DNA from: Bacillota bacterium
Lineage (GTDB): Bacteria > Bacillota > Limnochordia > Darwinibacteriales > Darwinibacteriaceae
Direction: 5' to 3'
NCBI GenBank assembly: GCA_012521295.1
Contig: JAAYMS010000057.1
Location: forward strand, 1 to 32,248
DNA length: 32,248 nucleotides
The notes below the pieces were generated by a model that searched no databases, was not told where the DNA came from, and saw nothing but the letters and a program-made list of their open reading frames with translations. The position numbers and the translations under genes are program-made. This document shows positions 1 through 32,248 of this stretch, piece by piece (within the stretch, counting starts at the first letter, position 1; every line of letters starts with the position of its first letter).

Positions 1-2
1 TG

Positions 3-1796
3 GGCGATCCTTACAACGGCGAATGGCATGTATACACTGGCGGCTGGAGTGCTCCTGTTGTATATCGTGACCAAGGACATATCTTCAACCAGATGTATAC
101 TCGCCGCACCATGACTCAGCCGCTGTGGCAGGCCCTTGAGCCCATTCCTGAACTGGACGAGATTTCCGACAAACTATATCGGAAAGAATTCTCCACCATG
201 GAAGAGCGCAAAGCTCTGTACGAACGGGCACTGGAGCTGGCATTCGAAGATTCACCACGTATCTTCGTAGTTGACCAAACCTCCTTCCTGCCTCGCCGGG
301 CTGAAATTGCTGTTGCTTCTGACTTAGCAGGTGGCGTCTCTGGTACCGGCCTGTGGCCCACCACTCTGCGGAGAGGCGACGAAATCGGTGGAGTCATCAC
401 CATCGGTTCTCAGCAAGTTCTTGTAGAACCTTGGAACCCTGTTGCAGGTTCTAACTGGACCTTCGACCAACTGCCAATTCGGGCAACCTTTGACCGTGGG
501 ATCATGACCGACCCATTCACTGGTAACTATCATCCACATCGCATTGAGCGCATGGAAGTTATCGTTCTGGAAGGCCTGCCTGTAGCTAAGTCTTCTGACT
601 GGGTCGACCTGAAGTTCGCTAATGAGATTATCGTACCTGGCGATGCATGGGTAGAGTGGGATCCTGTAAATCAACGCTGGATCACCGCTGCTGAGAAATA
701 TGCTGACGAAGCAATCTGGGATGCTGAAACACAGACCTGGACAGCATTGGGCGAAGACCTTCCTGCAGGTCTAAAGACCAAGCGCAAGAGCGTGGTGTTC
801 TACAGAGAAGATCTGTGGGATACTGCTAAGTGGCATGATGGCAGCCCCGTAACCATCGGCGACATCCTCTTTACATTCACAATGGAGATGGACCTCGGTT
901 ACGAAGAAAGCCCATTCTATGATCCTGCTGCAGCAGCTGGACTCCAGACAACTCTGGCATCCTTCAGAGGCATGAAGCTCATTTCCATCGATCCATTCAT
1001 CTACGAGTACTACACTGAATCGTGGTCACTGGATGCGGAAATGAACATCAGCGACCTCTACTCTGTACACTTCAACTATGGTAAGGCACCATGGCCAACA
1101 CTGGCCCTCGGTTTGCTGGCTGAGCTCAACGGCGAACTCGCTTTCTCTGCTTCCAAGGCTAACGAACTTGATGCAGAATGGCTTGGCTATCAGTCCGGAC
1201 CCAGCCTGCCAATCTTGGCTAAGTGGCTTGACTATGCTATCGAGAACAACTGGCTGCCTTACAAGGACTTCCTTGGCCAGTACATCTCTGACGAAGAGAT
1301 TGCAACTCGTTATGCTAACGTCAAGAAATGGTACGAAGCTAAGGGTCACTTCTGGATTGGCGACGGCCCAATGTATCTCGAACGGGCTTACCCAATCGAG
1401 AAGATGGTACACCTGAAGCGGTTCGAAGATTACTCCGAACCAGCAGACAAGTGGTCCATGTTCGATGAGCCACGTGTAGCTGAAGTAGAAGTCAGCGGGC
1501 CTGCTCGGGTAACCTCCGGTAGCGAAGCAGTCTTTGAAGTAGAAGTAACCTTCAAGGGCGAGGCTTATAGGCTCGAGGATATCACCGAAGTGAAGTTCCT
1601 CGTACTTGACGCAGCCGGCAACGTAGCCCTGAGCGGCTTAGGCGAAGGCGTCGCCGATGGCTTGTTCGAAATCGTGCTGACCGAAGAGCAGACTGCAGCC
1701 CTGCCAGTAGGTTCCAACACCTTGGATGTAATCGTATTGCCAAGGCTGGTCGGTGGCGCAACCTTCGGTTCCCACACCTTCGTAACACTGCCATAA
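3..1796 (+). CDS. Peptide/oligopeptide ABC transporter substrate-binding protein (SBP family 5-like), 5'-truncated by the window edge, with an extra C-terminal beta-rich/Ig-like domain
   Basis: The frame is open from position 3 (GDPYNGEWHVYTGGWSAPVVYRDQGHIFNQMYTRR...) into the listed ORF at 93, so the ATG at 93 is probably internal. The protein contains SBP5-like text (LWDTAKWHDGSPVTIGDILFTFTM) and is followed by DppB/C/D/F-like genes. Confidence 0.88.
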   Translation, partial: GDPYNGEWHVYTGGWSAPVVYRDQGHIFNQMYTRRTMTQPLWQALEPIPELDEISDKLYRKEFSTMEERKALYERALELAFEDSPRIFVVDQTSFLPRRAEIAVASDLAGGVSGTGLWPTTLRRGDEIGGVITIGSQQVLVEPWNPVAGSNWTFDQLPIRATFDRGIMTDPFTGNYHPHRIERMEVIVLEGLPVAKSSDWVDLKFANEIIVPGDAWVEWDPVNQRWITAAEKYADEAIWDAETQTWTALGEDLPAGLKTKRKSVVFYREDLWDTAKWHDGSPVTIGDILFTFTMEMDLGYEESPFYDPAAAAGLQTTLASFRGMKLISIDPFIYEYYTESWSLDAEMNISDLYSVHFNYGKAPWPTLALGLLAELNGELAFSASKANELDAEWLGYQSGPSLPILAKWLDYAIENNWLPYKDFLGQYISDEEIATRYANVKKWYEAKGHFWIGDGPMYLERAYPIEKMVHLKRFEDYSEPADKWSMFDEPRVAEVEVSGPARVTSGSEAVFEVEVTFKGEAYRLEDITEVKFLVLDAAGNVALSGLGEGVADGLFEIVLTEEQTAALPVGSNTLDVIVLPRLVGGATFGSHTFVTLP

Positions 1797-1834
1797 ACTG
1801 CTGCAAGACATTTCAAATCTAGCGGAACAGTTGT

Positions 1835-1859
1835 GGAGGGCGTGGTTCCCACGCCCTCC
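1835..1859 (+). other. Intercistronic stem-loop (11-bp perfect stem, 3-nt loop) without U-tract
   Basis: GGAGGGCGTGG-TTC-CCACGCCCTCC between the SBP stop and the first permease; followed by CTTCGCC, not a T-run. Confidence 0.8.
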
Positions 1860-1903
1860 CTTCGCCGTTCTGCGCTTCCAGGCAAAAATCGGGAGGGGTA
1901 GTT

Positions 1904-3037
1904 GTGCCGAAAATTCAAACAGCCACTGATCGTGCCGTTCCTGCGAAGAGATCTACGTCAGGGACGTTTGCGCGAATTGCCCGCTATGCGTTTGTTCGTG
2001 GCGGGACGTTATTGATTACAGTTGTAATTGGAGTATACCTGGCCATTTTGATCGCCAATGGCGGCGGTTACGTGGACCAGATGCGGATTGGACAAGTCCG
2101 CGAAAAGATCAGCTTGCAGATTGCCGGTAATGAGGCGCTGCGCGATATGACCATGCAGGAACGACGAGAATACGAGCAGCGTCTTGTCGATCTGGAGATT
2201 CAACGTCTCGGTCTTGATCAACCGTTCATGGTTAGGAGCTTTAGGTATCTTTGGAATGGTTTAACCCTCAATCTCGGTTCAGCCGAGTATATGATTAGCG
2301 ACAGCGGATCTCGCCAAGTGCGCTATATTCTGGGAGAGCGTTTAGGACCAACTCTTCTATTAATGGCCACAGGTCAGCTGCTGTTATTCTTCAGCAGCGT
2401 GTTCTTTGCCCTCTTCTTGTCACGGCGCTACGGCACTGTATTAGACCGCATTGTCGTAGCAATGGCTCCAACATCTGCAGCACCAGCATGGTTTTACGGA
2501 ATCTTTCTTATTTTGATTTTTGCTGCTCTGCTAGGCTGGCTGCCCTTTGGAGGAATGGTTGATGCACCGCCACCACAGAATCCATGGTTGCGGGCATTGA
2601 GTGTGCTAAAGCACATGGTTCTGCCTGTTGCTTCTATTGTAATTAGCTCCATTTTCTACAACTCATACTACTGGCGGACGTTCTTCCTGATCTACTCCAG
2701 TGAAGATTATGTAGATATGGCGAAGGCTAAGGGGCTCCCATCCGGGGCAATTGAACGGCGGTATGTCCTCCGTCCTACTCTGCCCACGATTGTTACAAGC
2801 TTTGCCTTGACATTGATCGGTCTCTGGACAGGGGCAATTGTGTTAGAGACTGTCTTTGGGTGGCCTGGTATTGGACGAGTAACTCAGACGGCCATCAACC
2901 TGTATGATACCCCAGTTATTGTGGGTACGGTAGTGATTTACGCATACCTCTTAGGTCTGACAGTGTTCTTGCTTGATATCGTCTATGCTATCGTCGACCC
3001 AAGAGTAAAACTTGGCGGGGGGGATCGCCGGTCATGA
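1904..3037 (+). CDS. ABC transporter permease, DppB/OppB-like
   Basis: GTG start after GGGAGGGG. Multi-TM protein with the binding-protein-dependent permease EAA-like region (YVDMAKAKGLPSGAIERRYVLRPTLPTIVT...) and the LGLDQP motif typical of DppB N-termini. Confidence 0.92.
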   Translation: MPKIQTATDRAVPAKRSTSGTFARIARYAFVRGGTLLITVVIGVYLAILIANGGGYVDQMRIGQVREKISLQIAGNEALRDMTMQERREYEQRLVDLEIQRLGLDQPFMVRSFRYLWNGLTLNLGSAEYMISDSGSRQVRYILGERLGPTLLLMATGQLLLFFSSVFFALFLSRRYGTVLDRIVVAMAPTSAAPAWFYGIFLILIFAALLGWLPFGGMVDAPPPQNPWLRALSVLKHMVLPVASIVISSIFYNSYYWRTFFLIYSSEDYVDMAKAKGLPSGAIERRYVLRPTLPTIVTSFALTLIGLWTGAIVLETVFGWPGIGRVTQTAINLYDTPVIVGTVVIYAYLLGLTVFLLDIVYAIVDPRVKLGGGDRRS

Positions 3038-4374
3038 ACAAGATAAGAAACTTCTTCGAACAGCTGCGCAGCTATCCCAGCGCCTTTGCCGGGTTAGCCG
3101 TAATCGTCTTCATGGTATGTATGGCTATCTACGCCATAATTGCTATTCCGTATAATGAAGCTGTGCGCTTGTGGCGCGGTGGAGATAATGTATGGCTCGA
3201 AACACCACGGAATGCCAGCCCGGCCTGGACGAACTACTTCCGTAAGGATAAACTTCCTGAGACAATTGTCCTCAAGACCACGGAGGATCCAAGCCTGAAG
3301 ACAGTGGTACCATTGGGTGGCGGAGTTTCCGTAAATGATATGGTCTTCACCTTTGATTATCATTACGATGGATTTCCGTCTGAACTGTCCATGTTCTTCA
3401 CCTCTACCTTTAAGTCTGCTCGGCCTAATGTTTCTATTAAGTGGATTACACCCGATGGGCGTGAAATCCGCCTGACAGACATGAGTATCCGGAACAGTGA
3501 ATCATATCGGATTTCTCAAGACAACTCTGTTTCCCGCCGTGTTCGCGGCCTCGCACCTGAAGTAGGGCTTTTTGCTGATCCGAACGATCCTTCCAAGGTT
3601 AATAAGGGTACCTACAAGGTAGTAGTAGAAGGACTTGTCTTTGAGGAAGGCTCCACTCTAGATGGTTCTCTTGTAGTCTACGGACAGGTTCATGGCATGG
3701 CTGGAACAGACCATCGCCGCCGGGATATTGGCGTTGCGTTGTTGTGGGGAACTCCGGTTGCCCTGTCCTTCGGGTTGCTGGCAGCTGTTGGTTCGTCCCT
3801 TACTACAATGCTTCTTGCTGCGGCAGCAGTCTGGTTTGGCGGGTGGGTTGATAATGTCATTCGTCGCATCAATGAAATCGTTATGATTCTGCCGACCCTA
3901 CCCATCCTGATCATGGTTGGCCTCTTCTACTCAAGAAGTATATGGGCGATATTAGGAGTGGTCATCCTCTTAGGAATCTTTGGCTCGGGTATTCTCACGT
4001 ACAGATCAATGTTCCTGCAGGTTAAGGAATCTGGTTACATTGATGCAGCTCGAGCCTATGGAGCAAGCAGCGGCCGGATTATCCTGCGGTACATGATTCC
4101 AAAGGTTATCCCGGTCCTGATTCCGCAGTTTGTAGCGCAAGTGCCCAACTATGTGTTCCTAGAAGCAACGCTGGCAGTTCTGGGCTTGGGTGACCCTGTC
4201 CTGCCAACATGGGGCAAACTGCTCAACGACGCTTACACAAACGGTGCCCTATTTACAGGTCACTATTACTGGGTATTAGAACCGGCAGTCCTGCTGGTGA
4301 TTACGGGCTTAGGGTTTGCCATGCTCGGCTTTGCCCTTGACCGAATCTTTAACCCACGTCTGAGGGGGCTATAG
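3034..4374 (+). CDS. ABC transporter permease, DppC/OppC-like, with a large extracytoplasmic insertion between TM1 and TM2
   Basis: 4-nt overlap with the upstream gene. EAA-like loop (GYIDAARAYGASSGRIILRYMIPKVIPVL) and C-terminal FNPRLRGL. About 185 aa lie between TM1 and the conserved HRRRDIG region. Confidence 0.92.
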   Translation: MNKIRNFFEQLRSYPSAFAGLAVIVFMVCMAIYAIIAIPYNEAVRLWRGGDNVWLETPRNASPAWTNYFRKDKLPETIVLKTTEDPSLKTVVPLGGGVSVNDMVFTFDYHYDGFPSELSMFFTSTFKSARPNVSIKWITPDGREIRLTDMSIRNSESYRISQDNSVSRRVRGLAPEVGLFADPNDPSKVNKGTYKVVVEGLVFEEGSTLDGSLVVYGQVHGMAGTDHRRRDIGVALLWGTPVALSFGLLAAVGSSLTTMLLAAAAVWFGGWVDNVIRRINEIVMILPTLPILIMVGLFYSRSIWAILGVVILLGIFGSGILTYRSMFLQVKESGYIDAARAYGASSGRIILRYMIPKVIPVLIPQFVAQVPNYVFLEATLAVLGLGDPVLPTWGKLLNDAYTNGALFTGHYYWVLEPAVLLVITGLGFAMLGFALDRIFNPRLRGL

Positions 4375-4375
4375 T

Positions 4376-5362
4376 ATGAGTAACGATGTAGTGCTAGATG
4401 TACGCGATTTAAAGCTGCACTTCCGCACCCGCAAGGGCTCGGTCCAAGCAGTAGACGGAGTAAGTTTTCAGCTTAAGCGCGGCCGCACTCTAGCTGTTGT
4501 AGGTGAATCCGGCTGCGGTAAGACTTCGTTGGTTAAAGCTATCATGCGCCTACTTCCCCGCAACATCGAAGTCTATTCGGGTGAAGTCTATTTTAACGGC
4601 GTTGATGTAATGAAATACAGCGATGAGCAATTCCGCAAAGAGATTCGCTGGAAGAAGATGGCGATGGTGCCTCAGGCATCTATGAACTCGTTGAATCCAG
4701 TTATCCGCATCGCTGATCAAATTGCTGAACCACTCCTGCTCCATAACAAGGACATGACAAAGGAAAAGGCTATGGAGCGAGTAGCTGAAGTGTTTTCAAT
4801 TGTTGGGTTGCCGCTCGACTTCCTGCAGCGGTATCCCTTCGAACTGAGCGGTGGTATGCGCCAGAGAGCAACCATTGCAATGGCCCTGGTTACCAATCCA
4901 GAGCTAGTGGTACTGGATGAACCATCCTCTGCCCTGGACCTGCTCACCCAGGCCAACCTAATGAACGTGCTCAAACGCATCAAACACGAAATGGGCACTA
5001 CGTTTATTCTTATCACTCACGACATTGGTACAGCCAGTGAGCTAGCTGATGAGATTGCTGTAATGTACGCAGGTGAAATGGTGGAACGCTGCAGTGCAGA
5101 GTATTTCTACGACGACGCACGCCATCCGTATTCCAATAAACTGATGGCCAGTGTACCGACACTGCGGGAGGACAAGGAGCTGCAGTTCATCCCAGGTCAG
5201 CCCCCTTCCCTGATCAATCCACCTACTGGATGCCGCTTTGCTGAACGCTGTCACAAGCGTTTCAAGAAGTGTGCCGAGCACCCACCTGTGGTTGATGTAG
5301 GTCATGGCCAGCGGGTCCAGTGCTGGCTCTATGATGAAGAAGGGGAGGTAAAACATGCCTAG
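4376..5362 (+). CDS. Peptide ABC transporter ATP-binding protein, DppD/OppD-like
   Basis: Walker A GESGCGKTS, signature LSGGMRQR, Walker B LVVLDEPSSALD, and the C-terminal Cys-rich oligopeptide-transporter motif (PPTGCRFAERCHKRFKKCAEHPP). Confidence 0.95.
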   Translation: MSNDVVLDVRDLKLHFRTRKGSVQAVDGVSFQLKRGRTLAVVGESGCGKTSLVKAIMRLLPRNIEVYSGEVYFNGVDVMKYSDEQFRKEIRWKKMAMVPQASMNSLNPVIRIADQIAEPLLLHNKDMTKEKAMERVAEVFSIVGLPLDFLQRYPFELSGGMRQRATIAMALVTNPELVVLDEPSSALDLLTQANLMNVLKRIKHEMGTTFILITHDIGTASELADEIAVMYAGEMVERCSAEYFYDDARHPYSNKLMASVPTLREDKELQFIPGQPPSLINPPTGCRFAERCHKRFKKCAEHPPVVDVGHGQRVQCWLYDEEGEVKHA

Positions 5363-6389
5363 CACAGCTCTAAAGATGCAGCCAGAAACGAGGCAGGCTA
5401 TGCCTATCTTGGCTGTAGAAGACCTCCATACATGGTTTGAAATCCGGCGCATGGGTTTCTTCAAGGCTGGAGATGTAAGGGCTCTCGACGGAGTATCATT
5501 CGAGCTCTATGCTGGTGAAACGGTATCAATCGTCGGAGAAAGCGGTTGTGGAAAAAGCACCCTGGCCAAGACTATTCTTGGCCTGCACAAACCCACTAAG
5601 GGTAAGATCTACTTCGAAGGTAAAGACCTGAGTGAGCTAGATAAACACCAGCTGAAGGAATACCGTGCCAAGGTCGGATATATTCAGCAAGACCCCTACG
5701 GTGCACTTCCATCGTTCATGACTGTGGAGCGCATTCTTAAAGAGCCCATGATCATTAACGGCATTACCGACAAAGACGAGCAGAAGCGCCGTATTCGGCA
5801 GGTGCTCGAAGAAGTGAAGTTAGCACCAATTGAGGACTTTTTGCCTAAGTTCCCACACATGCTTAGCGGTGGCCAGCAGCAGCGTCTGGTAATTGCCAGA
5901 GCGATGATTCTTCAGCCTAGGTTGCTAATCGCTGACGAGCCTGTATCCATGCTGGATGCTTCTGTGCGTGTAGAGATTCTCCAGCTTCTACAGAAGCTCC
6001 AATATGACCATAACTTGGCGATCATTTATATCACGCACGACTTGTCTACCGTGCGGTACTTCTCTGAGCGAATCTTCTCCATGTATGGAGCGAAAATCAT
6101 CGAGAAAGCTGCGACCAAGTCGCTGCTGAAGAATCCTCTGCATCCTTACACCCAAGCTCTGTTTGAAGCAACTTCCGACCCGGATGCAGAGAACCTAAAA
6201 ACCTTTAAGGATGTTCCGACGGGTGAACCACCTAGTCTGCTCAATCCACCGCCTGGATGCAGATTCCATCCACGCTGCCGTAAGATGATCAAAGGCCTGT
6301 GTGACGTGGAGATACCCCCAGAATTCCAAGTAACGGAGGATCAAAGTACAGCTTGCTGGCTGTACAAAGACCATGCACAGGGAAAATAA
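5355..6389 (+). CDS. Peptide ABC transporter ATP-binding protein, DppF/OppF-like
   Basis: Walker A GESGCGKST, signature LSGGQQQR, Walker B LLIADEPVSMLD, and the C-terminal PPPGCRFHPRCRKM motif. Confidence 0.95.
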   Translation: MPSTALKMQPETRQAMPILAVEDLHTWFEIRRMGFFKAGDVRALDGVSFELYAGETVSIVGESGCGKSTLAKTILGLHKPTKGKIYFEGKDLSELDKHQLKEYRAKVGYIQQDPYGALPSFMTVERILKEPMIINGITDKDEQKRRIRQVLEEVKLAPIEDFLPKFPHMLSGGQQQRLVIARAMILQPRLLIADEPVSMLDASVRVEILQLLQKLQYDHNLAIIYITHDLSTVRYFSERIFSMYGAKIIEKAATKSLLKNPLHPYTQALFEATSDPDAENLKTFKDVPTGEPPSLLNPPPGCRFHPRCRKMIKGLCDVEIPPEFQVTEDQSTACWLYKDHAQGK

Positions 6390-6393
6390 ACAG

Positions 6394-6585
6394 ATGATTG
6401 TCGGTGGAGCCATGCTGTTGGTGGGTTGGGTGATCTTGATGGGTATAGTCGTCGAAGTAATCCCCGCCCATATCGTTTTGAGTCTGTCTGCCTATGCCCT
6501 TACCCTCATTGGGTTTATGGTAGGCATGATGGGAGCTATCGCCAAGATACGCATTCAGCGCTCCCGCGACAAGTTCGACATCTGA
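6394..6585 (+). CDS. Small two-TM membrane protein of unknown function
   Basis: Hydrophobic ORF MIVGGAMLLVGWVILMGIVVEVIPAHIVLSLSAYALTLIGFMVGMMGAIAKIRIQRSRDKFDI, directly downstream of or overlapping dppF and upstream of the terminator. The ORF track starts it at 6373. Confidence 0.6.
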   Translation: MIVGGAMLLVGWVILMGIVVEVIPAHIVLSLSAYALTLIGFMVGMMGAIAKIRIQRSRDKFDI

Positions 6586-6592
6586 AATCAAA

Positions 6593-6617
6593 AAGGCACA
6601 TCGTTGTGATGTGCCTT
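6593..6617. terminator. Bidirectional intrinsic terminator between convergent genes
   Basis: AAGGCACATC-GTTGT-GATGTGCCTT (10-bp stem) followed on + by ATTCTTTT and preceded by an A-run that gives a T-run on -. Confidence 0.85.
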
Positions 6618-7623
6618 ATTCTTTTCCCAAGGCCTCTCGGTAAACAGAGAGCGTCTTTCTGCCCATGTTCTTTACATCGAAGTAGTTCTCAGCGATCTGC
6701 CGCGCCTTTTTTCGGAGGGCCTCAATTTCACCCGAGCGAGCAATTGCTAAAATGTCGTGCAGGAGAGCCTCGGGTTTGGGCTGCGGCAGATGATACTGCG
6801 GAAAGGCATCAGTGGCGTAGTTCAACCTCTCCAGTAACTGAGGCGTAACACGGCCGCCATAGCCGTGGCCAAGCAGCATACCTATGCTTCCGCAGGCCAT
6901 AGCTTCGCGAAGCGATCTCCCATGGGCGAAAGTGATGTGACTTCTCTGAAGCTCTGCAACTGGATCTTTCACCCATCCTGTTATGGGAATGTTCTTCAGG
7001 TGAATGTCAGCTTGCCCCACCGCTCGCAGCCGGATTCCCGCTGGAAGCAAAGGGGCCACCTCATCTAGTACCTGCAGTCCCCTCGACAATCTCCCATCAA
7101 CTCTGCCGAACCATAGGATCGAGATTTCTTCATTATCAGGGGTACGCTTTGGCTTGAACACAGTAAGATCGACGCCATTAGGGATTATGACAGTCTTGCG
7201 TTTCCAGGGGCCGAGGTACCGGGCCTGAGCTGGCCCTACAGCTATAATGCGTCTTGCCTGGGCTAATACATCCCAATAGACCGCGCCCCATAGGAAGACT
7301 GAGTGAAGTGTCACTACTAGAGGGATTCTCGCCTCAGCAGCAGCCAAAGCAGCTGCTTTAAATGTTAGGAAAGAGTGTGCATGGATTAAGTCCCAATCCC
7401 CTTCTGCTGCAATTTTAAGCAGTTCCTCATCCTTCTCATATTCCCAGGTTTCTACCTCACCTAGACCTTGCTTAAGCTCTTCCGCTTCTGCTGGTGATAC
7501 ATACTGGGTCCTGAGAAAGGCAGCGCCGGCTTGGATAGAACTGTCCCTGCAGTACTTCAGCAGATCTTGCACGTGCGTCATTAATCCGCTGTGGCACAAG
7601 ATCGACGTCATAAGAACCTTCAC
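6616..7623 (-). CDS. Glycosyltransferase family 4-type protein
   Basis: GT4-like text: N-terminal MKVLMTSILCHSGLMTHVQDL, DLIHAHSFLTFKAAALAA, IIPNGVDLTVFKP, SILWFGRVDGR, SLREAMACG. SD AGGAGGAATGCTGTG at the start. Confidence 0.85.
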   Translation of the reverse strand: MKVLMTSILCHSGLMTHVQDLLKYCRDSSIQAGAAFLRTQYVSPAEAEELKQGLGEVETWEYEKDEELLKIAAEGDWDLIHAHSFLTFKAAALAAAEARIPLVVTLHSVFLWGAVYWDVLAQARRIIAVGPAQARYLGPWKRKTVIIPNGVDLTVFKPKRTPDNEEISILWFGRVDGRLSRGLQVLDEVAPLLPAGIRLRAVGQADIHLKNIPITGWVKDPVAELQRSHITFAHGRSLREAMACGSIGMLLGHGYGGRVTPQLLERLNYATDAFPQYHLPQPKPEALLHDILAIARSGEIEALRKKARQIAENYFDVKNMGRKTLSVYREALGKE

Positions 7624-7645
7624 AGCATTCCTCCTCGGTGTATGG

Positions 7646-7665
7646 GGAGGCCGACTGCGGCCTCC
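7646..7665. other. Stem-loop between the smORF and the GT4 gene
   Basis: GGAGGCCG-ACTG-CGGCCTCC, perfect 8-bp stem, no U-tract on either strand. Confidence 0.65.
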
Positions 7666-7677
7666 AAACCTAAGAAA

Positions 7678-7761
7678 CTACGAACCAAAATAGATAATCG
7701 CCAGAAGAACTACAAGCAGGCTGACTAGGATAATTGCATTGACATCTAATCCTGGATACAT
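7678..7761 (-). CDS. 27-aa single-TM small protein (not in the ORF track)
   Basis: The - strand reads ATG TAT CCA GGA ... TCG TAG = MYPGLDVNAIILVSLLVVLLAIIYFGS, preceded by AGGTGGGAGGGATTCC-ATG. One clean hydrophobic helix and good SD spacing. Confidence 0.6.
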   Translation of the reverse strand: MYPGLDVNAIILVSLLVVLLAIIYFGS

Positions 7762-7952
7762 GGAATCCCTCCCACCTTATCTAGTCGCCAAGCAAAATCT
7801 GCTCTTGTGTATAGCTATGCACCCTTGCCCTTCGTTGAGATGGTTCCGTATTCCTAAACAGCCATATATAGGAGCGCGAGTCCGGTACAGGCTGCCTTCG
7901 GGCTTCATATCTTGGAATAAGTTCTCACATCTCAGAAGGAGGATTCCACTAT

Positions 7953-9944
7953 ATGAAGCGCGAGGAAGAAACACAGCGGCGCCCACTTAACATCCTTATG
8001 CTGGTGGACTCTCTTGGTATTGGTGGTACTGAGACGCACGTCCTAGCCATGGCTTCGGCCCTTAAGGATCGAAATCATAGAGTTATTATCGGTACTAGTG
8101 GCGGTCCCATGGCACAGCGGTTTCACCAAGCAGGACTGACTATGATCCAGCTGCCTTTTCAGACTGATAATCCCCTATTCACCAACTACACTACCCTACT
8201 CAATATGACCCGCAGCATCATTGATGAGCACGAAATCGATCTGATCCACGCCCACCAAATTGCAGGCTTGAAAGTGGCCGTTCAAATATCTCAGGAACTG
8301 CTTGTCCCCGTCATCTTTACCGTCCACGGTATGTTTTACCCTCGTCGGCATCTTCAGGCGCTGATTGATGGATGTGCCCATGTAATAGCTGTCAGCCCAC
8401 CTGCGGCAAATTGGGTCAAGACACACCTTGGTTACCCACGGAAGCAGGTAAGCATCATCCCAAATGGTATTGACATTCAGCACTTCAAACCGGGGCCAGC
8501 TCCTAGTTTTAAGAAGGAGTTAGGCATGAATGAAGACCAGCCTCTTATCACCCTGTGCAGCCGCATTGCTTGGGGAAAAACAAGGATCATGGAAGACGCA
8601 ATAAACGCCATCGAAGAACTGCATGACTCGGAAGGTGTTCATTTAGCACTCGTAGGAAGCGGGCCTGACAGCCCCTTCATTCACGCCATGGTCAACATGG
8701 TCAATCAGAGGCGCGGAGACGACATCATCCACATCACTGGGGCCCTCCTAGACCCTGTTGAAGCATATCGTGCAGCCGATGCAGTCATTGGGACGGCCCG
8801 GGTTGCACTAGAGGCTATGAGCACAGGCAAACCGGTGATCGCCGCAGGTAATTCGGGATACTTTGGGCCGATAACCCCTGCGAATTTCAGTGAAGCGTGG
8901 CAAGTTTACTTCGGCGACCACGACTACCTCACAGTACCGAGCAAGCGGCGCTTAGTCGAGGATATTCAGACTGTGCTGCATAACAAGCGCCCCAGTGACC
9001 AAGCAGCACTGCGGAAGATGGTAGCAACCTACTTTAAGATCGAAACAGTCAGTAAAGCCATCGAAGACTTGTACTACCAAGTCCTTTCCGGTCAAGCTTC
9101 GCCGAGTACCATTGAAATATCATCTGCCATGAGTCAGTTAGCTCCAGCTGAGACACCTCGTCTCGCTGCTTCCGAGGATAAACCCACCCCTCGGGAAGCA
9201 AAGCCTCAACCTAAGTCGGCTAAACTGGAGAGTCCGTTGGTTAGTGTGGTCATCCCCACGCACGATAGAGCCGAGCTGTTGGACCAGTGTCTGGAGTCCG
9301 TTTTTGCCCAAACCTACCGGCCCCTAGAGATCATAGTGGTTGACGACCATTCCAGCGATAGTACACCACAAGTTGCTGCTAAATGGACTAAGCGGGCAGA
9401 AGGCGACAAAGAACTAACCTTTATCTATTACCGCTTGCCGCGCAACCTAGGGTTTGCCCGCGCTGTTTCCATGGGATACCTGCTGGCACAAGGAGAATTC
9501 ATTGCCAACCATGACTCGGACGATATCAGTCATCCTGAACGCATCAGTCAACAGGTACAGTTTCTGCAGCTCAATGAAGACTACAGCTTAGTGGGAACCA
9601 ACTACGAAGTGTTCTCCGATGATGTGGAAAACCGCCGCAAGTCCTATCTAGTCCAATATGATAACAACATTATCAAGAGTTACCGGGCAGGAAAACACTG
9701 TGTATGCTTTGGATCACTGCTCGTGCGCCGGAAAGTTATCGAACGGCTAGGAGGCCTCACCACCTTTATGCAAGGGGCCGAAGACTATGAGTTCATAGCC
9801 CGTGCCATCGTCCAAGGTTTCAATGTCCAGAATCTGCGCACACCTCTGTATTACTACCGCGAACATGCTGATCAGCGCTCCAAAGAATTCTACAGCGTGC
9901 GTAGTGTCATTATCAGCAACACCGAAGGAGAAGAAGCCCAATGA
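7953..9944 (+). CDS. Bifunctional glycosyltransferase: N-terminal GT4 domain, low-complexity linker, C-terminal GT2 domain
   Basis: SD AGGAGG at 7937-7942. N-term: MLVDSLGIGGTETHVLAMA, DLIHAHQIAGLK, IIPNGIDIQHFKPG, ALEAMSTGKPVIA. C-term: VSVVIPTHDRAELLDQCLESVFAQTYRPLEIIVVDDHSSDSTP, a GT2 N-terminal signature. Confidence 0.92.
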   Translation: MKREEETQRRPLNILMLVDSLGIGGTETHVLAMASALKDRNHRVIIGTSGGPMAQRFHQAGLTMIQLPFQTDNPLFTNYTTLLNMTRSIIDEHEIDLIHAHQIAGLKVAVQISQELLVPVIFTVHGMFYPRRHLQALIDGCAHVIAVSPPAANWVKTHLGYPRKQVSIIPNGIDIQHFKPGPAPSFKKELGMNEDQPLITLCSRIAWGKTRIMEDAINAIEELHDSEGVHLALVGSGPDSPFIHAMVNMVNQRRGDDIIHITGALLDPVEAYRAADAVIGTARVALEAMSTGKPVIAAGNSGYFGPITPANFSEAWQVYFGDHDYLTVPSKRRLVEDIQTVLHNKRPSDQAALRKMVATYFKIETVSKAIEDLYYQVLSGQASPSTIEISSAMSQLAPAETPRLAASEDKPTPREAKPQPKSAKLESPLVSVVIPTHDRAELLDQCLESVFAQTYRPLEIIVVDDHSSDSTPQVAAKWTKRAEGDKELTFIYYRLPRNLGFARAVSMGYLLAQGEFIANHDSDDISHPERISQQVQFLQLNEDYSLVGTNYEVFSDDVENRRKSYLVQYDNNIIKSYRAGKHCVCFGSLLVRRKVIERLGGLTTFMQGAEDYEFIARAIVQGFNVQNLRTPLYYYREHADQRSKEFYSVRSVIISNTEGEEAQ

Positions 9945-10987
9945 AGAAACGCATACTGTATATCGGTTGGGTGGGCTTTGGTAACCACGGCGATGATATC
10001 TGTCGAGATGTTTTTATCCGGCGTTTCAAAGATCGCGCTGCAGAAGCAAGCATTGATCTAGAGGTAACTGCCCTGTTTCCCTCTGCATTCGACGAGTTGG
10101 CCTTGGCTCGGCTCCGGCCTGATCTTGTGGTGCTGGGTGCTGGTTCGCTGTTTGAACTAATCTACCTGAAGCCCCTCGTCTTGGCTCAACAGTACGGTAT
10201 ACCCACTGCGATTTGGGGTTCAGGCGTAGATGGCCTCTCGGCGGAACCAGATGTCCCCCATGATCTTGCGTATGCTATCCGACAGGTAGTAAACCAGGCG
10301 GGAGCAATCGGGCTGCGGGGCCCGTATACCAGAATGGTGCTGGAAAAGGTAGGGGCTGCCCACCCCTACCTTATGGTCACTGGTGATCCAGGACTGTTGT
10401 GGGAGAAGAAGACGCACGGAGAGGCCAATCCTCCTAGCGGCTCACCTCGTACAATCGCGATTAATTGGGGCACGGCTAGAAACAATGTGATGGGCGGAGA
10501 CGAAAGGCAGGTCGCTGACGCTCTTGCCCAATTCCTGCAGAACATCAAGAAACAGTATCAGCTGCTGATCTATCCCATGTGGCACGCGGATCTAGAACCA
10601 TGTCTCAGGTTGGCAGATATGGTCGGCTCGCGAGATGTCTGTGTATTGGAAGAGGTTCCAAGTCCTGAAGAGCTGATGGCCATTTATGAAAAAAGCGTGT
10701 GCTCCATCAATATGAAGCTCCATGCCAACATCTTCTCAGCGGCGGCAGGTTGTCCCTTTATTTCATTGGCCTATCGCTGGAAATGTATCGACTTCGCCCA
10801 ATCGGTTGAGTGCGATGAGTGGGTACTGCCGTTCTCTGAACCGGGCCTGGCAGCAAAACTTCAGAGATCATTTGACAAACTATTGAGCACGCGGGATTCA
10901 GTCAGAGAACATCTCAAGACTCAGGTAAACCAGGCTCGAGAAAAACTGGGCCAGCTCGAAAATGAGATCTGGGGCCTCTTACAATAA
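9941..10987 (+). CDS. Polysaccharide pyruvyl transferase family protein (CsaB-like)
   Basis: GWVGFGNHGDDICRDVF, VVLGAGSLF, PTAIWGSGVDGL, and SINMKLHANIFSAAAGCPFISLAYRWKCIDFAQSV, the conserved pattern of the family. 4-nt overlap with the upstream GT. Confidence 0.85.
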   Translation: MKKRILYIGWVGFGNHGDDICRDVFIRRFKDRAAEASIDLEVTALFPSAFDELALARLRPDLVVLGAGSLFELIYLKPLVLAQQYGIPTAIWGSGVDGLSAEPDVPHDLAYAIRQVVNQAGAIGLRGPYTRMVLEKVGAAHPYLMVTGDPGLLWEKKTHGEANPPSGSPRTIAINWGTARNNVMGGDERQVADALAQFLQNIKKQYQLLIYPMWHADLEPCLRLADMVGSRDVCVLEEVPSPEELMAIYEKSVCSINMKLHANIFSAAAGCPFISLAYRWKCIDFAQSVECDEWVLPFSEPGLAAKLQRSFDKLLSTRDSVREHLKTQVNQAREKLGQLENEIWGLLQ

Positions 10988-11002
10988 TGTGTGACGCGAA
11001 AA

Positions 11003-11028
11003 GAGCACTGGCGATACAGCCAGTGCTC
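11003..11028. terminator. Bidirectional intrinsic terminator between convergent genes
   Basis: GAGCACTGGC-GATACA-GCCAGTGCTC (10-bp stem) followed by ATTAGTTT; preceded by GCGAAAA on + (TTTTCGC on -). Confidence 0.8.
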
Positions 11029-11045
11029 ATTAGTTTCCCTAGTAA

Positions 11046-11477
11046 TTATGCTCCAGTTTTTATAGCCTCTTGGAGAGTATGCCAGGCCAGCACCGCACAT
11101 TTCACCCGAGCAGGCATTTGCGAAATGCCCTTTAGTGCGACTGCTTCACCTAGATTCTTGAGCGATGAATCGTTGTCCAGTTCCTGTCTGATCATAGCTA
11201 GAAAAGTGTCTGTCAGTTGAGCTACTTCTCCTGTAGTCTTGCCTTTAATTAGATCAATCATCATAGAAGTCGAGGCCTGTGAGATCGCACAGCCGACACC
11301 GGTAAATGCAGCATCTACCACGCGTCCATCCTCTAGCTGGAGCTCAATCGTAATATCATCTCCGCACGAGGGATTATGCCCCCGCTCTTTACAGGTGGCA
11401 CAGGTCAGCTGACGCTTGTTTCTTGTACTGCGGCTGTGCTCGAGAATTATCTGTGTATAAAGAGCACTAAGATCCAT
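11046..11477 (-). CDS. sufU: Fe-S cluster assembly scaffold/sulfur-transfer protein SufU
   Basis: MDLSALYTQIILEHSRSTRNKRQL...NPSCGDDITIELQLEDGRVVDAAFTGVGCAISQASTSMM; immediately downstream of sufS. Confidence 0.92.
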   Translation of the reverse strand: MDLSALYTQIILEHSRSTRNKRQLTCATCKERGHNPSCGDDITIELQLEDGRVVDAAFTGVGCAISQASTSMMIDLIKGKTTGEVAQLTDTFLAMIRQELDNDSSLKNLGEAVALKGISQMPARVKCAVLAWHTLQEAIKTGA

Positions 11478-12702
11478 ATCCTAACCACTTCCTCACATTC
11501 AAGATACTCTCCAAGAAAACATCGACTTCTTCTTTAGTATTATATAACGCAAAACTGACCCGAGATGAAGCGGGTATTTTTAGGTAATTCATCAAGGGTT
11601 GCGCACAGTGATGCCCTGCTCGCACCGCCACTCCATAGGTATCTAATATGGTTGCCACATCATGGGGATGACAGCCTTCGATCTCAAATGAGATCACCGG
11701 GCCCCGCTGTGCCATATCTAGTGGACCGTGAACCCTTACCCAGCGAAGCTTTCTCAGTTCCTCTAGAGCATAGGCGGTAAGATTCCGTTCATGTTCAGCG
11801 ATCTGCTTCAAACCGATGCTTTCAACATAATCTAAAGCAGCAGCCAAGCCTACTGCTCCCTCTACATTAGGGGTCCCGGCCTCGAATTTCTGAGGCAAAG
11901 GTGCGAAAGTGGAAGACTCTTCTTCGACGTACTCGATCATATCTCCCCCAAATTGATAAGGCGGCATTTCCCGCAGCAGCTCTTCGCGGCCGTATAGAAC
12001 GCCTATGCCCATCGGCCCATAGATCTTATGGCCGGAGAAGACTAAGAAGTCAGCATCAAGCGCCTGGACATCAACAACCTGATGGGGAATGCTTTGAGCA
12101 GCATCGACGACAACCACAGCCCCCTGACTGTGCGCCCATCCGGCAATCTCTCGTACAGGGTAGATGGTGCCTAGAACGTTCGACATCTGAGCGATAGCCA
12201 CAATCTTGGTGGTGTCGGTAATCTTTGCCTGGATCTCTTTATGTGTGAGGCAGAACTCCTCATCCAAGTAGAGGTACTTCAGTTTCGCCCCTGTCAAGCG
12301 GGCAATCTGCTGCCAAGGTACTAAGTTGCTGTGATGCTCAGATATACAAAGCACAATCTCGTCCCCAGCCTTGACTTGAGCAAGCCCAAACGCAAACGCC
12401 ACCAAGTTAAGAGCTTCAGTGGCATTTCTGGTGAAAATCACTTCTTTTCTAGAACCTGCGTTGATAAACCGGGCAACCCTCTCCCGGGCCTGTTCGTAGG
12501 CCCGGGTGGCTTCGGTTCCTAAATAGTGTACTCCACGGTGAGGATTCGCATTTGCGAAATGGTTATAACGTTCAATGGCTTCTAACACTTGAACCGGCCT
12601 TTGGGTTGTAGCCGCGTTGTCTAGATAAATCAAGGGTTTCCCGTGTACGCTCTGAGCCAAGGCCGGAAAATCCTGGCGAATCTCATGAACACTAAACCCC
12701 AT
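11467..12702 (-). CDS. sufS: Cysteine desulfurase SufS
   Basis: YLDNAATTQRP, HSNLVPWQ, FSGHKIYGPMGIGVLYG, RAGHHCAQPLM. The start is probably the ATG at 12702 (MGFSVHEIRQDFPAL), not the listed 12768. Confidence 0.94.
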   Translation of the reverse strand: MGFSVHEIRQDFPALAQSVHGKPLIYLDNAATTQRPVQVLEAIERYNHFANANPHRGVHYLGTEATRAYEQARERVARFINAGSRKEVIFTRNATEALNLVAFAFGLAQVKAGDEIVLCISEHHSNLVPWQQIARLTGAKLKYLYLDEEFCLTHKEIQAKITDTTKIVAIAQMSNVLGTIYPVREIAGWAHSQGAVVVVDAAQSIPHQVVDVQALDADFLVFSGHKIYGPMGIGVLYGREELLREMPPYQFGGDMIEYVEEESSTFAPLPQKFEAGTPNVEGAVGLAAALDYVESIGLKQIAEHERNLTAYALEELRKLRWVRVHGPLDMAQRGPVISFEIEGCHPHDVATILDTYGVAVRAGHHCAQPLMNYLKIPASSRVSFALYNTKEEVDVFLESILNVRKWLGYGS

Positions 12703-13810
12703 CGGCCAACCTCCGCTCAAGATCAGCAATAACGGCAGACTGCCATTCGGCTCCAGGCAGCGCCTCAATGATAGGCTGGAAGGCTGCTTCTACCAAGAGC
12801 TTTGTGGCCAGCCCCCTGCTGAGGCCCCTACTCATGAGATAATGTACCTTCTCATCGTCCACCCTGCCCGCAGTAGCGGCATGCTCTCCTTCCACATCGT
12901 CTTCACCTGCAAGTAGAAGGGGTACTGCTATCGAGCGCACTGTCTCATCCAAGAGCAGCACTGATTCAATCTCGCTGCCCTTCGCCTGCCGGGCGCCGCG
13001 CTTTAAGTCGATAGTCCCCCTGAAGATCTTCTTAGCATGATCCTTGAGGGCACCATGAACTAAGATCCTACTGCTGCTGCCCACTCCCCGGTGGTCAGCA
13101 AGATAATTCAGGTCAAACTGCTGTTTACCATCACCAAAGTAGGCACCGTGAATGTTAAGTTCCCCTCGATCACCAATCTGCCCAGAGTAGTTTACCGCTG
13201 TCAACGCAGCTCCGAGTTCCACGTGAATGAAGTTCACCCGAGCGTCGTCTTCTACATAGGCCATGGTTGAATCAAAGTGATGTGCTTCACAGTCCATCCG
13301 CTGTATCTTAACGATAGTCACTTCAGCCCCAGGCCGTGCATAAACCTTCACGGTACCGTTGTGAACTGCCTGGCCTCCTGCAGATGAATAATCTAAGATC
13401 ACCGTAATCGAGCTATCTTCATCAGCATAGACAACATTGTGGTCAATCACCACGGGGTTGTCTGCGTCCATCCGATAACTCGCCAGGATCGGTTCACCGC
13501 TCCTAACTCCCGGCGCCGCGTAGACCTGCACGCCTGCATTAGGCTGAGTTTCAGATAGAGACACCAATTCACCCGAAACACCATAGACGCTGTGATCTAC
13601 TCCCAGTCGTTCGCTTAGGGCCACACCCAGAATAGGGTGCACATCAAGGCCCGAAACCGGAGTAAAAGACAGATAATCCTTCCCATAGGGCTGGAGTGGA
13701 ATATGGAGCGGTTCAGCTAATGTCAGTTCATTGACCTTCAGCCAGCGGTAGGTTTTCACTGGCAGTGCATTCAGACTCTCTTTGACGAGCACAGTATCCC
13801 TCCTACCCAA
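12692..13810 (-). CDS. sufD: Fe-S cluster assembly protein SufD
   Basis: SufBD-type beta-helix protein between sufB and sufS: GEHAATAGRVDDEKVHYLMSRGLSRGLATKLLVEAAFQPI. Confidence 0.92.
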   Translation of the reverse strand: MGRRDTVLVKESLNALPVKTYRWLKVNELTLAEPLHIPLQPYGKDYLSFTPVSGLDVHPILGVALSERLGVDHSVYGVSGELVSLSETQPNAGVQVYAAPGVRSGEPILASYRMDADNPVVIDHNVVYADEDSSITVILDYSSAGGQAVHNGTVKVYARPGAEVTIVKIQRMDCEAHHFDSTMAYVEDDARVNFIHVELGAALTAVNYSGQIGDRGELNIHGAYFGDGKQQFDLNYLADHRGVGSSSRILVHGALKDHAKKIFRGTIDLKRGARQAKGSEIESVLLLDETVRSIAVPLLLAGEDDVEGEHAATAGRVDDEKVHYLMSRGLSRGLATKLLVEAAFQPIIEALPGAEWQSAVIADLERRLADGV

Positions 13811-15227
13811 TGGTCCCTTCTAGTTCGAGGTTGATGAGATTGTTCATTTCGACAGCGTACTCCAAAGGCAGTTCCTTTGCAATCGGTTCTACAAAACCAC
13901 GCACAATCATTGCTTTGGCTTCCTCTTCTGAGATCCCCCGGCTCATGAGGTAGAATATGGCATCATCGCTGATCCGGCCGATCTTTGCTTCGTGACCGAT
14001 ATCCACTTCATCGGTTGCAATGTCGATCACGGGAATGGTGTCTGATCGGGACTGATTATCAAGCATAAGCGATTCACAAGTTACGGTTGACTTTGAACGC
14101 TTGGCGCGCTCTGTGATCTTCACAACTCCCCGGTATACCGCCGTTCCGCCACCTTTAGAAATAGATTTCGAATTTATAGTCGAGGTCGTATTCGGTGCAG
14201 CGTGGACCACTTTGGCACCGGTATCGAGTACTTGCTCTGAAGCAGCAAAAGTAATCCCGGTAAACTCAGCCTTGGCACCCTCTCCTCTGAGAATACTCAT
14301 CGGATAAAGCATGGACACCTTCGAACCAAAGGAACCAGAAACCCACTCAATCACGCCGTTCTCGTCCACCAGGCAGCGCTTGGTGTTGAGGTTAAACATA
14401 TTCTTCGACCAGTTCTCAATGGTGCTGTACCGGAGCCGAGCTCCTTTCTTGACGAAGAGCTCAACACAGCCAGCATGAAGGTTGTTTACCGAGTATTTCG
14501 GAGCCGAACATCCCTCAATGAAGTGCAGGTACGAGCCTTCATCCACGATAATCAACGTATGCTCAAACTGGCCAGCGCCAGGTGCATTAGCGCGGAAATA
14601 CGATTGAAGAGGCATCTCCACATGCACACCAGGAGGTACATACACGAATGATCCACCAGACCAAACGGCACCGTGTAGTGCTGCAAATTTATGATCATGG
14701 GGCGGTACCAAACTCATGAAATACTCCCGGACGAGATCTTCGTATTCGCGAACTGCAGTATCCATATCTAGATAGACTACACCCTGCTGAGCCATGCTCT
14801 CTTTAATATTGTGGTAGACCACTTCGGAATCGTACTGAGCTCCCACACCAGCCAACGACGCGTGTTCGGCCTGCGGAATCCCCAGCCTGACAAAGGTTTC
14901 CTTAATGTCTTCTGGCACCTCGTCCCAAGAATAGCGCATATCCGTAGGAGGCTTTACATAGGTGACAATGTTGTCGATATCCAGCTCATCAATGTTGGGA
15001 CCCCATGGAGGCACATCTAGCTGGTAATAGATGTCAAGAGATTTGAGGCGGAACTCAGTCATCCAGGCTGGTTCCTTCTTAGTCTGCGAAATCTCCTGAA
15101 CAATCTCTGGTGTGAGGCCTTTGTCCGTCTTGTAGCTGTATATAAAGGGATTGTGTATGTCGTACAAATCCCGCGAGAGGTCTTCAACATAGGTCTTCTT
15201 CCGTGCAGATTCACTCATTTTCATCAC
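13803..15227 (-). CDS. sufB: Fe-S cluster assembly protein SufB
   Basis: VYLDMDTAVREYEDLVREYFMSLVPPHDHKFAALHGAVWSGGSFVYVPPGVHVEMPLQSYFR, EGCSAPKYSVNNLHAGCVELFVKKGARLRYSTIENWSKN. Confidence 0.96.
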   Translation of the reverse strand: MMKMSESARKKTYVEDLSRDLYDIHNPFIYSYKTDKGLTPEIVQEISQTKKEPAWMTEFRLKSLDIYYQLDVPPWGPNIDELDIDNIVTYVKPPTDMRYSWDEVPEDIKETFVRLGIPQAEHASLAGVGAQYDSEVVYHNIKESMAQQGVVYLDMDTAVREYEDLVREYFMSLVPPHDHKFAALHGAVWSGGSFVYVPPGVHVEMPLQSYFRANAPGAGQFEHTLIIVDEGSYLHFIEGCSAPKYSVNNLHAGCVELFVKKGARLRYSTIENWSKNMFNLNTKRCLVDENGVIEWVSGSFGSKVSMLYPMSILRGEGAKAEFTGITFAASEQVLDTGAKVVHAAPNTTSTINSKSISKGGGTAVYRGVVKITERAKRSKSTVTCESLMLDNQSRSDTIPVIDIATDEVDIGHEAKIGRISDDAIFYLMSRGISEEEAKAMIVRGFVEPIAKELPLEYAVEMNNLINLELEGTIG

Positions 15228-15233
15228 CTCAAA

Positions 15234-15974
15234 CTAGTTCCCCAAAGCAGCGAAACCCATTTCTTCAACCTGCTGAACTAGAGTGCTGTCACCACTCTGC
15301 ACGATGCGGCCGTCCATCAGTAGATGAACGCGATCTATAGCGAGAAACTCGGTAATGCGGCTGTGGTGAGTAATGATAATCAAAGAATTCTCACTGCTGT
15401 GGAACTCCTTTACTCCAGAAGCCACAATCCGTACTGCATCCACGTCTAGGCCTGAATCGGTTTCATCCAAGATTGCCAGCTTTGGCTCAAGAACCAGCAT
15501 CTGTAGGATTTCGCTTTTCTTTTTTTCTCCTCCGGAAAAACCTTCGTTGAGATAGCGCGCCGCATACTCGCCCTTCATATCCAAGCGAGCCATCTTCTCC
15601 TGAAGATCCATATGAAACTCAATTGGGTTAATTGGCTCACCTGTAATCGCCATCTTAGCAGTCCTCAGAAAGTTCTCTAGAGTTAAGCCCGGAATCTCCT
15701 GTGGATACTGGAATGATAGGAACAAACCTGCCTTGGCTCGTTCATGGGGTTCCATATCGTTAAGCACCTCTCCGCCGAACTCGATGGAGCCCTCAGTGAT
15801 TTCATATTTCGGATGACCCATCAAAACGCTTGCCAAAGTAGATTTGCCAGCGCCATTTGGGCCCATAATAACATGGACCTCACCCTTGCCAACTTCGAGG
15901 TTTAGGCCCTTCAGAATCTCTTTATCGCCAGTCTTCGCATGAAGGTTGTTTATTCGTAGGAACTGTGCACCCAT
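15234..15974 (-). CDS. sufC: Fe-S cluster assembly ATPase SufC
   Basis: GPNGAGKSTLASVLMGHPKYEITEG, FSGGEKKKSEILQMLVLEPKLAILDETDSGLDVDA. Confidence 0.96.
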   Translation of the reverse strand: MGAQFLRINNLHAKTGDKEILKGLNLEVGKGEVHVIMGPNGAGKSTLASVLMGHPKYEITEGSIEFGGEVLNDMEPHERAKAGLFLSFQYPQEIPGLTLENFLRTAKMAITGEPINPIEFHMDLQEKMARLDMKGEYAARYLNEGFSGGEKKKSEILQMLVLEPKLAILDETDSGLDVDAVRIVASGVKEFHSSENSLIIITHHSRITEFLAIDRVHLLMDGRIVQSGDSTLVQQVEEMGFAALGN

Positions 15975-16074
15975 ATTTATAACTCCTTGACTACGTTTTT
16001 TATTACTATCAGGATATCATATCTCTAGATAGGGTGCAACTATTCAGAGTGTCTCTCAATAAGAGAAAATTAAA

Positions 16075-16100
16075 AACCATAGGCCTTTCAGCCTATGGTT
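16075..16100 (-). terminator. Intrinsic terminator of the lipoprotein gene
   Basis: The - strand reads AACCATAGGC-TGAAAG-GCCTATGGTT followed by TTTAATTTTC. Confidence 0.85.
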
Positions 16101-16106
16101 CGGAGT

Positions 16107-16472
16107 TTACTTCAGGTGAATAGTGGTGTAGACGGGATCGCGCAGCCGCCAGTGCTCAATCTTCATAGTGACGTAGCGATCAGGCCCTGGTACTCCCCTA
16201 ATTTGGAAATACCCATATTGATCCGTCCAAGTAACATGACCTGTATCGACAATCGTGATCTTGGCATCAGCTAAAGGCCGGTAAGAAGACCTCGTATTCA
16301 CAGACGAAGTGATCCTCACCTGATTGCCGCTATAAGAAACATATCCATCCACCGTAGTGCGATATGGAAGCTCGATGATGATGGGCTGGTCCCAGCGGAT
16401 CAGGACATCACATCCGGCCAAAAGGACTGTGGCAACTAGCAGAACAAGTAATAGCGCTGTGCGTTTTTTCAA
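16107..16472 (-). CDS. Small lipoprotein with carboxypeptidase-regulatory-like/transthyretin-like beta domain
   Basis: Signal peptide and lipobox (MKKRTALLLVLLVATVLLAGC); domain text YRPLADAKITIVDTGHVTWTDQYGYFQIRGVPGPDRYVTMKIEHW. Confidence 0.75.
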   Translation of the reverse strand: MKKRTALLLVLLVATVLLAGCDVLIRWDQPIIIELPYRTTVDGYVSYSGNQVRITSSVNTRSSYRPLADAKITIVDTGHVTWTDQYGYFQIRGVPGPDRYVTMKIEHWRLRDPVYTTIHLK

Positions 16473-16540
16473 GATCTCACCCCTCTCTTCCTATAAAGTA
16501 CGTTTTCCCAGCAATAATTACGTCCTTTGGGAAATAATAC

Positions 16541-17737
16541 CTATTCCTCTTTATAGCGCAACCACTTAACTATCTCTGACATCGAGGCTGTCTTACCGTA
16601 CATCAGCATACCTACTCGGAAAATCTTGGCGGACATCATGGCCAAAGCAGCAGCCGTGAGCACCAGAAGCCCAGCACTGAGTACCATCTGCCATAAAGGC
16701 ACTGAAACCATACTGGACCGGACAATCATAATTACCGAGCTGGTAAAAGGAAAGATGCTGGCCGGCACTGCCACGACACCGTTAGGATTGGATACAACTG
16801 GTGCAATAAATAGGAAAGAAAGCATAGGCAGCATGATCACCATACCCTGTGAATTGCCGGCACTCTGCAGATCTTCCATGGTAGCACCCATGCCCACGAA
16901 CAAAGCGGCATAAAGGAGATATGCCCCAAGCCCAAAGAAGGCAAGCTTACCTAAATCGGCTTTCATGAGTGCCTCCCCAACAGGGAAATCGAGGAGCATG
17001 ACTGCAGCGGGAATAATCAAGATCAGCCAAAAAGCAAGCTGCAGCACTCCCAGAAGGAAGTGGCCAAGTATCTTACCCTGCATGAGAGCACCCGGCGAGA
17101 TGGAGCTCAATACCACCTCCGCCATACGATCCCGTTTTTCTTGGAGGGCGCTCTGCATAAGCATGGTTCCAGAAGAAAAGACCAAGATGAATACCAGCAA
17201 AACAAACACGGTAGAAACAGCAATCTCTTCTCCAACAGGAAGCTCTACGTGAGGAAGGGTTCCTACCCTAATCTTGGTGGGCGCGGTCACATATTGAAGG
17301 GCCTCCCAGTCGAGGTCGGAATGCTGCATTCTGTGCTGCTGCAGGTACTGAGTCAAGACCGCCTGGATATACGACCTGCCTTCACTGCTCATCTCGTTGA
17401 GAACCAAGTCAACAGTGCCTGTTTCGACAAAATCGGATCTTACCACCAAGTAACCAGCAGCATCTGCGTCTCGCACTTCCTGTTCAATCTCGGCTGGATC
17501 AGTGGGAACAGCAAAAGTCAGGTTATCGGGTGCCCCTTCACGTAGAACAGGAAGAACCCCCGCCTCATCTAGTACGTAATAGGTCACTTGGGCAGGCTGA
17601 TTCCAACGCTCTAGAAGGGCAGGTAAGCCTGCAAAAGCCACCATGATGATCGGCGTTATGAGGAGGCCAATGATAAACTGCTTGTTAGTGACATTCCGCA
17701 TGAATTCCCAGCGGGCCACTTTCCAGATATCTCTCAT
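16541..17737 (-). CDS. ABC-2 type transporter permease (NatB-like)
   Basis: N-terminal WKVARWEFMRNVTNKQFIIGLLITPIIM, large extracytoplasmic loop, then several TM helices; partner of the ATPase upstream. Confidence 0.88.
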   Translation of the reverse strand: MRDIWKVARWEFMRNVTNKQFIIGLLITPIIMVAFAGLPALLERWNQPAQVTYYVLDEAGVLPVLREGAPDNLTFAVPTDPAEIEQEVRDADAAGYLVVRSDFVETGTVDLVLNEMSSEGRSYIQAVLTQYLQQHRMQHSDLDWEALQYVTAPTKIRVGTLPHVELPVGEEIAVSTVFVLLVFILVFSSGTMLMQSALQEKRDRMAEVVLSSISPGALMQGKILGHFLLGVLQLAFWLILIIPAAVMLLDFPVGEALMKADLGKLAFFGLGAYLLYAALFVGMGATMEDLQSAGNSQGMVIMLPMLSFLFIAPVVSNPNGVVAVPASIFPFTSSVIMIVRSSMVSVPLWQMVLSAGLLVLTAAALAMMSAKIFRVGMLMYGKTASMSEIVKWLRYKEE

Positions 17738-18654
17738 GCGATCTCCCTCCCAGTGGCGATCTTTACGAAAATATCATGCAGCGATGGGCGGATTACTCGC
17801 AGTTCCCTTAAGCCTGCATCAAGAGGAATCTGATGCAAGAACTCCTCTAGACGCGCATCGTCTCTTAAGAATATGATCCAGCGCTCTTCACTCACTTGTT
17901 CCCAACCGGCAACAGTAGGTAACCGCATCAACGAATCAACGCCTAGAGGCGCATCAACATAAACGCGGTAGTTTCCGTATCGTTCCTTGATGTCTGCCAG
18001 CCTACCAGAAACAACCTCGCGGCCGTGATCGATCAAGAAGATGCGGTCGCAGAGCTCTTCGACTATGTTCATCTGATGGCTCGACAGGAGGACAACTGCC
18101 CCACTGGCCGCAAGCTGTCTAATCTCCTCTTTGAACAGATCCTGACTGACAGGATCTAACCCAGAAAAAGGCTCATCCAGCACTATGAACTTGGGTTCGT
18201 GCAGCACTGCCGCAATAAACTGTACCTTTTGGGCCATCCCTTTCGAAAGCTGCTCTACCTTTGCATTAGCGTATTCTTCCAACTCAAATTTGGCCAGCCA
18301 CCGAGCGGCTCGCTGTTTAGCTAGATGCCTGGGGACATTTTTCAGACTCGCAAGGAACAGCAGAATCTGCATCACCCTTGCTTCTTTATAGAGGCCGCGC
18401 TCTTCAGGAAGATAACCCACCAAGTCTTTGGGCACAGTCCGAGTCTGCGTGCCATTCATCTCAAAAATGATGTTTCCCGAATCAGGTGCCGTAATTCCCA
18501 TTATCATGCGAATTGTAGTCGTCTTGCCGGCTCCATTGGGCCCGAGGATACCCAAAATTTCTCCTGCTTGAGCCTGGAAGGAGACATTCTTGACAACATG
18601 CTTGTCGCCAAAGGACTTATTTACGGCGTCTACAACTAATGCTCTAGCTTCCAT
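17734..18654 (-). CDS. ABC transporter ATP-binding protein (NatA-like)
   Basis: GPNGAGKTTTIRMIMGI, LSKGMAQKVQFIAAVLHEPKFIVLDEPFSGLDPV. Start taken at ATG 18654 (MEARALVVDAVNKSF) after the SD GGGGGG; the listed ORF begins upstream at 18738. Confidence 0.9.
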   Translation of the reverse strand: MEARALVVDAVNKSFGDKHVVKNVSFQAQAGEILGILGPNGAGKTTTIRMIMGITAPDSGNIIFEMNGTQTRTVPKDLVGYLPEERGLYKEARVMQILLFLASLKNVPRHLAKQRAARWLAKFELEEYANAKVEQLSKGMAQKVQFIAAVLHEPKFIVLDEPFSGLDPVSQDLFKEEIRQLAASGAVVLLSSHQMNIVEELCDRIFLIDHGREVVSGRLADIKERYGNYRVYVDAPLGVDSLMRLPTVAGWEQVSEERWIIFLRDDARLEEFLHQIPLDAGLRELRVIRPSLHDIFVKIATGREIA

Positions 18655-18681
18655 CGCGTTCCCCCCTACTACGGAAAAATG

Positions 18682-18699
18682 TTCCGGGTTTGCCCGGAA
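18682..18699. promoter_or_regulatory. 7-bp inverted repeat, candidate operator, in the divergent NatA/sigma intergenic region
   Basis: TTCCGGG-TTTG-CCCGGAA with no U-tract; lies 17-34 bp upstream of a candidate extended -10 (TGGTATACT, hexamer 18716-18721). Confidence 0.4.
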
Positions 18700-18712
18700 A
18701 TTCCTGCCACAG

Positions 18713-18721
18713 TGGTATACT
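18713..18721 (+). promoter_or_regulatory. Candidate extended -10 promoter element for the sigma-factor operon
   Basis: TGGTATACT matches TGnTATAAT with one mismatch; no convincing -35 at 17 nt. Confidence 0.4.
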
Positions 18722-18820
18722 ATAAGCAAAAAACGCACGAGGTATGTACCAAAAAAAGGGATAAACTTTTCTGCTGCTCAATGGATATATAAAGTGAAAG
18801 CCAAAGCAAAGGGGGCGGCC

Positions 18821-19384
18821 ATGGGTTTGGATGAACAAGAACTAATCCGCGGATGTAAAGCTGGTGACAAGTCCTGTATGGAAATGCTCTTTCGCAGCCA
18901 TGTAGATAGCGCAGTACGGTTGGCCTTCAGCATCACCCGGAACTGGGCTACCGCAGAAGATGCAGTTCAGGAAGCCTTCATTCAAGCGTTCCGATCCATC
19001 GGTACCTTCCAAGAAGGAAAGCCCTTTAAGCCTTGGCTGGCCAAAATCGTGGTCAACAAGAGCAGGCGAATTGGAGCCAAGTTTGGGGTTTCTTGGGATG
19101 AGCTGGACCCAAACCAACCAAACGATACGGATGATGGTACTCCGGAAAGGCTTCTTATGGAGAAAGAAGACAAAACGAGGTTGATGCAGGCGATCAATCT
19201 CCTGGGGGAAAAACACCGTCTACCTCTGATCCTGAAGTACTTGAGCGGCCTATCTGAGGCAGAAACAAGCGAAGTGCTGGGAGTACCCATCACGACGGTG
19301 AAGTCTAGGCTCTATGTAGCACGCAGGCAGTTGGCCGAAAAGTTGGCCCTACTAGAAGGGAGTGAGCAGCGTGGAAAAGCATGA
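18821..19384 (+). CDS. ECF-type RNA polymerase sigma factor
   Basis: DEQELIRGCKAGDKSCMEMLFRSHVDSAVRLAFSITRNWATAEDAVQEAFIQAFRSIGTFQEGKPFKPWLAKIVVNKSRR (sigma region 2) and HRLPLILKYLSGLSEAETSEVLGVPITTVKSRLYVARRQLAEKL (region 4). ATG 18821 follows GGGGGCGGCC; the listed start at 18590 is likely too far upstream. Confidence 0.9.
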   Translation: MGLDEQELIRGCKAGDKSCMEMLFRSHVDSAVRLAFSITRNWATAEDAVQEAFIQAFRSIGTFQEGKPFKPWLAKIVVNKSRRIGAKFGVSWDELDPNQPNDTDDGTPERLLMEKEDKTRLMQAINLLGEKHRLPLILKYLSGLSEAETSEVLGVPITTVKSRLYVARRQLAEKLALLEGSEQRGKA

Positions 19385-19958
19385 CCGTATGGTGCCCAGC
19401 GACAAGCAGATCCGTTCGGCCCTAATGCTCCACACAGAAGTTAATATCGATGTAGATCGCATGTGGGAGAACATCGAAGCAAAGCTGGACGCTAAGCCGA
19501 CACGACGCTGGCAGCCCTGGTTGGGCGTGGGAACCGCTGCTGCTGTTCTCTTCATGATAGTACTCCTCAACTGGCAGAGCCCCCCACATCCGCCTGAGCA
19601 GTTGATGACTGAAGAGCCACAGATCATGCGCTTTAGTGCAATTGAACCTCTCAGCGCTGCGGCGGAAGTAGTTGGTACCGAACTCTTCCTGATGTTGACT
19701 GCACACCAAGATCTGGAGATTGGGCCAGGGCCGACGGTGGTTGAGGTCCTTGAGGCGAATACGCTAACTACCGCAGCCAGCACAGCAACATTAGAGCTTT
19801 CTGGTTCAAAGCTGATGGCTGGCGAAACAGCAGAACTCCGCTTGGAGATGGCTCTGCCAGCCAAGGGTGGACACTATCAGGTTCGTGTGCAGTTGGAGCT
19901 TTATACAGCCGAAGCTCCCGAAGAAGTGAGCATTTTTGCTCCACTTATCATGAAATGA
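19371..19958 (+). CDS. Single-pass membrane protein, putative anti-sigma factor
   Basis: GTG start overlaps the 3' end of the sigma gene. Cytosolic N-terminus of about 47 aa, one TM (LGVGTAAAVLFMIVLLNW), and a beta-rich extracytoplasmic part. The anti-sigma role is by position only. Confidence 0.6.
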   Translation: MEKHDRMVPSDKQIRSALMLHTEVNIDVDRMWENIEAKLDAKPTRRWQPWLGVGTAAAVLFMIVLLNWQSPPHPPEQLMTEEPQIMRFSAIEPLSAAAEVVGTELFLMLTAHQDLEIGPGPTVVEVLEANTLTTAASTATLELSGSKLMAGETAELRLEMALPAKGGHYQVRVQLELYTAEAPEEVSIFAPLIMK

Positions 19959-19976
19959 CAGAAAGGATTGATCTTA

Positions 19977-20723
19977 ATGACAGCAAAATTTGGTGGCAAA
20001 CTCGTCCTGACAAGCTTAGTTGTTCTTCTCGTCTTAGGAGCAGCACTAGGATCCTTATATTCTGACGGAACCGCTGCAGCCCAAGAGTCAACAAAAGAAG
20101 GTACACTGCGAGTTAACGGACAAGCAGTGGTCACTGGCCAGCCGGATATTGCCTATGTATCCCTAGGTGTAGAAACCCGAGGTGAATCTGCCCAGAAAGC
20201 CGCAGCAGATAACGCAGCCCTTATGAGCCAAGTCATGGCAGCCTTGAAGGAACTCGGGCTGACAGACAAAGAATTGAGCACCAGCGGATATAATGTCTAC
20301 AGCTACCAGCAGACTAACCGCAGTGACTCTGCTTCTGAAACAACAACAGTATACGTTGTCCAGAACCGCCTCAATATCACTGTCAGAAACCTCGAAACGG
20401 TAGGCGAGATCATCGATACAGCCATCGAAGCCGGTGCCAACCAGATTCAGGGAGTCAGCTTCGACATCGAGGACAAGCAGGCAATGCAGATGCAAGCTTT
20501 AGCAAACGCAGTGAAGCAGGCTCAGGCTAAAGCCGAAGCGATGGCTGAGGCCGCTGGGGTCAAGTTGGGTGGTATCAAAGTCATTACCGAGCAATACACA
20601 AACTACATTCCGTACACCGACACAGCTGCAGTCCGCACCTTCGCCTTAGCTGAAGCAAAGACTCAGATTACCCCTGGTGATGTGGAAGTCACTGCAGATG
20701 TAGCAGTGGAATTCTGGTTCTAA
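19977..20723 (+). CDS. Secreted SIMPL (DUF541) domain-containing protein
   Basis: Signal peptide; GTLRVNGQAVVTGQPDIAYVSLGVETRGESAQKAAADNAALMSQVMAALKELGLTDKELSTSGYNVYS, typical of the SIMPL family. SD GAAAGGA precedes ATG 19977. Confidence 0.88.
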   Translation: MTAKFGGKLVLTSLVVLLVLGAALGSLYSDGTAAAQESTKEGTLRVNGQAVVTGQPDIAYVSLGVETRGESAQKAAADNAALMSQVMAALKELGLTDKELSTSGYNVYSYQQTNRSDSASETTTVYVVQNRLNITVRNLETVGEIIDTAIEAGANQIQGVSFDIEDKQAMQMQALANAVKQAQAKAEAMAEAAGVKLGGIKVITEQYTNYIPYTDTAAVRTFALAEAKTQITPGDVEVTADVAVEFWF

Positions 20724-20740
20724 GTCAACACTATAAGACG

Positions 20741-20762
20741 AAACCCGGCGGCAGCCGGGTTT
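20741..20762. terminator. Bidirectional terminator hairpin between convergent genes
   Basis: AAACCCGGC-GGCA-GCCGGGTTT, 9-bp stem with built-in A/T ends. Confidence 0.75.
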
Positions 20763-22352
20763 CTAGCTTCTCTGTGATTTGATCTTTCTAATCTGAGCCA
20801 CGACTTCGCGAAACTGGCGGTCTAATTCGTCAGTATCGTCATCTGGGCCGGACATCGAAAGCCTGCTTGTCAAGTCGGCTAAGCGATTCTCCAGAACCAG
20901 CAGGCTTTCCTCCGTTGGCTGCTCTACAGCCTTCCGCCTCTTCTGAAACTCAGCATAGCTTCCTGCAAAACTTGAGATCTTACGTTCCTCGATTGATAAA
21001 ATCTGATTGGCTGTCTGACTGATGAATCGCCGGTCGTGGGAAGCAAACAGAACCGTACCCCCATACTCCTTTATAACCTCAGCCAACGCCTCTATAGAAT
21101 CAATATCTAGGTAATTGGTAGGCTCATCAAGGACCAGGAAGTTAATGTCTTGGAGAAATACCTTGGCAAAGGCACACTTCACTCGTTCGCCACCGCTGAG
21201 CAAACTCACCTTCTTGTGGACATCATCTCCGCGGAAGAGAAGACGGCCCAGCACCAACCGCACAAGCTGACGGGGATAGACTGCGGTCTCTTCGACATTC
21301 TCCAGCACAGTCTTGTCCCCGTCCAGAATGTCCAGGGTCTGGCTGAAGTAACCCAGCTTCACACTACCGGCGATTTCGATCTCAGGTGCTCCTTGCACAA
21401 TTTTCTTCAGTAGAGTTGTTTTTCCACTCCCATTGGGCCCGATCAAAGCAGCTTTGTCGCCCCGCCGAATGGTGAAGTTCACGCCCTGCAGCAGCTGTTT
21501 GCCAGGAAAGGCTATAGATAGGCTTTCTACCCGCAAGACGATTTGGTTGTAAACTGGACTCGGGGGCTGCAGATCAATTGACGGTCCTTTCATCTCAAAG
21601 GGCTTTTCCTTTACCTCGAGGCGCTCCAACCGGGATTTTAAGGACTTTGCGCCCTGCTCCACCTTAGCTTTACGTGTTCTAGCTGTACCTTTATGCAGGC
21701 GCGCTTCTGAAACACCCATTCGAGATGGTGCTTTCTTGGTAGAGCGAGCCTTCGATTCTTGAGTGCGAATTGCCTCTTCGAGATGCCTACGTTCTTTGAG
21801 GTAAGATTGATACTCGGCCCAGGCCGCTTCAAGCTGCTGTTCACGCATCTGATAGTAAGCAGTGTAGTTTCCCGAGTATACCTTTAGCTGGCTGCGCTCC
21901 AACTCCCAAATCTGAGTACAAACGCTGTCCAGGAGCTCACGGTCGTGAGAAACAACCAAGACCGCTCCACGAAAAGACTGCAGATCCCGCTCTAGCTTCT
22001 CGATACCTTGAATATCTAAGTTGGTAGTGGGCTCATCGAGCACGAGCAGGTGAGGGCTGTCAGCAAAAAGACGCGCGAGCCTCTCGCGAGTTCGCTCTCC
22101 ACCACTCAAGTAACCTCGATTTCCTCCGTCTTCCACCAGCTGAGATAGATACCCGGCCCGACCGTAGGTCTCAATCAAGCCCTCCTCCGGCGCGAGTTCT
22201 CCAACCAGAATCCTCAACAGCGTCGTCTTACCTTCACCATTTCTGCCTACCAGGCCAATACGGTCAGCCATGTAGATATCGATGGCTGGGATATCTATGA
22301 TGCAGCGTGAACCAAAAAAGTGTCGTAAATCTCGTGCTTTGACTAAGAGCAT
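20763..22352 (-). CDS. ABC-F family ATPase (antibiotic-resistance/ribosome-protection type candidate)
   Basis: Two ABC domains (GRNGEGKTTLL / LSGGERTRERLARLFADSPHLLVLDEPTTNLD and GPNGSGKTTLLKK / LSGGERVKCAFAKVFLQDINFLVLDEPTNYLD), a basic interdomain linker and no TM segment. Start at ATG 22352 (MLLVKARDLRHFFG) after SD GGAGGGG. Confidence 0.92.
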   Translation of the reverse strand: MLLVKARDLRHFFGSRCIIDIPAIDIYMADRIGLVGRNGEGKTTLLRILVGELAPEEGLIETYGRAGYLSQLVEDGGNRGYLSGGERTRERLARLFADSPHLLVLDEPTTNLDIQGIEKLERDLQSFRGAVLVVSHDRELLDSVCTQIWELERSQLKVYSGNYTAYYQMREQQLEAAWAEYQSYLKERRHLEEAIRTQESKARSTKKAPSRMGVSEARLHKGTARTRKAKVEQGAKSLKSRLERLEVKEKPFEMKGPSIDLQPPSPVYNQIVLRVESLSIAFPGKQLLQGVNFTIRRGDKAALIGPNGSGKTTLLKKIVQGAPEIEIAGSVKLGYFSQTLDILDGDKTVLENVEETAVYPRQLVRLVLGRLLFRGDDVHKKVSLLSGGERVKCAFAKVFLQDINFLVLDEPTNYLDIDSIEALAEVIKEYGGTVLFASHDRRFISQTANQILSIEERKISSFAGSYAEFQKRRKAVEQPTEESLLVLENRLADLTSRLSMSGPDDDTDELDRQFREVVAQIRKIKSQRS

Positions 22353-22381
22353 AAAAAAACCCCTCCAGACGTCTAGAGAGG
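22353..22381 (-). terminator. Intrinsic terminator/attenuator in the ABC-F 5' leader, overlapping the SD
   Basis: The - strand reads CCTCTCTAG-ACGT-CTGGAGGGG-TTTTTTT-ATG: 9 continuous base pairs (2 G-U), tetraloop, 7-nt U-tract ending at the start codon. Confidence 0.8.
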
Positions 22382-22457
22382 ATTGTGGCGCAAGCAAACC
22401 TTCCCTCCGAAAGGGCGGGTCAGGTAGTATAAACATGTTATTCGGCGGCCAGCAATC

Positions 22458-22502
22458 CTAACTAGAACAGACTTGCATACAAAAGAGCACCACGGGCCTC
22501 AT
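22458..22502 (-). CDS. Candidate 14-aa leader peptide (uORF) in the ABC-F leader
   Basis: The - strand reads ATG AGG CCC GTG GTG CTC TTT TGT ATG CAA GTC TGT TCT AGT TAG = MRPVVLFCMQVCSS. The upstream SD is weak (CATCCGGG-ATG). Confidence 0.35.
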   Translation of the reverse strand: MRPVVLFCMQVCSS

Positions 22503-22593
22503 CCCGGATGCTAATGCACTGTTTTGGCTTGTTCTAATTGGACTTAGAGCCGCATTCCCTTCACACTTACCCTTTCTCGAGTTGTTTACATTT

Positions 22594-22622
22594 ATCATAC
22601 ATCAATAGACGGACACTATCAA
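22594..22622 (-). promoter_or_regulatory. Sigma-A-type promoter for the ABC-F transcript
   Basis: The - strand reads TTGATA-N17-TATGAT (-35 at 22617-22622, -10 at 22594-22599), each hexamer 5/6 to consensus with ideal spacing. Confidence 0.75.
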
Positions 22623-22652
22623 GCGAGCGAAACGGATTTCATGTGAAAAATA

Positions 22653-22675
22653 AGGGCCGCGGGAAAAGCGGCCCT
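22653..22675 (-). terminator. Intrinsic terminator of the aldo/keto reductase gene
   Basis: The - strand reads AGGGCCGC-TTTTCCC-GCGGCCCT-TATTTTTC, just after the stop at 22682. Confidence 0.85.
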
Positions 22676-22681
22676 CCATAT

Positions 22682-23632
22682 CTATTGAGCTGGGAAAAGC
22701 TCGTCGATGCGTTCTAATACCTCTGTTGGAAGTTCGACTTCAGCAGCCTTCACGTTCTGCTCGATCTGTTCAGGCCTGCTGGCACCTACCAAAGCACTTG
22801 CTACGATTGGGTCACGGATTACCCAGGCCAGTGCCAACTCAACCAGGGTGATGCCGAGGGATTGGGCGATTTGCTCAAGCTCATCCACTTTGGCTAGGTT
22901 TTCCGGTGTCAGCCAGTTCTTAATCGAGAAGTTGATCTCACCTTTGGCTGCCCGGCTGTCTTCAGGAATCCGTCCTCCCCTGTACTTCCCGGTTAAGATG
23001 CCTTGAGCTAGAGGCGAGAATACAACCTGTCCGATGCCGTATTTCCGGCTTACAGGAATAACCTCACGCTCGATATACCGATTGAGGAGGTTATACTGAG
23101 GCTGATTCACTACAATCCGATCTAAGAGATAGCGGTCTGCAATTGCCACTGCCTCTTCAATCTGAGCAGCACTCCATTCACTTACCCCTGCGTAGAGGAT
23201 CTTACCTTGCGTAATCAGATCATCAATTACCCGCAGGGTTTCTTCCACAGGCGTCTCGGAATCATAACGATGGCAGTAGAAGATATCGACGTAGTCAAGC
23301 TGCATCCTTCTCAGGCTCTGATGCAACTGCTCAAATACATGCTTGCGAGAAAGCCCTCGATCGTTCGGCCCATCACCCATCGGCCAAAACGCCTTGGTTG
23401 TGATCACATAGGATTCGCGAGGATAGTCACGTAGGGCCTTAGCCATCACCCGTTCGCCTTCTCCTCGCTCATATACGTTAGCTGAGTCAAAGAAGTTGAC
23501 TCCCAGTTCGTAGGCCCGCTTGATGGTGCGGATAGCCACGTCATCACCAACGGTCTTACCATAGGTCAGCCAGCTGCCTAAGCTGATGACACTGACCTTC
23601 AAACCTGAACTGCCTAACCTGCGATACTTCAC
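22682..23632 (-). CDS. Aldo/keto reductase family oxidoreductase
   Basis: MKYRRLGSSGLKVSVISLGSW, NFFDSANVYERGEGERVMAKAL, QLDYVDIFYCHRYD, VFSPLAQGILTGKYRGG. Confidence 0.93.
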   Translation of the reverse strand: MKYRRLGSSGLKVSVISLGSWLTYGKTVGDDVAIRTIKRAYELGVNFFDSANVYERGEGERVMAKALRDYPRESYVITTKAFWPMGDGPNDRGLSRKHVFEQLHQSLRRMQLDYVDIFYCHRYDSETPVEETLRVIDDLITQGKILYAGVSEWSAAQIEEAVAIADRYLLDRIVVNQPQYNLLNRYIEREVIPVSRKYGIGQVVFSPLAQGILTGKYRGGRIPEDSRAAKGEINFSIKNWLTPENLAKVDELEQIAQSLGITLVELALAWVIRDPIVASALVGASRPEQIEQNVKAAEVELPTEVLERIDELFPAQ

Positions 23633-23662
23633 TACTCAGCACCTCTTTCCCTGATTTTATTT

Positions 23663-25399
23663 CTAACCCACCAATGGGGTGTTTTCTGATTGGCTGCGGT
23701 GCAGAGCGGCATATACACCTCGCTTGGCAAGAAGTTCTTTGTGATTGCCCTGCTCCTTAATCTCGCCGTCAACCAAGACTACAATGTTGTCTGCATGCTG
23801 AATAGTCGAGAGGCGATGAGCAATGATGATTGTTGTGCGATTTTTGGCGAGACGGTCCAACGCTTCTTGAATCTCATACTCGGTAGCAGTGTCCAGAGCC
23901 GACGTTGCCTCATCAAGAATCAAAATCGGTGGATTCTTGAGGAAGACTCGCGCAATGGAAATACGTTGTTTCTGACCCCCTGACAGCTTAACGCCGCGTT
24001 CACCTACATAGGTGTCATAGCCGTTAGGTAGGCTCATAATGAAATCATGAATCTGGGCTTCTTTGGCTGCCCACACCATTTCATCTTCGGTAGCGTCTGG
24101 GTTACCATACAGGATGTTGTCTCGAATGGTACCGGTGAACAAGAACACATCCTGCTGCACCAAACCAATGCTCTTCCGGAGCGAACTCAGGGTAAACTCG
24201 CGGATATCCCTGCCATCGATCAAAATAGCGCCTTCACTAACATCATAAAAACGCGGTACCAGGTGGCAGAGTGTGGTTTTGCCTCCTCCCGATGGGCCCA
24301 CAAAGGCTGTGGTGGAACCAGCAGGTATCACAAGGTTGATGTCGTTCAGTACCTCTGAAGCATCAGAATACTGGAACGAAACGTTCTTAAACTCAATCTG
24401 ACCCTTTACATCCTTCAGCTCAACGGCATCGGCAGCATCGGTGATGGAAGGCTTAACCTCCATCAATTCCGCGAAACGGTTGAAACCACTCATCCCCTGT
24501 TCAAATTGCTGCGTAAAGCTGATCAAACGGCGGATAGGCTGAAGGAAAAAACTGATAAACATCAGGTACGCGGTCAGGTCAGCTAGGTCAATCTGATCCA
24601 CATACATGAACCAGGCCCCAGCGCCAAGCACTGCAACGTTAAGAAGGTTAGTAAAGAAGTTCAGCCCTGATGAATACTCAGCCATGCAGCGAAAGGCGCT
24701 CTTTCGAGATTGACGGAACGCCTCGTTGGATGCATCGAAACGCTCTGCTTCATAGTCTTCATTGACGAAGCTCTTGACCACACGGATGCCCAACAGGCTG
24801 TTTTCGACATCAGCATTGACATCAGCCTGAAATCTTCTCTCGCGTGTGAAAGCATCGTTCATCTTCTTGCGCCTGGTTAGGGCAAACCATCCAATAATCG
24901 GGATAAAGGCAAAGGAAATCAATGTCAGAGGAACGTTAATCCGCAGGAGATAGAAAAATGAACCGATGAGCATGACAGAAGCAATGAAGAGATCTTCTGG
25001 GCCATGATGTGCCAATTCTACCACATCTCGCAGGTCATTGACTAACCGAGACATGAGGTGGCCCACTTTGTTGTCGTCGAAAAACTTAAAATCCAAGGTC
25101 TGCAGGTGCTTAAAAAGATCCCGCCGCATGCGGTATTCCATATTGACACCCATGACGTGGCCATAGTAATCTACAAAATACTGACACCCTAGACGGGCGA
25201 GATACATGGCAATGAGTGCCACTATCCAAAAAGCTACCGCTCGCATATTCTGATTAGGGATGTAATCCCGCATGAACTCTCGTGTAATCATGGGAAAAAC
25301 CAAATCCATGCCCGCAATTAAGCTGGCACAGATCATATCCATGATGAATAAGCGGCGCTCTTCTTTGTAGTAAGATACGAATCTGCGCAAATTACCCAC
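23663..25399 (-). CDS. ABC exporter (ABCB/MsbA-type half-transporter with fused TMD and NBD)
   Basis: N-terminal TM region, then GPSGGGKTTLCHLVPRFYD, LSGGQKQRISIARVFLKNPPILILDEATSALDTATE, IIIAHRLSTIQHAD. Confidence 0.94.
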   Translation of the reverse strand: MGNLRRFVSYYKEERRLFIMDMICASLIAGMDLVFPMITREFMRDYIPNQNMRAVAFWIVALIAMYLARLGCQYFVDYYGHVMGVNMEYRMRRDLFKHLQTLDFKFFDDNKVGHLMSRLVNDLRDVVELAHHGPEDLFIASVMLIGSFFYLLRINVPLTLISFAFIPIIGWFALTRRKKMNDAFTRERRFQADVNADVENSLLGIRVVKSFVNEDYEAERFDASNEAFRQSRKSAFRCMAEYSSGLNFFTNLLNVAVLGAGAWFMYVDQIDLADLTAYLMFISFFLQPIRRLISFTQQFEQGMSGFNRFAELMEVKPSITDAADAVELKDVKGQIEFKNVSFQYSDASEVLNDINLVIPAGSTTAFVGPSGGGKTTLCHLVPRFYDVSEGAILIDGRDIREFTLSSLRKSIGLVQQDVFLFTGTIRDNILYGNPDATEDEMVWAAKEAQIHDFIMSLPNGYDTYVGERGVKLSGGQKQRISIARVFLKNPPILILDEATSALDTATEYEIQEALDRLAKNRTTIIIAHRLSTIQHADNIVVLVDGEIKEQGNHKELLAKRGVYAALHRSQSENTPLVG

Positions 25400-25555
25400 T
25401 CTATCCTGTCCTTTCCTGCTTCTTCTTATTTAGCATTAATTACTATTCGTTATAGTTGATAAAACCCCTGCATTCAGCCATCCAAACCAGCATAAAGCAG
25501 TGCTGCGTACGAATATTGTAGATAACTACTTATTTGCAGGTCCGGAGGAGTTCCT

Positions 25556-26443
25556 ATGACTAGTCCAGAAATCTTGATTCGCTTAGCATTACTACTTGCA
25601 CTATTCATCGGTCTATCACTAGCTTACCGACGCCTGCTGTACAAACTAATCAGGTTTTTTCCTGGTAGACGCGAGCTGGCAGGACGTCTCCTCGTAATTC
25701 CGGCCGTATTTCTGGCTGTTGGTACCATCTGGCTGACACTATTTTTATACGTTTACCACGGCTTTGATTACCAACCAGATATCTACCGCCGCGGGAGCCG
25801 AGAAACCAACAAGGTTGCCATCACGTTCGACGATGGGCCCAGCCCCGAGTTTACGCCAGCCATCCTCGACATACTTAAAGAGTATGATGTACAGGCAACC
25901 TTCTTTATGGTCGGTTCTCACGTGGAGAAATACCCTGAAGTCGCAAGGCGTGTTGTGGAAGAAGGGCATACTGTAGGTAACCACACATATTCACACCGCA
26001 ACATCCCAACTCTCAGTACAGCAGAGCTCAACTATGAAATCCTGGAAGCGACACGGACAATCTTTGAGGTAACAGGCGAATACCCAGCCTATGTCCGCCC
26101 GCCTCGGGGGATGTATGATGGGCGCTTTCGCCGTTTATCCCATTTGCTGGGGCAAGAAATCATTCTGTGGACTGTATCAAGCCGCGACTGGCGCTACGGA
26201 GTCTCTGCACAGTCCATTATAAGAAATGTCGCCTCCCGGGTCAAAGGAGGCGACATCATCCTGTTCCACGATAGCGGTGCACTGATACGGAGTGAAGGCG
26301 GAAACCGCCGTGCAACGGTTGAAGCTCTGCCTGCCGTGATCGAAGCGATCCGCAATATGGGCCTGGAGATTGTACCCTTGGCAGAGCTGATCCATGATTT
26401 TGAACCAATTGAGTTGTTCCCTGTAGTTGACATGCAAGAATGA
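25556..26443 (+). CDS. Polysaccharide deacetylase (NodB-like), membrane-anchored
   Basis: KVAITFDDGPSPEFTPAILDILKEYDVQATFFMVGSHVEKYPEVARRVVEEGHTVGNHTYSH; N-terminal TM helices; SD CCGGAGGAG. Confidence 0.93.
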   Translation: MTSPEILIRLALLLALFIGLSLAYRRLLYKLIRFFPGRRELAGRLLVIPAVFLAVGTIWLTLFLYVYHGFDYQPDIYRRGSRETNKVAITFDDGPSPEFTPAILDILKEYDVQATFFMVGSHVEKYPEVARRVVEEGHTVGNHTYSHRNIPTLSTAELNYEILEATRTIFEVTGEYPAYVRPPRGMYDGRFRRLSHLLGQEIILWTVSSRDWRYGVSAQSIIRNVASRVKGGDIILFHDSGALIRSEGGNRRATVEALPAVIEAIRNMGLEIVPLAELIHDFEPIELFPVVDMQE

Positions 26444-26453
26444 GGGTGATGGC

Positions 26454-27092
26454 ATGCAGCTTGCCCGTGGTGAACTGAGAGACGTGCGAAGCATGGCTCA
26501 GGTCTATACTGCCGCATTCCCAGAAAGTACAGCATACTACTTCGCCAGGAGTTCCTCAGCCCGGCTTATTCGGGTAGTTCAGTATGGTTTAGAAATCCTA
26601 CTACTCCTAGGTGCAGAGGCACTTGTCGTGAAAAAGAGCAGCGGTGAAATCGCCGGTTACTGCATCTACTCCGGAGCGAAAAGCCAACAAAAGCCATTAG
26701 CAGTTTGGCCAAGGGTACTAGGACGAGCTCTTGCGGCCTCAGTGCGTCTTCGACCATCAGAATTGATGAGGTTAGTGCACAGCAGGATGATCTTCATGCA
26801 TTCAGCAAAGACCGAGCATCCTCTGCCCAAGAAAGCTGGACGCATTCTTTCGATTGCGGTACATCCAAACTCCCAAGGGCAGGGTTTGGGAACCCTGCTG
26901 CTGAAAGGGGCTCTCGCAGAATTAGAGCCCCTTCCGGTCTTGCTTGAAGTAAGAAGCGATAACCCGAGTGCGCAAGCGCTTTACCATAAATCGGGCTTTT
27001 ACCGTTGCGGAAAAACAAAGGACAAGCTTGGCGAATGGATTATTATGGTAAGACCCGGCCGCGACGACGGAGTTCGTCCATCTTGGACCTGA
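26454..27092 (+). CDS. GNAT family N-acetyltransferase
   Basis: C-terminal acetyl-CoA-binding pattern RILSIAVHPNSQGQGLGTLLLKGALAELEPLPVLLEVRSDNPSAQALYHKSGFYRCG. ATG 26454 follows GAGGGTGATGGC. Confidence 0.88.
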   Translation: MQLARGELRDVRSMAQVYTAAFPESTAYYFARSSSARLIRVVQYGLEILLLLGAEALVVKKSSGEIAGYCIYSGAKSQQKPLAVWPRVLGRALAASVRLRPSELMRLVHSRMIFMHSAKTEHPLPKKAGRILSIAVHPNSQGQGLGTLLLKGALAELEPLPVLLEVRSDNPSAQALYHKSGFYRCGKTKDKLGEWIIMVRPGRDDGVRPSWT

Positions 27093-27291
27093 TTCGAGCC
27101 CCTGTTTCTGCGGTCTTGTGGGGATCCAACTCTGCTCCCACTACCTTACCATCCTCTAGCTGAACTAACAGCCACATACCTGGCCTGCAGCCTGCAGGCA
27201 GAACGTCTACGGGGCAGTTCAGCCTTCCACTACCATCAAGCAGCAATACCGCTGTCCCCTCTTCAATACGATCCAATACTGCTGAAACCAA
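27043..27291 (-). CDS. DUF3006-like small protein
   Basis: 82 aa: MVSAVLDRIEEGTAVLLLDGSGRLNCPVDVLPAGCRPGMWLLVQLEDGKVVGAELD, resembling small DUF3006 proteins seen next to MBL genes. Confidence 0.65.
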   Translation of the reverse strand: MVSAVLDRIEEGTAVLLLDGSGRLNCPVDVLPAGCRPGMWLLVQLEDGKVVGAELDPHKTAETGARIRSKMDELRRRGRVLP

Positions 27292-27295
27292 TGCA

Positions 27296-28336
27296 TCACT
27301 CCCCTACAAATGCAATCCCTTGGGCTTTGATATCTCTTAGAACAGCAGGTCCGATTCCCCGAATCTGTAACAGATCATCTAGCGATTCAAACGGACGCAG
27401 CCTCAGGATCTCTCCTGCTCGCTGCGCTCCAATATTCCGTATTTTTATCAGTTCCTCGTAGGGAGCTTTATTAATGTCAATCTGGCCAAAAACTCCACCG
27501 TAAAGCGCTGGTTCCCATTCTGTCTCAATCCAATAGTCATTTCCATCGCTGATAACCCGAACAATGCCATAGGCATCAGTTCCATAGAGGATGATTCCCC
27601 TCTGCAGAATTCTTTCTACCACCTGAATATGTGGATGGTCGTACTCACTACACCTGGCAGCCGAGTAAATTGCCACTTCAGGATCGACTGCTTCTAAGAA
27701 CTCTACCGATGTAGACGTGCGGGAACCATGATGCCCTAACTGCAGAATCTGAGCTTTTACTGGATGGCGGCGCCTTAATATTTCCATTTCCGTACGGGCC
27801 TCAATATCTCCTGTCAGCACGATGGCAAAGTCACCATAGACTGCACGTATCGCGAGGCAGGACTCGTGGACGTCTTCTTCTGCCTCAACGGGATTAAGGA
27901 TCTCCAGCGTAAGCGATCCCACATTGAACTTCTCCCCTGCCCGCGGTTCATAATAGCCTGCGTCAGTATCCAAAACTGCATCAATGGCAGCTTCAAAGGC
28001 TGGTGTGAAATGCTCAACACCACTCATCCAAACCTCTTTTACTGGTATCTCCCGCATCACATCAGGCAACTGCCCTATATGGTCTGCATGAGGATGTGTT
28101 ATGATCACCAAATCCAATTCTTCCACGCCAGCTCGCTTAAGCAGCGGAACCACGTCGTACCGGCCTTGATCACCTGCATCAACCAGTACAGCAAAGTTGG
28201 GTCCCTTCAAGAGAGTCGCTTCGGCCTGTCCCACATAGAAAAAGAATGCATTCATGTACTGTTCTGCCGAAGCTGTGATGGCCCCTAGGATAACAATCAA
28301 GAGAACGACAAGAACTCCGACTCTGGTACGGCGCAT
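27296..28336 (-). CDS. Secreted/membrane-anchored ComEC-like metallo-beta-lactamase-fold protein with C-terminal HhH (ComEA-like) domain
   Basis: N-terminal hydrophobic segment; VDAGDQGRYDVVPLLKRAGVEELDLVIITHPHADHIGQLPDVM; C-terminal DINKAPYEELIKIRNIGAQRAGEILRLRPFESLDDLLQIRGIGPAVLRDIK (tandem HhH). Confidence 0.88.
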   Translation of the reverse strand: MRRTRVGVLVVLLIVILGAITASAEQYMNAFFFYVGQAEATLLKGPNFAVLVDAGDQGRYDVVPLLKRAGVEELDLVIITHPHADHIGQLPDVMREIPVKEVWMSGVEHFTPAFEAAIDAVLDTDAGYYEPRAGEKFNVGSLTLEILNPVEAEEDVHESCLAIRAVYGDFAIVLTGDIEARTEMEILRRRHPVKAQILQLGHHGSRTSTSVEFLEAVDPEVAIYSAARCSEYDHPHIQVVERILQRGIILYGTDAYGIVRVISDGNDYWIETEWEPALYGGVFGQIDINKAPYEELIKIRNIGAQRAGEILRLRPFESLDDLLQIRGIGPAVLRDIKAQGIAFVGE

Positions 28337-28369
28337 CAATCTCACCTCACTATGCTGCATACGTTCATC

Positions 28370-30331
28370 TTACAGACCCTGCAGCCTGATAAACAGCTCA
28401 CGAGCCAAAGGAGCGGCAACGCGGCCCCCAATTCCACCGCCCTCGACGAGAATCGCGAAAGCTAAGTCACGGCCTTGAAAATCTGTTACAAGGCCACCAA
28501 ACCAGGCATGTGTGGTGTTGGCTGCCTCTGCAGTGCCAGTTTTCCCGATCATGTTCAACCCGTCCACCAAAGCAGCTGTTCCTGTACCTTCCTGCACTGT
28601 CCGTCTCAGGATCTCACTCATCTCGGCGGCAGTGTCACGCACCAACACTTCATGAAACTCTGGTTCTTCTTGCCCGAACAGCCGCAGTGTAGGTACGGCC
28701 CCTTCATTGGCAAAAGCGGTAAATATCTGGGCCACATGAAGAGGCGTCAAGAGCACCCGATCTTGTCCTATAGAACTCCATGCCAATGCAACCCGGCTGC
28801 GGGCCGGATCTCCAATTTGGCCAGCTTTGACGCTGAGGCCTAGATCCCAAGCTGTGTCCAACTGCCATCGAGAGAAATACTCTTGCAGGCGTTCTGCACC
28901 TAGATCAAGGCCAACCTGAGCCATAGTTGTATTGATCGAGTGAATCACCGCATCGGGAAGAAGATGCAGCCCAAAGGCCTGCTGTTCAAAATTGCGCACT
29001 ATATTGCCCTCTACCCGCAATTCGCCAGTGTCATTAAACTGGCTGGCAATGGAGTGCACCCCCTGGTCAAGTGCCGCAGCTGCAGTGATGACCTTAAACA
29101 CAGACCCAGGAGGGTAAAGGCCTTGAAAAGCCCGGTTGAACAAGGGCTGTGTCGGATCATTGCTCAAAGCGTCCCAACGCTGGGGGCTGATACCCATCAC
29201 AAATTCGGTCGGATCATAACTTGGTGACGATGCGGCAGCCAAAATCTCACCAGTACCTGCATCAAGAATCACTACTGCGCCAGCGTAATCGCCCAGCACG
29301 GCAGCTGCAGCCTCTTGATATCCCGCATCAATGGTTAGGTGGATGTCTTCTCCATCGACGCGCGGGCGTTCAGCCAGCAGCACAGCTTGTCCTTGTGAGG
29401 GCTGCACATAGAACTTGAGCCCTGGCTGTCCTCTGAGTACATGGTCGAACTCACCTTCTAACCCAGCGCGACCGACGATTTCACCAGCCGTATACTCTCG
29501 CTCTGGGTAGCGAGTAATCATATTAGCGGTGACCTCACCTACGTAGCCGGTAAGATGGCCTGCAGCCGACTCCAACGGATAGGCCCGCGATTCTTCTCGG
29601 CGGAAAAATATCCCTGGAATAGGCCTCAAGATCGGATTTAGACGAGCGTAGTCTTCTTCAGACACGCTAACAAGCGGTACAAACCAGTGTCCCTGAATCC
29701 CGGGCGCCTGATACTTGCTCTTAACATAATCAGGAGAGAGCCCTAGATTCTCTTCGAGTACACTGTACAAGAGCTCCGGATCGGTAATTCGGTCCGGCTG
29801 GACTCCGATACTGACTACAGTTCCTAAGCCAGCCAGCGGATTACCGTGCCGATCAAGAATGCTGCCGCGGGCAGACTCCTCCCGTTCGCGCCGATACTGA
29901 GCATTAAGGCCGTATTCGGGGAAGGGTATATCGTCTTTCCACTGAACCTCCCAGTCAAACAATCCCCTGCGTTGGAGCTCTACAGTCGATTCAATCTCTA
30001 GAGGCTCGAAGAAGCGGCTGGTGTATCGTAGTCTGTAACTATACTCCGCGGCTCGCCACGACTCGGCCGTAGGCTCTAGATCTGTCAGTTCAATGGCCTC
30101 CAGGCCATACGCCTCTGCGAAGCGGGCGAAGCCATCTTCCAACTCTTCTGCCGATGGGCTGGGCCCCTCAGCAGGGAAAAACGCAGCGGCTTTGGCAAAA
30201 TCACGAGCTGAGATGCTCTCCAAATACTCCCGCGCCGCGCCTTCCGGCTGGGGCGCTAGGTAATTCACAGCTAGAAATGCGCCCCCCGACAAGATGACTA
30301 TGATCACCAGCACAATCACTGCCGTCCGCAT
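28370..30331 (-). CDS. Penicillin-binding protein (class B transpeptidase) with NTF2-like/MecA-type N-terminal domain
   Basis: GLYPPGSVFKVITAAAAL (SxxK), SIN triad and MIGKTGTAEAA (KTG); N-terminal AAREYLESISARDFAKAAAFFP resembles the MecA-N/NTF2-like domain. Confidence 0.9.
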   Translation of the reverse strand: MRTAVIVLVIIVILSGGAFLAVNYLAPQPEGAAREYLESISARDFAKAAAFFPAEGPSPSAEELEDGFARFAEAYGLEAIELTDLEPTAESWRAAEYSYRLRYTSRFFEPLEIESTVELQRRGLFDWEVQWKDDIPFPEYGLNAQYRREREESARGSILDRHGNPLAGLGTVVSIGVQPDRITDPELLYSVLEENLGLSPDYVKSKYQAPGIQGHWFVPLVSVSEEDYARLNPILRPIPGIFFRREESRAYPLESAAGHLTGYVGEVTANMITRYPEREYTAGEIVGRAGLEGEFDHVLRGQPGLKFYVQPSQGQAVLLAERPRVDGEDIHLTIDAGYQEAAAAVLGDYAGAVVILDAGTGEILAAASSPSYDPTEFVMGISPQRWDALSNDPTQPLFNRAFQGLYPPGSVFKVITAAAALDQGVHSIASQFNDTGELRVEGNIVRNFEQQAFGLHLLPDAVIHSINTTMAQVGLDLGAERLQEYFSRWQLDTAWDLGLSVKAGQIGDPARSRVALAWSSIGQDRVLLTPLHVAQIFTAFANEGAVPTLRLFGQEEPEFHEVLVRDTAAEMSEILRRTVQEGTGTAALVDGLNMIGKTGTAEAANTTHAWFGGLVTDFQGRDLAFAILVEGGGIGGRVAAPLARELFIRLQGL

Positions 30332-30363
30332 CAAGCATCTCTCCTTCTCGTGAATTCACATTC

Positions 30364-31830
30364 TTACTGTTTCCAAAAACCAGGGGAAGCAATTACAAGC
30401 ATGGTGAACAGCTCCAAACGGCCTAACAGCATCAAGGCGGAAAGGAACACTTTTAGTGCGCTGCTAAAAACGCTGAAACTGTGACCTGGGCCTACCATAC
30501 CCAGACCAAGGCCAACATTGTTCAGAGTCGCAGAAACCGTAATAGCCGCGCTTGACAAGTCGTAGCCAGCTAGAGAAACGAGTAACGTGCTGCCACCAAA
30601 TATCGCGACATATAACAGCAAGAACGCTGCAATCGCCGAAACCGTCTCTTGCGGGACGACCCGCCCATTTACGGTAATCGGGACTAACGCATGAGTGTGG
30701 AGCATTTGGTTGATCTCCCGCCGGATTAGTTTACCCGCAGTCACTACCCGGATTACTTTCATTCCCCCTGCAGCGGATCCCGCGCTGCCTCCTATGAACA
30801 TCAGCAAAGCTAGAATTCCTTTGCTAAATGCCGGCCATTGATTGAAATCAACGGAGAAATATCCAGTAGTAGTTATTATCGAGCCAACTTGAAAGACTGC
30901 ATTCCGCACGTGTTCAAGCAGCTCTCCACCCGATGTGAGGTATACATTCACAGCAATCAAGAGAGAACTCACGCCAATAATGGCTAAGTACCATTTCAGC
31001 TCCGTATTCACCCGCAGCACATGCCAACGCCGCTGCCACAGCTCATAATAGAGTCCGAAGTTGACACCTGAAACAATCATCAAAACTGATATAGCCCAAA
31101 TAGCAAAGACATTATCGCTGAGCACACTGATGCTGTTGTTAAAGCCTGAGAATCCTCCCGTGCCTACCGTTCCCAGACTCAATGTCAAAGATTCAAAAAT
31201 TGGCAGGCCGCTTAACCGTAGAACAAATGTACCCAAGACAGTAATTCCCAGGTAAACGGTATAGAGGAGTTTTGCCGTGTTAGCAAGCCGAGGTACGAGC
31301 TTGTCTGCTGTTGGGCCAGGTGATTCAGCTTTAAAGATCTGCATTCCACCGATCCCCAATGCTGGCAGGACAGCAAGCGTAAATACCAGAATACCCATAC
31401 CACCGATCCAATGAGAAAACGAACGCCAAAAAAGGATACTGCGTGGTAGGCTTTCTACATTGTCAATTACCGTCGCACCTGTAGTTGTTAGTCCTGACAC
31501 TGATTCGAAAAAAGCGTCAGCAAAGGTGGGCACAGCCTGAGTAAAAACGAAGGGAAGAGCGCCAAATAAAGAGGCCAGAACCCAACCCAGAGTTACTATC
31601 AAAATACCTTCTCGAGCCTTGATAGTGTTAGCCTTGGGTTTCTGAGCCTCCGAATTAACATCGATGAGCCTCAAAACAGCGCCGACGACAGCAGTTATTA
31701 CAACCGACCAGGCAAAAGCTACTGCGGCCGGCTCTCCACATAATAGCGCCACAAGCAAGGGTATCGCCAGAATCAAGGCCTCAATCAGTAGGAGGTTTCC
31801 CAGGACCTTTGTGACCACGCCAAAATTCAC
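30364..31830 (-). CDS. Potassium uptake protein, TrkH/KtrB family
   Basis: SVSGLTTTGATVIDNVESLPRSILFWRSFSHWIGGMGILVFTLAVLP, TVGTGGFSGFNNSI, and MFIGGSAGSAAGGMKVIRVV (selectivity-filter-like repeats). Confidence 0.93.
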   Translation of the reverse strand: MNFGVVTKVLGNLLLIEALILAIPLLVALLCGEPAAVAFAWSVVITAVVGAVLRLIDVNSEAQKPKANTIKAREGILIVTLGWVLASLFGALPFVFTQAVPTFADAFFESVSGLTTTGATVIDNVESLPRSILFWRSFSHWIGGMGILVFTLAVLPALGIGGMQIFKAESPGPTADKLVPRLANTAKLLYTVYLGITVLGTFVLRLSGLPIFESLTLSLGTVGTGGFSGFNNSISVLSDNVFAIWAISVLMIVSGVNFGLYYELWQRRWHVLRVNTELKWYLAIIGVSSLLIAVNVYLTSGGELLEHVRNAVFQVGSIITTTGYFSVDFNQWPAFSKGILALLMFIGGSAGSAAGGMKVIRVVTAGKLIRREINQMLHTHALVPITVNGRVVPQETVSAIAAFLLLYVAIFGGSTLLVSLAGYDLSSAAITVSATLNNVGLGLGMVGPGHSFSVFSSALKVFLSALMLLGRLELFTMLVIASPGFWKQ

Positions 31831-32248
31831 GCAGAAAACCTCCTTTCTGACGGTAGAACAGCTTTTCTAGCTGTGCTACCAAAGAAGTCACGCAGAAAAC
31901 GACCACCCGATCGCCCGACCTAATTACCGAGTCGCCTTTAGGTATAATGATCTTGCCATCGTGAATAATAGCACCGACTATTATTCCTTCAGGCAGGTTT
32001 AGGTCTTTCAGGGGAATACCAATTACTTTAGACGCCTCTGTCACTATAATCTCCAAAACCTCTGCTTGCCCACCAAAGAGAAGTGACAACGATGCAATCT
32101 GCCCACCCTCGATGAAGCGGATGATCGATGCTGCTGACAGCAGCACAGGGTTAATCGCAAGATCGATACCCAACTGTTCTATGATGTGTATGAAGTTAGA
32201 GCGGCTGACTTTGGCAGCAACTTTGGCCACGCCCTGCCGTTTCCCCAA
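31781..32248 (-). CDS. TrkA-type potassium transport regulatory protein, 5'-truncated by the window edge
   Basis: C-terminal RCK/TrkA_C text (IGIPLKDLNLPEGIIVGAIIHDGKIIIPKGDSVIRSGDRVVVFC); 50-nt overlap with trkH; frame runs off the right edge. Confidence 0.88.
   Translation of the reverse strand: MGKRQGVAKVAAKVSRSNFIHIIEQLGIDLAINPVLLSAASIIRFIEGGQIASLSLLFGGQAEVLEIIVTEASKVIGIPLKDLNLPEGIIVGAIIHDGKIIIPKGDSVIRSGDRVVVFCVTSLVAQLEKLFYRQKGGFLREFWRGHKGPGKPPTD

Follow-up and report, generated by a model that had tools for sequence, protein, structure and literature searches.

An ABC-F gene of an uncultured Bacillota bacterium is, with high probability, preceded by a cplR-type attenuator that works through the ribosome, and the protein it encodes is by sequence a resistance-type ABC-F of its own lineage. 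The window, that is the whole stretch of DNA analysed here (32,248 nt), carries on its minus strand all the elements reported in the first-pass annotation, which had described a promoter, a leader of about 235 nt and a terminator hairpin containing the Shine-Dalgarno sequence (SD) of the gene. That annotation overlooked the sensing half of the switch, namely a short upstream ORF (uORF) and the segments P1 and P2 (Table 1).

Table 1. Features of the ABC-F locus, in order of transcription.
Feature	Positions	Strand	Basis or remark
Sigma-70-type promoter TTGATA-N17-TATGAT	22594..22622	-	sequence; TTGATA at 22622, TATGAT ends at 22594
SD box AGAAAGGG of the uORF	22570..22577	-	conserved in leader-bearing relatives of the class and, slightly varied, in most others
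uORF ATG CGG CTC TAA (Met-Arg-Leu), three codons	22544..22555	-	sequence and relatives
P1 (TCCAATTAGAAC), 5' arm of anti-antiterminator	22531..22542	-	begins directly after the uORF stop
P2 (GTTCTAGTTAGGATTGCTGGCCGCC)	22444..22468	-	partner of P1 (anti-antiterminator) or of P3 (antiterminator)
Small hairpin (CCCTTTCGGAGGG) with T-rich stretch after it	22398..22415	-	separates P2 from P3; putative pause hairpin
P3 (GCGCCACAATCCTCTCTAGA)	22372..22391	-	3' arm of antiterminator and 5' arm of terminator
P4 TCTGGAGGGG with U7 tract	22353..22369	-	terminator 3' arm carrying the SD of the ABC-F gene; P4 itself at 22369-22360
ABC-F ATPase, 529 aa, ribosomal-protection type	20763..22352	-	NCBIfam profiles, nearest PDB chains

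The ABC-F gene and its leader

The promoter matches the consensus at 10 of 12 positions and places the predicted transcription start near 22587, giving a leader of 235 nt up to 22353. A promoter scan alone performed at chance level (6 found, 4.0 ± 2.0 expected); a -10/-35 pair is readable at an equal distance from the upstream SD box in the relatives L004, L005, L007 and L008. The upstream gene, encoding an aldo-keto reductase, ends in a terminator of its own (22676-22652), so that the leader is a separate transcript; for the same reason the leader hairpin was ruled out as the aldo-keto reductase terminator.

The hairpin in front of the ABC-F gene reads CCTCTCTAG-ACGT-CTGGAGGGG-TTTTTTT-ATG, with 9 base pairs and about -13 kcal/mol. 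Sequence and folding thus agree with the earlier description, in which the 3' arm of the terminator holds the SD and the U-tract adjoins the ATG at 22352. A terminator scan alone gave results near the background rate. Across the 2.3-Mb genome, 10 sites match the loose pattern GGAGG-T5-ATG, versus 2 in a reversed control; among the eight such sites that were folded, the ABC-F site is the single one with a perfect hairpin whose 3' arm is formed by the SD and adjoins the U-tract. The fused SD/terminator/ATG motif exceeds chance. A longer ORF starting from an in-frame ATG at 22436 was considered and ruled out because a relative 84% identical has an in-frame TAG 24 nt upstream of the ATG, which sets the ABC-F start at 22352.

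Further upstream, the exact SD/uORF box (AGAAAGGGTAAG..ATG) is unique in the genome, a search with it having revealed no additional copy of the leader. The uORF could also begin at an in-frame GTG (22564), giving MKGMRL; this GTG is retained in L003, L004 and L005. The distance between the uORF SD and its ATG (about 14-17 nt) is longer than usual and counts against a switch.

The protein groups, by its sequence, with Vga/CplR-like proteins. It passes the NCBIfam profile for ribosomal-protection ABC-F proteins (NF000355, 483.6 bits for a cut-off of 380), in line with the factor type suggested at first pass, and both ATPase sites are intact by eye. The best model, Vga_all (NF000170), scores 581.6 bits, below its cut-off of 725, and the CplR model (NF043038) scores 510, below 780, so that the protein falls outside both families as these models delimit them; the relatives from M. 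mangenotii (L026) and C. polyendosporum (L037) score 787 and 884 with NF043038. The nearest PDB chains are 7nhl, a lincosamide-streptogramin A resistance protein, and 7nhn (Lmo0919). A tree of 64 relatives places the protein in a well-supported clade with L003, L004 and L005; the second ABC-F of the genome (L016) is distant. The Listeria cornellensis protein (L087; strain FSL F6-0969) was left out of the tree; in this record its vgaL-like frame, from 2507, is shifted about 190 codons in, which reflects either a sequencing error or a broken gene. One in-frame TAG each was also seen in two ABC-F genes of another clade (L123 and L125; two genomes of one genus, g146, family f88).

Alternative pairings and their maintenance in relatives

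Three mutually exclusive pairings can form in the leader: the anti-antiterminator P1:P2, the antiterminator P2:P3 and the terminator P3:P4, which hides the SD. The uORF has its own SD near the 5' end of the leader and overlaps the anti-antiterminator, its codons forming part of the base of the P1:P2 stem. This is the organisation of uORF-controlled ARE-ABCF attenuators of the rli53/vmlR/cplR kind, and here too the gene controlled is of the ribosomal-protection type (NF000355; 7nhl, 7nhn). The small hairpin between P2 and P3 resembles SL-2 of vmlR and, by that likeness, may act as a pause hairpin.

The class of the source genome was searched for ABC-F proteins (73 genomes, E <= 1e-80), and a match was found in 14 genomes, the window's own included. 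The same layout is present in the nine class relatives that fall in the same broad protein group and whose upstream region is readable, and their uORFs encode MRL (L003 and L004), MK (L005), MKN (L007), MFN (L008), MRR (L009 and L011), MKNS (L010) and MFI (L013). Compared with the 84%-identical relative, 96 of 99 columns are identical in the switch segments (two of the three departing columns are gap columns placed inside P1), as against 103 of 147 in the remaining leader. P2 is identical at 24 of 24 positions in the nearest relative. ABC-F proteins of another clade, including one from the window's own taxonomic family (L014), are preceded by a plain SD without such a hairpin; the leader tracks the ABC-F clade.

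GTDB species genomes and a phylum sample were also scanned, and leaders of the same design were found in Clostridium, Metaclostridioides, Paenibacillus, Ectobacillus, Enterococcus, Listeria cornellensis and uncultured Bacillota. In total 48 fused leaders were collected, a count biased by the search pattern, which for most of them required T3 after the SD, and in which L090 and perhaps L038 are doubtful as fused forms. A tract of U5 or longer is present in nearly all relatives. A uORF of 2-5 codons stands at the corresponding place in 42/48 leaders, immediately followed by P1; its residues vary freely (R, K, F, I, D, Y), the peptides being MRL, MK, MKN, MFN, MRR, MKNS, MRI, MFI, MDN, MKM and others.

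The antiterminator and the anti-antiterminator duplexes are both stronger than in dinucleotide-shuffled leaders (mean z of -1.8 each, 48 leaders). Loop lengths being too variable between relatives for a covariance model, co-change was evaluated by a partner-swap test on 42 diverse Bacillota leaders. The uORF stop served to anchor P1, and P2 was picked solely by its pairing with P1, which keeps the test of P2:P3 non-circular. The mean P2:P3 energy was -18.3 kcal/mol with the leader's own partner versus -11.4 kcal/mol with swapped partners; none of 5000 permutations reached the own mean and none fell below -14.0 kcal/mol. The test ignores relatedness, and close leaders make swaps look better, not worse. 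By this test, the P2:P3 pairing is maintained by co-change across the 42 leaders.

The effect of a ribosome was modelled crudely, as a 28-nt block to pairing placed on the uORF in an RNA made up to the terminator loop, before P4. With the block in place, the antiterminator became more probable, rising on average from 0.15 to 0.60 (42 leaders) and in the window leader from 0.12 to 0.62, versus 0.14 for a control 28-nt block placed elsewhere. The probability was raised in 35 of the 42 leaders. A minority did not switch in silico (L023, L026, L041, L106, L111, L112 and others), some of them probably through poor anchoring. With the whole leader at equilibrium, the block lowered the terminator probability from 0.81 to 0.56 on average and from 0.73 to 0.54 in the window, a weaker effect that counts against the switch at full length and indicates that it must act during transcription.

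Several relatives depart from the common form. In four leaders (L100, L102, L111 and L026), the U-tract of the same attenuator is followed by what appears to be a TTG main start codon. Two Bacillaceae (L043 and L090) have an apparent split form like that of vmlR, with a terminator and then a separate SD region about 20-110 nt upstream of the ABC-F start, and L034 has an SD-hiding hairpin without a U-tract. Fused, split and translation-only forms seem to coexist within the group.

In seven other relatives (L019, L101, L106, L107, L108, L140 and L141), ATT stands in place of the main ATG. They belong to family f35 (six genomes, three genera) and to the MAG RUG14133 and share the context GGAGGGG-T5/6-ATT-TTA, the ATT lying 5-6 nt after GGAGGGG. 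In 4/5 of the loci inspected, the interval between the ATT and the in-frame stop closest upstream (15-60 nt) contains no ATG, GTG, TTG or CTG, and the sole in-frame ATG upstream in L107 lies at a distance of 189 nt; in one f35 genome (G368) the main start is ATG. This pattern suggests that an AUU start is conserved, perhaps as a further layer of damping. No ABC-F gene with an AUU start was described in the literature searched.

Proposed mechanism and competing explanations

Drug-stalled ribosomes very probably turn the ABC-F gene on; we infer termination, stalling, inducers and resistance function from what is known of the family. In the absence of drug, ribosomes would translate the three-codon uORF and leave, P1 would pair with P2, and P3 would remain free for P4, so that transcription would stop at the U-tract before the start codon. 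In any read-through RNA the SD would stay hidden in P3:P4. A drug that halts the ribosome on the uORF start would cause it to cover the base of P1:P2; P2:P3 could then form in place of the terminator, RNA polymerase would proceed and the SD would be free. The switch would reset once the ABC-F protein had cleared the drug from the ribosome. The inducers are most likely pleuromutilins, lincosamides and streptogramin A.

Such attenuation, in which one hairpin blocks both transcription and translation as the first-pass annotation had proposed, is the best reading: the full set of elements is kept in relatives and cplR provides a precedent. The hairpin could instead merely hide the SD of a constitutively transcribed RNA, the U-tract serving as a spacer. 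A U-tract mutant of C. difficile cplR remains tightly drug-regulated (PMC10201436) and one relative, L034, has the SD hairpin alone, both as such a translation-only attenuator would predict. However, the hairpin is GC-rich and runs straight into an uninterrupted U7 (at least U5 in nearly all relatives), which makes it a canonical terminator; the tract is unneeded for SD spacing, and the cplR RNA ends at the start codon. This explanation is improbable. Still less credible is a constitutive gene with a hairpin present by chance or as a relic and a fortuitous short ORF: the near-background promoter and terminator scans would allow it, but it is contradicted by the conservation of exactly the switch segments and by the co-change seen in the swap test, and we give it hardly any weight.

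A signal other than a drug might also be sensed, either a metabolite, through a riboswitch, or an amino-acid shortage, through the Arg and Leu codons of the uORF. The window leader matched nothing relevant in Rfam at gathering or relaxed thresholds, and at gathering score neither the leaders tried from relatives nor that of Listeria cornellensis matched a family, which leaves some room for such a sensor. However, the uORF residues vary freely, in keeping with a stall at initiation or immediately afterwards and not with one that depends on a single amino acid; comparison of the relatives' leaders revealed no conserved aptamer-like core outside the switch segments, and the gene is of the ribosomal-protection type. 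Sensing of a non-drug signal is thus very unlikely.

Beyond drug-induced attenuation as such, the leader might belong to one ancient RNA family, absent from Rfam and spread across much of Bacillota, in which the uORF residues set the inducers and Met-Arg-Leu would extend sensing to macrolides. The Met-Arg-Leu peptide resembles the macrolide arrest motif of the R-L-R type. We regard this broader proposal as speculative and rather unlikely.

Comparison with known leaders

The earlier annotation had drawn its parallels with vmlR of B. subtilis and lmo0919 of Listeria. The parallel stands for the attenuation logic and can be made sharper, cplR being the exact match in design. The vmlR leader comprises a uORF (MIN) with the SD AGAAGGG, an anti-antiterminator, an antiterminator, a terminator and a pause hairpin, while the SD of the vmlR gene lies downstream of the terminator in a hairpin of its own, SL-4 (PMC9226507), whereas in the window leader one hairpin does both. 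The rli53/lmo0919 (VgaL) leader of Listeria is attenuated, about 207 nt long and responsive to lincomycin (PMC8079631); it shares with the window leader a three-amino-acid ORF and the anti-antiterminator/antiterminator logic and differs in sequence. The corresponding leader of Listeria cornellensis has, as in the window, the SD in the terminator and a U7 adjoining the ATG.

In C. difficile, the cplR leader (about 212 nt) carries in a 5' hairpin a uORF (MRI; consensus MR[I/M]) that is needed for induction, an alternative antiterminator forms, the terminator stem sequesters the main SD and, when no drug is present, transcripts stop at the start codon; transcription and translation attenuation were shown experimentally to act jointly (PMC10201436). 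The window leader has in common with it the three-codon uORF, the alternative antiterminator, the SD within the terminator stem and the U-tract at the start codon. It differs in host lineage, in the sequence of the arms and in the uORF (MRL versus MRI), and the protein differs from CplR in forming its own well-supported clade and in scoring below the CplR cut-off (510 of 780 bits).

These results place uORF-controlled attenuators of ribosome-protection genes far beyond the Bacilli and Clostridia studied so far, in uncultured lineages, with a three-way RNA pairing that is preserved despite sequence change. The 42 leaders with diverse uORFs (MRL, MK, MFN, MRR, MKNS and others) are also material for relating the uORF peptide to the inducer spectrum, a question raised for cplR (PMC10201436). 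With its main SD within the terminator stem and its U-tract abutting the start codon, the window leader is a clear further example of the cplR sub-type and not a new kind of leader.
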